A stretch of 64,000 bases of DNA from Fontisphaera persica (GTDB lineage: Bacteria > Verrucomicrobiota > Verrucomicrobiia > Limisphaerales > Fontisphaeraceae): the NCBI RefSeq assembly GCF_024832785.1, contig NZ_CP116615.1:806001-870000 (forward strand), read 5' to 3'. Below, in pieces: positions 1-64,000 of the stretch. Below the pieces are notes generated by a model that did no database searches, was not told the origin of the DNA, and worked only from the letters and a program-made list of their open reading frames with translations. Each line of letters opens with the position of its first letter. Position 1 is the stretch's first letter. The position numbers were made by a program, and so were the translations under genes.

Positions 1-479
1 TCCTGCATGCGGCGCAGCGGCCCCAATAAACAAAATTGGGTCAATTCCCGCTGTTCGGCGTCCTCGGTTTGCGCGGCAAAGCGCAGCAGTACAGCCAGAT
101 GATCGGGCAATTCACCTCCCGTTGCAAAACCCTCCTCCGCATATCGCTCCAACAAGGCCGCCATGAACCGGCCCCGCCGGTAGTTTTCTTCACCAAACAA
201 ATGGATGCCGACATAGGGCACACAGGCCGGACAGAGGTCAAAAGTGGCAGTGTACAATTCTTCCCGCTCATCGGGGGACATCCGCCCCACAGCCGACGAA
301 AAGCGCTCCCAGGCCTGGCGGACGGCCACACTCCACCCCGGCATCATCCTGGCGGCCTCGGTCAATCGAGCGGCGAAATCTGCTCCCGGATACTCCAGCA
401 GGCGCCCCAGACATTGCCAGCCTGCCGTGGAGTTGGCGGCTTCATTTTCGAGCGGGACCATGAAGGTTGGGTTGGACAT
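1..479 (-). CDS. narJ: NarJ-type nitrate reductase assembly chaperone (partial)
   Basis: This is a TorD/NarJ-family chaperone that inserts the molybdenum cofactor into cytoplasmic NarG. About 159 codons are visible, beginning MSNPTFMVPLENEAA and containing the family-like core FDLCPACVPYVGIHLFGE. It starts 10 bp after the narH stop in the same direction, which fits the standard narGHJ order. The gene runs off the left edge, so its stop is not seen; narI would be expected next. The ATG at 477-479 is chosen because an ATG four bases upstream is in a different frame. Family assignment is firm from context and core motif. Confidence 0.88.
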   Translation of the reverse strand, partial: MSNPTFMVPLENEAANSTAGWQCLGRLLEYPGADFAARLTEAARMMPGWSVAVRQAWERFSSAVGRMSPDEREELYTATFDLCPACVPYVGIHLFGEENYRRGRFMAALLERYAEEGFATGGELPDHLAVLLRFAAQTEDAEQRELTQFCLLGPLRRMQ

Positions 480-489
480 ACATTCAAGT

Positions 490-1995
490 TCAGGCACGTG
501 GCGTGACGGAGTGCATCGCACTGGAAAGATGAAAGCCCGTGCAGCCCTTGCAGGCCTCCGGACTGCAGGAGGATTCAATGGCTTCCTCCCGCTGCAAAGG
601 CGGCAGCACATAGCGCTGGTACTGGGTCGGCAGGGCCGTGAGCTGGTAAATGGCGTGCGCTTCCTCGGGCGTGGTCTGGGCGTCCCGCAAGATTTTGTGC
701 ACCTCGGTTTCGGGCAGGTCACGCACGCTCTCCCACCGCTTGAAATACCGCACCGCCATCAATTTCTTGAGCACCGCCTCGATAACCTCCTCATTGCCCG
801 CACTGAACAGCCGGGCCAGGTATCGAATCGGCAGGCGCGCCTGCGCCAGACTGCCAAAAAAACCATCCGCGTTGTGCCCGTAACCGCCTTCGCCGCGTTT
901 TCCCAGGATGGGCAGCAGCGGCGGCACATAAAACAGCATCGGCAGCGTGCGGTATTCAATGTGCAGGGGCAGGGCCAGTTTCCACTGCGCCACGTAGGGA
1001 TACACCGGCGATTTCTGCGCCGCGTCCAAAAACTCCTCGCTGATGCCGTTCCTGAGGGCGGCGGCCACCACCCCGGGGTCGTGAGGATTGAGAATCACCG
1101 TCCGTTGGGATTCCACCAATGCCCGGTCGGGCACTTGCATCGCCCGCGGCACCTGCTCCGCGTCATATAACAGCACCCCCAGATAACGAATGCGTCCCAC
1201 GCACGCATGAAAACAGGCCGGAGGCTGGCCGGTCTCCAGCCGGGGGAAACAGAGAATGCACTTTTCCGATTTGCCCGTCTTCCAGTTGTAATAAATCTTT
1301 TTGTAAGGACAGGCCGCCACACAGGCACGCCAGCCGCGGCACTTCTCCTGATTTATCAGCACAATGCCGTCTTCACCCCGTTTGTAGATCGCCCCTGATG
1401 GACAGGCCGCCACACAACTGGGATTGGCGCAATGATTGCAAATGCGCGGCAGATAAAACATGGCCAGCCGCTCGATTTCAAACAATTGCGCCCGCTCCAT
1501 CTCGCTCAGCCCTTCCCAATTCACATCGTTTTCCGCATATACGGGCGAGCCGGACAAATCGTCGTCCCAGTTGGGCCCGGCCTTGATGTCCATCGGCTCG
1601 CCGGTGATGAGGGATACCGGAATGGCCGTGGGCTGATCTTTTCCTGCCGGCGCCTGGAACAGGTCCTCATAGCGATACGTCCAGGGCTCGTAGTAATCCT
1701 GCAGCGTCGGCTGGTTGGGATTGTAAAACAACTTGAGGAAGGCGTCCGCCCGGTTCTGACACCGCAGCTCCAGGGATTCTCCCTCCTTGCGCCAGCGCCA
1801 GCCCCCGTTGAATTTATCCTGGTTTTCCCATTGGGTGGGATAGCCCGTCCCGGGCTTGGTCTCCACATTATTCCACCACATGTACTCGGCGCCGGGGCGG
1901 TCCGTCCACACGTTCTTGCAGGCAATGCTGCAGGTGTGGCAGCCAATGCACTTGTCCAGGTGAAAAACCACTGCTACATGCGCGCGTACATCCAT
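490..1995 (-). CDS. narH: Respiratory nitrate reductase beta subunit (Fe-S electron transfer)
   Basis: NarH passes electrons from the membrane subunit to NarG through four Fe-S clusters. The 501-residue protein has the expected cysteine groups: CIGCHTCSIACKNVW near residue 16, ICNHCANPSCVAACPSG in the middle, then CRGWRACVAACPYKK and CILCFPRLETGQPPACFHAC. A tryptophan replaces one cysteine in CRGW, as in E. coli NarH, where that site holds a [3Fe-4S] cluster. The length matches the family. There is no signal peptide, so it acts in the cytoplasm with NarG. It lies 25 bp downstream of narG and 10 bp upstream of narJ in one operon. Confidence 0.97.
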   Translation of the reverse strand: MDVRAHVAVVFHLDKCIGCHTCSIACKNVWTDRPGAEYMWWNNVETKPGTGYPTQWENQDKFNGGWRWRKEGESLELRCQNRADAFLKLFYNPNQPTLQDYYEPWTYRYEDLFQAPAGKDQPTAIPVSLITGEPMDIKAGPNWDDDLSGSPVYAENDVNWEGLSEMERAQLFEIERLAMFYLPRICNHCANPSCVAACPSGAIYKRGEDGIVLINQEKCRGWRACVAACPYKKIYYNWKTGKSEKCILCFPRLETGQPPACFHACVGRIRYLGVLLYDAEQVPRAMQVPDRALVESQRTVILNPHDPGVVAAALRNGISEEFLDAAQKSPVYPYVAQWKLALPLHIEYRTLPMLFYVPPLLPILGKRGEGGYGHNADGFFGSLAQARLPIRYLARLFSAGNEEVIEAVLKKLMAVRYFKRWESVRDLPETEVHKILRDAQTTPEEAHAIYQLTALPTQYQRYVLPPLQREEAIESSCSPEACKGCTGFHLSSAMHSVTPRA

Positions 1996-2020
1996 AAAGG
2001 GTCAGGTTTGAGGCATGGCT

Positions 2021-5000
2021 TTACCACACCAGTTTCCTAAGTTTGCGAAGGATGACAAAAGTGTCGCGATTCACCCCTTGTGGCCCCCAGTAGTTGAAGG
2101 CGTAGGTGAACTGCGCGTAGCCCCCAATCATGAACAGCGGCTTCAACCGCACCCGCGTCAGGCTGTTGTGGCCGCCGGCCCGCCGCAAGCCGCGCGAGGG
2201 CGATTTGGGAATGCCCAGCGTGCGCTCGGTGGCGTGATACAGCAGGCAGATGCCTGGCGGAATGCGGGCGCTCACCACCGCCCGGGTGCAAACCACCCCG
2301 TGGTCATTCAACACCTCCACCCAGTCATTGTCCTCAATGCCCAGCCGGTCGGCATCACGATCGTTGATCCACACCGGGTAGCATCCCCGCGAGAGCGTCT
2401 TCATGCGCAGGGTGTCGCCGTAGGTGGAATGTATGTGCCATTTGCCATGCGGCGTCAGGTAATTCAGCACCAGCCCGCCGTCGGCGGCGCCGGTCTGCTG
2501 CAAATCGCGGGTTTGCCGCAGCTCGGCGCGCGGCTTGAACGTGGGCAGGTTTTCGCCAAACGCCACGTATGCCTCATGGTCCAGATACAAATGCTGCCGG
2601 CCTGTCTGGGTGCGCCACGGTATCAGCTCCTCCACATTCTGGCAGAACGCCGCATACGTGCGCCGGCCATTGGTGATGCCGGTCCAGAAGGGCGTGGTCA
2701 GCACCCGGCGCGGCTGCTGTATCAAATCCTCAAAAGTGTATCGAATACCCCGGTTGTCCCGCGCCAGGTGCGTGTGATCCAGGCCCGTTTTTTCGGACTC
2801 CGAGACAAACGCCCGCCAGGCCATTTCGCCATTGGTTTCCGGCGCAAAGTGCAGAATGACTTCGCAGGCGTCCCGGTCCTCGCGCAGGCTGGGATAGGTG
2901 CCCCCGCCCCAGCGTTCCACCGGGTGCGTCAGCAAATAGGCATCATAGGCGTCATCCACGTCAAAATGCGTTCCATGCATGGCCAGCCCGTTCTTGCGGA
3001 AATTGGGCCCCAGCGAAATGAAGCGGTGGAATAGATTCACGTAGTCGCGCGTCACCACCTTCAAATGCGGCATGGTTTTGCCGGGTATGGGGTCACATTC
3101 CCCTTTGGCCCAGTCTTTGACCGTCAACTGGGCCAGTTCCGCCGGCGTATCATGCTGCAGAGGCGAAGCCACCACATCCTTCACCGGCGCTGGAAAATAC
3201 CGCGCCGCCAGCCGGGACACTTCCGCGGCCAGACCCCGGAAAATCTGCCAGTCACTCTTGCTTTCCCAGCAGGGCGGCACTGCCGCCTGCAACGGGTGGA
3301 TGAAACTGTGCATGTCGGTGGAATTGAGATCATCCTTCTCGTAATAAGTCGCCGCGGGCAGCACAATGTCGGAATACAGCGCCGAGGTGTCCATGCGGTA
3401 GTTCAGGTCCACAATCAAATCCATCTTCCCCAGCTCCACCTTGTCATGCCATGTCACCTCCTGCACCGCCGGGCGGCTTTCCTCGGCAATGCAATTGTGA
3501 TGCGTGCCCAGGTAATGTTTGAGAAAGTACTCGTGGCCCTTGGCGCTGGAGGTCAGCGCGTTGCCGCGCCAGATGTAAAATATCCGCGGGAAGCACGCCG
3601 GATTGTCCGGGTCCTCCATCGCAAAACGCACCTTGCGCTCCCGGAGCTGGCGCACCACGTAGGCAATGATTTCCTCCTCCGTCCTGGCCCCGGCGTTTTC
3701 CGCCTCCCGCACCAGCTCGAAGTTGTGCCGGGTGAACTGCGGATAGCACGGCAGCCAGCCCAGCCGCACCGCCAGCGCCTGTTTATCCGCGGTGTGCCCC
3801 TGGGCCATCGGATGCCGCACATTGCTGACCGGGCACATTTCCTGAAAGTCCTGGTCATACCGCCACTGGTCCGAATGCAGGTAATGGAAGGACGGCGTAT
3901 TTTGCTGGCGCGGCGGCCCCGCCCAATCCGTCCCAAAAGCAATCGGGGCCCACGCCGTCTGCGGCACCAGTTTCTCCTGCCCCACGTAGTGATTCCAGCC
4001 GCCGCCGTTTTTGCCCACACAACCGCAGAAAATCAGCGCGTTGATGACAGCTCGATAAATGAGGTTGTTGTGGTACCAATGATTGACCCCCGCGCCGATG
4101 ATCACACTGCATTTCCCGCCGGTGTGCTCGGCCGTCCGGCCCCACTCCCGCGCAAACCGCGTCACCACCTCGCTGTTGACCCCCGTGAACCGCTCCTGCC
4201 ATGCCGGGGTGAACGGCTGCGTGTCGTCCGCGTATCCGTCCGGCCACTGACCCGGCAAACCGCGGTTGACGCCGTACTGGGCGTAGTACAACTCCATCAC
4301 GGTGGTGACCAGCACCGGCCCGTTGATGGTGGTCACCTCCCGCACCGGCACATGGCGCACCCACACCCGCTGATGGGTGCCCTCGGAGAAATCAGTGATT
4401 TGCACTCCCACCGTCCGGTCGGTCACCCCCTTCAGCTCCAAACGGGGGCGCATCGGGCGGCCCTGCGTGTCTTCCAGCTTCAAATTCCACTGGCCTTTGC
4501 GCTTCTGCCAGCGATGCCCCACCGTGCCCTGTGGCAGCCGCAGTTTCCCGCTGGCTTCGTCTTCCACGAAGTATTTCCAGTCCGCATGTTCCTCGCCGCG
4601 GGTCTCCGGCAGTTGACTCGCTCGCAGCAAATGACCCGCGCGGTACGTGCCATCGGCTTGCGGTTCCAGCGTCACCAGAAACGCCGCATCACTGTATTGC
4701 CGCAGATAATCCTGAAACGCCGGCACCTGCCGCTCGGCATAAAATTCTTTCAGCAACACATGCCCCACCGCCATCCAAAAGGCCGCATCGCTGCCCTGAT
4801 GCAGCGGGATCCATTCATCAGCCACCTTGGCGGTCTGACTGAAGTCCGGTGCGAACACCACCACCTTGGCCCCGCCATGCCGCGCCTCCACCAGAAAATG
4901 CGCATCGGGCGTGCGCGTCATCAACACATTGGAGCCCACAACAGCGATGAACTTGGAATGATACCAGTCGGCGCTTTCAGCCACATCGGTCTGCTCCCCC

Positions 5001-5647
5001 CAGATTTCCGGCGAGGCGGGCGGCAAATCGCAGTACCAGTCGTAGAACGAGAGTGAGACCCCGCCCATTAATTGACAAAACCGGGCTCCGGCCGCATAGC
5101 TGACCATGGACATGGCCGGGATGGGCGAAAACCCCGCAATCCGATCCGGCCCAAAGCGGCGGATCGTGGACAAATTGGCCGCCGCCATCAATTCATTCAC
5201 CTCGGCCCATGTGCTGCGTCGGAAACCGCCCTTGCCCCGCGCTTGTTGGTATTTCTTGCGGCTTTCGGCCTGCGTTACGATGCTTTCCCATGCCGCCACC
5301 GGGTCCTCCGGATGCTGCTGGCGCGCCTTTCGCCACAAATCCAGCAACACCCCGCGCACGTAGGGGTATTTCACGCGTATCGGACTGTAGAGATACCATG
5401 AATACGATATGCCCCGCTGGCAGCCGCGCGGCTCGTAGGGCGGAATCTGCCGGTCAATCACGGGATAATCCAGCGCCTGCAACTCCCACACCACCACCCC
5501 GTTTTTCACAAAAATCTGCCAGCTACACGACCCGGTGCAATTTACCCCGTGGGTGCTGCGCACCACCTTGTCGTAGCTCCAGCGCGTCCGGTAAAAACTT
5601 TCCCAGGTGCGCTCCTCCGGGGCAAACAGGTCTTGAATCCAGCTCAT
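2021..5647 (-). CDS. narG: Respiratory nitrate reductase alpha subunit (molybdenum catalytic subunit)
   Basis: NarG reduces nitrate to nitrite at a Mo-bis-MGD site. The 1208-residue length is typical. The N-terminal FS0 cluster motif HGVNCTGSC with a later Cys in PRGCQRG is present, and so is [13 protein letters not shown], whose Asp ligates molybdenum in E. coli NarG. The N-terminus ([19 protein letters not shown]) has no twin-arginine signal, so the enzyme should face the cytoplasm, unlike archaeal-type or nitrite-oxidising relatives. Its start lies 1 bp from the stop of the upstream cytochrome gene, so translation is probably coupled. The long antisense frame across it is a shadow. Confidence 0.98.
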
Positions 5648-5648
5648 G

Positions 5649-6512
5649 TCAGGAATTGGTGCGGCGCCGCGTCAGCCCGTGGGACCGATGCGCGCGTTGG
5701 GATTTCAACCAGGCATACAAACCCGCCAGCACAACCACCGCGCCGCCCGCCCCAATCGAGGCAAACCACGGGGCCGGTATGCGGGTGTCGTGGGGGTCCA
5801 GCGTCGCCAGATATTTGGTCAAATGCAGCGCTTCCTGCTGCGTCACCGGATGCCGCGTATAATGCGGCTCCATGATTTTGTATTTGGCCTGCTTAATCGC
5901 CGACAGCAGCGGCATCTCGCCGCCCGCTTTTTGGTAAATGCCATTCAATGCCGGCCCCAGGTTGCCGCCGCGTCCTTCCGCCACATGACAGGCGGCGCAC
6001 GCCAGACCGCCATTTCGCAGGGGTAACTGGCCAAAAAACAACGCTCGCCCCTTGGCCGCGTCTCCCGGCTCCATTTTGGCCATGAACATCGCCGCCATCC
6101 GTTCCCCTTCCACCTTGAGCCGTTCCCGCAAGTCGGCGGCTTTCAGCAGCGCGGTCAGCTCTATCAGCGCGTCCTCGGACAACGGCCCCACCCGCGGCTC
6201 CATTTTTTTGATGGCTGCTTTGAGCTGGTCCTCCGGCCACGTGGTGGCCGGCGTCAGTTCCGGCCCGCTCAATTTGGCCCCGGTCACACTATGGCAGCCG
6301 GCGCACATCATCAAAAATCGCGCCGCCGCCAGGTCCCGCTGCGGCGCTTCCGCGGCGGCCACTTGGCCCGTGGCCATCGTGGTAGGCGCGGGCGTCGCCA
6401 GTTCGCCGGCACGGACCGGATAAACCAGCCCCAGCGTGAGCACGACGCCCCATGTGGCTCTCCACCACCCACGATGGCTTGCGGCAGGTTGCATGGCGGC
6501 AGCATCGCGCAT
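5649..6512 (-). CDS. Membrane-anchored diheme cytochrome c of the nar operon
   Basis: First gene of the nitrate reductase operon. It has an N-terminal signal sequence (hydrophobic stretch [13 protein letters not shown], then VRA), two c-type heme sites (CAGCH near residue 92 and CAACH near residue 175), and a C-terminal membrane helix ([17 protein letters not shown]) followed by a basic tail. It is therefore a periplasmic diheme cytochrome held at the membrane, a plausible electron link to or from the Nar complex. Some bacterial and archaeal nar operons carry a similar extra cytochrome, often called NarC. ATG at 6512 is used; ATG at 6494 is an alternative that also keeps a full signal peptide. 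Confidence 0.85.
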
Positions 6513-6528
6513 CACTGGCGGGGCGACA

Positions 6529-6542
6529 TTGATTCACGTCAA
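6529..6542. promoter_or_regulatory. FNR/CRP-family box upstream of the nar operon
   Basis: The palindrome TTGACGTGAATCAA (minus strand) matches the FNR consensus TTGAT-N4-ATCAA at 9 of 10 positions. It lies 17 bp before ATG 6512 and 35 bp before ATG 6494 of the nar-operon cytochrome gene. If the box sat at the usual -41.5, transcription would start at about 6494, which would favour the later ATG and a leaderless mRNA. Control of nar genes by low oxygen or nitric oxide through FNR/DNR-type regulators is established elsewhere; here it is inferred. Confidence 0.65.
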
Positions 6543-6676
6543 GAATTGTATGATGAAGTAAAACTAATGGGATGGAATCCTCTCCCTGCTCCCAGGGCGC
6601 CCCTGCCAAAACACCGCGTGCCGGCTTTTTTGCTTTCAAGACCCGGGCAATAACGGTATTAGTTCCCAGAAAGCCT

Positions 6677-7714
6677 ATGTCAAAAACCAACTACAAGTTT
6701 TGTTTTGGCCCGTGGAATTTGAGCGAGGGTCAGGACCCCTACGGGCCGCCCACCCGCAAAGCGCAGACCTTCGACTGGAAGCTGGAGCAGCTCAAGAAAC
6801 ACGGCTTTGATGCCATGATGTTTCATGACGATGATGCCGTGCCGGACATTGACCACAAGAGCGCTGCCCAAATCCGCGACGAAGCCAAAGCGTTGCGGCG
6901 GCGCCTGGACGACCTTGGCATTGCGGCGGAAATCGTGGCTCCGCGCCTCTGGTTCAGCCCCATGACCATTGACGGCGCCTACACCAGCAACGACCCGAAA
7001 TGCCGCCAATACGCCATCGAGCGCTCCAAACGTTGCATTGACGTGGCGCGCTACTTGGGCACCGATTTAATCGTGCTCTGGCTGGCCCGCGAAGGCTCGT
7101 ACCTCCGCGAGGCCAAAAATGCCCGCAAATGCGTGGATTACCTGGTGGAGGCCATTGACGCGCAATTGCAGTACGACAAGAAAATCCGCATCGCCATCGA
7201 ACCCAAGCCCAACGAGCCGATGGACTTGGCCTACATTCCCACCATCGGCCATGCCCTGGCCCTGGCGCAACTTACCTGCGACCCCAAGCGCGTGGGCTGC
7301 CTGATTGAAACGGCCCATGCCATTCTGGCGGGATTGGACCCGGCGGACGAAATTGATTTCGCCATGTCCTTTGGCAAGCTCTGGAGCATCCACCTCAACG
7401 ACCAGAACGGACTTAAGTTTGACCAGGACAAACCCTTCGGCAGCGCCAATTTGCGCGTGGCTTTCAATCAGGTGCGCGCCCTCGAGCGGAACGGCTACGG
7501 CCGCCGGGGCGAGTATGTGGCCTTTGATGTGCATCCTTTCCGGACGACCAAGGAAGAGCATTGGATGGCGCATCTCCTCAACAGTCGCGCCACCTTCCTG
7601 CGCCTGGTGGAAAAAGCGCGGACCTTTGACGAAAAGACCGCCCAAAAACTCATCGCCAACCGCGATTACCAGGCGCTGGACCAGATGGTGCTGGAGCATT
7701 TGATGGGGCGTTAA
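6677..7714 (+). CDS. xylA: Xylose isomerase-family sugar isomerase (short, Streptomyces-type)
   Basis: A TIM-barrel aldose-ketose isomerase of about 345 residues. The match to the short class of xylose isomerases is good: MFHDDDAVP near the N-terminus, IEPKPNEP with the metal-binding Glu, CLIETAHAILAGLD at the second Glu/His pair, IHLNDQNGLKFDQDKPFG with metal ligands, and FDVHPFRT near the end. It converts D-xylose to D-xylulose or acts on a related aldose. ATG 6677 is chosen over an upstream in-frame start at 6572 because the family N-terminus begins at YKFCFGPWN. It is divergent from the nar operon. A sugar-acid dehydratase at 57588 may offer a second pentose route. Confidence 0.85.
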   Translation: MSKTNYKFCFGPWNLSEGQDPYGPPTRKAQTFDWKLEQLKKHGFDAMMFHDDDAVPDIDHKSAAQIRDEAKALRRRLDDLGIAAEIVAPRLWFSPMTIDGAYTSNDPKCRQYAIERSKRCIDVARYLGTDLIVLWLAREGSYLREAKNARKCVDYLVEAIDAQLQYDKKIRIAIEPKPNEPMDLAYIPTIGHALALAQLTCDPKRVGCLIETAHAILAGLDPADEIDFAMSFGKLWSIHLNDQNGLKFDQDKPFGSANLRVAFNQVRALERNGYGRRGEYVAFDVHPFRTTKEEHWMAHLLNSRATFLRLVEKARTFDEKTAQKLIANRDYQALDQMVLEHLMGR

Positions 7715-7831
7715 CGCCGCGGCCACCAGGCGGATGCAGGGCGGGGCAGGGCAGCCTCAGGGCCGCAAGGTGCCTTTCTATACTCGCCAAACGCTTCCTG
7801 TGTGGCATAATTGTCTCCCTTGAGGTTAGTC

Positions 7832-9982
7832 ATGGCCGATAAAAGCCAATCCGATGTGCCGTTGTATCTCAACCGTGAGTTGAGCTGGGTCGAATTCAAC
7901 CAGCGCGTGTTGAACGAGGCAATGGACCCGTCCGTGCCTTTATTGGAGCGCGTGAAGTTTCTGGCCATCACCAGCTCCAACTTGGACGAGTTCTTTGAAG
8001 TGCGGGTGGCCGGATTAAAGCAGCAGTTGGAAAGCGGCGTGTGGCAGCGGGAGCCCGATGGTTACACGCCGCCCGAGCTGTTCAAGGCCCTGTCCCAGCG
8101 CATTCACCGGTTTGTGGACGACCAGTACCGTTGCTGGAATGAAATGCTGCGACCGGCCCTGGCGGAGCGGGGCATCCGGTTGTTGGAGGTCAAAGACCTG
8201 ACCAAATCAGACCTGGCCTTCCTGGAGCGCTTCTACCGCCGCCATGCCCGCCCGGTCTTGACCCCCATGGGCATAGACCCCACCCACCCTTTTCCGCTGG
8301 TGCTCAACAAGTCGCTCAACCTGATCGTCCGCCTCGCCGTCAAAGGGCCGGACAAACGCCGCCAGGTCCGGCTGGCCATCGTGCAAGTACCCCAAAACCT
8401 GCCCCGCCTCCTCCAATTGCCACGCGAGGACGGCCGCCGCGATTTCATCCTCCAAAGCAATGTCATCGGGCTTTTTCTGGGAGACCTTTTCGCCGGCAGT
8501 GAAATCCTTGGACACTGGTTGTTCCGGGTCACCCGCAACAGCGAACTTTACATTGATGAGGAGGACGTTTCCAACCTGCTTGAGGCGGTGGCCGAAGAAT
8601 TGCACCGGCGCCGCCGCGGCGATGCCGTCCGCCTGGCCGTGCAACATAACTGCCCCCCGGACATCCGGCGCGAACTTCTGCACCACCTCAATCTCACCGA
8701 GGACGACCTGTACCTCATCAACGGCCCGATGAATCCGGTCCGCTTGATGGCCTTGCTGGAAGGCGACCACTCCCCGGAACTGCGTGACCCTCCGTTCACC
8801 CCGCGGGTTGCGCCGCCGCTGCGCGGCAAAAATGACCTGTATGAGGTGATTCGCCGGCAGGATGTGCTGGTGCACCATCCCTATGAGTCCTTTCAGAGTG
8901 TGGTGGACTTTCTGCAGCAGGCCGCCGAAGACCCCCAGGTGCTGGCCATCAAGCAGACCCTCTACCGCACCGGCGGTGACCCCCGCATTGTCGGCGCTCT
9001 CGCCCAGGCGGTGCGCAACGGCAAGCAGGTGACGGCCGTGGTGGAATTAAAGGCGCGCTTTGACGAAGCCAACAACATCGAGTGGGCCCGCCGTCTCGAA
9101 GAATCCGGCGTCCATGTCGTTTATGGCCTGGTCGGCTATAAAATCCACGCCAAGGTGACCCTCGTGGTCCGCAATGAAACCGAGGGCATCCGCCGTTACC
9201 TCCACCTCTCCACCGGCAATTACAACCCCACCACGGCCCGGATTTACACGGACATCGGCTTCTTCACCTGCCGCGAAGATTTTGCCGAGGACGCCACCAA
9301 CTTCTTCAACCTGCTGACCGGGGTCTGCCAGTACATCCCCATGAAAAAACTGGTGCTGGCTCCTTTCGACCTGCACAGCCGCGTGGTCGAACTCATCCAA
9401 CGCGAGACGCACAATGCCCGCCGCGGCCTGCCCGCGCGCATCATCGCCAAAATGAACGCCCTCGTGGACAAGGAGGTGATTGATGCCCTCTACGCCGCCT
9501 CCCAGGCGGGAGTGGAGGTGGATTTAATCGTGCGCGGCATTTGCTGCCTGCGGCCCGGCGTCCCCGGCGTGAGCGAGCGCATCCGCGTGCGCAGCATTGT
9601 GGACCGTTTCCTCGAACACAGCCGCATATTTTACTTTGAGAATGCCTGCCAGCCCGAGGTCTATTTGAGCAGCGCCGATTGGATGCCCCGCAATTTTTAC
9701 AAGCGCATTGAAATCATGTGGCCGGTGGAAGACGGCAATTTGCGCGAGCGCATCATCCAGGAAATCCTGGCCCTTCCCCTCCGCGACAATGTTAAAGCCA
9801 GCATCCTGCTGGCCGACGGCCTCTATGCCCGTGCCCCCCGCAGGCCGCATGACGCCCTGCATCGCAGCCAGATGGAGTTAATTCAACTCGCGGCCGAAGC
9901 CGATAAACAAGCTTCGGCGCCCTCGCGGGTGAAGACCAAATATCCCAAAATGCAGGTGCGACTGCGCCCCGACCAACCATGA
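7832..9982 (+). CDS. ppk1: Polyphosphate kinase 1
   Basis: PPK1 reversibly makes inorganic polyphosphate from ATP. The protein of about 716 residues begins with the typical N-terminal domain ([19 protein letters not shown]) and has the catalytic histidine region [20 protein letters not shown] and the conserved [13 protein letters not shown] segment. The length is normal. ATG 7832 follows an in-frame TTG at 7811; the ATG start matches the family N-terminus. The permease gene follows 52 bp downstream on the same strand and may be cotranscribed. No Pho-box was recognised upstream. Confidence 0.97.
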
Positions 9983-10034
9983 GCCGCCGGGGCCGCCAGG
10001 TGATGCCGTTGTTGCTTCCCAGAGGAGACCTTCC

Positions 10035-11279
10035 ATGGACGAACATACCCGCCGGGAATTGATTGCCATTCTCGTTTTCGCCTTCACTTACCTGCTCATC
10101 AGCGGGCGGCGCTTGAAGGTTTTGCCGCTGAATCGGCCTGCCGCGGCCATGCTGGGCACCGTCCTCATGGTGGCCGGCGGGGTCATGACACCGGAGGAGG
10201 CTTATCGCGCCGTGGATTACAACACCCTGGTGCTGTTGCTCGGCATGATGCTCATTTCAGCCTACCTCTACATGGCCGGATTCTTTGACTGGGCGGCGGA
10301 CTGGATTTTGCGCGTCGCCCGCACACCGCAGCGGTTGCTGTTGTATTTGATTGTCGCTTCCGCGGTCTTGTCCGCCCTCCTGGTCAACGACACCGTCTGC
10401 CTCATGCTCACCCCGCTGGTCGTGCGCGTCATGGTCCGCGGCGGCCTGCCCTTGATTCCCTACCTGCTGGCGCTGGCCATGAGCGCCAACCTGGGCAGCG
10501 TGGCCACCCTCGTCGGCAACCCCCAAAACATGATTATCGGCATTCAGTCCGGCATTCCCTTTGCCCGCTTTGCCGCCTCCCTCACTCCCGTCGCCGTCCT
10601 CGGAGTGGCCGTGGCCTATGTGACCCTGAGCTTCGGCTTTCGCAAGGTCCTCAAATCCGCCCGCATTCAGGCGCCCGCAGAACCCCCGCCGCCCCTCGAC
10701 AAACGTCTGACGGCCATCTGCCTCATCACCCTGGCGCTGGTCTTTGGCGGTTTCCTGGCTGGATTCAACCTGGCTTGGACCGCCCTCGGCGGCGGCGCCT
10801 TGGTGATGGTGCTGGGGCGGCGCGATACTCACGAAGCCCTCAAGCAGGTGGACTGGCACCTCCTGGTCTTCTTTGCTGCTCTCTTTGTGGTGGTGGAAGG
10901 CTTGAACAGCACCGGCCTGCCTGACCAGGTCTATGACCGCCTGCGCCCGCTCTTCGGCGCCACTGTCACCAGCCAGGCCTGGAACTTCGCCTGGTTCAGC
11001 GTGGCCGGCTCCAACATTTTCTCCAACGTGCCCTTTGTCCTGGTGGCCGGCAAATGGATGTCCCAATTTGCCCACCCCGAGCTGATGTGGAAGGTCATGG
11101 CCCTGGCCACCACCTTTGCCGGCAACCTCACCCTCCTCGGCTCCGTGGCCAATTTGATTGTCGTGGAATCCGCCCGCAAACACGTCGAAGTGGGCTTCTG
11201 GGATTATGCCAAATTCGGCATCCCTGTCACCGTCATCTCCACCGTCGCCGGCCTGGCCCTCCTGCTTTGGTGGCATTAA
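10035..11279 (+). CDS. ArsB/NhaD-type anion or cation permease
   Basis: A 414-residue polytopic inner-membrane protein with roughly ten hydrophobic segments and no signal peptide. The conserved [13 protein letters not shown] segment near residue 117 and the [10 protein letters not shown] segment are hallmarks of the ion-transporter superfamily that includes ArsB, NhaD and SLC13-type permeases. Substrate cannot be read from sequence. No arsenic genes lie nearby, so an arsenite role has no local support. It follows ppk1 in the same direction. Its 3' end converges on the UvrD-type helicase gene. Confidence 0.8.
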
Positions 11280-11299
11280 TTCCGCCGCCCAAGCCGGGT

Positions 11300-13321
11300 C
11301 TAATCCAATGTCTGCCGCTCCACCAACGGCGGCGGCAAAGCCTCGAGAAAAGAAGAGGGGGGCTGATACTCCGCTCCATACCGCGCCAGGTGCATCTCCG
11401 GATAACACAGGTACAGATACCGCCGGGCGCGCGTCACCGCCACGTAGAACAACCGATATTCCTCATCCAATCCCCCCGGCGATTCCAGCGACCGCCTGCT
11501 GGGAAACATCCCTTCGCTTAACATGATGACAAACACCGCCTGCCATTCCAATCCCTTGGCCTGGTGAATGGACGACAGCACCAGCCGCGGCTTCTCCTCC
11601 GGCCCCGCGCCGGCGGGCGTCGCCTCCACCTCCAGATTCGTCAACAGCGCCATCTGCGTCAAAAACTCCTCCAACGTCCCAAACTTCTCCGCGTAATCCG
11701 CCAGTTGCTCCAAATCCTCGCGCCGGTTGGCCGCCTTGGGGTAGTTCTCGGCCAGGTAATTCTCGTAGCCCGTCTTCATGATGGTCCGGATTAGGTGTGC
11801 GGGGCCTTCGTTCAGGGCCTCGGGCGCCGTCAGCGTGCGCACCACCTCCAGGAAATCCACCCAGGCCGTGGCGCCCCGGGACGGAACCAGCTTGGAACAC
11901 GCCGCCAGCGATGCGGCCACCTGTGCCGGCGCGGCCGATTCCCCCGCCTGTTGCGTCCAATGCCCGTGAAAGGCCAGCCAGAGTTTTTCCGCCGCCTTCT
12001 CGCCAATGCCGGGCAGCATGAGCGCCAGCCGCTTGAAACTGGTTTCATCGCGGGGATTGAAAATCAGGCGCAGAAAGGCCAGCACATCCTTGATGTGCGC
12101 CTGTTCAAAAATGCGCAAACCGCTCGTGATGACAAACGGCAGTTGCGCGCGCGTCAGCTCAAGCTGCAATTCCAGTGAATGAAAATGCGACCGGTACAAC
12201 ACCGCTATCTCATTCAAGGGCATCCCCTCGGCCAGCAGCTCCCGGATTTGATGGGCCACATACGCCGCCTGCTGCTGGCTGTCCAGGCAGGCCACCACCG
12301 CCGGTTTGGGGCCGTCGGGCTGCACTGCCCGCAATTGCTTGCGAAAATTCTCCGGCTGCCCCGCCATGATGGCATTGGCCAGCGCCAGAATCTGCGGGCT
12401 GCTCCGGTAATTATACTCAATCTTGTAGATGCGGGCATCCGGGTAACGCTGGGGAAACTCCAGGATGTTCCGGTATTCCGCCCCCCGCCAGGCATAAATG
12501 CTCTGCGCGTCGTCTCCCACCACCATCAGGTTGCGATGCCGCGCCGCCAGCAGGTCCACCAATTCGCATTGCAGCCGGTTGGTGTCCTGATACTCGTCCA
12601 CCAATATGAACTGAAAACGCCGCTGGTAATGCTCCCGCAACGCCTCATGCCCCTTCAACATTTCCAGCCACTGCACCAGCAAATCATCAAAATCCATCAC
12701 ATTGGCCGCCTGCTTCCGCTTGGCGTAAATCTGAGCAACGCGCTCCGCTGTCGCCAGCACATGCGGCGCCTGGCCCCATTCCGGCCGCCGTTTCATCTGC
12801 TCGACCAGCGTCGTCCGCGTATTCGCCGCCAGCGACAGCAAATCCGCCAGCGCCTCCGGCTTCGGAAAATGTTTGCCGCGCGCCTCCACCTTGGCCTCCC
12901 CCAGGCAGGTCTTCAGCAATCGCACCGCGTCATCCCGGTCCAAAATCGTGAAATCCGGACGGTAGCCCACCTGCTCCGCATGCCGCCGCAAAATCCGCGC
13001 TCCCACCGAATGAAACGTGCCGCCCCACAAACCCGCTTGCTGCGCCCCCGCCAGCGCAGCGGCCCGCCGCATCATCTCCCCCGCCGCCTTGTTGGTGAAG
13101 GTCAGCAGCAGAATGCGATGCGCCGGCACGCCCTGCTCCAGAAGATAAGCCACCCGATACGTGAGCGTGCGCGTCTTGCCGCTGCCCGCTCCCGCCAGCA
13201 CCAGCGCCGGGCCGGGCGCCGCCGTCACCGCCGCCAGTTGCTGCGGATTCAACTCCTCCGCGTAACGGTGGCGCAGCGATTCCAGCGGGCGGAAACATGC
13301 GTTATCGGACGCTTCGCTCAT
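11300..13321 (-). CDS. UvrD/PcrA/Rep-family superfamily 1 DNA helicase
   Basis: An ATP-driven 3'-5' DNA helicase for repair or replication restart. The 673-residue protein has the SF1A motifs in order: AGAGSGKTRTLTYR (Walker A, near residue 41), LTFTNKAAGEMMRR, VDEYQDTN (Walker B), VVGDDAQSIYAWRGAE, SIHQAKGLEWQAVFVI, and EYRLFYVAVTRARRYLYL (motif VI). The C-terminus ends shortly after motif VI and lacks the long tail of many UvrD/PcrA proteins. It could be called pcrA, uvrD or rep; motifs do not separate these. A site-2 protease gene lies upstream on the same strand at 13365. Confidence 0.93.
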   Translation of the reverse strand: MSEASDNACFRPLESLRHRYAEELNPQQLAAVTAAPGPALVLAGAGSGKTRTLTYRVAYLLEQGVPAHRILLLTFTNKAAGEMMRRAAALAGAQQAGLWGGTFHSVGARILRRHAEQVGYRPDFTILDRDDAVRLLKTCLGEAKVEARGKHFPKPEALADLLSLAANTRTTLVEQMKRRPEWGQAPHVLATAERVAQIYAKRKQAANVMDFDDLLVQWLEMLKGHEALREHYQRRFQFILVDEYQDTNRLQCELVDLLAARHRNLMVVGDDAQSIYAWRGAEYRNILEFPQRYPDARIYKIEYNYRSSPQILALANAIMAGQPENFRKQLRAVQPDGPKPAVVACLDSQQQAAYVAHQIRELLAEGMPLNEIAVLYRSHFHSLELQLELTRAQLPFVITSGLRIFEQAHIKDVLAFLRLIFNPRDETSFKRLALMLPGIGEKAAEKLWLAFHGHWTQQAGESAAPAQVAASLAACSKLVPSRGATAWVDFLEVVRTLTAPEALNEGPAHLIRTIMKTGYENYLAENYPKAANRREDLEQLADYAEKFGTLEEFLTQMALLTNLEVEATPAGAGPEEKPRLVLSSIHQAKGLEWQAVFVIMLSEGMFPSRRSLESPGGLDEEYRLFYVAVTRARRYLYLCYPEMHLARYGAEYQPPSSFLEALPPPLVERQTLD

Positions 13322-13364
13322 AATTGGCCATCACCCTTCAGCGAACGCCTCCCGGCGCCGCTCC

Positions 13365-14018
13365 TCACCCCAGTCCCACCCACCCAGCGCCCATCTTGAC
13401 GCTGTTCACCGCCAAATAGGCCAGCCAGGCAAACAACGGCCGTATGTTGATGAGGATTAAGATGAAAATCCATCCCATCTGGCTCAGCCGCAAATACGTC
13501 TCCTCCTTCATCCCAATGATGGAATGCAAGGCGTTGCCTCCATCCAGCGGCGGCACCGGCAGCAGGTTGAAGAAAAACAAAAACATGCTCAGAATCGCCA
13601 GGTCCAGACAGAACTTCACCGCCTCCGGCTGTTCCGCCCATGCTGCCCCCCGGGCGACCAGCAGCACCAGCGCCGTCAAGACCACATTCATCGCCGGCCC
13701 CGCCAGCGTAATCCACAGGCTTTGCCGCCGCCGTTGAGTCAGATTGTTCAAGTCCACCATTACCGGCTTGCCCCACCCAAACAAAAATCCCCCAAACGAC
13801 TTGTCAAAGGCATTGGCCAGGATGAAAAACAACGGCAGAATCACCGTGCCAAAGGTGTCCAGATGCGCCAGCGGATTCAGCGTCACCCGCCCTTGCTCCC
13901 GTTGCGACACATCGCCCATGCGCAACGCCATCCACGCGTGCCCAAACTCGTGAAAAGTCACGATCACCACCAGGCAGATGTACATCAGCAAACCGTCAAT
14001 AAGTGCCTGCGTATCCAT
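13365..14018 (-). CDS. Site-2 protease family (M50) membrane metalloprotease
   Basis: A 217-residue polytopic zinc protease. It shows HEFGHAWMALRMGD (HExxH zinc site) near residue 24 and NLLPVPPLDGGNAL carrying the third zinc ligand, with about five membrane segments. This compact group of M50 proteins is common in bacteria and its substrates are generally unknown. It lacks the PDZ domain of RseP. The helicase gene follows 43 bp downstream on the same strand. It is divergent from ispH, with a strong palindrome in the shared upstream region. Confidence 0.9.
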   Translation of the reverse strand: MDTQALIDGLLMYICLVVIVTFHEFGHAWMALRMGDVSQREQGRVTLNPLAHLDTFGTVILPLFFILANAFDKSFGGFLFGWGKPVMVDLNNLTQRRRQSLWITLAGPAMNVVLTALVLLVARGAAWAEQPEAVKFCLDLAILSMFLFFFNLLPVPPLDGGNALHSIIGMKEETYLRLSQMGWIFILILINIRPLFAWLAYLAVNSVKMGAGWVGLG

Positions 14019-14121
14019 CGGCCCCAGAAATTAACGGCGCCCCGCCCACGCGTCGAGGGCAGAATCATTCCCCACCTTCGCCACAGAAAATTTGAACGTG
14101 ACTGCGCCGGCCAGCGTCCTA

Positions 14122-14140
14122 TACTTTGTAATACAAAGTA
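14122..14140. promoter_or_regulatory. Perfect 19-bp palindrome upstream of ispH (operator candidate)
   Basis: TACTTTGTA, one central A, then TACAAAGTA form a perfect 9-bp inverted repeat in the divergent region between the M50 protease gene and ispH, ending 18 bp before the ispH ATG. The loop is too short for an RNA hairpin, so it reads as a dimeric repressor site. The regulator is not identified. Confidence 0.6.
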
Positions 14141-14158
14141 AAACTTGCCGCTGTTTTT

Positions 14159-15055
14159 ATGCAAATTATTCGAGCCGCCGCTCTCGGCATGTGTTTCGGC
14201 GTCAAAGACGCCATCGCGCTGGCCCGCCAGAAGGCCAGCCGCGGACCCGTGACCATCCTCGGGGACCTGGTCCACAACGAAACCGTCATGGACGAGCTGC
14301 GCTCCGCCGGTGTGCAGGTGGTCAATCAACTCGAAGCCGTCGCCACCCCGGAAGTCCTCATCACGGCCCACGGCGCCGCCCGCAAAACCATCGCCCAGGC
14401 CCAGGCGCGCGGATTCTCCGTCACCGAGGCCACCTGCCCCCTCGTGCACCACGCGCATCGCGCCCTCCAGCAACTGGTGGCCCAAGGCTGTTACCCCGTG
14501 GTGGTGGGCCAGCGCCATCACGTGGAAGTGCGCGGCATGACCGGAGACCTCGCGGAATACTCCGTCATCCTGCACCCGGACGACCTCGCCGCAGTACCAG
14601 AACGCCCTCGCTATGGCGTCGTCGCCCAAACCACCCAGCCCGTCGAGCGCGTCCAACAACTGGTGGCCCTCCTCCGCCAACATTTCCCCCACGCCGAAGT
14701 GCGGTGGGTGGACACCGTTTGCCGCCCCACCAAACAACGCCAGCAGGCCGCCCGCGAATTGGCCCGACAATCAGACGTCGTCATTGTCATTGGCGGCGCC
14801 CACAGCAACAACACCCGCGAGCTGGCCGCCACTTGTGCCCAATACTGCCCCCGTGTCCACCACGTCCAGGGGCCGGACGATTTGCACCCCGCCTGGCTGC
14901 AGGGCGCCCGCGTGGTCGGCATCACCGCCGGCACCTCCACGCCCGACGAAATCATTGACGCCGTGGAAGCCCGCCTGCGCGAGTGGTCCCAGCCCCAGGC
15001 CCCCGCGCTCGCACCCGCCAGCCACCCCGGCGAACTCTGTTTGGCCCGGGCTTGA
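14159..15055 (+). CDS. ispH: 4-hydroxy-3-methylbut-2-enyl diphosphate reductase
   Basis: IspH is the last enzyme of the MEP isoprenoid pathway; it makes IPP and DMAPP at a [4Fe-4S] cluster. The three cluster cysteines are visible in MCFGVKDAI, TEATCPLVHH and DTVCRPTKQRQ. Substrate-binding motifs GDLVHNE, TAHGA, RHHVEVRG and GAHSNNTREL are also present. The length of 298 residues is normal. Together with ispF at 29275 it shows this organism uses the MEP pathway. The start ATG lies 18 bp after a perfect palindrome that may control it. Confidence 0.96.
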   Translation: MQIIRAAALGMCFGVKDAIALARQKASRGPVTILGDLVHNETVMDELRSAGVQVVNQLEAVATPEVLITAHGAARKTIAQAQARGFSVTEATCPLVHHAHRALQQLVAQGCYPVVVGQRHHVEVRGMTGDLAEYSVILHPDDLAAVPERPRYGVVAQTTQPVERVQQLVALLRQHFPHAEVRWVDTVCRPTKQRQQAARELARQSDVVIVIGGAHSNNTRELAATCAQYCPRVHHVQGPDDLHPAWLQGARVVGITAGTSTPDEIIDAVEARLREWSQPQAPALAPASHPGELCLARA

Positions 15056-15097
15056 AGCTTGCCCCTCCGCCCGGCGGAGCCAGGGGGGTCGCCGCGT

Positions 15098-16072
15098 TCA
15101 TACCACCGCCCGGCGGCGACCGCGCACCTCCCACCCGCGCAGCCCGGCCGCGCGGGCATCGTCCTGCGCTTGCCGGTATTCCGCGGCGGTGATGGGCCGC
15201 GTGAGCTCGGGATACAGTTGCGCCCCCTGGGCCGTCGCCACCCGGCCCGCCGGATGGTATTGAGCCATGAGATTCAAGCAGGTGTGCGGGCTGATTTCCC
15301 GGCGGAGCCATTCCGCCAACGCCCGCGTCCCGGCAAGCTGCTGCGGCATCACCAAATGCCGCACCAGCAACCCCCGCCGCGCCAGGCCCTGCTCATCCAC
15401 CACCAAATCCCCCACCTGCCGGTGCATTTCCTTCAACGCCGCGCGGGCCACCTCCGGATAATCCGGCGCCTGCGCCAGGCGCTCCGCCACGGCCGGCTCC
15501 CAAAACTTGAAGTCGGGCAGGTAAATATCCACCACGCCCTCAAACCACCGCAGCGTTTCCACATCATCATAACCACTGGAATTATAAACTATCGGCAACC
15601 TCAACCCCCGCTCCGCCGCCCGCGCCAGTCCCTCCAACAACTGCGGCGCCACATGCGACGGCGTCACCCAGTTGATGTTGTGGCATCCCGCCGCCTGCAG
15701 CTCGAGCATCAACCCCGCCAGCTCCTCGGCCGTCACCGCCGCCCCCGCCCGGGCATCATGGCTGATGTCATCATTCTGGCAAAAAACACAGCGCAGGTTG
15801 CAACCGCTGAAAAAAATCGTGCCCGACCCCCGCCAGCCCCGCAGGCAATCCTCCTCCCCCAGATGCGGAAATGCCGAGGATACCACCGCCTGCCGGCCCA
15901 CCCCGCAACGCCCCCGTTCATCGGCCAGCCGGTTCACCCCGCACCCCCGCGGACACAACCGGCACGCCGCCAGCGCCGCGCGCGCCCTCTGTGCGCGCTC
16001 TTGCAGCTCCCCGCTTCGCGCCAGGGCCACGTAAGACGGGACCTCTGGAAAGGGACGGCTCATCGCCCCCAT
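15098..16072 (-). CDS. Radical SAM protein, pyruvate-formate-lyase-activase-like (COG1313 type)
   Basis: A 324-residue radical SAM enzyme. The S-adenosylmethionine cluster motif CNLRCVFCQN (CxxxCxxC) lies near residue 93, preceded by cysteines in CRLCPRGCGVNR and GRCGVG that may bind a second metal. The NWVTPSHVAPQ segment is typical of COG1313 proteins annotated as putative PFL-activating enzymes, whose substrate is usually unknown. There is no PFL-like gene nearby. An in-frame ATG at 16063 (MSRPFPEV) is an equally possible start. It is divergent from the ARPP-1-like gene. Confidence 0.85.
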   Translation of the reverse strand: MGAMSRPFPEVPSYVALARSGELQERAQRARAALAACRLCPRGCGVNRLADERGRCGVGRQAVVSSAFPHLGEEDCLRGWRGSGTIFFSGCNLRCVFCQNDDISHDARAGAAVTAEELAGLMLELQAAGCHNINWVTPSHVAPQLLEGLARAAERGLRLPIVYNSSGYDDVETLRWFEGVVDIYLPDFKFWEPAVAERLAQAPDYPEVARAALKEMHRQVGDLVVDEQGLARRGLLVRHLVMPQQLAGTRALAEWLRREISPHTCLNLMAQYHPAGRVATAQGAQLYPELTRPITAAEYRQAQDDARAAGLRGWEVRGRRRAVV

Positions 16073-16185
16073 AACTTACCCGATTCACCCCCCGCCCGCC
16101 AAGCCGCCGCCGGCCGGACATCCGGCGACGTCCCAATGCGTGCACACCCCAAAAAATATCGGCAAATTACAAAAAACGGAACCAG

Positions 16186-16200
16186 TGACAGTAAATGTCA
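16186..16200. promoter_or_regulatory. Inverted repeat TGACA-N5-TGTCA upstream of the ARPP-1-like gene
   Basis: TGACA GTAAA TGTCA is a short perfect inverted repeat ending 28 bp before the ATG at 16229. It could be an operator for the 16229-17733 gene pair. The arms are only 5 bp, so chance is a real alternative. Confidence 0.3.
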
Positions 16201-16228
16201 TCGGTGCCCTGTTAGATTGCCCCACGCT

Positions 16229-17245
16229 ATGAAAACTGAAAACTTCTCGCACGAGCACGAAGGCCCGGAAATTGCCCAATTCCTGCAACACCTGCGCTTG
16301 GGTACACCCCAACAACTGGGAGCCATGACCGTCATCCCCCTGCTGGACGGCGACGGCGGCGCCCTGCATTACCTCACCCTCAACCAGGCCATGCGCCAGG
16401 GCAAATTAACCATCCGCGAAGTCTCCGAACACGGCAGCGTCCCACACCTCCTCGCCGAAAATCAGGCGGACCTCCCCGTCCTGCTCCTGGACGGCGAGCA
16501 ATTGAGCGGCGCCAAGCAGAACCGCGTCTTGAACACCTCCCTCCTCATCAAGGAGCGCACCACCGTCCAAATCCCCGTGAGCTGCGTCGAGGCCGGCCGC
16601 TGGAATTACCAATCCAAGACCTTTTTCAACGAAGACATCATCATGGCCCAAAAGGCTCGCGCCAAAAAACTCCGCTCTGTGACCCAGAACCTGGATAAAA
16701 AGAAACAATTCCAGTCCGACCAGGGCGAAGTCTGGCACGACGTCCATCAATTCTTGCATATGAAATACTGCCTGCATTCACCCACCTCGGACATGAGCCA
16801 TGCCTTCAAACAATACCAGCCCGATTTGGAGCATTACGCCGACACCTTCACCTGCCAGCCCCAGCAGGTCGGCGTCGTCGTCTTCTTCAAAAATCGCGTC
16901 GCCGGTTGCGATGCCCTCTCGCGCCCGGACACCTATGCCACCGTCCACGCCAAGCTCATCAAAAGTTACGCCGTCGAATTCCTCTTCGATCGCGGCGAGG
17001 CCAACCTCCAGCCCGAAGCCGCCCTCCCGGCCGCGCGCGAATTCCTCAACCGCCTCGCCAGCAGCCCCACTAAACGCTATCCAGCCTCCGCCGGCCTGGG
17101 CGAATCATTGCGCCTTCCCGACCCCAACCTCCCCGGCGCCGCCCTCGTGCACGAAGGCCAGGTCATTCACCTCACCGCCCTCAATCCCAACGCCGACGGC
17201 AGGTCCGACACCCCGCCAGAACCACGCCGCCGCTATTTGTACTAA
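16229..17245 (+). CDS. ARPP-1-like domain protein of unknown function
   Basis: A soluble protein of about 338 residues that resembles the ARPP-1 (ARG and rhodanese-phosphatase-associated) domain family; the DGEQLSGAKQNRVLNTSLLI and SCVEAGRWNYQS segments are what I recognise. Its biochemical role is not established. No signal peptide or membrane helix is present. The open frame extends far upstream to 15059, but that part is a shadow of the radical SAM gene; ATG 16229 starts the recognisable domain. It is followed 32 bp later by another unknown gene and then by a terminator and the CRISPR leader. Confidence 0.65.
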   Translation: MKTENFSHEHEGPEIAQFLQHLRLGTPQQLGAMTVIPLLDGDGGALHYLTLNQAMRQGKLTIREVSEHGSVPHLLAENQADLPVLLLDGEQLSGAKQNRVLNTSLLIKERTTVQIPVSCVEAGRWNYQSKTFFNEDIIMAQKARAKKLRSVTQNLDKKKQFQSDQGEVWHDVHQFLHMKYCLHSPTSDMSHAFKQYQPDLEHYADTFTCQPQQVGVVVFFKNRVAGCDALSRPDTYATVHAKLIKSYAVEFLFDRGEANLQPEAALPAAREFLNRLASSPTKRYPASAGLGESLRLPDPNLPGAALVHEGQVIHLTALNPNADGRSDTPPEPRRRYLY

Positions 17246-17277
17246 TCACCAAACCCAGGCCTAAACCCCAAACTCCT

Positions 17278-17733
17278 ATGCATAACCTGAACTCCGACCT
17301 CTGCGTCAACCTCTGGTATTACCTCGACGCCCAGACCGGCTTGGTCTTCCTCGTCTCCGGCCGCGTCTATGCCTTGAAGGGCTCCCACGCGCAAAAACGC
17401 CGCCTCCTGGGAATCCTGGCGGAAACCGATTTCCGCACCGCCCCCACCTTTCCGCTGCCGGCGGACCTCAACCTCGCGGAAACCGGCTTGGACGCCGGCG
17501 AAGGACTGCTGCTGCCCGAAATGGTGGACCTCTTCCATGCCGAAGTCTTTGCCCCCGTCTGGGAACATCTATGGTCAAACCTCGCCACCCTCGGCGCAGC
17601 TCTGGAACCGGCCTTGGGCTGGACATGGCCCGTCCCAGGCTGCCACCTCTGCCTCACCACCTGCATCATCGAATACGAAGATGGACGCCTCGAACCCCTC
17701 GTCATGCCCATGTCCCATCCGGCCGTACGCTGA
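17278..17733 (+). CDS. Unknown protein paired with the ARPP-1-like gene
   Basis: A 151-residue soluble protein that I do not recognise. It begins MHNLNSDLCVNLWYYLDAQT and is acidic, with conserved-looking Trp and Cys positions near the end (GWTWPVPGCHLCLTTCIIEY). It lies 32 bp downstream of the ARPP-1-like gene on the same strand and ends about 45 bp before a strong intrinsic terminator, so the two genes probably form one operon. It is the last gene before the CRISPR array, but nothing in it resembles a Cas protein. Confidence 0.7.
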   Translation: MHNLNSDLCVNLWYYLDAQTGLVFLVSGRVYALKGSHAQKRRLLGILAETDFRTAPTFPLPADLNLAETGLDAGEGLLLPEMVDLFHAEVFAPVWEHLWSNLATLGAALEPALGWTWPVPGCHLCLTTCIIEYEDGRLEPLVMPMSHPAVR

Positions 17734-17778
17734 GTATCATGGGCCTCAAAGCGTCCAATTCCCTGTCCGTTTGCCTCA

Positions 17779-17804
17779 GGGGGCCGACTTCCACGTCGGC
17801 CCCC
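17779..17804 (+). terminator. Intrinsic terminator after the ARPP-1 operon
   Basis: A perfect 10-bp GC-rich stem, GGGGGCCGAC and GTCGGCCCCC, with a 6-nt loop (TTCCAC) is followed by ACTTTATT and, after a short A-run, seven or more Ts. It ends the 16229-17733 transcription unit and insulates the CRISPR leader. Confidence 0.8.
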
Positions 17805-17827
17805 ACTTTATTAAAAAATTTTTTTCC

Positions 17828-17871
17828 AGGTCACGAGCCAAAAACCCCCAAAAAGGGGGGGCTCGTGACCT
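17828..17871. repeat. Long inverted repeat in the CRISPR leader region
   Basis: AGGTCACGAGCC at 17828-17839 and its perfect complement GGCTCGTGACCT at 17860-17871 flank an inner CCCCC-AAAAA-GGGGG hairpin. Ten bases of the right arm (CTCGTGACCT) recur as a direct repeat at 17964-17973, 102 bp downstream and about 45 bp before the first CRISPR repeat. The pair could be binding sites for leader-recognition or integration factors, or the palindrome could be a second terminator. Confidence 0.6.
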
Positions 17872-18018
17872 AAGTCATAAACCATTGATGGAGAATAAGA
17901 TGCTCATACTTGAGAAAATCTGTATCGTTAAAGAAGCAAACGGCGTGCCAACACAAAAATGGCCTCGTGACCTGGAAAACACTTGCGCCCTTGCGCCACA
18001 ATGGGTTACAAAGGTGCT
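17872..18018 (+). promoter_or_regulatory. Probable CRISPR leader
   Basis: A 147-bp noncoding stretch lies directly before the first repeat, on the side where all repeats are perfect. The opposite end of the array shows decayed repeats, so this side is inferred to be the leader and the array is inferred to be transcribed left to right. It is richer in A and T than its surroundings and contains the second copy of CTCGTGACCT. I could not pick a convincing promoter in it. Confidence 0.6.
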
Positions 18019-21000
18019 GTCGGGAACGCGGTGAATGCCGAAAGGCAATGGAGACTCTTTAGCCCGTCTATATATTTTAGAAGGGCCATGATGCGTCGGG
18101 AACGCGGTGAATGCCGAAAGGCAATGGAGACACTGAGCCCTTCCACATATTGTAGAAGGGCCATGACCCGTCGGGAACGCGGTGAATGCCGAAAGGCAAT
18201 GGAGACCCCGCGGTGGACGCGCCGAACCAAAGGCCAAATCGGGTCGGTCGGGAACGCGGTGAATGCCGAAAGGCAATGGAGACCACTGAGCCCTTCTATA
18301 TACTTTAGAAGGGCTTCGACCCTGTCGGGAACGCGGTGAATGCCGAAAGGCAATGGAGACATTTGCCCTTGCCCTTCTTGACTTCGGCGGCGGTAACTTG
18401 GTCGGGAACGCGGTGAATGCCGAAAGGCAATGGAGACCAAAAACGCAGGAGACTAATCCGCCAATTGGCGGATAGTCGGGAACGCGGTGAATGCCGAAAG
18501 GCAATGGAGACATTAAGCTGGCGGTATCTTCCGCCAGCTGCTGGACTTCTTCGTCGGGAACGCGGTGAATGCCGAAAGGCAATGGAGACTCAAGCCCCCT
18601 CTTTTCAAAGAGGGGCACATTAACCAGCGTCGGGAACGCGGTGAATGCCGAAAGGCAATGGAGACCAACTCTGGAAAGTCATGCGTTGTGGGCTGCAAAA
18701 ACCTGGTCGGGAACGCGGTGAATGCCGAAAGGCAATGGAGACGGGACGTTGATGAAGCCGCCAGTCGGCTTCATCCCGGGTCGGGAACGCGGTGAATGCC
18801 GAAAGGCAATGGAGACAACTTGCCGCCGAAGGCGCCATTGCTCCAGGCCATCCCTGTCGGGAACGCGGTGAATGCCGAAAGGCAATGGAGACCTGTGTAG
18901 GCAAGGGCGACTATTTCTTGCCCTTGCCCTGTCGGGAACGCGGTGAATGCCGAAAGGCAATGGAGACCAATTGGCGGCTAGCTGGACGTTGGCCAGACGC
19001 CCGCGTCGGGAACGCGGTGAATGCCGAAAGGCAATGGAGACCTTTAATATGACCCAAATGCACCGGACGGCCTCACCGTCTTGTCGGGAACGCGGTGAAT
19101 GCCGAAAGGCAATGGAGACTGTTCAGCACGTGCCAAAGGCAACGCACTGCGTGCCCGTGTCGGGAACGCGGTGAATGCCGAAAGGCAATGGAGACTGGAT
19201 TTTCACCTCGACCCCTGCGGCCTGCGCCAACCTTGTCGGGAACGCGGTGAATGCCGAAAGGCAATGGAGACCGGCCGCCGACAGACGCTCGGCGGCGCAG
19301 GCGAAGTCGGGAACGCGGTGAATGCCGAAAGGCAATGGAGACGCTCGGCGGCGCACGCAAAACGCAGTAAGCTTATCCGCCAAGTCGGGAACGCGGTGAA
19401 TGCCGAAAGGCAATGGAGACCCCCATCTTTTCATAGAAGGGGACATTGATAAACATCTCGGTCGGGAACGCGGTGAATGCCGAAAGGCAATGGAGACACC
19501 GCGTGCCCGTCATGGCCTTCGAGGCCCCTTTTCTCGAGTCGGGAACGCGGTGAATGCCGAAAGGCAATGGAGACGGGATTTCTCCCCGCAGCATCTGCTC
19601 ATTCAACCCCATAGGTCGGGAACGCGGTGAATGCCGAAAGGCAATGGAGACCTGCGGCCGCCGACAGCCGTTCGGCGGCGCAGGCGAACGTCGGGAACGC
19701 GGTGAATGCCGAAAGGCAATGGAGACCTTCTATATATTTTAGAAGGGCTTGGACTCTTTCGTGCTTGTCGGGAACGCGGTGAATGCCGAAAGGCAATGGA
19801 GACGCCGAACCCACTCCGACAAAGCTGAGTCCTCTACTGAGGGGTCGGGAACGCGGTGAATGCCGAAAGGCAATGGAGACAAGGCAAGGGAGACTGGTTA
19901 TTTGCCCTTGCCCTTGACCGTCGGGAACGCGGTGAATGCCGAAAGGCAATGGAGACCCCTGGCGCTATTTACCTCACTTGTGGTCAGCCGACGTCGGGAA
20001 CGCGGTGAATGCCGAAAGGCAATGGAGACCACGCATCATCTGCTCATTTAGACTTCCCATAGTCCGGTCGGGAACGCGGTGAATGCCGAAAGGCAATGGA
20101 GACGGAGGAGTCCTCATTTGAGGACTCAGCTGTGCTGAATGCCTGTCGGGAACGCGGTGAATGCCGAAAGGCAATGGAGACATTCCCGCCATCAACCGCG
20201 CCAGGGCCTCCCTGGCGCTGTCGGGAACGCGGTGAATGCCGAAAGGCAATGGAGACACCGTGCCTAAAATCTAAGATTTTTTTCGGAAACGTCAAAGTCG
20301 GGAACGCGGTGAATGCCGAAAGGCAATGGAGACGCAACGGACTGCGTCACCGTAATTTCCTTCAAGGCCCCTCGTCGGGAACGCGGTGAATGCCGAAAGG
20401 CAATGGAGACGTGATAACCCACTGGGCTTCACTGTCGGCGGGGATGAGGTCGGGAACGCGGTGAATGCCGAAAGGCAATGGAGACAAACCCAATCATCGT
20501 GATGCCCAATGCAGCCACTGCATTGTCGGGAACGCGGTGAATGCCGAAAGGCAATGGAGACTTTGGTTCAGACCGGCTTTGTCCAAACCGTATTCATAGT
20601 CGGGAACGCGGTGAATGCCGAAAGGCAATGGAGACTCCAAACTGGTTAAGAACCATGCGTAAACACGTCGGGAACGCGGTGAATGCCGAAAGGCAATGGA
20701 GACAAAAACCACGCCAACGGCTCCCCCTCCCCCACCCCGCCGTTGTCGGGAACGCGGTGAATGCCGAAAGGCAATGGAGACTGGTTTGACCTGCGCCTGA
20801 ACTACCTGCGCCAGGAAACGTCGGGAACGCGGTGAATGCCGAAAGGCAATGGAGACAACCGACCTTCTAACCATCATTTTACGCCTTTTTCCTCTGTCGG
20901 GAACGCGGTGAATGCCGAAAGGCAATGGAGACAGTTCGCCGTCAGAGGGGTGCTGACTAATCGCCCCCCAAGTCGGGAACGCGGTGAATGCCGAAAGGCA

Positions 21001-22296
21001 ATGGAGACCCCATGCTCAATGAAGTTGAGCAGGGCTTCCACTCTTTCAGTCGGGAACGCGGTGAATGCCGAAAGGCAATGGAGACTAATAAATCCCACCC
21101 CCGAAATAAACCCGCGTAAAATGCGTCGGGAACGCGGTGAATGCCGAAAGGCAATGGAGACATTTTTAACACTGATTTGGTGTTGCTTCGTGAGCGCAGG
21201 GTCGGGAACGCGGTGAATGCCGAAAGGCAATGGAGACCGCTCGCCAAACAATTACCTAGTGGGGGTGTTGGGATTTCAGTCGGGAACGCGGTGAATGCCG
21301 AAAGGCAATGGAGACGCATCCGTCCCACTAATGACCCACAAAGCCTCCCCAGTCGGGAACGCGGTGAATGCCGAAAGGCAATGGAGACCCCTGCTTGAGA
21401 CAGTAGGGGAGTGTTGCCTTTTTTCAAGGTCGGGAACGCGGTGAATGCCGAAAGGCAATGGAGACCGCCTTAATAAATCTGTATAAGGCTTCCAGGTGCT
21501 CCGAAGTCGGGAACGCGGTGAATGCCGAAAGGCAATGGAGACCCGCCATTGTTCTAGGGCATCCCTGCAGACCGCAGGGAGTCGGGAACGCGGTGAATGC
21601 CGAAAGGCAATGGAGACAGATGGCGGCCAGAGTTAGCAGTTGATGAGGGGTGAGGGTGGGTCGGGAACGCGGTGAATGCCGAAAGGCAATGGAGACGGAG
21701 CATCGCCTAAGATAACGAGATATTCCCACCTCGAAGTCGGGAACGCGGTGAATGCCGAAAGGCAATGGAGACGGGACCCAGTTTGGGTCCTCCAACTTTT
21801 TTGCTAGGTTTTGTCGGGAATGCGGTGAATGCCGAAAGGCAATGGAGACGACGCGCCATTTCGAGCCGTCGGCCCGGATGACGTACTGTCGGGAATGCGG
21901 TGAATGCCGAAAGGCAATGGCGACCGGAAAAGGACAAACCCCGCCATCCGCTTGGCCTCGGCGTCGGGAACGCGGTGAATGCCGAAAGGCAATGGCGACC
22001 ATTTTGCCGCATGAGACTGGTGCTGCGAATCAGGGTTGGTCGGGAACGCGGTGAATGCCGAAAGGCAATGGCGACAACACGACCCAGAGCAAGAGAAGTG
22101 TACATCGGTTGTGAGTCGGGAACGCGGTGAATGCCGAAAGGCAATGGCGACAAGCGTCCGCCGAAACGCGGCGCGGCATCCGTGCCCGTGTCGGGAACGC
22201 GGTGAATGCAGAAAGGCAATGGCGACCAAAGCATGGACGAAAAGGCTTTGTCACTGCGGGACATGAAGTCGGGAACGCGGTGAATGCCGAAAGGCG
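18019..22296 (+). CRISPR. Large orphan CRISPR array, 57 repeats of 37 bp and 56 spacers
   Basis: A 37-bp repeat begins GTCGGGAACGCGG, has a central TGCC-GAAA-GGCA hairpin with a GNRA-type tetraloop, and ends AATGGAGAC. It occurs 57 times, from 18019 to a truncated last copy starting at 22268. Spacers are mostly 36-42 nt, with one of 31 nt (20636-20666). The first 50 repeats look identical. Copies from 21813 onward carry changes: AATGCGG for AACGCGG at 21813 and 21888, GGCGAC for GGAGAC from 21888 on, and CAGAAAGG at 22190. That places the old, leader-distal end on the right. No cas gene lies within the 18 kb to the left or 41 kb to the right. Repeat length and sequence do not let me fix a type. 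Spacer content is unusual and is described in the findings. Confidence 0.99.
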
Positions 22297-23010
22297 GAGA
22301 AGTGTTCAGTGTGCAGTTGGCAGTGTTCAGTAGGGATTGGTAGTCGGCGGCGCTGGGAGAAGGGGAGCCGTGGAGAAGTTTCAAGTTTCAAGTTTCAAGT
22401 TGGAAGCGGCAGCCCCTTCCCCCTCGCTTAAGGCAACCGGAAGGACTGAACACTGAAAACTGAACACTCCCCCAAACGCCGCCAGGCGTGAAGGGGCAAA
22501 CTCCCCTCCGCAGGAGGGGCAGTGAATGCCGAAAGGCGGAGAAGTGTTCAGTGTTCAGTTGGCAGTGTTCAGTAGGGATTGGTAGTCGGCGGCGCTGGGA
22601 GAAGGGGAGCCGTGGAGAAGTTTCAAGTTTCAAGTTTCAAGTTGGAAGCGGCAGCCCCTTCCCCCTCGCTTAAGGCAACCGGAAGGACTGAACACTGAAA
22701 ACTGAACACTCCCCCAAACGCCGCCAGGCGTGAAGGGGCAAACTCCCCTCCGCAGGAGGGGCAGTGAATGCCGAAAGGCGGAGAAGTGTTCAGTGTTCAG
22801 TTGGCAGTGTTCAGTAGGGAAGGGTTGTCGGTGGCGTTAGGGGAAGGGGAGCCGTAGGGAAGTTTCAAGTTTGAAGTTTCAAGTTTGAAGCGGCAGCCCC
22901 TTCTCCTTCGCCTAAGGCAACCGGAAGGTCTGAATACTGAACACTGAAAACTGAACACTCCCCCGCACGCCGTCAGGCGTGCAGGGGCAAACTCCCCTCC
23001 GCAGGAGGGG
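22280..23010. repeat. Three tandem copies of a 242-bp unit seeded by a CRISPR repeat fragment
   Basis: Units start at about 22280, 22522 and 22764. Each begins GTGAATGCCGAAAGGC, the middle of the CRISPR repeat, so the truncated last repeat was captured in the duplication. The first two copies are nearly identical; the third is more diverged. Each unit holds GTTCAGTGTTCAGT-type motifs near one end and their complement near the other, a TTTCAAGTTTCAAG run between, and a CCCTCC-GCA-GGAGGG hairpin at the end. The open frames here repeat with the units and are not genes. Confidence 0.92.
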
Positions 23011-23084
23011 AACGACTGAACACCAGCAAATTCTTCTACAGCATCATCCTTGTCAGGCTGGCCTGCTTGCGCCACGATACCGTC

Positions 23085-24035
23085 ATGCAACAGAAACTCC
23101 TGAGTGGGTGGGCAATCCTGCTTCTGCTTGGCGCCTTGGGTGCTGCTTGTTGGAGCACGGCCCAAACCGCGGCCCGCACCTATCGCAACCCCATCATCAA
23201 CCGCATGGGGCCGGCGGACCCCCATGTCATCCGGTATCAAGGCAAGTACTACCTTTACCCCACCACCGACAGCCGCGGCTATGAAGTCTATATTTCCACC
23301 AACCTGGTGGATTGGGAACTGCACCCCAAAAAAGTGTTTGAGGACGCCCGCGGCGGGGTATGGGCCCCGGACGTCTGGCACAACGCCAAAGGAGACGGCA
23401 AATTCTACCTCTACTACACCGTCGGGCGTGGCACCAAATACATCGGCGTGGCCGTGGCCGATGGGCCGCTGGGGCCGTTTGTGGATAAAGGCCTGCTGGC
23501 CACCAATGCCATTGACGCCCACCTTTTCCAGGACGATGACGGCCGTCTTTACCTCTACTACGTCAACCTCGCGGGCGGCTTCAAGATTCTGGTCACCCGC
23601 ATGAAAGACCCTTTAACGCGCGAGGGCGAGGCGGTGGAAGTCATCCGGCCCACCGACGCCTGGGAGAAAGCCAGCGGGCAGGTGACCGAAGGACCCTTTG
23701 TTTTGAAGCGCAACGGCGTTTATTACTTGATGTATTCCGGCAGCGGAGCGGATTCACCCTTTTATGCGGTGGGCTATGCCACGGCCCAATCGCCCCTGGG
23801 CCCCTTCACCAAATATCCGGGCAACCCCATTGCCCAACGTGGCGGCAACGTCCTGGGGCCGGGCCATCATTGCGTCATTGCGGCGCCGAACGGCAAGCTG
23901 TGGATGGTCTATCACCAGAAGGCCAGCACCAACATCGGCTGGGACCGCTTCCTCGCCATTGACCCCCTGTGGTTTGACTCCCAAGGCGTCCTCCATGTCA
24001 AAACCACTCGCGGCACAGATGAACCCGCGCCTTGA
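23085..24035 (+). CDS. Secreted glycoside hydrolase family 43 enzyme
   Basis: A five-bladed beta-propeller glycosidase of about 316 residues, probably acting on arabinose- or xylose-containing polysaccharides. The three GH43 carboxylates can be placed: Asp in GPADPHVIRYQGKYYLYP, Asp in DAHLFQDDDGRLYLYY, and Glu in VTEGPFVLKRNGVYYLMY. A signal peptide (LLSGWAILLLLGALGAACW) precedes the domain. ATG 23085 is preferred over TTG 23067. It lies just after the CRISPR-linked tandem repeats and has no close operon partner. Substrate specificity cannot be read. Confidence 0.92.
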   Translation: MQQKLLSGWAILLLLGALGAACWSTAQTAARTYRNPIINRMGPADPHVIRYQGKYYLYPTTDSRGYEVYISTNLVDWELHPKKVFEDARGGVWAPDVWHNAKGDGKFYLYYTVGRGTKYIGVAVADGPLGPFVDKGLLATNAIDAHLFQDDDGRLYLYYVNLAGGFKILVTRMKDPLTREGEAVEVIRPTDAWEKASGQVTEGPFVLKRNGVYYLMYSGSGADSPFYAVGYATAQSPLGPFTKYPGNPIAQRGGNVLGPGHHCVIAAPNGKLWMVYHQKASTNIGWDRFLAIDPLWFDSQGVLHVKTTRGTDEPAP

Positions 24036-24062
24036 GCGTGGGCATTCCCGTTTTACCTCCGG

Positions 24063-24767
24063 TCAGGGCTTGTCCGGCGGCCCCAGATACGGCTCCACCA
24101 GCTTTTTCCAGAGCGCGTACCCTTTCTCGTTCATGTGCAGGCGGTCCTCCACAAAAATATCCGGCAACGGTTGCCCATCCGGGCCAAGCATGTGCGAGAA
24201 CACGTCAATGAACTCCAGCCGCGAATCCGTCTGGGTGAATTCCCGAATGAGCCGGTTGGCCTCCCGCACCCGCTCCACCTGCGCCCACCGCGCCGGATTG
24301 GGGGCGATGGAAAGGTAGGCGATTCGCGTTTGCGGCAGGCGCTGGTGAACTTTTTGCACAAAGGCCCGGAAATCCGCCGCCACCTGCTCGGCGGATTTGC
24401 CTGCATTTATATCGTTGCCTCCGGCATACATGATGATTTTGCGCGGCGCGTAGGGAAACACGATGCGCTCGGCAAAATGCACCGAGTCCGCAATCTGTGA
24501 ACCGCCAAACCCCCGATTCAACACGTGATGACGCGGATAATCCCGCGCCAGCGTTTTCCAGAGCCGGATGCTGGAGCTGCCAATGAACAGAATGCCCCGG
24601 GCGGGCGGCGGATTGGTCCGGTCCGCCGCCTCAAAGGCCGCAATCTCCTTCTCCCACCGCGCAAAATCATTGGTGGCCGACGGGGCCGTGAGTGGAGCCA
24701 GCAACAGGCACCACCCCAGCCATGCCATCCCCAGCCAGGGAGAATACCTCAGGCACTGTTTTTTCAT
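24063..24767 (-). CDS. Secreted SGNH/GDSL-family hydrolase
   Basis: An esterase-like SGNH hydrolase of about 234 residues. Family blocks are present: FIGSSSIRLW with the catalytic serine, GGNDIN in block III, and DRLHMNEKGY with the catalytic Asp and His. An N-terminal signal peptide (WLGMAWLGWCLLLAPLTA) suggests export. Such proteins often remove acetyl groups from polysaccharides. ATG 24767 (MKKQCLRY) is preferred to an upstream in-frame start at 24794. The DUF6786 gene lies just upstream on the same strand, separated by 53 bp. Confidence 0.9.
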   Translation of the reverse strand: MKKQCLRYSPWLGMAWLGWCLLLAPLTAPSATNDFARWEKEIAAFEAADRTNPPPARGILFIGSSSIRLWKTLARDYPRHHVLNRGFGGSQIADSVHFAERIVFPYAPRKIIMYAGGNDINAGKSAEQVAADFRAFVQKVHQRLPQTRIAYLSIAPNPARWAQVERVREANRLIREFTQTDSRLEFIDVFSHMLGPDGQPLPDIFVEDRLHMNEKGYALWKKLVEPYLGPPDKP

Positions 24768-24820
24768 GCAACGACGCGGCCTCACCCCGCCCACCTCGTG
24801 GGCCGGGCCTGCCGCCTAAA

Positions 24821-26047
24821 TTATTTCGGCAGCGCCGTGGTGATTTCCCGCAACGTTACCCCCAACGTGGCCCGCGCCACAAGGTCCAAATCGTGCTCCG
24901 GGCCGCTCAAGTGCACCGTGGTGTGCACGTGCCGCAGGCTGCCTTGGGGCTTGAGCGCGGCGGCGGGCGAGGAGGACTCCAGCTCGTAAAACGGCCCCAG
25001 CGGCTTGCCGCCGTTCACGGGCCCATCATTGTAACTGTTGGCCACGTCGCCGTTGAACGGGTCGTCCTGCAATTTCCACAACGAATTGACGTAATCCGTG
25101 ACCCCCTTGGGCTGCGTGTAATAGGCCAGCGTCAAAACCTTGTGGGCCGCGTCGTAACTGCCCAGCAGCCCGCGGCTGCGCTTGGGGCCGATGCCAATTT
25201 TGCTGCGATATTGGCCGTCGCCTTTGAAGAAAATCACACTGTCCTTGACCACCAGCCGCTCCGGCGGCACCTGGCCAAAGTAATCGGCCGTCACTTTCTT
25301 GCCCAGCACCGCGTCATCGCCCGCCACAATCGGAACGACAATGGTCGTCTGCGGCGAGGGATTGAACATGCCCAGAATCCAAATCGAAACCAGGCCGGTG
25401 GCTTTCGTCCACGGCTGCTTGCCGGCGTTGGTGATTTTGTTGTCCGACTCAAACGCCACCATCTTCAAGGAGGGCAGGGCAGGCAGCCCGATTTTGCGCC
25501 ACGCCGCCGCTGGGGCCAGCAGGCGCACGGTGCGGTCCACTTTGACGTGAAACACTGTGCCGGAATAATTGGTCAGCGTGAACTCCCGCGCAAACGTCGC
25601 GGCGCTGGCGCTTTTCTTCACCAGAAAAAACGGCTCGGTGTCCAGGCAGGCCGGCGTAAACCAGTGCTCAAAGTCAAACGGCACGCCCTTGGCGAAGAAA
25701 ATGGAAAACTGGCCTCCCTCTGGCCCCATCCAGAAACGGTCCTCGCCCCCAAAAACGTTGATGTGCGGCTGCAGTTGGCGCGAGGCAATCAACTCGCGGT
25801 TAATCCATCCATAGCTCAGCCCGCCATCCCCCTGCGCGGTGCTGGTCATGATGCGGCCTTGGTAGGCTGGGGCCAGCGCCACTTTGGCCTGCCCGGAGGC
25901 ATCAGACAATTCGATGACCTCCGTGTATTTTTTGAGAAAGCCCACATCGTCGGCAAACGTTGCTCCACTGGCCGAATGAGCGAGACCCAGGCTGGCGCCA
26001 AGCGTCGTCATAAGCAAAGAGATGTTGCGCAACACATTCGTGTTCAT
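24821..26047 (-). CDS. Secreted DUF6786-like protein
   Basis: A protein of about 408 residues with a signal peptide (ISLLMTTLGASLGLAHSASG). The body looks like the DUF6786 family common in Verrucomicrobiota and Bacteroidota; visible segments are GGLSYGWINRELIAS, NVFGGEDRFWMGPEGG and SYNDGPVNGGKPLGPFYELE. The fold resembles galactose-mutarotase-like sugar-binding proteins by pattern, but function is unknown. ATG 26047 (MNTNVLRN) is preferred because it directly precedes the signal peptide. It precedes the SGNH hydrolase gene on the same strand. Confidence 0.75.
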   Translation of the reverse strand: MNTNVLRNISLLMTTLGASLGLAHSASGATFADDVGFLKKYTEVIELSDASGQAKVALAPAYQGRIMTSTAQGDGGLSYGWINRELIASRQLQPHINVFGGEDRFWMGPEGGQFSIFFAKGVPFDFEHWFTPACLDTEPFFLVKKSASAATFAREFTLTNYSGTVFHVKVDRTVRLLAPAAAWRKIGLPALPSLKMVAFESDNKITNAGKQPWTKATGLVSIWILGMFNPSPQTTIVVPIVAGDDAVLGKKVTADYFGQVPPERLVVKDSVIFFKGDGQYRSKIGIGPKRSRGLLGSYDAAHKVLTLAYYTQPKGVTDYVNSLWKLQDDPFNGDVANSYNDGPVNGGKPLGPFYELESSSPAAALKPQGSLRHVHTTVHLSGPEHDLDLVARATLGVTLREITTALPK

Positions 26048-26125
26048 AGGTTGGTTTGTTTGAATGCTTTCACCCACGCCGCAGCTTAAAAGGCGCGCGG
26101 GCATTTGACAAAAGAAAAGTATCTC

Positions 26126-26599
26126 TTACCGCCGCCGCCCGCCCCCACCCTCCCGCTCCTCCACGGCCACATACCGATATGGCTGGGACAGGGGAAAGGC
26201 ATTCGGCCAGTGCCGGATGACCGCCGGGCCCTCAGCAGGCAGCAACACCTCCACCACATCAAAGCGGAATTTGACCCGCGGACGTCCCAGGCTGTTGAGA
26301 TAAGCCAGCGCGGCACGGGAAACACGGCGGCGTTTTTGCGAATCCACCGCCGCCGCCGGGCGCTGCCAGCGCTCATCCGTGCGGGTTTTCACCTCCACAA
26401 ACACCAGCACCTCCCGGTCGCGAAACACCAGGTCAATTTCCCCCTCCGGAACCCGGTAATTGGCCGCCAGCAACTTCCACCCCTGTTTGCCCAGATAATC
26501 CCGTGCTGCCCGTTCTCCCGCCGTGCCTCGTTGCAGGTGTTCAGCGGAGGGAGCCCGGCCTGTGGGCCCTCCCAGGAATTGCTGAAGCCAGCGCCACAT
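26126..26599 (-). CDS. yraN: YraN/UPF0102 endonuclease-like protein
   Basis: A 157-residue member of the UPF0102 family, which has a restriction-endonuclease-like fold. Visible motifs are GTAGERAARDYLGKQGW, VPEGEIDLVFRD and LVFVEVKTRTDERW, which carry the Asp/Glu-x-Lys metal site. The C-terminal tail is rich in Gly and Arg. It lies 3 bp downstream of rnhB in the amidase-murI-rnhB-yraN series; the rnhB-yraN pairing is common in bacteria. The cellular role is not settled. Confidence 0.93.
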   Translation of the reverse strand: MWRWLQQFLGGPTGRAPSAEHLQRGTAGERAARDYLGKQGWKLLAANYRVPEGEIDLVFRDREVLVFVEVKTRTDERWQRPAAAVDSQKRRRVSRAALAYLNSLGRPRVKFRFDVVEVLLPAEGPAVIRHWPNAFPLSQPYRYVAVEEREGGGGRRR

Positions 26600-26602
26600 G
26601 CC

Positions 26603-27247
26603 CTAAAACAACTCGGGTTGACTGCCCTGGCTCAGCGGCGCAAAGGAGCGCCGATGCAAAGGGCAGGGGCCGTGCTCCGCCAGCGCCTGCAGATGTTGCG
26701 CCGTGCCATAGCCCTTGTGCACCGCAAAACCATATTGCGGAAACTGCGGGTCCAGCTCGTTCATGAGATGATCGCGGGTCACTTTGGCCACGATGCTGGC
26801 GGCGGCAATGGAATAACTCAGGCTGTCCCCCTTGACCAGGGCGGTTTGTTGCGGCCCCAGCACGGGCACCGGCCGTCCGTCCACCAACACATGGTCCGGC
26901 GGCGGTTGCAGGCTTTCCACCGCCCGGCGCATGGCCAGATGCGTGGCTTTGAGAATGTTCAACTGGTCCACCAGCTCCGCTTCCACCAATGCCACCGCAT
27001 GAAGCACCCCCGGCGTTTCCGTCAGCAGCGCAAAATAACGCTCGCGTTGGGCGGGCGAGAGTTGTTTGGAGTCATTCAAACCCTTCAAGGCCGCGGGCAT
27101 GCCCTCCCGTATCCAGGCCTCAGGCAGGATGACTGCCGCCGCCACCACCGGCCCGGCCAGCGCGCCCCGGCCGGCTTCATCCACGCCAGCCAGCCGGTGA
27201 CAGCCGCCGTTGAATAATCGGCGCTCGTGGGCAAAGCGGTCGGCCAT
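26603..27247 (-). CDS. rnhB: Ribonuclease HII
   Basis: RNase HII removes ribonucleotides from RNA-DNA hybrids. The 214-residue protein has the N-terminal catalytic DE pair in VDEAGRGALAGPVVAAA, the conserved GDSLSYSIAAASIVAKVTRD block, and the C-terminal GYGTAQHLQAL and HRRSFAPL motifs. Its ATG is 1 bp from the murI stop, indicating translational coupling in the cell-envelope gene series. Confidence 0.96.
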   Translation of the reverse strand: MADRFAHERRLFNGGCHRLAGVDEAGRGALAGPVVAAAVILPEAWIREGMPAALKGLNDSKQLSPAQRERYFALLTETPGVLHAVALVEAELVDQLNILKATHLAMRRAVESLQPPPDHVLVDGRPVPVLGPQQTALVKGDSLSYSIAAASIVAKVTRDHLMNELDPQFPQYGFAVHKGYGTAQHLQALAEHGPCPLHRRSFAPLSQGSQPELF

Positions 27248-27248
27248 G

Positions 27249-28076
27249 TTAGCGCTTTTTCAAGGCAGGCAGCTCCACCTTCCACGCCTGCCCAATGGGG
27301 AATCCCAAAAACCGGTCCGCCAGCGCCTCAAATTGCTCCGGCGCATCTGTCACGTAGGGGTAGATGCGCCCCGGACGTGTTTGCTGCGTTTGCAGCAGAC
27401 CCTCCGCCGCCAGCCGCTGGCTGACCAGCTCCGCGCAGGATTCAGCGGAATCCACCAGCACCACCCGCGGGCCGGCAATGCGGCGGATGAGATGCTTGAT
27501 GAGCGGGTAATGCGTGCAGCCCAGAATGAGCGTGTCAATTTTCTCCTTCAACAGCGGCGCCAGATACACGCGCAACACTTCCGCCGTAATGCGGTGGGTC
27601 GTCCAGCCCTCTTCAATCAACGGCACCAGCAGGGGGCAGGCTTTGGCGTACACCCGCGCCTTCTTGTCCAGCTCGGCAATGGCCACTTGATAGGCCCGGC
27701 TGCGGATGGTGGCGGCGGTGGCAATCACCCCAATGCGTTGGTTGCGCGTTTTTTCCACGGCCGCCCGCGCGCCCGGGTGAATCACCCCAAACACCGGCAC
27801 CTTGAACTGCTCTTCCAGCACATTCAGCGCCCACGCCGACGCGGTATTGCAGGCCACCACCACGCACTTGACCTTTTGGCGCTCCAGAAAAAGGGCATCC
27901 TCGCACGCAAACCGTATCACCGTTTCCGGCGACTTCGTGCCATAGGGCACGCGGGCGGTGTCGCCCAGATAGACAATATCCTCCCGGGGCAGGGCCTGAT
28001 GAAAAGCGCGCACCACCGTCAGCCCCCCCAGGCCTGAATCAAAAATGCCAATGGGGCGTGCAGTCCGGCGGCTCAT
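27249..28076 (-). CDS. murI: Glutamate racemase
   Basis: MurI makes D-glutamate for peptidoglycan. The 275-residue protein has IGIFDSGLGGLTVVRAF at the start, VACNTASAWAL with the first catalytic cysteine, and ILGCTHYPLI with the second. Its start overlaps the upstream amidase stop by four bases (ATGA), so the two cell-wall genes are coupled. Confidence 0.97.
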   Translation of the reverse strand: MSRRTARPIGIFDSGLGGLTVVRAFHQALPREDIVYLGDTARVPYGTKSPETVIRFACEDALFLERQKVKCVVVACNTASAWALNVLEEQFKVPVFGVIHPGARAAVEKTRNQRIGVIATAATIRSRAYQVAIAELDKKARVYAKACPLLVPLIEEGWTTHRITAEVLRVYLAPLLKEKIDTLILGCTHYPLIKHLIRRIAGPRVVLVDSAESCAELVSQRLAAEGLLQTQQTRPGRIYPYVTDAPEQFEALADRFLGFPIGQAWKVELPALKKR

Positions 28077-29053
28077 GGGGTTTCAATGGCTTTCTTGTAG
28101 GCCAGAATGCCGCTGGCAATCGCTTCGGCCATTTTCTTGCGGTGCGTGGCATCCGCAATGCGCGCCATGTCGGCCGGATTGGACATGAAGCCGCCTTCCA
28201 CCAGAATGGCGGGCATGCTGCTGAAACGCAGCACCGCAAAACGGGCCCGCCGCACGCCCCGGTCCGGCAGCCCCAGTTGCTGCACCATCGCCTGCTGCAC
28301 ATGCCAGGCCAGCAGCACATTGTGGGCATCATAGGGGTTGGCCGGATACGCGCCGGTGTTGGCCCCCTCACCCCGGGCGTTGGTCGAGCTGGCTTTGGCC
28401 GGCGTCATGCAATAGGTCTCCAAACCCCGCACGGACGAGTCCCCCGCGGAATTGAAATGCAAACTCACCAGCAAATCCGCCTTCTGGCGCCGCGCAATTC
28501 CGGGGCGGTCGGCGGGGTCGTGGTAGGTATCGGTGCTCCGCAACAGCGTGGCCCGCAACCCCGCCGCCTTGAGCGCCTTCTGCAATTCCTCCGCCAACTG
28601 CAAGGTGTAGCGTTTCTCCTGAAACTTGCCCTCCAAATTGCCCGGGTCTTTGCCCCCGTGCCCCGCGTCTATGCAAATGGAGCGCACCGTGACTTTGGGA
28701 CTCTTGACTGGATACAACAGAGGTTGCAAGACCGTGGCGGTGTCCAACACCGAAATGAAAAATTCATCCCCCCGTTTGGCCACCGGCACGGAAAGATGGA
28801 CTTGTACGCCGCGGATTTCCGCCTGGCGCGAATCCGCCTTGAACACCAGCCGGCTCCAGCGGCTCGTAAGAATGACCGTATCCCCGTGGGTTTTCAGGTC
28901 ATACTTGTAAGCCTCAGCCCACTGCGCCAGGCGCAGGTATTCGTTGCCATACAACTCGGTGCGTGGCAGGCGTGTCCATGCTTGGGGCAATGCGGGCGAG
29001 GCCATCCCTAAAAAGACGGCCCAAAACAGCGCCATGCCCAAACGGCCTTGCAT
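28073..29053 (-). CDS. Exported N-acetylmuramoyl-L-alanine amidase (Amidase_3)
   Basis: A zinc amidase of about 326 residues that cleaves the stem peptide from peptidoglycan. Zinc and catalytic motifs are visible: IDAGHGGKDPGN, LEGKFQEKRYTLQLAEEL, VSLHFNSAGD and ILVEGGFMSNP. A signal peptide (MQGRLGMALFWAVFLGMAS) and an N-terminal beta-rich domain of about 100 residues precede the catalytic domain. ATG 29053 is used because the upstream in-frame extension to 29203 lies before the signal peptide. The stop overlaps the murI start. Confidence 0.92.
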   Translation of the reverse strand: MQGRLGMALFWAVFLGMASPALPQAWTRLPRTELYGNEYLRLAQWAEAYKYDLKTHGDTVILTSRWSRLVFKADSRQAEIRGVQVHLSVPVAKRGDEFFISVLDTATVLQPLLYPVKSPKVTVRSICIDAGHGGKDPGNLEGKFQEKRYTLQLAEELQKALKAAGLRATLLRSTDTYHDPADRPGIARRQKADLLVSLHFNSAGDSSVRGLETYCMTPAKASSTNARGEGANTGAYPANPYDAHNVLLAWHVQQAMVQQLGLPDRGVRRARFAVLRFSSMPAILVEGGFMSNPADMARIADATHRKKMAEAIASGILAYKKAIETP

Positions 29054-29274
29054 GAGCGCACTCTGCCTTTGAACCCGGACGATTTCAAGGAGAAGCCGTC
29101 GCCACCACGGCAAAAGCGGCGGACCACCCGCCGCTTGGAGGCAAAGGTGCGGGTTTAGCGTGCCCAAACGCCGGCTCGAACGCCGCAGCCATCCCTCCGG
29201 CAAAGTCCCTCACGTCCGCCCCACGGGATGAAAAAACCTTGGTTTGCCCTGTTTTTCTAGCGTATAGTGGGGGC

Positions 29275-29754
29275 ATGGTGCGTGTGGGCATTGGATACGA
29301 TGTGCATCCCTTGGTGGCTGGGCGCCGTTGTGTGCTCGGGGGCGTGGAGATTCCTCATGCAAAGGGCCTGGCCGGACACTCCGATGCCGATGTCCTCATG
29401 CACGCAATTTGCGACGCTATTCTCGGCGCCCTCGGTCTGGGGGACATCGGCCAGTTTTTCCCCAACACCGACCCCCGCTGGAAAGATGCGCCCAGCCGCA
29501 TCTTTCTGGCTGAGGCCGCGCGGCAGGTGACGGCGCGTGCAGGGCGGATTATTAATATTGATGCCACCCTCATTGCTCAGGCCCCCAAAGTGGGGCCGCA
29601 CGTGGCCGCCATGAAAACCAACCTCGCCGCCGCCCTGGGGATGGCGCCCGAAGCCATTGGCATCAAGGCCACCACCAACGAAGGACTCGGGTTCATCGGG
29701 CGTGGTGAAGGTATCGCCGCCATGGCCGTGGCCGCCGTGGCTTTGCCGGATTGA
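29275..29754 (+). CDS. ispF: 2-C-methyl-D-erythritol 2,4-cyclodiphosphate synthase
   Basis: IspF makes the cyclic diphosphate of the MEP isoprenoid pathway. The protein of about 159 residues has the zinc-binding GIGYDVHPL and [18 protein letters not shown] motifs, with [30 protein letters not shown] and the normal length. ATG 29275 is the family start; an upstream TTG at 29239 is ignored. The next gene begins 3 bp after its stop. Confidence 0.97.
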
Positions 29755-29757
29755 CCC

Positions 29758-30054
29758 ATGGGCAACAAGGCGGAAATTGGCTGGAAACGCCTCAACCCCC
29801 AGGGGGAAAAGGTGGAGGTATTTGCCCGCCTCAGCGGCGGGGAATGGCTGTTTTTCCAGCGCAGCCGCCGCTATGAAAACTGGCAGCGCATCGAACAGCC
29901 GCCCCTTGAAGATTGGCTGGAGCTGTTGGATGCCGTGCGGCGCCGTGTGGTGCGCCGTTTGTATCAACCGGCGGATGAAAAACGGCTGGTGGCCAGAATT
30001 CGCGAGCGTTTCCCGGAGTGGCAGGCCAACGCCGAACACCAACGCGAAGTATGA
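29758..30054 (+). CDS. Small unknown protein between ispF and an NtrC-like regulator
   Basis: A 98-residue basic protein that I do not recognise. It is rich in Trp, Arg and Glu (for example GEWLFFQRSRRYENWQRIE) and has no signal peptide or membrane helix. It starts 3 bp after ispF and its stop overlaps the next start by four bases (ATGA), so it sits in a tight operon, which is good evidence that it is real. Confidence 0.75.
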   Translation: MGNKAEIGWKRLNPQGEKVEVFARLSGGEWLFFQRSRRYENWQRIEQPPLEDWLELLDAVRRRVVRRLYQPADEKRLVARIRERFPEWQANAEHQREV

Positions 30055-31373
30055 AAGAGCATATCCTGGTGGTGGATGATTCAATGGAGCTGCGGATGCT
30101 CGTCAAAAGCGCCCTCACCCGGGCGGAATACCGCGTCTCCGAACTCGAAGACAACGCCGGATTGCGCCAATGGCTGGCTGCCGAAAAAAAAGATGTGCCC
30201 GATTTGGTGTTGTTGGATTTGGTGTTGGGGGATGGCAACAGTTTGGAATCAATGCCCGATATTTTCCAGCAGTGGCCGGGCACCGAAGTCATTGTCATCA
30301 CCGGCTACGGCACCGTGGACAACGCCGTGAAGGCCATGAAAGCTGGCGCTTATGGTTTTTTGCCCAAGCCCTTTGAAGTCAACACCCTCCTGCAAGAGGT
30401 GACCCATGCCCTGGAACACCGGCGGCTGCGTGCCCGCGCGCAAGGCCTGCAACAGGTGGTTTCCTCGTTGCGCGCCGAGACCGCGCCCGTCTTTCAAAGC
30501 GAACCCATGAAGCGGCTCATGCGCCTGGTCGAGCGCGCCGCCGCCAGTCCGCTTCCGGTGCTCATTACGGGCGAAAGTGGCGTGGGCAAGGAAGTGATTG
30601 CCGGCATGTTGCATCACCTCAGCCCGCGCGCAGGACAACCCCTGGTGCGCTGCAACTGCCCCGCCTTTTCCGCCGACCAGCTCGAACGCGCATTGTTCGG
30701 CGGCGGGGACGCCGCCCAGGAGCCGGGTTATTTGCGGCTGGCCGGGACGGGCACCCTGTTGTTGGATGAAATCAGCGCCCTCCCGTGGGCCGTGCAAGGC
30801 CGCCTCATGGGTGTTTTACAGGACAACCTCGCGCAACCCGTGGGCGGCCAGGCTTACCCCGTGCCATGCCGCCTGGTAGCCACTACCAATCGTCCCTTGC
30901 CCGAGCTGCTCCAAAAGGGCCATCTCAAGGAGGATTTTTATTATCGTCTCAGCCAAATCACCCTGGAAGTGCCGCCCTTGCGCGAGCGCCGCGACGATAT
31001 TCTGCCCCTGGCCAGTGCGTTTCTGGAGCGGTATGGCTGCCAGTCCGGTCGCTCCTTTGAAGGCTTTACCGAGCGCGCCCGGCAGGCGTTACGGCAGTTT
31101 GACTGGCCCGGCAATGTGCGCCAGTTGCAGAACGAGATTCAGCGGGCGGTGTTGATGGCGCAAGGAACCTGGGTGGACCGTGATGATTTGACGATTACGC
31201 CCCACCCCGCCGCCGCCGAACCTGAACTGGGCCTGCTCGAAGTGATGGAGCGCAAGTCCATGATTCAGGCATTGCAGGCCACCCAGGGCGATGTGGCCGA
31301 AGCGGCCCGGCGGCTCCACATGGGACGGCAAACTTTTCAGTTGAAAATGAAGGCCTATCGTATTGAAACATAG
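30051..31373 (+). CDS. NtrC-like response regulator lacking the GAFTGA motif
   Basis: A protein of about 440 residues with a receiver domain (HILVVDDS, LLDLVLGDG with the phospho-acceptor Asp, ITGYG, PKPF), an AAA+ domain (GESGVGKE Walker A; GTLLLDEIS Walker B) and a C-terminal Fis-type helix-turn-helix (EAARRLHMGRQTFQLKMKAY). The sigma-54 contact loop GAFTGA is replaced by GGGDAAQEP. It therefore probably cannot activate sigma-54 promoters in the usual way and may act as a repressor, a partner of the next gene, or a sigma-70 regulator. The start overlaps the preceding gene's stop. No histidine kinase is adjacent. Confidence 0.9.
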   Translation: MKEHILVVDDSMELRMLVKSALTRAEYRVSELEDNAGLRQWLAAEKKDVPDLVLLDLVLGDGNSLESMPDIFQQWPGTEVIVITGYGTVDNAVKAMKAGAYGFLPKPFEVNTLLQEVTHALEHRRLRARAQGLQQVVSSLRAETAPVFQSEPMKRLMRLVERAAASPLPVLITGESGVGKEVIAGMLHHLSPRAGQPLVRCNCPAFSADQLERALFGGGDAAQEPGYLRLAGTGTLLLDEISALPWAVQGRLMGVLQDNLAQPVGGQAYPVPCRLVATTNRPLPELLQKGHLKEDFYYRLSQITLEVPPLRERRDDILPLASAFLERYGCQSGRSFEGFTERARQALRQFDWPGNVRQLQNEIQRAVLMAQGTWVDRDDLTITPHPAAAEPELGLLEVMERKSMIQALQATQGDVAEAARRLHMGRQTFQLKMKAYRIET

Positions 31374-31450
31374 CGATATGCCGACTATCGGCTGCGGGGC
31401 GGGCGGGGTGGTCATCCGTCCCGTGCAGTGAGGGGAGAAGGAACCGAGCT

Positions 31451-32791
31451 ATGAGTGCCAGCATTTTGGTGGTGGACGATACCGCGGAAATCCGCGACCT
31501 GGTGCGGTCCATTCTCAGCGAGGAAGGTTACCAGGTCCAGGAATGCGAGTCGGGCGCAGCCTTGCGCCGGCGGCTGGCTGAGGAAAAAGCCCCGGACCTG
31601 GTGCTCCTGGATTTGCGGCTGCCGGATGCCGAGGGCTTGGACCTGTTGCCCGCCATCAAGCGGGAATGGCCCGGCACCGAAGTGCTCATCATGACCGGCT
31701 ATGCCACCATCGAGGCAGCCGTCACCGCCACCAAAATGGGGGCCTATGGCTTTCAGGAAAAACCCTTTGACCCCGCCGCGCTGGTGGTGAATGTCAGCCG
31801 CGCCCTCGAGCACAAAGCCCTGCAGGAACAGGCCAGCCAACTGCGGCAGGCCTTGTCCACCATGAGCGGCGGCGCCGCCCCCGTCTTCCAAAGCGCCGCC
31901 ATGAAGTCCGTGGTGAAAATGGTGGAGAAAGTGGCCGCCAGCGATGTTTCTGTCTTCATCGTGGGCGAAAGCGGCACCGGCAAGGAGGTTATTGCCGATT
32001 TGATTCACAATCTCAGCCCCCGCGCCGGCAAACCGTTCATCAAAGTCAATTGCGCCGCCCTGCCGCGCGAGCTGATTGAAAGCGAACTCTTCGGCTCCGT
32101 CAAAGGCGCCTTCACCGGCGCCACGGCCGACCGCGTGGGCTTGTTTCGCCAGGCCGAAGGCGGCACCTTGTTGTTGGACGAAATCTCGGAAATGCCGGTG
32201 GATACCCAAAGCAAATTGCTGCGGGTTTTGCAGGACAAGGAAGTGCGGCCGGTGGGCGGGCGCGCCAGTTACACCATCAACTGCCGCATCATCGCCGCCA
32301 CCAATCGCCCCATCCAGGAGGCCATCCGCACGGGCAAACTGCGCGAGGACCTCTATTATCGCATTTCCACCATCACCCTCACCCTGCCGCCCTTGCGCGA
32401 CCGCCGCGAGGACATCCTGCCGCTGGCCAATGCTTTCCTCCAACGCTTCGCCGCCCAGGCCGGGCGTAGTTTCACCGGTTTTTCCGCCGAGGCCGCGCAG
32501 CGCCTGCGCCATTTTGACTGGCCAGGCAATGTGCGCCAGTTGCAAAATGAAGTGCAACGAGCCGTCTTGATTGCCGCCGGCCCCCAAATCGAGGTGGCCG
32601 ACCTGTCCATTGGACACGTGGAGGAGGAGAGCGCCCCCGAAAACTTGAGCCTGATGGACGCCATGGAGCGCAACACCATCCTCAAAGTTTTGCAGGAAAC
32701 CGGCGGCAACAAGGTCGAAGCCGCCCGCCGGCTGGGCATCGGCCGCCAAACGCTTTACAACAAAATTAAAAGCTACGGCATCGAGGCCTGA
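31451..32791 (+). CDS. NtrC-family sigma-54-dependent response regulator
   Basis: A 446-residue paralogue of the preceding regulator with the full activator layout: receiver domain (ILVVDDTAE, LLDLRLPDAEG, MTGYA, EKPF), AAA+ domain with GESGTGKE, an intact GAFTGA loop in GSVKGAFTGATADRVG, GTLLLDEISEMP, and a Fis-type DNA-binding C-terminus (VEAARRLGIGRQTLYNKIKSY). It should open sigma-54 promoters when phosphorylated. It lies 77 bp after its degenerate paralogue and directly upstream of the envelope cluster, which it may control; the cluster's own visible promoter is sigma-70-like. Confidence 0.95.
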   Translation: MSASILVVDDTAEIRDLVRSILSEEGYQVQECESGAALRRRLAEEKAPDLVLLDLRLPDAEGLDLLPAIKREWPGTEVLIMTGYATIEAAVTATKMGAYGFQEKPFDPAALVVNVSRALEHKALQEQASQLRQALSTMSGGAAPVFQSAAMKSVVKMVEKVAASDVSVFIVGESGTGKEVIADLIHNLSPRAGKPFIKVNCAALPRELIESELFGSVKGAFTGATADRVGLFRQAEGGTLLLDEISEMPVDTQSKLLRVLQDKEVRPVGGRASYTINCRIIAATNRPIQEAIRTGKLREDLYYRISTITLTLPPLRDRREDILPLANAFLQRFAAQAGRSFTGFSAEAAQRLRHFDWPGNVRQLQNEVQRAVLIAAGPQIEVADLSIGHVEEESAPENLSLMDAMERNTILKVLQETGGNKVEAARRLGIGRQTLYNKIKSYGIEA

Positions 32792-32869
32792 TTGGCCGAA
32801 AGGTAAAACTTTTTAGCCCCAAAGGGCAGGGCAGGGAGGCTGCGGCAACCAGGGAGAGGCGATATTTTT

Positions 32870-32898
32870 TTGACGCTGTCACGGTCAGGCACTATCTT
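32870..32898 (+). promoter_or_regulatory. Sigma-70-type promoter for the TolC/HlyD/SecA cluster
   Basis: TTGACG at 32870-32875 and TATCTT at 32893-32898 are separated by exactly 17 bp, 45 bp before the ATG of the TolC-like gene. The same stretch does not match the sigma-54 pattern. Confidence 0.6.
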
Positions 32899-32943
32899 CG
32901 TTGCTTTGTAGGTGAGCCCAGACAAAAGGAAAATCTGAAAAAT

Positions 32944-34599
32944 ATGTCAAACTCGCGGTGGGGATGGTGTATCGTCGTTTGCTTGGGGTGGTTGGCCGGC
33001 GCTGAAAAAAGTCAGGGAGCGGAACTGAAATTGACGCTCCCGGAATACCTGGCCCGTGTGCTGACCAACAACGAAAACATCCAGATGAAAATGCTGGAGG
33101 TGCAAATCAGCCGCAAGCAATACGAGGCGCAGAAAGGCATGTTTGAACCGGCCTGGGTCACCTCCTTCACTCACGAAGACCGCCGCAATGCCCTGACCGA
33201 AGAGCAGAAGCGCAATCTGTTCTTCGCCACGTTGTTCAACGAGCGCAACAACCGCTATGATTCTGGCGTCGAAATGGTCACTCCCTCCGGCGCCAAGGTG
33301 CAGCTCGGCTACCGCTTGAATGAGCTGCGCAACAATTTGAACCAGGCCAACTTTCCGGACGGTGAATACCTCTCCACCCTCAGCTTGGCCGTGACCCAAC
33401 CTTTGCTCAAGGATTTTGGCTATGCTGCCACCCTCGCCAACCTGCGTGCCGCCGCCATCAATTCGGACATCACCTTTCAAGAATACCGCAAGGCGCTCAT
33501 TGAAATCGTGGCGCGCGCCGAAGCGGCCTACTGGGATGTTTATCTGGCCCAACAACAATACGCCTTCAGCACGGATTCGGTTGCGGTCGCGCAAACCCTG
33601 CTGGCGGACAACCAGGCCAAACTGGCCGTGGGCAAAAGCTCCGAATTGGATGTGATGCAGGCCGAAGCCGGCCTCGCCCAACGCCAGGCGCTGGCCAATG
33701 AAGCCCGCCAAAAACTTTATGAGGCTGCCAACCGCGCCATGATTTTTTGCTCCAGCTCCGTGCTGGGTCCCCATGACCGTTTTGTCGCCGTGGATGAACC
33801 CAAAGCCGGCCCCATGACCAGCGACACCCTCTATTTCCGCACCCTGGCGGACCAGCTCAACCCCGACGCCCTGGCGCTGCGACATCAATTGGCATTGGAC
33901 GGCGTCCGCATTAATTTCGCCAAAAACCAGCGCCTGCCCCAGTTGGATTTGAAGGCCAGTTACGGCTCCAGCGACATCAACCCCAATTATCAGGGCATTT
34001 GGCGCAACCTCGAAGCCCACGATTATCCCGCCTGGATGTTGGGCCTGGAATTGCGCGTGCCGCTCGGCGGCAACATCAAGGCCCGCAAGGAGCTTGACGC
34101 CGCCCGGCTCCGCCGCCAGAACACCCTCCTGGCCCTCCAGTCCTTGCGCGTGCAACTGGACAACCTCATTGATGCCGCCCATAAAACCGCTGATTCCTAT
34201 TACGACAACATCCAGCGATACGCCAAAGTGGTCGAGTTCAATCAAAACCTGCTCAAATCTCAACTGGACCGCCTGGAAGTCGGCAAGACCGACAGCCGCA
34301 CCGTGCTCGAAACGGAGCAGGACCTGTTTGAAGCGCGGCTCGGCCTGGTGCAAAGCCAGGTGCGCTTCAAACGTGCTGTGCTGGATTTGGAACAGTCCGT
34401 GGGCATGGTGCTCCAGGCCCGCAACCTGGAGCTGTCCCAGTCTGACCTGGCGCATCGCACCCGGGCGCTGCTGCGTTCCGGTAAAATTACCCCTCAGGCC
34501 TTCGCCGAATTCTTGCAGCAGGTGCAGCGGGAGTATGAACTGCGCCGCCAGTCCGCCCCGCCCATCCCTCCCTCCACTTTGCCTCCGCGCCAACCTTGA
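32944..34599 (+). CDS. TolC-family outer-membrane efflux protein
   Basis: A 551-residue outer-membrane channel protein with a signal peptide (WGWCIVVCLGWLAGAEKSQG) and two copies of the long helical OEP domain, as in TolC and related proteins. Heptad-rich segments such as EYRKALIEIVARAEAAYWDV and VVEFNQNLLKSQLDRLEVGK fit the tunnel helices. It would form the outer-membrane exit of a tripartite pump or secretion system. It is the first gene of a cluster that also has three HlyD-type proteins and a SecA-like ATPase, all on the same strand with near-zero spacing. Confidence 0.93.
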   Translation: MSNSRWGWCIVVCLGWLAGAEKSQGAELKLTLPEYLARVLTNNENIQMKMLEVQISRKQYEAQKGMFEPAWVTSFTHEDRRNALTEEQKRNLFFATLFNERNNRYDSGVEMVTPSGAKVQLGYRLNELRNNLNQANFPDGEYLSTLSLAVTQPLLKDFGYAATLANLRAAAINSDITFQEYRKALIEIVARAEAAYWDVYLAQQQYAFSTDSVAVAQTLLADNQAKLAVGKSSELDVMQAEAGLAQRQALANEARQKLYEAANRAMIFCSSSVLGPHDRFVAVDEPKAGPMTSDTLYFRTLADQLNPDALALRHQLALDGVRINFAKNQRLPQLDLKASYGSSDINPNYQGIWRNLEAHDYPAWMLGLELRVPLGGNIKARKELDAARLRRQNTLLALQSLRVQLDNLIDAAHKTADSYYDNIQRYAKVVEFNQNLLKSQLDRLEVGKTDSRTVLETEQDLFEARLGLVQSQVRFKRAVLDLEQSVGMVLQARNLELSQSDLAHRTRALLRSGKITPQAFAEFLQQVQREYELRRQSAPPIPPSTLPPRQP

Positions 34600-34610
34600 A
34601 CTACAATAAA

Positions 34611-35456
34611 ATGATGTCCCGTAACCTGATTCTACGAATGCCTGCGCGGCTGCTCAGCCGGTTCGTCCTGGGCCTGCTGCTCGCCTCGCCGGCCGCCGCC
34701 CGCCCGGCCACCGTGGAGGGTGTCACCGAGCCTCTGCATGACCTGGTCATCAGCGCTTCGGTCCCCGGCACCATCGCCAAAATCCTCGTCAAGGAAGGTG
34801 ATTTCATGCAGGCGGGTACCGCCATTTTGGAACTGGAAAAAAGGCAGGAAGAGCTGGAAGTCGAGCGCCGGCGCATCCTCAGCGAAAGCAAGGCCGAGTT
34901 AAACGCCGCCGCCGCCCAGATGGAAATGCTCAAAATTGACCTCGAAGCCACCCGCAAGCTGTTTGAAACCTCCAAATCCGTCAGCAAGGAACAATTGATG
35001 AAAAAGGAATTGGAATTCAAACAGGCCGTGGCCGAACACGACAAATTGCAACTGGCCGAAGCGCGGGAAAAAATTGAATATGAAATGGCTCTCGAGCAAC
35101 TGCGCAAACGCATCCTCACCGCGCCCCAGGATGGTTACGTGGTGGAGCTGATGCGCAAGGCAGGCGAAGATTGCAAGGCTCAGGAGCCCCTGGTGCGGCT
35201 CGTGGACACCCGCCAGTGCTACTTTGTGGCCAATGTGGAGTCGCGCGCCGGCGCCGCCCTCACCCCCGGCCAGAAAATCAAATTGGAACTCCCCGCCGGA
35301 CGGCAAACCCTCACCGTGACGGGCGAGGTTTCCTTTGTCTCGCCGGTGGTGGACCCCGCCAGCGGCCTGCTCAAAATCAAAATCTTGTTTGAAAATCCCC
35401 AGGGTAAAATCAAACCAGGCGTGGCGGGACTCATGCATTTGCCGGAGGCTTCATGA
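34611..35456 (+). CDS. HlyD/RND-type periplasmic adaptor
   Basis: A membrane-fusion protein of about 281 residues. It has an N-terminal signal or anchor segment (FVLGLLLASPAAA), a lipoyl-like half (VPGTIAKILVKEGDFMQAG), a coiled-coil hairpin (residues about 85-165, rich in Glu, Lys and Leu), the second lipoyl half (ILTAPQDGYVVELMRKAGE) and a beta-barrel region. It would bridge an inner-membrane component to the TolC-like channel encoded just upstream. ATG 34611 is used; a TTG at 34596 overlapping the previous stop is an alternative. Its stop overlaps the next start (ATGA). Confidence 0.92.
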   Translation: MMSRNLILRMPARLLSRFVLGLLLASPAAARPATVEGVTEPLHDLVISASVPGTIAKILVKEGDFMQAGTAILELEKRQEELEVERRRILSESKAELNAAAAQMEMLKIDLEATRKLFETSKSVSKEQLMKKELEFKQAVAEHDKLQLAEAREKIEYEMALEQLRKRILTAPQDGYVVELMRKAGEDCKAQEPLVRLVDTRQCYFVANVESRAGAALTPGQKIKLELPAGRQTLTVTGEVSFVSPVVDPASGLLKIKILFENPQGKIKPGVAGLMHLPEAS

Positions 35457-37327
35457 ATGGAGGCAATGAACAATTGAAAGCCACCGAACTGCCGCGGGGC
35501 GCCGCGGGCTGGATGGCCCTGCGCTCGTTCTCCGGTCCCCCCAATGCCTTCTGGCCCGCCTTCCTGGCGGCCAGTGGCGAGTTAACCGGCGCCAGCCGGG
35601 GCTTGCTCCTGCGCAAAACCAGCGACGGCAAGGGCGAGTGGCGCAAACTCGGCGAATGGTCGCCGCCCCATCGCCCGGAATCCCTCAGCGCCGTCTTCAC
35701 CCAGGAATGGCTGGAACTGGCCGAGGAGTGCCAGGCCAAAGGCGGCTCCGTGCGGGCTATGGGACGTTCGGCCAAAGGCACTGCCGCACCCCACGGCGTG
35801 GCGGTGCGTCTGCAACTGCCGGAACCGGAGGCCCCGTGCATCGGCGCCTTTTTATTGCCCGAAGCCACCCCGGCCCAGGCCGAGGAGGCCCTGCGCCGGC
35901 TGGCCCTGGTGGCCGATGTCCCCCTCAGTTATGCCGCCACCCGCGCCAGTGAAAAAGCAAAGGCCGACGTGGAGAAATTCGCCACCGTCCTGGACATTCT
36001 GGCCGAGTTTAATGCGGAAAAACGCTTCCTGGCCGCGGCGCTGGCCTTGTGCAACGCCGTCGCCACCCGTTTCCGTTGCGATCGCGTCAGCCTCGGCTGG
36101 GTGCAGGGGGGATACGTGCGCCTGCAAGCCATCAGCCGCACCGAACGCTTCGACAAAAAAATGGCGGCGGTCAGCGCGCTGGAAGCCGTCATGGAGGAGG
36201 CTCTCGACCAGGACGAAGAAATCCTTTACCCCGCCCCGGAAGGAGCCACCTTTGTCTGGCGGGACCACGAAAAGTTTGCCCAGGAGCAAAAGGTCGCCTT
36301 TCTGGCCTCCATCCCCATTCGCGTGGAAGAGCGGGGTATTGCCGTCATGACCTGTGAGCGGCAGCAGGCACCTTTCACATCAGAAGAATTGCAACAGTTG
36401 CGCCTCATCGCCGACCAGGCCAGCCGGCGGCTCGAAGACTTGAAAAAGTCCGACCGCTGGTGGGGCGCGCGACTGGCCGCGACCACCCGCGAAAAGGCCG
36501 CCGCCCTCCTGGGGCCGGAGCATACCTGGGCCAAACTTCTGGGCCTGACCGTGGCTGTCCTCCTTCTGCTCCTCATTTTCCTGCGGGTCCCTTACCGTGT
36601 GGAGGCCAAATTCATTTTGCGCGCCCAGGAAGTGGCCTACCTCGCCGCCCCCTTCAAGGGCTTTATTAAAGAGGCCCCCGTGCGCCCTGGCGATGCCGTC
36701 ACCAACCGGCAGCCCGTCTTGCAGCTCAACACCGATGATTTGCTGCTTGAGCAGGCCGCCGCCGCCGCCGAAATCGTGCGTTACCAGCGCGAAGCCGAGC
36801 GCGCCCGCGCCGCCAAGGCGCTGGCCGAAATGCGCGTCGCCGAGGCCCAGCTTGAGCAGGCCCGCGCGCGGTTGGACCTCGTGCGCTATCGCCTGGAGCA
36901 AGCCACCTTGCGCGCGCCGTTCAACGGCGTCGTGACCGAAGGCGACCTGCGCGAGCGCATCGGCGCGCCGGTGGACCAGGGGGAGACGCTCATCAAAATC
37001 GCCGAGACCTCCCAATTATACGTCGAGGCGGAAATCCCCGAGCGCGACATTCACGAAATCCAGCCCGAGGCTACCGGCCAGATTGCCTTCATCAGTCAGC
37101 CCAAACTCAAATACGCCATCCGTTTGCACCGCTTGGAACCGGCGGCGGTGCCGAAGGAAGGCGCCAACGTCTTTCTGGCGCGCTGCGACATCGTCGAGGA
37201 AAAACGCCCGGACTGGTGGCGTCCCGGCATGAGCGGCATCTGCAAGATTAACGCCGGCAAGCGCAGCCTGCTCTGGATTGCCACCCATCGCACCGTGGAT
37301 TTCCTGCGCTTGTGGCTGTGGTGGTGA
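35453..37327 (+). CDS. GAF-domain/HlyD-adaptor fusion protein
   Basis: A 624-residue protein with an unusual layout. An N-terminal region of about 180 residues is followed by a GAF-type domain (about residues 180-330, including RFRCDRVSLGWVQGGYVRLQ and ERGIAVMTCERQQAPF). A single membrane helix follows (LLGLTVAVLLLLLIFLRVP, about residue 370), then a HlyD half with two lipoyl pieces (APFKGFIKEAPVRPGDAV and ATLRAPFNGVVTEGDLRERI) around a coiled coil. The GAF part is predicted cytoplasmic and the adaptor part periplasmic, so it may couple ligand sensing inside the cell to export. It overlaps the upstream adaptor gene by four bases. Confidence 0.88.
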   Translation: MNGGNEQLKATELPRGAAGWMALRSFSGPPNAFWPAFLAASGELTGASRGLLLRKTSDGKGEWRKLGEWSPPHRPESLSAVFTQEWLELAEECQAKGGSVRAMGRSAKGTAAPHGVAVRLQLPEPEAPCIGAFLLPEATPAQAEEALRRLALVADVPLSYAATRASEKAKADVEKFATVLDILAEFNAEKRFLAAALALCNAVATRFRCDRVSLGWVQGGYVRLQAISRTERFDKKMAAVSALEAVMEEALDQDEEILYPAPEGATFVWRDHEKFAQEQKVAFLASIPIRVEERGIAVMTCERQQAPFTSEELQQLRLIADQASRRLEDLKKSDRWWGARLAATTREKAAALLGPEHTWAKLLGLTVAVLLLLLIFLRVPYRVEAKFILRAQEVAYLAAPFKGFIKEAPVRPGDAVTNRQPVLQLNTDDLLLEQAAAAAEIVRYQREAERARAAKALAEMRVAEAQLEQARARLDLVRYRLEQATLRAPFNGVVTEGDLRERIGAPVDQGETLIKIAETSQLYVEAEIPERDIHEIQPEATGQIAFISQPKLKYAIRLHRLEPAAVPKEGANVFLARCDIVEEKRPDWWRPGMSGICKINAGKRSLLWIATHRTVDFLRLWLWW

Positions 37328-37346
37328 TTGGGCCTTCGGAGGTAAC

Positions 37347-39503
37347 ATGAGCGAGGCTGGCAAAACTTTCAGCGAATCCTGGTACCGGGTGGCCAATCAA
37401 AAAATTTGCCTCCGCCCGGGCGTCCGCGTGCGCCGCCAGGTGTACCGCGGCGAGCGCTGGATTGTCCTCGAAAACCCCTTCAACAACCAGTACTTCCGCT
37501 TGCGCCCCGAGGCCTACGAATTCGTGGCCCGGCTGCGCCCGGACCGCACCGTGGAGGAGGTCTGGAAAGAGTGCCTGGAGAAATTTCCCGAGACCGCCCC
37601 CGGCCAGGAGGCCGTCATCCGCCTCTTGTCGCAGTTGTACTACGCCAACCTCCTGCAATACGACGTGGCCGCCGATGCCGCGCGGTTGTTTGAGCGCTAC
37701 AAGAAAACCCGCCAGCGCCAGACCCGCGCCACCCTCCTGCAGGTCATGTTCATGCGCATCCCGCTCCTGAATCCGGACCGCTTTGTCCAGCGCACGCTGC
37801 CTTTGGTCCGGCCTTTCCTGAGCTGGCTGGGCGCCGTCATCTGGTTGCTCGTAGTGGGCTATGGCGTGAAGTTGGGGATTGAAAACTTTGATGCGCTCCG
37901 GGAGCAATCGCAGGGCATCCTCGACCCGGCCAAACTGCCCCTGCTGTATCTGGCCATGGTCATCGTCAAAACCTTGCACGAGTTTGGCCATGCCTACTTC
38001 TGCCGGCGCTTCGGCGGCGAAGTCCCCGTCATGGGCGTCCAATTGCTGGTGTTCACCCCCGTCCCCTACATGGATGCCACCTCCAGTTGGGGATTCCGCA
38101 GCCGCTGGCAGCGCGCCCTCGTAGGCGCCGCGGGCATGATTGTGGAATTGTTTGTCGCCGCCATCGCCATGATGGTCTGGGCCAAAACCGGCGCCGGCCT
38201 GGTGCATAGCCTTTGCTATAACCTCATTTTCATCGCTTCTGTTTCCACCCTCGTCTTCAATCTCAATCCGCTCCTGCGGTTTGACGGCTACTACATCCTT
38301 TCGGATTTGCTGGATATCCCCAACCTTTATCAAAAGTCCTTCCAGCATTTGCGGCACCTCCTCGAACACTACCTGCTCGGCGTGCAGAAGTCGGAAAGCC
38401 CCACCCAGTCCCATCGCGAAAAATTCTGGCTCACCGTCTTCGGCGTGGGCAGCGCCATCTATCGGGTCATCGTCTTTGGCGGCATCCTCCTTTTCGTGGC
38501 CGATCGCTTCCTTTTCCTGGGGATTTTAATGGCCGTGGTTTGTGTCATCTCCTGGATCATCGTGCCGCTGGGCAAGTTCATTCACTACCTGGCCAGCAGC
38601 CCCAAATTGGAGCGCTGCCGGCCCCGCGCCATCCTGGTGAGCGCGGGCGGCCTGGCGCTGCTCATCGCCTTCTTCCAGTTCATTCCCTTCCCCAGTCATT
38701 TCCGCGCGCCGGGCGTGGTTTTGGCCCGCGAGTGGAGCATGGTTTCCGCCTTGAGCGCGGGACGGGTCAACGCCCTGCTGGCGCGTCCGGGACAACTGGT
38801 CCAGGCCGGCCAACCTTTGGTGGAATTGGTGAACCCGGAATTGGACCTCGCCCTGGCGGCGGCGCGCGCCTCCTATGCGGAGACCGAGGCCCGCTATCGG
38901 GCCGCCTTGTCCCTCGATGCCGCCAGTCTGGCCCCCTTGCAAGGACGTCTGGATTCCGCCCGCCAACTGCTCCAGCGCCTCGAGGAGGACAAAAGCAACC
39001 TGGTGGTCCGGGCGCGCGTCTCCGGCTGGTGGACCCTGCCGCGTCCCGAAGAAATGCCCGGCCGCTGGCTGCCCAAAGGCAGCGCCCTGGGATTGATCAT
39101 CAACACCAACGCCTTCGAGTTCTCAGCCACCGTCCGGCAGGAGGAACTGGACCGTTTGTTAGGACGGCTTCACCAGCAGGCCGAAGTCCGCCTCTTTGGC
39201 CAGGGCGGTTTGAATTTGCAGGTCCGGGATTTACGCATCATCCCCGGGGCACAATACGTCCTGCCCACAATAGCTTTGGGCTGGGCTGGCGGCGGCGAAA
39301 TGCCCGTGTCCTCCCAGGACCGTCAGGGCCGCCTCGCCGCCGAGCCTTTCTTCAATGTCATTGGCCGCGTGGAATCGCCTCCCGAGGCAGTGCTCCTCCA
39401 TGGCCGCACCGGCAAGGCGCGTTTTGACATTGGGCGGGAACCCTTGTTGCCGCGGGCCATGCGCGCCTTGTGGCAGCTCTTGCAAAAGCGTTATCAGCTT
39501 TGA
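37347..39503 (+). CDS. PqqD-like/M50 protease/HlyD-adaptor fusion protein
   Basis: A polytopic protein of about 718 residues. The first 110 residues resemble PqqD-like peptide-binding domains (FRLRPEAYEFVARLRPDRTV). Next is an M50-type membrane core with TLHEFGHAYFCRRFGGE (HExxH, near residue 210) and LNPLLRFDGYYILSDLLD carrying the third zinc ligand. The C-terminal third is HlyD-like (ALSAGRVNALLARPGQLVQA, coiled coil, barrel). A good ribosome site (GGAGG) precedes ATG 37347. PqqD domains bind leader peptides in RiPP pathways and M50 enzymes cut membrane peptides, so a peptide substrate is inferred. It is tightly linked to the SecA-like gene. Confidence 0.88.
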   Translation: MSEAGKTFSESWYRVANQKICLRPGVRVRRQVYRGERWIVLENPFNNQYFRLRPEAYEFVARLRPDRTVEEVWKECLEKFPETAPGQEAVIRLLSQLYYANLLQYDVAADAARLFERYKKTRQRQTRATLLQVMFMRIPLLNPDRFVQRTLPLVRPFLSWLGAVIWLLVVGYGVKLGIENFDALREQSQGILDPAKLPLLYLAMVIVKTLHEFGHAYFCRRFGGEVPVMGVQLLVFTPVPYMDATSSWGFRSRWQRALVGAAGMIVELFVAAIAMMVWAKTGAGLVHSLCYNLIFIASVSTLVFNLNPLLRFDGYYILSDLLDIPNLYQKSFQHLRHLLEHYLLGVQKSESPTQSHREKFWLTVFGVGSAIYRVIVFGGILLFVADRFLFLGILMAVVCVISWIIVPLGKFIHYLASSPKLERCRPRAILVSAGGLALLIAFFQFIPFPSHFRAPGVVLAREWSMVSALSAGRVNALLARPGQLVQAGQPLVELVNPELDLALAAARASYAETEARYRAALSLDAASLAPLQGRLDSARQLLQRLEEDKSNLVVRARVSGWWTLPRPEEMPGRWLPKGSALGLIINTNAFEFSATVRQEELDRLLGRLHQQAEVRLFGQGGLNLQVRDLRIIPGAQYVLPTIALGWAGGGEMPVSSQDRQGRLAAEPFFNVIGRVESPPEAVLLHGRTGKARFDIGREPLLPRAMRALWQLLQKRYQL

Positions 39504-41485
39504 ACCTGACCCCCACTCAGATTCAGCATCTGACCCGCTTCAAGCGGCCCGCCAAATTATTGACCGGCCTCGATGCCCTGGTGGACGGCTGGACCGGCCG
39601 CTTGCGGCGCCTGCGCCAGGGATTGGCGGAGCTGCAGCGCGATGCCGAAAAAATTGACGCCCTGGCCGCCGACTGGCAATCCCTCCCAGACGGCCGGCTG
39701 CGTGAAAAACTGCACGATTTCCGGGTTCATTTCCGCCGCGAGCCTGAGCCGGACCAGGAGATGGTGCTCCAGGCCCTGGCCGCCATCCGCGAGGCGGCCG
39801 GCCGCCAGACCGGCATGCGGCCCTACCTCGTGCAACTCATGGGCACCCTGGCATTGCATCGGGGGTTTCTCACCGAAATGGCCACCGGCGAGGGCAAAAC
39901 CCTTACCGCCGCCTGCGCGGCCGTCCTGGCCGGCTGGACCCGCCGCCCCTGCCACATCGTCACGGTCAACGATTATCTGGTGGAGCGCGACGCCGAGTGG
40001 CTCGGTCCCCTGTACCGTTTCGCCGGAGTGCGCGTGGGTTGTGTGACCGGCCCCATGGACCCGGAGGCCCGCCGCCAGGGCTATGCCGCTGATGTCACTT
40101 ACACCACCAGCAAGGAACTGCTCGCTGATTTTTTGCGCGACCGCCTCCGCCTGGGAGAATTGCAAAACCCCACCCGCCGGTTGCTGCGCCAGTTGATTCA
40201 TAGCCGGGCGCAACCTGCCCAGGGCCTGGTTTTGCGCGGCCTGCACACGGCCATTATTGACGAGGCTGACAGCGTGCTGATTGATGAAGCCGTCACCCCC
40301 CTCATCATCTCCATCCCCCGCGAAAACCCCATCCTGCACGAGGCGGTCATGGTGGCCCATGAAATGGCCCAGCGCTTGCAGGCAGACCAGGATTACACCG
40401 TCAATTGGCGCTACCGCGAAATTGAGCTGACACCCCAGGGCCGCCAGCGCATCGAGACCGAAGGCAGCCGGCTCCCGGGTTTTTGGCGCAATCAGGACCG
40501 CCGGGAAGAACTCATCAAACAGGCCTTGAGCGCCCGCGAACTTTTCCGGCCAGGCAAGGAGTACCTGGTGGTGGACGGCAAAATCATGATTGTGGACGAA
40601 TTCACCGGCCGCGTCATGCCCAACCGCACCTGGCGCGAGGGCATGCACCAGGCCATCGAGGCCAAGGAAAATCTGCCCGTTTCATCCCCCAGCGAGACCG
40701 CCGCGCGCATGAGCTTTCAGCGGTTTTTCCGCTGTTTTTACCGCTTGTGCGGCATGACCGGCACCGCCCGCGAAGCCGCGGCCGAGTTCTGGCAGATTTA
40801 TCGTTTGCCGCTGGTCACCATTCCCACCAACCGGCCCTGCATTCGCCAGCAATTGCCGGACCGCATCTTCCTCACCGAAGCCGATAAGTGGGAGGCCATC
40901 GCGGAAACCGTGGCGTCCATCCACCAAACCGGACGCCCTCTCCTGGTCGGCACCCGCAGCGTCACCGCCAGCGAGCACCTTTCCCAGCTTTTGCAGGCGC
41001 GCGGACTCAACCACCGCGTGCTGAACGCCGCCCGCCATCAGGAAGAAGCCCAAATCATTGCCGAGGCAGGCGAGCGTGGCAAAATCACCATTGCCACCAA
41101 CATGGCCGGGCGGGGCACGGACATCAAATTGGCGGCCGGTGTTGCCGAACTGGGCGGCTTGTTTGTCATTGCCACCGAACGACACGAATCCGGGCGCGTG
41201 GACCGGCAATTGTTCGGCCGCGCTGGCCGCCAGGGCGACCCCGGCACCGCTCAGGCCTTTGTCAGCCTGGAGGACGAACTCCTGCGCCGCTTTGTCCCCG
41301 CGCCGCTCAAACGCGCCGTGCAACGCATGGCCAGCACCCGCACCCCCGGTTGGGAAAAAGCCGCCGCAGGTTTAATCAGACAGGCGCAATACTCCGCCCA
41401 GCGCCTGGCTTTTCACCAGCGCCGGGGCGTATTAAAGACCGATACCTGGCTCGAAGAAGCGCTTTCCTTCACCGGCCTGGACTAA
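39500..41485 (+). CDS. Short SecA-like ATPase of the export cluster
   Basis: A SecA-family motor of about 661 residues. SecA motifs are intact: ATGEGKT (Walker A), IIDEADSVLIDEAVTPLIIS (Walker B and neighbours), VDEFTGRVMPNRTW, GMTGTAREAAAEF, TNMAGRGTDIKLAAGV and GRAGRQGDPGTAQ. The protein stops soon after motif VI, so most of the helical scaffold/wing region and the zinc-binding SecB/lipid tail of housekeeping SecA are missing. It is thus an accessory SecA, not the cell's main one. TTG 39500 overlaps the previous stop (TTGA), matching the coupling pattern of this cluster; GTG 39470 is an alternative start. Confidence 0.9.
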   Translation: MNLTPTQIQHLTRFKRPAKLLTGLDALVDGWTGRLRRLRQGLAELQRDAEKIDALAADWQSLPDGRLREKLHDFRVHFRREPEPDQEMVLQALAAIREAAGRQTGMRPYLVQLMGTLALHRGFLTEMATGEGKTLTAACAAVLAGWTRRPCHIVTVNDYLVERDAEWLGPLYRFAGVRVGCVTGPMDPEARRQGYAADVTYTTSKELLADFLRDRLRLGELQNPTRRLLRQLIHSRAQPAQGLVLRGLHTAIIDEADSVLIDEAVTPLIISIPRENPILHEAVMVAHEMAQRLQADQDYTVNWRYREIELTPQGRQRIETEGSRLPGFWRNQDRREELIKQALSARELFRPGKEYLVVDGKIMIVDEFTGRVMPNRTWREGMHQAIEAKENLPVSSPSETAARMSFQRFFRCFYRLCGMTGTAREAAAEFWQIYRLPLVTIPTNRPCIRQQLPDRIFLTEADKWEAIAETVASIHQTGRPLLVGTRSVTASEHLSQLLQARGLNHRVLNAARHQEEAQIIAEAGERGKITIATNMAGRGTDIKLAAGVAELGGLFVIATERHESGRVDRQLFGRAGRQGDPGTAQAFVSLEDELLRRFVPAPLKRAVQRMASTRTPGWEKAAAGLIRQAQYSAQRLAFHQRRGVLKTDTWLEEALSFTGLD

Positions 41486-41499
41486 GGCATCCTCTCCCT

Positions 41500-42375
41500 T
41501 TACGTGGCGGGTACAAACCGCTGCAACACCAGGCAAAGCAAAAACAAGGCGGGGAATAATAAAACCATGTCCGGAAACGCCGGCCCAACGGCGGCCAAAT
41601 CCACCAGCACGATGCCCGCCAGCAGCTTGGCCACGGCCTCTTTCCGCCGGGCCACCGGTGTGCCATAGGCCGTGACCAGACACCCCAGCAGCCAGCAAAA
41701 CAATACAAACGCCAGCAGCAACCCCTGTTTGCCATAAGCCCCGTCATTCACCAGCAAACACAACACAATCGGCGCAAACAGCAGCACGCTGGGGCCGTAA
41801 CTGGCCGCTCCCCCCTGGCTTTCTCCCCGCGCAATCCACGAAAGCCCGGCCACATACAATCCCAAAGCCACCGCCGACCAGACGGTGAGTCCATCCGGCC
41901 CATACACCGCCGCGCTGGCCGCCAGCAACACCAGCAATCCCCGGCACAGGCCCATCAGCAAAGGCGCCCACGCAATTCTTTTGTGCCAGACATTGTACGC
42001 CACAATGGCCAGCAACAGCCCCCAGGCCAGTTGCAACAGGCGCAGGTGAATCAGCGAAAGCGTCAAGAGCCCGGAGGTCAGCAGCGCAAAACTCAACGCC
42101 CACACCAGCCACTCACTCACCACCCCGCGCGGAATGGGGCGCTCCGGTCGAAACCGCCGGTCCCATGAAACATCCACCGCGTCATTCAGAAAAACCCCGC
42201 CCAAATAGAGACTCGAAGCCCCGGCCAGCACCACGGCCAGCAAATTCCAGTCACCCGCACCCCCCAGCAGCCAGCCCGCCAGGCAATTGGACCAGACGGT
42301 GGGCAGATTGGATATCCGCCCCAGCGCCAGCAAGCCCCGCAGCATGGCCGCAGGGGAACTCTGAGTCATGGTCAT
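41500..42375 (-). CDS. UbiA-family prenyltransferase
   Basis: A 291-residue polytopic membrane protein with about eight helices. The first Asp-rich motif is clear in FLNDAVDVSWDRRFRPERP (NDxxDxxxD), which binds the prenyl diphosphate through magnesium. Members attach prenyl chains to quinone, heme or phenolic rings. The best-known quinone or heme partners are absent nearby, so the substrate is open. ATG 42369 is a second possible start. Its 3' end converges on the SecA-like gene with 14 bp between stops. Confidence 0.88.
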   Translation of the reverse strand: MTMTQSSPAAMLRGLLALGRISNLPTVWSNCLAGWLLGGAGDWNLLAVVLAGASSLYLGGVFLNDAVDVSWDRRFRPERPIPRGVVSEWLVWALSFALLTSGLLTLSLIHLRLLQLAWGLLLAIVAYNVWHKRIAWAPLLMGLCRGLLVLLAASAAVYGPDGLTVWSAVALGLYVAGLSWIARGESQGGAASYGPSVLLFAPIVLCLLVNDGAYGKQGLLLAFVLFCWLLGCLVTAYGTPVARRKEAVAKLLAGIVLVDLAAVGPAFPDMVLLFPALFLLCLVLQRFVPAT

Positions 42376-43113
42376 GCGCCGCCATTCAAAACAAGCTGGG
42401 CACCCTGCAAAAGCAAAATCTTGCGGGGCCAGCCTCGTCCCGGTCCTCGAGGCCGGCCCTTATTTGGCCAGCCGATAGAAAACGGAGCCCGCCTCGCTGG
42501 GGGGCGGCAAGCCCAACCACCATTGGCCGTTGCTGAGGTAGGGGGTGGGGGAGGGCACCTCCTGCCAGTCACCCCATATCAAGTTTGTGCGCGCCTGCAC
42601 CACAAAACCCGTATAGGCTTGCGGCCATGCCAGCGTCAAGCCTGCGCCGCTCCACGAGATGTTGAGGCAGCCCACACCAGCGACACCCGCGCATTGCCGG
42701 CCGCACCGGTCAAAGCAGGGGGCGGAGGTGGCAACACCCAGTTGGTCCAGCCGGGCACCGTCACGTTGTCGAAGACCGCCAGGCACATGCTCGAATTATT
42801 GTGGGCGGTGACGGCCAGACCGGCATACACATTGGACGCCATGGCAATGGTCACGCTGTTGCCCTGCTGAACCCAGTTCACGCCGTTGGTAGAGCGATAA
42901 CCGGTGAAGGAATTACCGTTGCGCACCAGCCGCACCCACTGCGGCGCGCTCAAGCCAGTGGTATTGTTGTTGGCGGTGTTGCCGCCGGTGCTGGCGCGGT
43001 ATTGCCAGGTCATACCGTTGCTGGGCGTCACAGCAAGGAATGCATTGGCCGCGTTGGCTTCCAGACTGGCGCGAACCATCACTCCGGCCTTGGACCACGG
43101 ATCCACGTTGTAT

Positions 43114-43354
43114 GCCAAAAGTAACTGTTACCCGGCACCAGGTGGGCAGGGCGCCCGTTGCGCCAGCGGCCCGGCCCGCAGTGCCCGAATGGCCGCCTTG
43201 CGATGGTAACCCAATAACGCCACCGCTTGGTCCAGCAGTTGTCCCTTGTAAATGCGGCCGGCCCGGGCATACGCCCGCCGCCATTTAGCCAGCACTTCCC
43301 GTTTGGTTGATTGACTCATGTCGGTGTCCATATCCGGTAACACCGACTTTTGGC
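43114..43354. mobile_element. 241-bp internally deleted insertion element (MITE-like)
   Basis: Imperfect terminal inverted repeats bound the element: GCCAAAAGTAACTGTTACC at 43114-43132 and GGTAACACCGACTTTTGGC at 43336-43354. The outer 9 bp and the inner GTTACC match perfectly. Inside is the start of a transposase/integrase gene cut off after about 60 codons. It sits inside a dead glycoside hydrolase gene. I did not find a clear target-site duplication. Confidence 0.75.
43128..43319 (-). pseudogene. Truncated transposase/integrase N-terminus
   Basis: About 60 codons, MSQSTKREVLAKWRRAYARA and later LGYHRKAAIRALRAG, match the N-terminal helix-turn-helix region of integrase-type transposases as I recall them. 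The frame runs into the left inverted repeat, so the catalytic DDE domain is absent and the product cannot transpose. Confidence 0.7.
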
Positions 43355-43782
43355 GCAACGACCAGTTTCCGCCAACCGATCATCCCCGCCCGGGTAACAA
43401 TCTTTTTGGCTCAAATCGGGGGTGAACTCGACCGGGTCTGGAAATGCCCGCCCATTCCAATACCACCCCGACGGCGCCATCCAGCCATGCAACATCACAA
43501 TTCGCCCCGTGTCATCCTTGAGGTAACGCCCCACCACCTGCAACGGCCGGATGGGCATCCCTTGGTATGCCTCGACGCCAATGACCAACGCCAGCACCAT
43601 CGTCCAGACAGCCGGATGTAAACGTTGTGGCATATCCTGAATGTACCCCATCCCATAAGGGGCAAAAGTCGCATCAATAGATGACGGCGCCACCAGCCAC
43701 TTGCAGTAAGCTCCAGCGGAAATGGGCCGGAAATGGCGCTGCTAAGAAGCTCCACGAGAGGGATTTATGAGAATAATAAAAA

Positions 43783-43859
43783 TGGCGGGAGCGGCGGGGC
43801 TCGAACCCGTAACCTCTGCCGTGACAGGGCAGCGCTCTAACCAATTGAGCTACGCCCCC
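43783..43859 (-). tRNA. tRNA-Asp (anticodon GTC)
   Basis: The minus strand folds as a tRNA. The acceptor stem GGGGGCG pairs with CGCTCCC (one G-U). The D-arm contains GCTCAATTGGTTAGAGC. The anticodon stem CTGCC/GGCAG encloses loop CTGTCAC with anticodon GTC. The T-arm contains GGGTTCGAGCCCC, and the 3' CCA is encoded (43783-43785). Confidence 0.96.
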
Positions 43860-43923
43860 GCATTGGGGACGAGAAAAGTATGCAACCCGACTGCTGGCGT
43901 CAACAGGAAAAAACGTAGAAAAT

Positions 43924-44004
43924 AAAAAAGTGATTCGGGCAACAGACGCCAAGGAGGTGGGGGTGGGGGACCCCGCTGAAGAAACGTACTGCCACCCGAA
44001 TCAC
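43924..44004 (-). ncRNA. Candidate 81-nt small RNA with an anti-Shine-Dalgarno loop
   Basis: On the minus strand, 44004-43989 (GTGATTCGGGTGGCAG) pairs along its full length with 43945-43930 (CTGTTGCCCGAATCAC), giving a 16-bp closing stem with three G-U pairs, followed directly by a six-T run at 43929-43924. On the plus strand those three G-U pairs would be A-C mismatches, so the minus strand is the RNA strand. A sigma-70-like promoter is placed so that transcription would begin at the stem's first base. The large internal loop is C-rich and contains ACCTCCTT, complementary to ribosome-binding sites. No protein frame fits. I do not recognise an Rfam family. Confidence 0.7.
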
Positions 44005-44009
44005 TATTA

Positions 44010-44037
44010 AGCTTATGCGCAGGTAGGAAAAAGTCAA
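44010..44037 (-). promoter_or_regulatory. Promoter of the candidate small RNA
   Basis: On the minus strand, TTGACT (44037-44032) and TAAGCT (44015-44010) are separated by 16 bp. The predicted start, 6-7 bases downstream, is at about 44003, the first base of the RNA's closing stem. Confidence 0.55.
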
Positions 44038-44137
44038 TGGGGGATTCCTAAATTATTATAATAATACAACTGCGCCATCCCCACGCACCCAGCGCCTCGT
44101 CGGCCTTCCAAGACGGTCGAATTTTCGTCCTCCCCAT

Positions 44138-46681
44138 TCAAGGTTGGAATAGTCTTTGCATCATGGCCGGATTTTCCGGAAAGGCAGGATTAATCACCAG
44201 CACCGGCTCGGTCATCAGCGCCCGAGCCAGGTTATCCGCAGAAGCATCCCCTTCCAATTTGGCCCGCCATACCAAATCAAATTGAAACTCCATCACCCCG
44301 GGACTGTCCCCTTGGAAGTTGGTGTACCAGAAATTGTCATAGACAATGGCCAGCATCCGGCCGGTGCGCGCTGGCGGCTCAGTGATGCGGGATTTGGGAT
44401 GCGGCCCGTCCAGGGTCACCAGCGGCGCATCCCGGCTGACCCACAGCCAATGGCCCTCGGCTGTGGCATAGTGCGCCCAACCATCTATCGCAAAGTAATC
44501 CCGGCAGGTGCCCGGCAGTTGGTCCGTGAACGGCGTAAATCCCATGCCGCCGCAGCTCAAACGGGGCAGGGTGCCGTCGCAGGGCATCGGGCTGACGATG
44601 CACAGCAACTCCGGGTCAAACGAGGATTGTCGGTTGAACCGCACCGTTAAACGGGCCCGCGGCTCGCGCTTCCATAGCTCCAGTTTGCGTGTGCCCCACC
44701 GGAGGCGAGGATGCTCAAATCGTTGGGTATAAAGCAGGGTATGCCGATTGTCCTCCAAGGTGACCGGGCCCGATGGTGTGGCCGTAATCAATTCGAGTTT
44801 CTCCTTTTGGAGCTGCGCTTTCCGCGCGGCCTCCTGGGCGTGCCAGATATCCTGCGCAACCCACCGCGGCGCAAAGCCGTTGACCTTCACGCTGACGAAA
44901 TCCCCCAATCCCTCGCTGAACAGCGATTTCTTCATGCCCGGCCACAGGGCCGCCACGGGCCAGCCCAGCGCATTCGTGGTCACACGGGGAGCCACCGGCG
45001 AATTCGGCACATCCTCGGCCTTATCCCGGCTGAAGTGGAAAAGCCGGGCGCTGTGGGGCGGAAGATTCTCCACCCAAAATTTGGCAAACCGATTGGGCGA
45101 ACGATCCGGAAAAGTGGCGGAAACGTCCTCATAGCTTAAATCCGCTGGCCGGCCGGGCCGGCCCCAATGCGGGCCAGGTTCGTAATACAGCCGGGCACGG
45201 GCGCCGGTGGCGGTGTCCACCAGCGTATGCGTTTCCTGGCGCAGGCAGGTGCTAATCATTGTGGCCCAGCCGGTGAAGGGCGCCGCCGCAGGATTGGCCA
45301 CCCAGAGCCCCTCGCTTTCCTTGGCCAGCCGGCTGCGGGCGCGCTGGCCCAGGAGCCACTCCGCCAAAGCCATGGGCCGCCAGGCAAATCGCGCTTTTTC
45401 ATTCCACTGACCTTGGGAATCCAGGCTGTACGGTTGCCCCACACTCATGCCCGAACCCCAGGTGTGCTCATCAAACAGGCACAAGTCCTGCCACAACTCC
45501 GTCATTCGCGCGCGGGTGGAAGAATCCAACGGGCCAAAAACCGGCGATTGCGCCGCGCTCAGCAACCGCTTGGCCAGGCGGCTGGCCGCCACTTCACGCG
45601 GCGCGCAAGCCGTGCCATTGGCCCACCAATCCGTCCATTCTCCCGCATATTCAGGCGCCGTGGCGCCAGCGGCCTTTTCCAAATCACGCATGGCCTCGCT
45701 CACCGTGGTCAGGCGCAGGCGGGGTTGCAGGCCGAGCTTGTTCCAGGCCGCCACGAAATCCGACAACGGCGGGAAGGGCGGGTCATTGTCATACCGCCAC
45801 ATGCTGGTCATCGAGACCGCCAGCACTGGCAGCCGGTACCCGCTTTTTTCATATTCCCGCAGCCGGCTGAGGCAGCGTTCATGGGCTTTGCGGAGCGAAG
45901 CTTCATCCGTTTTCAGAATGTCTCCCGCCCGCGGCGGACGATAAGTCCCGTCCCCCGCCCGCGGCAGCGGCCCGCGCCGCCATTCCACACTCTCAAAGAA
46001 GAAAAATCCATCGCCATACGGCAGGCTCATATAAACAAAAAGCCGGCGGCCATCGGGCTGCTTCCACCAAAAAGTGGACAGCCGCGGAAAAGGCGGCCCC
46101 CCGCTATCGCTGTTGATGCCTGTGAAAAGATAACGCACGCCGCGGTCCAGCAGCGCTTTGGCGCCGGCGCGAGGGAAACCGTTCACATCATTTTGCACGG
46201 CCGTTTGCGGACGAAAACTTTTCCATAAATCCTCCGGCAGCCAATGCAGCATCACCTCCCATTGCTCGGCATTCAGGAAGGGCGTGTTATTGAACGGCAG
46301 CGCGGTCACCTCCAATTGCCCCTCACGCACTGCCTGCAAGAACTCCTGCCGGCGTGCCGGCGTGGCTCGTTGCCACCACTCCAGCACGGCAATCGTGGTT
46401 TCTGCGGTCCAATGGAAGCGTGCCTCCGCCGGCATCTTGCGGGTGGCCATCACCGTATCCAGCGCCACATCCAGATAACGCACCTGCAAATCACGGCAGA
46501 CCGCTGGGTGGTCCGTGAATCCATAATCCGTGTGCGAGAAGTGAATCAGGTCAATCTGTTGCACATGCGCCGGCGTCTCGGCCGCCGCCATCAGCAGGGC
46601 AGGGGAGCAGACCAGCAGGCACCAACCGCCCGCCAGCAATGACCTCATCCGACTGGAAAGCGCCATTCGCAGGGATTTCAT
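44138..46681 (-). CDS. Secreted GH38-like glycoside hydrolase
   Basis: An 847-residue exported protein. A signal peptide (MRSLLAGGWCLLVCSPALLM) is followed by LIHFSHTDYGFTDHPAV and later AVQNDVNGFPRAGAKALLD, which resemble the metal-binding and nucleophile regions of GH38 alpha-mannosidase N-terminal domains. The C-terminal half is beta-rich, as in GH38 enzymes. Exact family and substrate are not certain; a role in glycan breakdown fits the surrounding gene content. No operon partner is close. Confidence 0.72.
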   Translation of the reverse strand: MKSLRMALSSRMRSLLAGGWCLLVCSPALLMAAAETPAHVQQIDLIHFSHTDYGFTDHPAVCRDLQVRYLDVALDTVMATRKMPAEARFHWTAETTIAVLEWWQRATPARRQEFLQAVREGQLEVTALPFNNTPFLNAEQWEVMLHWLPEDLWKSFRPQTAVQNDVNGFPRAGAKALLDRGVRYLFTGINSDSGGPPFPRLSTFWWKQPDGRRLFVYMSLPYGDGFFFFESVEWRRGPLPRAGDGTYRPPRAGDILKTDEASLRKAHERCLSRLREYEKSGYRLPVLAVSMTSMWRYDNDPPFPPLSDFVAAWNKLGLQPRLRLTTVSEAMRDLEKAAGATAPEYAGEWTDWWANGTACAPREVAASRLAKRLLSAAQSPVFGPLDSSTRARMTELWQDLCLFDEHTWGSGMSVGQPYSLDSQGQWNEKARFAWRPMALAEWLLGQRARSRLAKESEGLWVANPAAAPFTGWATMISTCLRQETHTLVDTATGARARLYYEPGPHWGRPGRPADLSYEDVSATFPDRSPNRFAKFWVENLPPHSARLFHFSRDKAEDVPNSPVAPRVTTNALGWPVAALWPGMKKSLFSEGLGDFVSVKVNGFAPRWVAQDIWHAQEAARKAQLQKEKLELITATPSGPVTLEDNRHTLLYTQRFEHPRLRWGTRKLELWKREPRARLTVRFNRQSSFDPELLCIVSPMPCDGTLPRLSCGGMGFTPFTDQLPGTCRDYFAIDGWAHYATAEGHWLWVSRDAPLVTLDGPHPKSRITEPPARTGRMLAIVYDNFWYTNFQGDSPGVMEFQFDLVWRAKLEGDASADNLARALMTEPVLVINPAFPENPAMMQRLFQP

Positions 46682-46731
46682 GCCCGCAGCCTAACGGGGA
46701 AATCCCGCGGCGTCAAACCTGCCTCCCCGGC

Positions 46732-47862
46732 TCAAGTATCCAAGTAACGCAATTGCCGCCGGGCAATCAGAGGATCCACCCGGGCCAGCAGGAAATACGC
46801 CCAGCGCTGCTTGAGTTTCTCCCACAAGGAATTGGCGCGCCGCCACTCCCGCGGTTCTAGGCGCCGGGCATGGGCCAGGTCTCGCTCGAATAACGCGCAG
46901 GCCCCCTCGACCGCCCAGGCGTCGGATACCCGCACCATCAGCTCATAATTGATGTGCAGACTGCGGTTGTCCAGATTGGCCGAGCCGATATATGCCGCCT
47001 GGTCCACAATCATCAATTTGGCGTGAAGTATTTGCGGCTGATATTCGTAAATCTCAATGCCCGCCCGCATCAGCCGCCCATACAGGCTGCGCGCCGCAAA
47101 CTGCGCCACCGGCACATCCGACTTGGCCCCCAGCAAAATTTGCACCCGCCCCCCACGGCGCACCACGCGGCCCAGCTCACGCCGGATGCGCCAGGTGGGA
47201 AGAAAATACGCGCTCACCAGCCGCACCTGCTGCGCCTTGCGCAAATCCTGATGCAGCCTTCTTTTTAATGGATTGCGTCCCCGCCCCGGCCCGCTCAATA
47301 AAATCTCACAATCAGGATGCGGCAGATGCCGCCGAAAATGGCTGCGCCGCAAGCGCATCAGGCGCGGATGCCGAAAATCAGCCCGCGCAAACATCACCTC
47401 AAACGCTTCCGCCAAATCTTCCGCGGGCGGTCCGCCCAAGCGCGCGCCATGATCGCACCACCCCTCCTGCACTCCATCCCCCGTGTACTCCGGCGCCACA
47501 TTACATCCCCCTACAAAGGCAATGGCCTCATCGCACACTAATAATTTGCGATGGTCACGAAAACCCCACCGCTCCAAAGACAAAGGATTAAACCAGCGCA
47601 CCTGCCCTCCGGCCTCCCGCAGCGGCTCCCAAAATGTGTCGGGCAGCTCAATCGAGCCGAATGCATCCACCAGGACTTGCACCTGTACCCCGCGCCGTGC
47701 CGCACGCACCAGGGCCGCGCGCAGGGCTTCACCCGGAGGGCTGGCCGTGTAAATGTAGGTTTCCAGTCGCACACTGCGCCGGGCCTCCGCAATGGCTTGG
47801 AGCTTGGCTTGAAAATCCTCTTGCCCCGTGGCCAGCCAGTGAATGTCCGTGCCCGTACCCAT
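46732..47862 (-). CDS. Phospholipase D-type cardiolipin synthase-like protein
   Basis: A 376-residue PLD-superfamily protein with two HKD motifs: HRKLLVCDEAIAFVGGCN near residue 122 and HAKLMIVDQAAYIGSANLDN near residue 280. It lacks the two N-terminal membrane helices of ClsA and is close in size to ClsB-type enzymes, which join phosphatidylglycerol with another phospholipid. Other PLD activities are possible. It is 50 bp upstream of the GH38-like gene on the same strand, with no sign of functional linkage. Confidence 0.88.
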   Translation of the reverse strand: MGTGTDIHWLATGQEDFQAKLQAIAEARRSVRLETYIYTASPPGEALRAALVRAARRGVQVQVLVDAFGSIELPDTFWEPLREAGGQVRWFNPLSLERWGFRDHRKLLVCDEAIAFVGGCNVAPEYTGDGVQEGWCDHGARLGGPPAEDLAEAFEVMFARADFRHPRLMRLRRSHFRRHLPHPDCEILLSGPGRGRNPLKRRLHQDLRKAQQVRLVSAYFLPTWRIRRELGRVVRRGGRVQILLGAKSDVPVAQFAARSLYGRLMRAGIEIYEYQPQILHAKLMIVDQAAYIGSANLDNRSLHINYELMVRVSDAWAVEGACALFERDLAHARRLEPREWRRANSLWEKLKQRWAYFLLARVDPLIARRQLRYLDT

Positions 47863-48053
47863 GTGCTGACGGTATCATAGAAAGGCATGGAAAAATATCA
47901 ATAACTTCAGGCTTCACCATCGCCGGCGAAACTCGCTGCCCTTGCCCGCTATTTTTTTCCGAACTAATTCCCGCCATTCCCGTCTAATTTAAGAGAAAAC
48001 ACGAATAACTCAGGGTGGCCTGGTTGGGGCCCCCACATCCATTAACGAAACTT

Positions 48054-49070
48054 ATGAAAAAGACTGCCATGCTCTTGAGTTTGAGCCTGTTGCTCGCCGC
48101 CAACGGCTGGTCCAGTCCCGACCCTGCTGCCCAACCGCAGGCGGAAAAGGATACCGCTGCGGAAAGGGAAAGGTGGGCTTTGCACTTACAGCGGGCCCTG
48201 GAACAAGCCGTCCAGGACATGCGCGATGCCCTGGATACCGCCCGGCAAAAAGTGGCCGAAGCCCCGAAATTATTGGCGCAAACCGTAGGAGCCATCCGGC
48301 GGGAGCGCGGCCGGCAAATGCCCGTGCGCCCCATCCGGACGTTGGTGGCCAGCTCGCGACTGGCCGAAGCCAGCAAAATCCAGGAAATGGAGGAAGACCT
48401 GGCCGTCATGTCCCGTCTCCTGGCCAAGGATGTGGAATTTGAACTGCGCAACGACGAGAACCGGCCCATGAATGTCGTGATAACTTCTTTTGGCGACCAG
48501 GGGCAGGCGCCAGAGGCCTTGTACCTCGAGGGATTTGGAGCCTTTTTCTATTTAACCGTACCCTTTCCCTTGCTGCCGGAAGCCGAGAAGTCAGGCAAAA
48601 CCGACCTGCCCCCCATGGACTCCGATTGGGATCGGACCCGGGCGGAGCTGTTTGGTGGGGCCGTGCCAGAACCGGGGCGCCGCGGCAATGTCTGGGCGGG
48701 GGGCGGGGAACCTCCTCCTCCGCCGCCCTATGATGCCGAGAAAGTGGAAGACTTGAAACGGGTATTGCTGAGCAGCCTCCGCAACGCGGTGAACATTCGG
48801 GGCATGAAGCCCGAGGACTGGGTCCACGTTTCCGTGCATTCTTTCCCCCGCGCCACCGCCGGACCTGGCGTGGGCGTGTCCGTCGGGCAGATGACCGTCA
48901 CCACGACACAGGACGGAAAAACGGTGACCCGCACTTATTCCGGGGGTAACAACCCGCCACGTCAAGGTCTGCTCAACCTCCGCGTGAAACACAGCGATTT
49001 GCAAACCTATGCCGAGGGGAAAATGACCTTGGAGGACTTGCGTAAAAAGGCCCAAATCAGCCTTTACTGA
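48054..49070 (+). CDS. Exported protein of unknown function
   Basis: A protein of about 338 residues that I do not recognise. It has a clear signal peptide (MLLSLSLLLAANGWSSPDP), a helical N-terminal region with coiled-coil character (about residues 35-90), and a Gly/Pro-rich middle (GGGEPPPPPPYDAEK). A C-terminal domain follows, with VHVSVHSFPRATAGPGVGVS and a short tail MTLEDLRKKAQISLY. ATG 48054 is chosen because it directly precedes the signal peptide. It may form a pair with the next exported protein 47 bp downstream. Confidence 0.75.
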   Translation: MKKTAMLLSLSLLLAANGWSSPDPAAQPQAEKDTAAERERWALHLQRALEQAVQDMRDALDTARQKVAEAPKLLAQTVGAIRRERGRQMPVRPIRTLVASSRLAEASKIQEMEEDLAVMSRLLAKDVEFELRNDENRPMNVVITSFGDQGQAPEALYLEGFGAFFYLTVPFPLLPEAEKSGKTDLPPMDSDWDRTRAELFGGAVPEPGRRGNVWAGGGEPPPPPPYDAEKVEDLKRVLLSSLRNAVNIRGMKPEDWVHVSVHSFPRATAGPGVGVSVGQMTVTTTQDGKTVTRTYSGGNNPPRQGLLNLRVKHSDLQTYAEGKMTLEDLRKKAQISLY

Positions 49071-49117
49071 GCCACGGTTGACCCGCCCACCAATCGCCAT
49101 TATAATTAAAGCAACTC

Positions 49118-50236
49118 ATGGCTCCCGCCGTTAAACATAAGTCCGGGCAAGTGGCCTCAGTTTGCATGGCCACCATGGCTGCTTTGGCCCTGTTCACCGC
49201 CAGCGTCTGCGGCGGCGAGCCCATCAAGTTCTCCACCACGGACCAGAAGAAAATTGAACCAGCCAGGCCGGGAAGCAACCCCCTCGAAAAGTACCTGGAG
49301 CGGCCTTTTGAATCCCTGCGCCCAGATAGCTCCCTCGGCCCCGTGGTGCCGCCGCAAATGTTGCGTCCCATGCCGGCGCCTTCCCTGCCGGAAAAAAGTG
49401 ACCGCGAAAAAGCAGGCTGGCAAAACAGTTGGATTTTTGCGCTGCCGCAAAACCAGGCCCGCCAGCCGACGGCGGAAGAGATTTTCAAAGTCGAACGCGT
49501 GGGTCCGGATGGGCGCCCCCTCCAAAAACCCACTCTCATGGAACAGTATTTCAAACAACGAGGGGGGCAGCCGGAAGAAGGTAGAACGGGCAACACCAGT
49601 CGTGAAGGAGCCAGCTCGCCTTTCGGCGGGCGTCCCAATGCCCAGAGCCGCCCGGACGCCGACCCCTTGAACCCGTACAACCGGCAAGAGGATGCCTTGG
49701 GGACGCGCCGCGAAGGCAACACCACCGGCATGCGCTCCATCCTGGACTTGGATGCAGGCCGGATGGGTTCGTGGAGCCGCAACACCGTGGACCGTGACGC
49801 CTTGGGCGGCGAAGCCAGCCTGAGCGAATTTTTCCGCGCCTCCCATGAGGAAATGAAGAAAGAGCGATTGCGTGACGAAAAACGGCAGGAATACCGCCTG
49901 ATGTTGGAGAGCCGCACGTACCACGATTTGCAGCAAGGCCGCAAAGAAGGAGGATTGGGGCTGCAAACCCCGGGGTTAAATGAGCCGCCAACCATCGGCC
50001 CCAGCGTGTTGCGCGAGGCCGGCGGCTTAAGCCGGGATTTACGAACGGCCACCCCCATGAATCAGGATTTAACCCCCTTGCGCCGTCCCTCCCGCAGTGT
50101 GCTTGAGGAAGGCCGCGGAAACGCCGCTGGCGGCTACCTGCCATCCAGCCCCAGTGCGCTGCCGGAAACCCCACGCACCTCCCAGCAACAGCGGGAACGC
50201 CCCGCCGTCCTGCCCATTCCCAAGCGCGATTTTTAG
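49118..50236 (+). CDS. Exported low-complexity protein of unknown function
   Basis: A 372-residue protein with a signal peptide (VCMATMAALALFTASVCGG) and a long, charged, Pro/Arg/Gly-rich body without recognisable domain structure. A helical stretch, EEMKKERLRDEKRQEYRLML, lies near residue 245. It looks largely disordered, like scaffold or envelope-linking proteins, but no function can be assigned. It follows the other unknown exported gene on the same strand and precedes hemC by 103 bp. Confidence 0.7.
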   Translation: MAPAVKHKSGQVASVCMATMAALALFTASVCGGEPIKFSTTDQKKIEPARPGSNPLEKYLERPFESLRPDSSLGPVVPPQMLRPMPAPSLPEKSDREKAGWQNSWIFALPQNQARQPTAEEIFKVERVGPDGRPLQKPTLMEQYFKQRGGQPEEGRTGNTSREGASSPFGGRPNAQSRPDADPLNPYNRQEDALGTRREGNTTGMRSILDLDAGRMGSWSRNTVDRDALGGEASLSEFFRASHEEMKKERLRDEKRQEYRLMLESRTYHDLQQGRKEGGLGLQTPGLNEPPTIGPSVLREAGGLSRDLRTATPMNQDLTPLRRPSRSVLEEGRGNAAGGYLPSSPSALPETPRTSQQQRERPAVLPIPKRDF

Positions 50237-50339
50237 CCATTCTCCGCCCTCGATAATGTACTTCCCATTTGACGAGCGGGGCGCGTTACTCAAAAGTGAA
50301 GAGCACCACCGGCTTGTGGTTTAAGCCGGGGGCACCTGC

Positions 50340-51368
50340 ATGGCTAAAGAACGTCCCATCATTCTGGCCACCCGGGGCAGTGCGCTGGCGCTGGCCCAAA
50401 CCCATTTCATTCTGGACCAATGCCGGGCGGCCTTTCCCCGCCTGTCCTTTGAAATCAAAATCATCAAAACCACCGGCGACAAACTCCAAACTGCCTCGCT
50501 GGCCAATCCCCAAGGCAATCTGCCCAAAGGGCTTTTCACCAAGGAATTAGAAGTCGCCCTCGTCAAAGGCCAGGCTGATATGGCCGTGCATAGTTTGAAG
50601 GATTTGCCGGTGGACTTGCCCCCCGGCCTCGCCCTCGGTGCCGTCTCCAAACGCGCCGACCCGCGCGATGTCCTCATCTACCGCGATGCCGAATGGTTGA
50701 AGGCCCAGGCCGCACGCGCCCAGGTGGAGGAATGGTCCCCCGGCCATGCGGAACGCCGCGGTTTCCTGCCCGGCACGGGATTGGCCGGTTTGCCGCCGGG
50801 CATCACCCTGGCCACCAGCAGCGCCCGCCGGCAGGCTCAGGTAAAAGCCCGCCGCCCGGACATCAAGCTGGTGGAAATCCGGGGTAATGTCGTGACACGC
50901 CTGGAGAAATTGGCCAACCGCCCGGAACTGGATGCCATGATTCTGGCCGCTGCCGGTTTGGAGCGATTGCATTTCCACATAGATGCTCACGGCAGGCTGC
51001 TGGGCGATGCTGTGCCGGACGGATTGCTGGCCATTAAACTCGATGTCAGCGAGATGGTGCCCTGTCCCGGCCAGGCGGCCATCGGCATTGAAATTCGCGC
51101 CGGAGATGAGCGAGTTCAGGCCATCTGCCAGCGGCTCAATCATTACAACACCTGGCAGGCCGTGACCGCCGAGCGCGCCTTCCTCAAAGCCATGGGCGGC
51201 GGCTGCCATAGCGCAGTCGCGGCGTATGCGGAGGCCCAGGGCGAACGTCTGTACATGCAGGCCGTGGCGGAAGTCGGCGGCAAAATGCAACGGGTGGAAG
51301 CCCGCCATCCTTTAAGCGAACCCCAGACCTTGGGGCAATTGCTGGCCGCGGAATTGAGCGGCAAATAG
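50340..51368 (+). CDS. hemC: Porphobilinogen deaminase (hydroxymethylbilane synthase)
   Basis: HemC joins four porphobilinogen units into hydroxymethylbilane for heme and related tetrapyrroles. The 342-residue protein has ATRGSALALAQ, TKELEVALVKGQADMAVHSL, KDLPVDLPPGL, TSSARRQAQVKARRPDI and EIRGNVVTRLEKL. The cofactor-attaching cysteine is in FLKAMGGGCHSAVAAYAE. An insertion after residue 115 (AARAQVEEWSPGHAERRGF) makes it slightly longer than E. coli HemC. No other heme gene is adjacent. Confidence 0.96.
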   Translation: MAKERPIILATRGSALALAQTHFILDQCRAAFPRLSFEIKIIKTTGDKLQTASLANPQGNLPKGLFTKELEVALVKGQADMAVHSLKDLPVDLPPGLALGAVSKRADPRDVLIYRDAEWLKAQAARAQVEEWSPGHAERRGFLPGTGLAGLPPGITLATSSARRQAQVKARRPDIKLVEIRGNVVTRLEKLANRPELDAMILAAAGLERLHFHIDAHGRLLGDAVPDGLLAIKLDVSEMVPCPGQAAIGIEIRAGDERVQAICQRLNHYNTWQAVTAERAFLKAMGGGCHSAVAAYAEAQGERLYMQAVAEVGGKMQRVEARHPLSEPQTLGQLLAAELSGK

Positions 51369-51482
51369 CCCTGCTCCTGCGGCCATCCAAAGTGTCGCTG
51401 AACCAGCGCTTCATACAAAAGCGCCCCTGCCGCCGTTCAAATTCCATTGTCCCACACCCGCAGGCAGGGTAACATCGCCCGC

Positions 51483-52604
51483 ATGATGAACTTCAAGCAT
51501 GGTTGCATAGTTTTGTGCGCTGGCATCTTAAGCCTGGTCCAGCTCCTGGCGGCTCAAGGACAGCGTTGGACCGAGGCCAAAGCCAATCAATGGCTCGACC
51601 GCACTGGCTGGCTGGTGGGCTGCAATTTCAACCCCAGCACCGCCATCAACCAGCTCGAAATGTGGCAGGCCGACACCTTTGACCCCGCCACCATGGACCG
51701 CGAACTGGCCTGGGCCGAACAGCTCGGCTTTAACAGCGTCCGCGTCTTCCTCCATGACATCCCGTGGCGGCAGGACAGCAAAGGCTTTCTCAATCGCCTC
51801 GAACGTTTCCTGCAAATTGCCGACCGCCACAAAATCGGCGTCATGTTTGTCCTGTTTGACAGTGTCTGGCATCCCTATCCCAAGCCCGGCCCGCAGCCTG
51901 CCCCCAAGCCTTTCGTCCACAACTCCGGCTGGGTGCAATCGCCGGGGTTGGACATCTTGAAGGACCCGGCGCGGCACGATGAACTCAAAGGCTATGTCAC
52001 CGGCATCATCGGGCATTTCCGCAATGACCGGCGCGTCCAGGTCTGGGACTTGTTCAACGAACCCGACAACCGCAACAACAGCAGCTATGGCCAGTTTGAG
52101 CCGGAAAATAAAGCCGACCTGGCCTTGCAATTATTGCGCAAAACTTTTGCCTGGGCCCGCGAAGTCAATCCTTCGCAACCGCTCACGGCGGGCGTCTGGA
52201 TTGGCAACTGGGCCGACCCCGCCAAACTCTCGCCCATGGAGCGTTTTTGCCTCGAACAATCCGACGTCATCAGTTTCCACTGCTACGGCCCCCTGGAAGA
52301 AATGCAACGCTGTGTGAACAACTTGCGGCGTTACAACCGCCCCATCCTCTGCACCGAGTACATGGCGCGTCCCCAGGGCAGCACCTTCGACCCCATCCTC
52401 GGCTACTTGAAGCAACAAAAAGTGGCCGCCTACAACTGGGGCTTCGTGGACGGCAAAACCCAGACCATTTTCCCGTGGGACTCCTGGCGCAAACCTTACA
52501 CCAATGAACCGCCACTGTGGTTCCACGACATCTTCCGCCGCGACGGTACCCCCTACAAGGCTGACGAAGTGGAATACATCAAACGCGTCACCGGCAAGAA
52601 ATAA
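51483..52604 (+). CDS. Secreted GH5-like (clan GH-A) glycoside hydrolase
   Basis: A TIM-barrel retaining glycosidase of about 373 residues with a signal peptide (IVLCAGILSLVQLLAAQG). The acid/base Glu sits in WDLFNEPDN and the nucleophile Glu in PILCTEYMARP. SVRVFLHDIPW and ISFHCYG fit the clan GH-A barrel. Similar Verrucomicrobiota proteins are labelled beta-xylanase or cellulase, but the substrate is not fixed by sequence. ATG 51483 starts a tandem ATG pair. The GH127 gene begins 6 bp after its stop, so the two are cotranscribed. Confidence 0.85.
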   Translation: MMNFKHGCIVLCAGILSLVQLLAAQGQRWTEAKANQWLDRTGWLVGCNFNPSTAINQLEMWQADTFDPATMDRELAWAEQLGFNSVRVFLHDIPWRQDSKGFLNRLERFLQIADRHKIGVMFVLFDSVWHPYPKPGPQPAPKPFVHNSGWVQSPGLDILKDPARHDELKGYVTGIIGHFRNDRRVQVWDLFNEPDNRNNSSYGQFEPENKADLALQLLRKTFAWAREVNPSQPLTAGVWIGNWADPAKLSPMERFCLEQSDVISFHCYGPLEEMQRCVNNLRRYNRPILCTEYMARPQGSTFDPILGYLKQQKVAAYNWGFVDGKTQTIFPWDSWRKPYTNEPPLWFHDIFRRDGTPYKADEVEYIKRVTGKK

Positions 52605-52610
52605 CCCGCC

Positions 52611-54533
52611 GTGTCTGCCTCAGTTTTCGCTCGTTGGCGCCCGTGGTGGAGGGCAGGGGCCTTGGTGGCTCTGTGGACCGGGGCCATGTCGGCTGCGGAG
52701 CCGCTGCAGTGCCCGCCAGTCAGCCGCGTCCAAGTCCAGGATGCTTTCTGGGCGCCCAAGCTGCAAATCATCCGCGAGCGCACCATTCCCCATTCCTGGC
52801 ATTACATGCAATGGAATGAGCGCGCACTGCGCCATGCCGCCGGACAAAAAGTTGCCGGCGACCTCAACGGCACGTGGGACGAGGCGAATCTTTACAAATT
52901 TTTTGAGACCATCGCCTACGCCCTCGCCATGCAGCGCGATGCCGCCCTGGAAAAGCGTGTGGATGAACTGGTGGGCCTGCTGGCCCAAATACAAAGGCCC
53001 GATGGTTATGTCCATGTCTATATTATCAACTCCGGCAAACCCCCATGGGACCCCAAGTTTCTGGACGGCTCGCATGACGGCTACGTTTTAGGCCATCTCA
53101 TCGAGGCCGCCATTGAGTACCATGCCGCCACCGGCAAATCCAATCTCCTGCACGTGGCCATGCGCGCGGCAGACCAGGCCTATAACCATTTCCTGGGCCC
53201 CAATGGCCAGCCCGGCTTTTGCGGCCATGCCGAACTGGAAATGGCCTTGGTGGAGTTGTACCGTCTCACCCGCCAGCCCCGTTACCTGGAACTCGCGCGC
53301 GCCTTTGTGGAATGGCGCGGCCACGGCAAGGTGCAACCTGCCGGTCCCACGCCGCGTGCCTATTTCCAGGACCATATGCCCCTGCGCGAGCAACGCACGC
53401 TCGAGGGCCATGCCGTCCGTGCCATCTTCTTCGCCACCGGCGTGGCAGACCTGGCCCTGGAAACCGGCGAGGCCGACTACCGCCTGGCCGCCCACCGCTT
53501 TTGGGACTGTGTGACCTTGCGCCGCATGGCCGTGACCGGCGCCATCGGCCCCCGGGCCGAACACGAGGCTCTGGGCGAGGACTACGAACTTCCCCATAAC
53601 GGTTATTATGAGTCATGCGCCGCCTGCGGGCTGGCCGATTTTGCGCATCGCCTGTTTCTGCTGGAGCGCCATGCCGAGGCGGCGGATGTCCTCGAGCGCG
53701 TGCTCTACAACGCGGTCCTGCATGGCCTGGGCTTGTCGGGCACCAATAGTTACTACCAGAATCCGCTCAGCGACCGTAACCGCCCCCGCTATAATTCGTG
53801 GGTGTGTTGTCCCCCCAACCTCTCGCGCACCCTTTTGCAGGCAGGGCGCTATGCTTATGCCCACACCAAAACCGAGGTGTACTTCAATTTGTACGTGGGG
53901 GGTGTCGTCTCTTTGCCGCTCGCGGCAGGCCCCATGGACCTCGAGGTGCAGACGGATTATCCCTGGTCAGGCCAGGTGCGCATCCACGTGCGCCCCGCCA
54001 AACCCCAACGCGCCGCGCTGTTGCTTCGCTGGCCGGGCTGGTGCCGTCAAATGACCGTTAAAGTGAACGGCGCGCTCCTCCCGACCTCCGCCCTGCGCGA
54101 GCGCGGCTTTGTGAAATTGGAGCGCGACTGGCGCAACGGCGATGTGGTGGAGGTGGAGATGACCATGCCCGTCGAACGCTGGGTGGCCCACCCCAACGTC
54201 CAATCCTGCCGCGGTCAGGTGGCCCTCCAACGTGGACCGCTGGTGTACGGCTTTGAGGGATTGGACAATGACGGCCAGCCCCTGGTGGAATTAGGGGATG
54301 ACCCTCAATTCCAAGTGGAGCATCGCCCCCAATGGTTGGGCGGGCTGACGGTTATACGCGGCGTGCGCGCCGATGGACGCCCCTTCCTGGCCATTCCCTT
54401 TTATGCCTTGGCCAATCGCGAGCCTTCCACCCAGGAGGTTTGGGCCAACCAGCGTGGCTGGCGCCTGAATGACTCCTGGTGGGAAGGGCGGTTGTACCGC
54501 CGATGGGAGGAAGTGCGGGAGGCGCCCAAATAA
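52611..54533 (+). CDS. Secreted GH127 beta-L-arabinofuranosidase-like enzyme
   Basis: A 640-residue protein of the GH127 family. The zinc-cysteine catalytic set seen in bifidobacterial HypBA1 can be mapped: Glu and Cys in GEDYELPHNGYYESCAACG and the Cys pair, including the nucleophile, in YNSWVCCPPNLSR. An N-terminal export signal is present (WWRAGALVALWTGAMSA). It removes L-arabinofuranose from glycans or glycoproteins and would work with the GH5-like enzyme encoded 6 bp upstream. The start is GTG at 52611. Confidence 0.93.
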   Translation: MSASVFARWRPWWRAGALVALWTGAMSAAEPLQCPPVSRVQVQDAFWAPKLQIIRERTIPHSWHYMQWNERALRHAAGQKVAGDLNGTWDEANLYKFFETIAYALAMQRDAALEKRVDELVGLLAQIQRPDGYVHVYIINSGKPPWDPKFLDGSHDGYVLGHLIEAAIEYHAATGKSNLLHVAMRAADQAYNHFLGPNGQPGFCGHAELEMALVELYRLTRQPRYLELARAFVEWRGHGKVQPAGPTPRAYFQDHMPLREQRTLEGHAVRAIFFATGVADLALETGEADYRLAAHRFWDCVTLRRMAVTGAIGPRAEHEALGEDYELPHNGYYESCAACGLADFAHRLFLLERHAEAADVLERVLYNAVLHGLGLSGTNSYYQNPLSDRNRPRYNSWVCCPPNLSRTLLQAGRYAYAHTKTEVYFNLYVGGVVSLPLAAGPMDLEVQTDYPWSGQVRIHVRPAKPQRAALLLRWPGWCRQMTVKVNGALLPTSALRERGFVKLERDWRNGDVVEVEMTMPVERWVAHPNVQSCRGQVALQRGPLVYGFEGLDNDGQPLVELGDDPQFQVEHRPQWLGGLTVIRGVRADGRPFLAIPFYALANREPSTQEVWANQRGWRLNDSWWEGRLYRRWEEVREAPK

Positions 54534-54566
54534 TACGGGCGGCCCTTACGGCGGCGGGGCAGGGGA

Positions 54567-55691
54567 TTAAGGCTTCGGAGGGTTTATTTCCCGCTTGAGA
54601 AAAGCTGCGGCAATTGGCTCCAGAAAAGGTCGCAGCACCTCATAATGGTCCGCGCCCTTTTTCCTCGGCCAGGACTGCCCGGCGCGCGCCACCACCAAAT
54701 CCAGGCTCGGTACCACCACTATCAGACTGTCATACAGCCCCCAGGACCAGTACGCATCTCGCGGCAGACCCCGCATGGTGCCGTCAAAATTATTCCACCA
54801 AAGCATCCGGTAATGCGCCGAGGCGCGCCCGTATTCCTCGGGCAATCGCACCGGCAGCCTGGCCAGCGCGGCGTCCGGCGTGCGGAGCATCCTCACAAAC
54901 TCCGGCGGGAGAATTGTTTGGCCCTTCCACACGCCCTCCCGTAAATGCAGGTACCCAATGCGCGCCATGGCGTTGACGTTGGCATGGAACCCGGAGCCAA
55001 ACTCGCGCCGCTTGATGCCGTCAAGGGTAGCCGGCCGGTAGGCATGATTACGCCACCGCAAATCCCCGGCCCCAATGCCGATGGGTGCACATACGCGCTC
55101 AAAGAGCACCTCGTTCAAATCCCGCCCATAGACCTTGGTTAAACAATCAGCCAGCCAGTTGGGGCCGCCATCGCTATAACTCCATTGGCTGTCCGGCTCA
55201 AAGAGCAGGGGCACAAACCCGCCCGGTTTGTCAAAGCCCGCCGTTTGGTCCGCCAGCATCCGCAAGGTGATGCGCGGCAGCCACCCCGTCAGTTTGTTGG
55301 TTTCCGGAGGCAAGCCAAACCCGGGCAGGTGTTGCATGGCGGGATCGTCCAATTTCACCTTCCCATCTTTCAAGGCCAGTCCCAGTATCATGCAACCGAT
55401 GGATTTGGAGGAAGACTTGAGGTCATACAACGCCTGTGTATCCCCCCATCGCATTATGACCTTGCCCTGATGCACCATGAGCCCCGACCCGCCCGCGCTC
55501 AGGGCGTAATCGCGGGCCGCCTGCAGGCGCGCCTCATCTACTCCCAAATCAGCCGGCCGCGCCTCTGGCCAGGTTTCCCCCGGATAGATGGCCGCCAGCC
55601 CTTCCCCCAGCATCATCAAAACCGCGCTCAGCAAACCGCTCAGCAAAAGCTGTCGGCGGGCGCCCTGGCTCTGGCCTGGCATGGCAGTCAT
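54567..55691 (-). CDS. Exported serine hydrolase of the beta-lactamase/penicillin-binding family
   Basis: A serine hydrolase of about 374 residues with a signal segment (LLLSGLLSAVLMMLGEGLA). The SxxK motif is in YDLKSSSKSIGCMILG and a YxN-type motif (YSDGG, Ser-Asp in place of Asn) follows in QWSYSDGGPNW. Family members include esterases and D-aminopeptidases as well as beta-lactamases. It is the last gene of a run (dehydratase, PmoA-like, isomerase, this gene). ATG 55691 is preferred over GTG 55706. Confidence 0.88.
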   Translation of the reverse strand: MTAMPGQSQGARRQLLLSGLLSAVLMMLGEGLAAIYPGETWPEARPADLGVDEARLQAARDYALSAGGSGLMVHQGKVIMRWGDTQALYDLKSSSKSIGCMILGLALKDGKVKLDDPAMQHLPGFGLPPETNKLTGWLPRITLRMLADQTAGFDKPGGFVPLLFEPDSQWSYSDGGPNWLADCLTKVYGRDLNEVLFERVCAPIGIGAGDLRWRNHAYRPATLDGIKRREFGSGFHANVNAMARIGYLHLREGVWKGQTILPPEFVRMLRTPDAALARLPVRLPEEYGRASAHYRMLWWNNFDGTMRGLPRDAYWSWGLYDSLIVVVPSLDLVVARAGQSWPRKKGADHYEVLRPFLEPIAAAFLKREINPPKP

Positions 55692-55719
55692 CCAATCATA
55701 TGGCACGGCGCCGGGCCGC

Positions 55720-56553
55720 TTACTTTTTCCCCAGCAATTTTTTCAAGTGCTTGATTGAGCGCTCGGCCTGCTCCACCGTGCCGCACTCCACCGAAAACAC
55801 AATGTCCCGTTTGGCCTTACGGCAAATCTTGATGACCCGCTCCCAGTCAATCACGCCGTCTCCGCAGGCGCAGCCCACTGGCGTGCCGGTCACCTTGCCG
55901 CGCTCGGCTTCCGAGTGTTGCACGCTGATGTCCTTGGCATGCAAATGCACCAGGCGATCCACCACCCGCTCCAGCCACGGATAAGGATCCTCGCCCGCCA
56001 GGTAACTGTTGCCAGTGTCGAAATTAATCCCTATGACCGGGCTTTTCACCAGCGACCAGATTTTGTCCAACCCGGCGGGGGTCTTGCTGTATTGCTGATG
56101 ACATTCCAGCCCAATCAGGATGCCCCGTGGCTCGGCCACCTTCGCGGCTTCCATTAGAGTGTACCGCATCAGCACGTGGTCCTCCGCCGCGGTGGTCCAT
56201 GCCGGCTTGGGGCCTTCATCCGTGTTGATGACCGGCGCGCCGCACTCCGCCGCAAAGCGAATGGCCTGTTTCAAGTATTCCACGCTGATTTCCGGCTTGA
56301 TTAACGGGCAGTGCGCCGACAGCCCCGACAGCCGCACCTTGTGCTCCGCGCAGGCGCGCTTGATGCGCAACGGATCGTCGAGCATGGAAACACTGTGGAA
56401 ATACCCCGCTTCGCTGAGCAGCTCGCGGCCCCAATGCACCATGGGTTCAATGAATTTATAGCCCAGTTCGGCGGCCTTTCTCACGCCCCATTCAAAGGGT
56501 TTGTCATCGTGCCGCACAAACTCCAGGTTGATGCCAATGTGAATGTTTGCCAT
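55720..56553 (-). CDS. Sugar phosphate isomerase/epimerase-family TIM-barrel protein
   Basis: A 277-residue AP-endonuclease-2-type TIM barrel of the sugar isomerase/epimerase family. Metal-ligand patterns include LIGLECHQQYSKTPAGLDKI, INFDTGNSYLAGEDP, HLHAKDIS and VFSVECGT near the end. There is no signal peptide, so it acts in the cytoplasm. Such proteins act on hexuloses, inosose or keto-sugars; the neighbouring sugar-acid dehydratase and PmoA-like gene suggest sugar catabolism. The PmoA-like gene ends 6 bp before its start. Confidence 0.88.
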   Translation of the reverse strand: MANIHIGINLEFVRHDDKPFEWGVRKAAELGYKFIEPMVHWGRELLSEAGYFHSVSMLDDPLRIKRACAEHKVRLSGLSAHCPLIKPEISVEYLKQAIRFAAECGAPVINTDEGPKPAWTTAAEDHVLMRYTLMEAAKVAEPRGILIGLECHQQYSKTPAGLDKIWSLVKSPVIGINFDTGNSYLAGEDPYPWLERVVDRLVHLHAKDISVQHSEAERGKVTGTPVGCACGDGVIDWERVIKICRKAKRDIVFSVECGTVEQAERSIKHLKKLLGKK

Positions 56554-56559
56554 AGGGAA

Positions 56560-57504
56560 TCAGGGGTTGGAGGTGGTTTGAATTTGGTAAGCCCGCGAAT
56601 TCAGAAATTCCATCGTGCGCGCGCCCTTGTGCAACGTGACCAGATACCGCAGCGCAAAGCTCTGGCCGGCGCGATAGCTTTGCGGTTGCTGGTCCAGCGC
56701 TTGCGTGGCCGACAAATAGGCAAAGGGATTCAGCATGGAAAAAAACTTCGGCGGCGCAGTGTTCAAGGGATGGTTGAAAATCGCCAGCGTCACCTCGCCC
56801 CCTTCCACCGTCCCCACCAGTGCGCCCCACTCACCCCCCACCACATCCCATTTCGCCTCAGCGCTGTACACCGCGCCAATGGGATTCAAACGCCTCGCCA
56901 CGCGATTGAATGAGGGCACCGGCCGGAATCCCAAACCATGATATCCCGCTCCCGTGATGCGATACGAGTTGGTGGCCGTGCCGGTGGTGAACTGGGAATG
57001 CCACTCCAGGCTCACTTCTTCCAAGGCGGCATCCACCCGCAGCCGCAGCGTCCGCTCCTCTTGCAATAATGCCACTTGCGCCAAATCCGGATGCCCGCGC
57101 TCCGTCGGCCTTACCCAATACAACCGTTGATAAATGACGGCTTCGCCGCGCGGGTCCACATAACCGACCGTGCTCGGCCCGGAGGCCACCACTTGAACCC
57201 CTGCCGTCGGTGATTCCTCCCAAAAATTGAGGTCATTAACCTTGAAGGCCATCATCAGGCCGTGGTGATGCAAGTGGTCCGGCGGTGCATCCAGTAGCAC
57301 GTTGTGCCCCTCCAGCGTGCGCAGTTCTTTAACGTAAGGCTTAAATTGAATGTTGGTGAAAACGTACTTTAACAAAGGCCTGGCCTGGTAAATTACTTCC
57401 ACCTGGTCCTTGCCCCGCTGAAATTGCCACACGCCCGGAGCGGCCAGTCCCCCAAAGGCGGACACCCAAACCAGAATGCACGTCCCAATGCCGGGGAATT
57501 TCAT
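56560..57504 (-). CDS. Exported PmoA/DUF6807-family protein
   Basis: A protein of about 314 residues with a signal peptide (MKFPGIGTCILVWVSAFGGL). The His-rich segment PPDHLHHHGLMMAFKVNDLNF is the hallmark of the PmoA-named DUF6807 family. These are not related to the particulate methane monooxygenase subunit in activity; they are widespread in sugar-degrading Bacteroidota, Planctomycetota and Verrucomicrobiota and their function is unknown. ATG 57504 is used instead of an in-frame start at 57621, since it begins the signal peptide. Confidence 0.82.
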   Translation of the reverse strand: MKFPGIGTCILVWVSAFGGLAAPGVWQFQRGKDQVEVIYQARPLLKYVFTNIQFKPYVKELRTLEGHNVLLDAPPDHLHHHGLMMAFKVNDLNFWEESPTAGVQVVASGPSTVGYVDPRGEAVIYQRLYWVRPTERGHPDLAQVALLQEERTLRLRVDAALEEVSLEWHSQFTTGTATNSYRITGAGYHGLGFRPVPSFNRVARRLNPIGAVYSAEAKWDVVGGEWGALVGTVEGGEVTLAIFNHPLNTAPPKFFSMLNPFAYLSATQALDQQPQSYRAGQSFALRYLVTLHKGARTMEFLNSRAYQIQTTSNP

Positions 57505-57587
57505 CGGCCTGATGCTGCCTCGCTGCCCTCGCCAGCGCAAGCAAAAGCTGCTGCCTTTCCCCGGGCGCGCCACCTCATCCTTGAGCA

Positions 57588-59546
57588 TTATTTTCGAGTG
57601 GCGGCGGCCAGCTTTTCGCAAATCGTCTCCACATCAAACACCGCCCCACCCCACGCTCCACCACTCGCAGATTGCAGGGCCGCCCACAATCGCGTGGCCG
57701 CAGGCAACCGCGGATGCGGCGCCAAATCTGCCCGCATTTTGCGGCGCTGTAATATGCTCGTCCCATGCGCCGGACTAACCGCGCGTCCTTTTTCGCCCAC
57801 CATGTCCACGGTCCCTTCCAGCCGCCGCATGTCCAAATGAATCCGCACTACATCGCCGTCCCGCAATTTGCCAATCGGCCCGCCGGCCAGCGCTTCCGGC
57901 CCAATGTGCCCAATGCAGACACCGGTGGACACCCCGGAAAACCGCCCGTCTGTGAGCAACGCCACCTTGCCGCCATACGGCAGGTATTTCAGAGCTGAAG
58001 TCACCTGATAGGTTTCTTCCATGCCCGTGCCCATCGGCCCAATCCCGGCAATCACCATGATGTCCCCCGCCACAATCCGCCGCTGCCGAATGGCCTCCAT
58101 GGCCGCGGCTTCGCTGACAAACACCTTCACCGGCGCTTCATGGTGGTAAATCCCCTGCGCATCCAATAATTTCGGGTCCACCGCCGTGCTCTTGATTACC
58201 GCACCCTCCGGCATGAGATTGCCCCGCGGGAATAGCAGCGTGCCCGCCAAACCGCGCTCCGCCGCCTGTTCCGGCGGCAGGATGACCTCCTCCGGCGCCA
58301 CCCCGTCCAACTCCTGCAACAGGCGCCGAAATTTGCGCCGCCGCAGCGATTTTTCCCAGGCATCCAGCACTTTCTCCACCGTCGCGCCCAGAACCGTCAA
58401 GGCTTCCGTCTGCAAGAGCCCCAGCCGCCGCAAGTGCAACATCACCTCCGGCACGCCTCCGGCCAGGAAAACACGCACCGTGGGATGATGCACCGGCCCA
58501 TTGGGCAGCACACTCACCAGCCGCGGCGTCTGCTGCAGGATGCGCCGCCAATCTTCCACCGTGGGCCGCGGAAGCCCCGCAGCGTGGGCAATCGCCGGCA
58601 AATGCAGCAGCAGATTGGTGGAGCCGCCAAACGCCGCAAAAACCGTCATCGCATTATGCAGACTCGCCTCGGTCAGGATGCTCGCGCTGGTCAGACCGCG
58701 TTTCTGCAGGCGCACCAGCGCGCGCGCGGAGCGCACCGCCAAATCATGCCACACCGGAAAGCCCGACGGCGCCAATGCCGCGTGCGGCACCGTCAGTCCC
58801 AAAGCTTCCCCCACCACCTGCGCCGTGGCGGCTGTGCCGAGGAATTGGCAGCCTCCCCCCGGGGTTGCGCAGGCGCGGCAGCCCCATTCCGCCGCTTGCT
58901 CCAAAGTAATCAAACCATGCGTGAACCGCGCCCCAATGCTCTGAATGGCGGCGGCATCCTCGCCTGATTCTGGCGGCAGAGTGACACCTCCCGGCACGAG
59001 CACCACCGGCAGGCTACGCGCGCCGGCCAGTGCCATCATCATGGCGGGCAATCCTTTGTCGCACGTCGCCACGCCCAGCACCCCCCGGGTGGTCGGCAGC
59101 GAGCGAATCAGCCGCCCAAAGATTTGTGCCGCATCATTGCGGTAAGGCAGGCTGTCCATCATCCCCGGCGTGCCCTGCGTGCGCCCATCACACGGGTCAC
59201 TGCAATACCCCGCAAAAGGGATGGCCCCCAGCCGCTGTAGTTCCCGCGCCGCATCCCCCACCAGCTCGCTGATTTCCCAATGGCCCGTATGATATCCCAG
59301 CGCCACCGGCTGCCCCGCGGCATCCCGCAATCCCCCCTGCGTGCTGAGGATGAGAAAATGGGAGCGCTTGAGTTCCGCCGGATTCCATCCCATCGCCGCA
59401 TTTTGCGTCATCCCGAATAAATCCCCGCTGGGACGTGTGCGCAAATCTTCGGGGGTCAGGGGCAGTCTTCCGGCAGGCCCGGCGGCATGAGTGGCCACCC
59501 GGTAAATTGCCTGCGGGCCGGAGGGTACAAGCGGCTCAGTTTTCAC
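57588..59546 (-). CDS. yjhG: YjhG/YagF-type D-xylonate (sugar-acid) dehydratase
   Basis: A 652-residue IlvD/EDD-family Fe-S dehydratase. The N-terminal [20 protein letters not shown] and [13 protein letters not shown] match YjhG/YagF enzymes, which dehydrate D-xylonate to 2-keto-3-deoxy-xylonate. Cluster cysteines are visible in [32 protein letters not shown] and [17 protein letters not shown]. The start is GTG at 59546. It leads a minus-strand run with the PmoA-like, isomerase and serine hydrolase genes. Together with the xylose isomerase at 6677 it suggests both oxidative and isomerase handling of pentoses. Confidence 0.9.
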
Positions 59547-59622
59547 AAGGTAATCTTGCCAGCATGCATGCGCATGGCGGCCTCTACTTAAAACAAAGCC
59601 CGTTTTCCTTCAATGATAGGTT

Positions 59623-59650
59623 TTGACTGGCTGGCAGTTTGGGTTATGGT
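59623..59650 (+). promoter_or_regulatory. Sigma-70-type promoter before the first nagB-like gene
   Basis: TTGACT at 59623-59628 and TATGGT at 59645-59650 are spaced 16 bp apart, about 65 bp before the ATG at 59716. The region is divergent from the YjhG-like dehydratase gene. Confidence 0.45.
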
Positions 59651-59715
59651 GCAATCTCAATTTGCAAGCCCGGCTGGTTGGAGTGTTGTGGCTCCCAACC
59701 CCGGCACACCCGATT

Positions 59716-60501
59716 ATGGAAGTTATCATTCAACAAGATGCCGAGGCCGCCTCGCTGCTGGTGGCCAAACTCATCGCCAAGGCGCTGCGCGAGAATCCCT
59801 TTCTGGTGCTTGGCCTGGCCACCGGCGGCACCATGGAAGCCGTCTATGCCCACCTGGTCCGCATGCACAAGGAGGAGGGACTGGATTTTTCCCTCTGTCG
59901 CACCTTCAACCTGGACGAATATGTGGGCCTGCCCCCCGACGACCCCAATTCCTACCGCCAATACATGCAGCGCCATTTGTTCAGCCACGTGAACATCAAT
60001 CCCCGCATGACCCATCTGCCCAATGGCATGGCCGCGGACCTCGACCGCGAATGCGACGAATACGAAAAACTCATCAAACGCTTCGGCGGCGTGGATTTGC
60101 AACTCCTGGGCATTGGCCGCGACGGCCACATCGGTTTCAACGAGCCTTTGTCCGCCTTGTTGTCACGCACCCGCGTCAAGGCCCTCACCCCCACCACCGT
60201 GGCGCAGAATGCCATCTACTTCGGCGACCCCCACAAAGTCCCCCGCCGCGCCATCACCATGGGCGTGGGCACCATTCTGGATGCCCGCCGCTGCCTGCTC
60301 CTGGCCACCGGCGCGCATAAAGCCGAAATCGTGGCCAAAGCCGTGGAAGGGCCGGTCACCGCCATGATTTCTGCCACCGCTTTGCAGTTGCATCCTAAAT
60401 GCACCGTGGTGGTGGATGAAGCCGCCGCCTCCAAACTGCAAGGGCATGAGTACTACCGCTGGATTTTCCAAACTGAGCCTGAATGGGCCGAGTTTCGTTG
60501 A
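59716..60501 (+). CDS. nagB: Glucosamine-6-phosphate deaminase-like protein (copy 1)
   Basis: A protein of about 261 residues of the NagB family, which turns glucosamine-6-phosphate into fructose-6-phosphate and ammonia. Diagnostic motifs are LGLATGGTMEAVYAHL (phosphate loop), FNLDEYVGLPPDDPNSYR and LLGIGRDGHIGFNEPLSAL. ATG 59716 is used; the upstream open frame has no family homology. It is the first of three tightly packed genes (next start 5 bp after its stop) for amino-sugar use. Confidence 0.93.
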   Translation: MEVIIQQDAEAASLLVAKLIAKALRENPFLVLGLATGGTMEAVYAHLVRMHKEEGLDFSLCRTFNLDEYVGLPPDDPNSYRQYMQRHLFSHVNINPRMTHLPNGMAADLDRECDEYEKLIKRFGGVDLQLLGIGRDGHIGFNEPLSALLSRTRVKALTPTTVAQNAIYFGDPHKVPRRAITMGVGTILDARRCLLLATGAHKAEIVAKAVEGPVTAMISATALQLHPKCTVVVDEAAASKLQGHEYYRWIFQTEPEWAEFR

Positions 60502-60506
60502 ACGCC

Positions 60507-61295
60507 ATGAGCCTTGTACGCACCTTCAAAGTGGACCAACTCCCCGTGCGGGTGTACGCCAACCAGCCCGCCATGGCCGCAGCCGCTGCGGCGGAAGTCC
60601 GGGATTTTCTCGCCAGCCTAATCCAACAACAGGGCCAGGCGCGCGTCATCCTGGCTTCCGCAGCCTCTCAGGAGCAATTCCTGGCAGCGTTGGTTGCGCT
60701 GCCGGGTGTGGACTGGTCTCGTATCACCCTCTTTCACATGGACGAATACCTCGGCATCACCGCCGAACACCCCGCCAGCTTCCGGAAATTTTTGCGCGAA
60801 CGTGTCGAGTCCCGCGTAAAGCCTCATTGTTTTCATTACATCCAGGGGGAAGCCCCGGAGCCGCTGAAGGAAATTGACCGTTACACCGCTTTGTTGCAGG
60901 CCATGCCCATAGACCTGTGCTGCCTGGGCATCGGTGAAAACGGCCACATTGCCTTCAACGACCCGCCGGTGGCGGATTTTGCGGACCCGCGTCCCATGAA
61001 GCTGGTGCAGTTGGACGAACGCTGCCGCCGACAGCAGGTGGGCGAGGGGGCCTTTCCCTCCCTGGAGGCCGTCCCGCATTACGCCTACACCTTGACCGTG
61101 CCCACGCTGTGCGCGGCCCGCAAAATGGTGTGCATCGTGCCGGAACGCCGCAAAGCGGAAGCGGTGCGTCTTGCGTTGCAAGGCCCATTGAGCACCGCCT
61201 GCCCCGCCTCCATCTTACGCCGCCAGCAGCATGCCGTGCTGTACCTGGACGCCGATTCCGCAGCGGAGCTGCCGCCAGAATTTCCCAACGCTTGA
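60507..61295 (+). CDS. NagB-like deaminase/isomerase (copy 2)
   Basis: A second NagB-family protein of about 262 residues, divergent from copy 1. It has LFHMDEYLGITAEHPASFRK and CLGIGENGHIAFNDPPV, but the phosphate-loop region is weaker (VILASAASQEQFLAAL in place of LATGGTxEAV). This could mean an altered sugar-phosphate substrate, an inactive regulator or a related 6-phosphosugar isomerase. It starts 5 bp after copy 1 and is followed 4 bp later by the URO-D-like gene. Confidence 0.82.
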   Translation: MSLVRTFKVDQLPVRVYANQPAMAAAAAAEVRDFLASLIQQQGQARVILASAASQEQFLAALVALPGVDWSRITLFHMDEYLGITAEHPASFRKFLRERVESRVKPHCFHYIQGEAPEPLKEIDRYTALLQAMPIDLCCLGIGENGHIAFNDPPVADFADPRPMKLVQLDERCRRQQVGEGAFPSLEAVPHYAYTLTVPTLCAARKMVCIVPERRKAEAVRLALQGPLSTACPASILRRQQHAVLYLDADSAAELPPEFPNA

Positions 61296-61299
61296 CGCG

Positions 61300-62277
61300 A
61301 TGATGAACCTGCCTTTTACGCCGGCCGTGTACGAGCACGCTGCCCGCTTTGTCGGGCGCACGCCGTGGGAAGTCTCCCGCAACCCTGAACTCCTATACGC
61401 CGGACACCGCGCCGCCTGGCTGACTTACCACCACACGCCCGTAGTGGTGGGCATTGACATCTACAACCTGGAAGCCGAAGCCTATGGCGCCCACATTACC
61501 GTGCCGGAAGGCAACGGCATCCCCGCCATCCATGAACCTTTGGTGGATAGTGTCGAAGCAGGGCTGGCCCTGCCGCCCTTTGACCCGCAGCGCGATGGCC
61601 GCCTGCCGATGGTTATCGCCGTGGCGCAGCGCTTGAAACGTGACCTGCCCGAGGCCGACGTGCGCCTTCCCGTGGCTGGTCCGTTCTCGGTTGCCTTTAA
61701 TTTGCGCGGCATCCAGAACCTTTGTGAAGACGTGGCTCTGCGCCCCCAACTCACGGCCCGCTGGCTCATGCAGCTCGCCGATAACCAGGCCCGCTTTTGC
61801 CGTGCCATTGCCGCGGCAGGATTGGACATCGCCTTCTTCGAGTCCGCCGCCGCGCCCCCCTTGCTTTCCCCGCGCCAGTTTCGCGAAATCGAATTGCCCG
61901 CCCTCCAGCGCATACTCAGTCTCGCGGCGGACATCGTGGGACACCCCGTGCCCTGCATCATGGGCGGCGACACCTTCCGCATTTACGACGAATTGATGTC
62001 CACCGGCACGCACTTTGTCGTGTGCAATGTCGAAACCAACCAGGCCGCCTTTGTGGCGCGTGCCAAAGTGGAGCATCCTCACGTGCGCATCCGGGTGAAC
62101 ATGGACGCCGCCATTGTGGCTTGCGACCAGCCGGAGCGCATTTACCGCGAAATTGACCGCATCGTGGCGCTGACGGCGGGCCATCCCAATTGTTTGCTCG
62201 GCACCGGTTGCCTGCCGTATGAAACACCCCCCGGCAACGTTCAGCTCATCAAAGACTACCTCGCCTCCCTCTCGTGA
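61300..62277 (+). CDS. Uroporphyrinogen decarboxylase-family protein (probably not HemE)
   Basis: A TIM-barrel protein of about 325 residues of the URO-D family. Features include VVVGIDIYNLEAEAYGAHI, LPVAGPFSVAFNL, DIAFFESAAAPPLLSP and MDAAIVACDQPERIYREI. The HemE N-terminal RQAGR motif is absent, so it is more likely one of the many URO-D-like methyltransferase or sugar-cluster proteins. It lies 4 bp after the second nagB-like gene. Its 3' end overlaps the kinase-MurQ gene by 22 bp tail to tail. Confidence 0.8.
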   Translation: MMNLPFTPAVYEHAARFVGRTPWEVSRNPELLYAGHRAAWLTYHHTPVVVGIDIYNLEAEAYGAHITVPEGNGIPAIHEPLVDSVEAGLALPPFDPQRDGRLPMVIAVAQRLKRDLPEADVRLPVAGPFSVAFNLRGIQNLCEDVALRPQLTARWLMQLADNQARFCRAIAAAGLDIAFFESAAAPPLLSPRQFREIELPALQRILSLAADIVGHPVPCIMGGDTFRIYDELMSTGTHFVVCNVETNQAAFVARAKVEHPHVRIRVNMDAAIVACDQPERIYREIDRIVALTAGHPNCLLGTGCLPYETPPGNVQLIKDYLASLS

Positions 62278-64000
62278 GCCGGACGCCGCCGCCCCAGCCG
62301 CCGCACCACTTCCCGGATGTTCCAGTCCTCCGCTTCCAGCGCCGCTTGCGCTTGTTCAGGGGGGGCGCCGGTTAAATGACTGACGATGCGCACCGCCCGC
62401 GCGCGCAGCTTGGAATTGGTGGGCCGCATGTCCACCATCCAATGCCCCAGCACCTTGCCCAGGCGCACCATGCTCAGCGTGGAAATGAGGTTCAATGCCA
62501 GTTTGGTGGCCGTCCCCGCCTTGAGCCGCGTGGAGCCGGTCAGCACCTCCGGCCCCGTGGGCAGGCAAATAAATCGGTGGGGCTGTTTTTCCTCCGGTAA
62601 TTGCAGCCGCGGGTTGCAATGCAGGAGCACCGTGTAGGCGCCGAGCTTGCGTGCCTGGCACAGTGCGCTCAAGACAAAGGGCGTGCGCCCGCTGCTGGCG
62701 ATGCCGATGACCACATCCTTGGCCGTAATCCCTCGTCCCACCATGGCTTGCCGGCCCGCCGCCTCATCGTCTTCCGCCCCTTCCACCGCCTGAAACACCG
62801 CCGGCGCCCCGCCCGCCATGATGCCTTGCACCATCTCCGCTGGCACGCTGAAGGTGGGCGGGCATTCACTGGCATCCAGGATTCCCAGCCGTCCGCTGGT
62901 GCCTGCGCCCACATAAAAAAGCCGCCCGCCACGCCGGAAGGCCCGCACCACCCGGCGAATGGTCTCCTCCAAATCCCGGCGGGCAGCCCGCACCGCCGCA
63001 GGGGTCCGTTGCTCCTCACTCAACATCAAATCAATCGCCCGGGACAGCGGCAGTTCGTCCAGATGCCGGGAGCGCGGGTTGGGCTCCTCGGTGGGCGAAA
63101 GAAGGGGATTAAGTTTGATGGATGCGGCGTTGTTATTCCTCAAGCACGGAGCCTTGGGCAGCCTTGCCAGCCGCGCCGCCAATTCCACCGCTCCCCATGC
63201 GCTTTCCCGGCTGAGCTTGACCACCTTGGCCTGCGGCCAGCGGGCCCGAATCTCCCGGGACACCCGCGCGGCGAATCGGGGCTGCTTTAACAGCGTGCCG
63301 CCCGCCAGAATAAACTCCACCGCCGACCGCGGGCGCGCAATCCGCCGGGCGCACGCCGCCGCATCACTGGCCAGGTGCTCGGCGGCCTCCCGCAATACCG
63401 CCTCGGCGTGCCGGTCACCGGCATTGGCCGCGTCAAACACCGTCACCGCCAGCGCGGCCATCTGGTCTTTGGTGGCCGTTTTGGCCCAATCAATCAAATC
63501 CTCCGGCACATTCAAATTCAGCCGTGTCAAAAAGCGCGCCCCCAGCGCCGGCCAGCGGCGCGTATGGTCATAAATGGCCAGTGTTTGACGCAAAGCAGTG
63601 ACCGCAATCCAATACGCGCTGCCCCAGTCGCCCAGCAAATGTCCCCAACCGCCAGTGCGCACCCCGCGCCCCTCCGTCTGCCCGTAACAACAAGAACCCG
63701 TGCCGCTCAGCACCAACACCCGCGGCAGCGGCTGGCGCGCCGGCTGTGCCGCCAGCGCGGTTTCCAAATCATTGGTCGCCAGGCAGGGCACCGCCGGCCA
63801 GCACTCCGCCGCCGCTCGCCGAATGCGCTCGCGGTCTGACTCCAACCGTGCCCCAGGCAAACCAATCGCCAGGGCATCCGGGCGCGGAAATTGACGGGCA
63901 ACCTCCCGCAATAGCTCCGTCAACTGTTCATCGGTTAGTAGATGCAAATTGGCTGGCCCCCCCTCCCAGCGCTGCACCTGCTCACCCTGGACAAACAGGG
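62256..64000 (-). CDS. murQ: N-acetylglucosamine kinase-like/MurQ etherase fusion (partial)
   Basis: The frame remains open to the right edge, so the N-terminus is missing. The N-terminal half is a BadF/BcrA-type sugar kinase (VLVLSGTGSCCYGQTEGRGV, GGWGHLLGDWGSAYWIAV). A linker follows, then a SIS-domain etherase (residues about 310-570 of the visible part) with RGGRLFYVGAGTSGRLGILD, ASECPPTFSVP, GIASSGRTPFVLSAL and STRLKAGTATKLALNLIST, diagnostic of MurQ, which splits N-acetylmuramic acid 6-phosphate. One protein would thus phosphorylate an amino sugar and cleave its lactyl ether in cell-wall recycling, feeding the NagB-like enzymes next door. Confidence 0.92.
   Translation of the reverse strand, partial: LFVQGEQVQRWEGGPANLHLLTDEQLTELLREVARQFPRPDALAIGLPGARLESDRERIRRAAAECWPAVPCLATNDLETALAAQPARQPLPRVLVLSGTGSCCYGQTEGRGVRTGGWGHLLGDWGSAYWIAVTALRQTLAIYDHTRRWPALGARFLTRLNLNVPEDLIDWAKTATKDQMAALAVTVFDAANAGDRHAEAVLREAAEHLASDAAACARRIARPRSAVEFILAGGTLLKQPRFAARVSREIRARWPQAKVVKLSRESAWGAVELAARLARLPKAPCLRNNNAASIKLNPLLSPTEEPNPRSRHLDELPLSRAIDLMLSEEQRTPAAVRAARRDLEETIRRVVRAFRRGGRLFYVGAGTSGRLGILDASECPPTFSVPAEMVQGIMAGGAPAVFQAVEGAEDDEAAGRQAMVGRGITAKDVVIGIASSGRTPFVLSALCQARKLGAYTVLLHCNPRLQLPEEKQPHRFICLPTGPEVLTGSTRLKAGTATKLALNLISTLSMVRLGKVLGHWMVDMRPTNSKLRARAVRIVSHLTGAPPEQAQAALEAEDWNIREVVRRLGRRRPAHEREAR

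Follow-up and report, generated by a model that had tools for sequence, protein, structure and literature searches.

The spacers of a CRISPR array in the window, that is, the 64,000-nt stretch analysed here (positions 806001-870000 of a genome that forms a single contig of 4.73 Mb and is 97.16% complete), and of three sister arrays elsewhere in the genome are for the most part copied, in antisense, from two small genes rich in hairpins that belong to a single family of mobile elements. With modest confidence, we lean towards the explanation that, in a type III-B system lacking a reverse transcriptase (RT), selection has favoured spacers that target the transcripts of one family of elements, which are probably DNA. 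A single genome gives overlapping reads of two target genes, which makes the target searchable both by protein profile and by DNA pattern. As far as the open-access full text that could be searched goes, no published report of this spacer family was found.

Spacers from four arrays tile two small genes

The window array (Table 1) has spacers of 31-42 nt, and the same repeat recurs in arrays A437 (27 spacers), A1702 (36) and A3546 (47), giving 166 spacers in total, 56 of them in the window array; exact repeat cores in the genome number 125 plus 3. When all spacers were compared with one another, 160 same-orientation pairs and 10 opposite-orientation pairs, the latter mostly between hairpin spacers, scored at least 14, and no shuffled pair did. 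Reverse-complemented and overlapped, the spacers yield gene B, of about 119 codons, which opens with MKKHERV and closes with KGKGKK ahead of a stop codon, and gene C, of about 100 codons or more, which ends in RRNPLPEE or variants of it before its stop. Of a gene A there is a start only (MGSLNEQMLRGEI); gene C may begin here, the two then being one gene. Scored against these composites, 92 of the 166 spacers reach at least 30 (shuffled, 0/166), and a further 13, assigned manually or through a stop-codon motif, bring the family to 105 of 166. The composites were built from the very spacers that were then scored on them, a circularity from which the all-against-all comparison is free. The layout of spacers is ungapped, and spacer A1702_7 was placed on gene C though it carries a gene-B tail.

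Differences between overlapping spacers fall mostly at third codon positions: the rates at positions 1, 2 and 3 are 0.20, 0.09 and 0.41 in gene B (178 overlapping pairs) and 0.22, 0.11 and 0.50 in gene C (37 pairs), which shows a diverse source whose proteins are under selection. A true coding family with many variants has thus been encountered repeatedly.

A preliminary description had read six reverse-strand peptides in the window array as versions of one homologous coding segment. All six peptides are confirmed (spacers 1, 2, 4, 23, 40 and 46) and the segment is codons 3-18 of gene B, the sixth spacer being a marginal member: the first five score 41-62 on the gene-B composite, and spacer 46 alone is marginal because its score of 28 is also attained by 2/166 shuffled and 10/166 antisense spacers. 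What that description missed was the extent of the pattern, since the spacers of four arrays cover all of gene B and another gene besides. Ten spacers scoring at least 30 overlap codons 3-18 by at least 20 nt, five of them in the window and the others in the sister arrays. The proposal that this segment is an acquisition hot spot fails, as the midpoints of gene-B spacers are evenly spread (chi-square p 0.88; 62 spacers, ten bins).

Table 1. Features of the window array (window coordinates)
Feature	Position	Strand	Description
CRISPR array	18019..22304	+	57 repeats of 37 nt (last degenerate), 56 spacers; from repeat/spacer extraction
Probable leader	17830..18018	+	Based only on its place beside the conserved array end
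Spacer 1	18056..18094	-	Gene B codons 7-17, IMALLKYIDGLK; hairpin, single mismatch
Spacer 2	18132..18169	-	Gene B codons 7-18, VMALLQYVEGLS; hairpin, single U-G pair
Spacer 4	18284..18323	-	Gene B codons 6-18, RVEALLKYIEGLS; 10-bp stem, mismatch-free
Spacers 6 and 7 and intervening repeat	18438..18552	-	Gene B codons 62-72 and 21-33
Spacer 8	18590..18628	-	Gene C, LVNVPLFEKRGL; hairpin
Spacer 12	18893..18930	-	Gene B stop (GKGKK*) in hairpin loop; 3' arm non-coding
Spacer 21	19575..19614	-	Gene A start, MGLNEQMLRGEI
Spacer 23	19727..19766	-	Gene B codons 3-15, KHERVQALLKYIE; spacer end cuts stem
Spacer 40	21009..21048	-	Gene B codons 5-15, ERVEALLNFIEHG; hairpin, shifted register
Spacer 46	21466..21505	-	SEHLEALYRFIKA; marginal member, score 28

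All 92 clear members share the same orientation and are antisense to the message. Six of them reach 30 in antisense scoring too, each scoring higher in sense, and none of the 166 spacers scored does so in antisense alone. The left end of the window array is probably its newest, and variant repeats are confined to the right end, from 21813 on. Family members make up 26/28 spacers of the leader-side half of the window array, 10/13 in A437, 15/18 in A1702 and 17/23 in A3546; the corresponding distal halves hold 9/28, 8/14, 10/18 and 10/24, and the twelve oldest spacers of A3546 include no family member.

Hairpins in the source genes

The preliminary description also held that each of the six spacers rebuilds a stem over the same codons, with pairing preserved as the sequence changes. 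The first part of this stands in that a stem does cover the same codons in each; the pairs themselves are not the same in all, for the hairpin axis lies at nt 37 of gene B in spacers 1, 2, 4 and 23 and the pairing register of spacer 40 is shifted to axis 38. Against dinucleotide shuffles, spacers 1, 2, 4, 23, 40 and 46 give folding z of -3.59, -4.05, -3.63, -1.58, -2.10 and -1.81 (p 0.010, 0.010, 0.010, 0.075, 0.035 and 0.055). Under synonymous recoding, a null that preserves the protein, spacers 1, 2, 4 and 40 are significant (p 0.007-0.026) and spacer 23 is not (z +1.85); spacer 46 was left out of this scoring and of the hairpin layout. Spacers 6 and 7 hold two more hairpins, ATCCGCC/GGCGGAT and AGCTGGCGG/CCGCCAGCT, and among the gene-B variants hairpin axes recur at nt 37, 62, 85, 191, 229-234, 284, 325 and 351-357.

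As to preserved pairing, two-sided changes retain a Watson-Crick pair in 12/27 cells vs 44/211 in slid controls (Fisher p 0.014, the cells not being independent), which weakly supports conserved pairing, but 123/166 one-sided changes break the pair. The proportion that retain one, 43/166, is below that of every slid control, a low retention that arises because a single change in a Watson-Crick pair is rescued only by G-U. Around the gene B stop codon, the 5' arm, which is coding, and the 3' arm, which is not, co-vary in several of eight variants, judged by eye. Strict covariation in the hairpins is thus weak.

The folding of the family as a whole is clearer. Its spacers have a mean z of -1.25, with 31/99 at p < 0.05, vs -0.35 and 5/67 for the other spacers of the same arrays, which may include unrecognised family members; host coding 40-mers (n=150) average +0.06, and reference windows give -0.86 for MS2 and -0.20 for phiX. 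With synonymous recoding the family mean is -0.85 (19/85 at p < 0.05), and in the same run MS2 gives -0.63 (14/87), phiX -0.25 (5/87) and the host -0.15 (7/87). Recoding of whole coding sets puts the RNA phages at -0.84 (MS2), -0.58 (Qbeta), -0.34 (PP7) and -0.31 (phi6 S), and the DNA genomes at -0.19 (lambda), -0.08 (Pf1 and phiX alike) and -0.06 (host). Because the spacers overlap, tests that assume independence overstate significance; averaged over 18 bins, the family z is -0.89 with a standard error of 0.20. Among 720-nt stretches of lambda, phiX, Pf1 and the host, 1/60 is as low as the family, and the ssRNA phages, too, reach that level in some stretches only (minima -0.92, -0.85 and -0.77). 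The family genes therefore fold about as strongly as MS2 RNA by the synonymous-recoding null, and the hairpins are real, which bears out the earlier claim of a structured source message, here at a level seen in ssRNA phages.

Could the hairpins instead be an artefact of acquisition, the machinery favouring foldable fragments and the likeness of the peptides being due to chance? The 31 significantly folded family spacers are what such a preference would leave, but the other spacers of the same arrays fold ordinarily, gene B is covered evenly and not at its hairpins, and the codon-position pattern and a likeness far above shuffles speak for a true gene. Even sampling suggests that the hairpins are a feature of the genes themselves and do not reflect a preference of adaptation for folded pieces. 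The results already oppose the artefact, which we hold to be very improbable; all that could survive of it is a sampling bias below what these data can resolve.

CRISPR-Cas loci of the genome

No cas gene was found among the part of the window's ORFs that was scanned. A1702 (37 repeats; locus L014) sits between Cas1-Cas2 and CARF/Cmr genes, and these type III-B genes lie about 0.9 Mb from the window array. Near A1702, NCBIfam models for Cmr1, Cmr2/Cas10, Cmr4, Cmr6, Cas1 and Cas2 match above their cut-offs and that for Cmr3 under its cut-off, and Cmr5 had no match in the one small ORF tested. Two adjacent TIGR02710-like CARF proteins are also encoded there (L014:9835-12460), one above and one below the cut-off, and the weaker-scoring of them is Card1-like. 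By its gene content, with Cas10/Cmr2 together with RAMP genes, the A1702 locus is a type III-B (Cmr) system. Its Cas1 is unfused (a 374-aa frame), and the RT models PF00078 and TIGR04416 had no match in the whole genome.

A second CRISPR locus encodes a Cas9-like HNH/RuvC protein and Cas1, next to an array of 81 repeats and 79 spacers (L018:11255-17955). An apparent transposase gene, seen by eye, breaks this array at about 12580-14030. One of its 79 spacers, II_15657, matches gene B with a score of 18, which 0/60 shuffled sets attain, and translates as AICREGLEQ in the frame of gene B codons 94-102. Two other observations concern the array as a whole: two of its spacers derive from the two strands of a single sequence, the pattern that dsDNA sources would give, and the family's share differs sharply between systems (105/166 type III spacers vs 1/79 here; Fisher p 7e-24).

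DNA or RNA as the source

The gene-B spacer in the Cas9-type array implies a DNA source, and overall we judge it likely that the source is DNA, ssDNA included. Type III systems of the Cmr kind recognise messages, Cas10 synthesises cyclic oligoadenylates and CARF effectors come into action. Under the explanation that we favour, the window array would serve the RT-less type III-B system whose genes adjoin an array of the same repeat, and the four arrays would record repeated meetings with one diverse mobile-element family, a DNA phage or plasmid being the likeliest candidate. Cas1-Cas2 would capture DNA fragments, but only spacers antisense to the two small transcribed genes, B and C, would protect, because Cmr recognises RNA, and selection would so leave a purely antisense set. 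Cmr would bind the B and C messages, Cas10 would then produce cyclic oligoadenylates and the CARF effectors, one of them Card1-like, would act. The hairpins would belong to these messages and be sampled along with the rest, the CRISPR machinery neither making nor picking them.

Such an arrangement is not without precedent. In the RT-less type III system of Thermus thermophilus, selection leads to a strong strand bias, with most spacers from a narrow hot region of one phage (Artamonova et al. 2020, PMC7515739). This precedent explains both the strand bias and the focus on particular genes here without recourse to RNA. The present case differs in its scale, in that 105/166 spacers in four arrays come from two structured genes and a start, in many source variants. 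It also differs in a way that counts against a DNA source: no sense-strand member is left in the arrays, unlike the unselected Thermus spacers, which come from both strands of a known phage (PMC7515739). Three further points weigh against DNA, namely that only one of the 60 DNA-phage and host stretches equals the structure of genes B and C, that the unequal shares of the two systems would be odd for a common dsDNA element, and that the DNA collections searched gave only weak or chance matches.

These same points favour an RNA replicon, either an ssRNA phage or a small satellite-like RNA that would span about 1 kb and carry two small genes, captured through an unseen RT or by an RT-independent route; we regard this as possible, though doubtful. 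The family's structure equals that of MS2, exceeds that of Qbeta, PP7 and phi6 S and is far from that of Pf1 and phiX, all 92 clear members are antisense, the family dominates the type III arrays and is nearly absent from the Cas9-type array, and the DNA collections searched hold no source. If all 166 spacers sampled a single source evenly, 105 spacers on about 0.75 kb would suggest a total near 1.2 kb, which is an estimate. Furthermore, 9/63 Obelisk-matching spacers are reported as assigned to type III systems (PMC13096302). Set against this are the two RT models without a match in a nearly complete genome, the unfused Cas1 and the one Cas9-array spacer from gene B; the first and last of these also tell against the RNA-phage source put forward in the preliminary description. 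Nor do the stems carry a clear RNA-strand signature, given the types of their mismatches (G-T 7, A-C 3, other 19) and the similar folding energies of the sense and antisense strands (p 0.21), although phiX also folds lower in its sense strand and so the energy test cannot separate RNA from DNA. One DNA stretch in the 60 is equally folded, and PP7 is overall less folded than the family. The GDD polymerase motif is absent from sense translations of the 166 spacers, a weak test given how short they are, and a levivirus coat was rejected as the identity of gene B, which showed no similarity to three such coats (profile probability 0.2%, with shallow profiles and for gene B only).

Comparison with known systems leaves a similar picture. 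Leviviricetes (MS2, Qbeta, PP7) likewise have coding sequence in local hairpins to a similar degree, but no replicase motif appears in these short spacers and no coat similarity in gene B. RT-Cas1 type III-B systems share the effector and enigmatic targets (PMC5513706, PMC5576922), whereas here no RT was found and Cas1 is unfused. Obelisks and viroid-like RNAs resemble the family as small coding, structured replicons that may be a source of spacers (PMC13096302); here, however, the hairpins are local and the Cas9-array match argues for DNA. The specific proposal of an RNA replicon of about 1 kb, with two small protein genes folded into hairpins over their whole length, caught by a type III-B system that has no detectable RT of its own, is in our estimate rather unlikely. 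Were it true, it would mean that memory can be acquired from RNA along a route so far unrecognised and that a verrucomicrobe-like host harbours RNA parasites of a new class, and an RNA source would provide a direct test of RNA memory in RT-less type III systems. A DNA source would be an element with RNA-phage-like folded genes, itself odd.

An ssDNA phage that packages its coding strand, itself folded, could reconcile the fixed polarity, the small genes and the coding-strand hairpins with a dsDNA form presumably open to sampling by the Cas9 system. Yet phiX and Pf1 lack such structure (z -0.08 each; phiX -0.25 in another run), searches gave no convincing phage match, and we consider this origin improbable.

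No convincing source of the family was found in the phage, plasmid, IMG/VR and genome collections, of which IMG/VR and genome_contigs were searched by short peptide or DNA patterns, genome_contigs for gene B. The phage matches are all weak: seven records at E 1-9, one at E 7 and three at E 0.2-0.6, these last spanning one lysine-rich, low-complexity A437 spacer. PHROGs gave one weak match (E 0.28), Pfam none for the family proteins, and PDB sequences two for gene B (E 0.33-0.88) and none for gene C. A self-targeting or chromosomal source was rejected, as the composite's 32 own-genome matches (E <= 10) lie in the four arrays with one exception, a weak match at 3591477 (E 0.35). Pattern matches in IMG/VR (L029, L044 and L045) were judged to be chance.

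Two other genomes of the host family have no match to the genes. Across the phylum and class, gene B matches 8/387 genomes at E <= 0.01 and gene C 2/384 at E <= 0.001, the own genome included in each count; the gene-C locus L047 is a patchy alignment that was judged to be chance. No CRISPR array is present at L033, L037 and L038, the three of the seven non-own gene-B loci that were largely checked, with L032 and L034-L036 outside this check.

Some further observations concern the repeat and the surroundings of the window array. The repeat core of these arrays is also found once on a small contig of a Verrucomicrobia MAG from groundwater (L030:1375-1407), with what by eye is a degenerate second copy close by; this makes a verrucomicrobe the probable host. 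Directly 3' of the window array, at 22277-23002, lie three tandem units of 242 nt, each of which includes part of the CRISPR repeat (GTGAATGCCGAAAGGC). Elsewhere in the window, a UvrD-like helicase (11303-13321, reverse strand) has strong matches to models of DRT- and GajB-associated helicases and is probably an ordinary UvrD.
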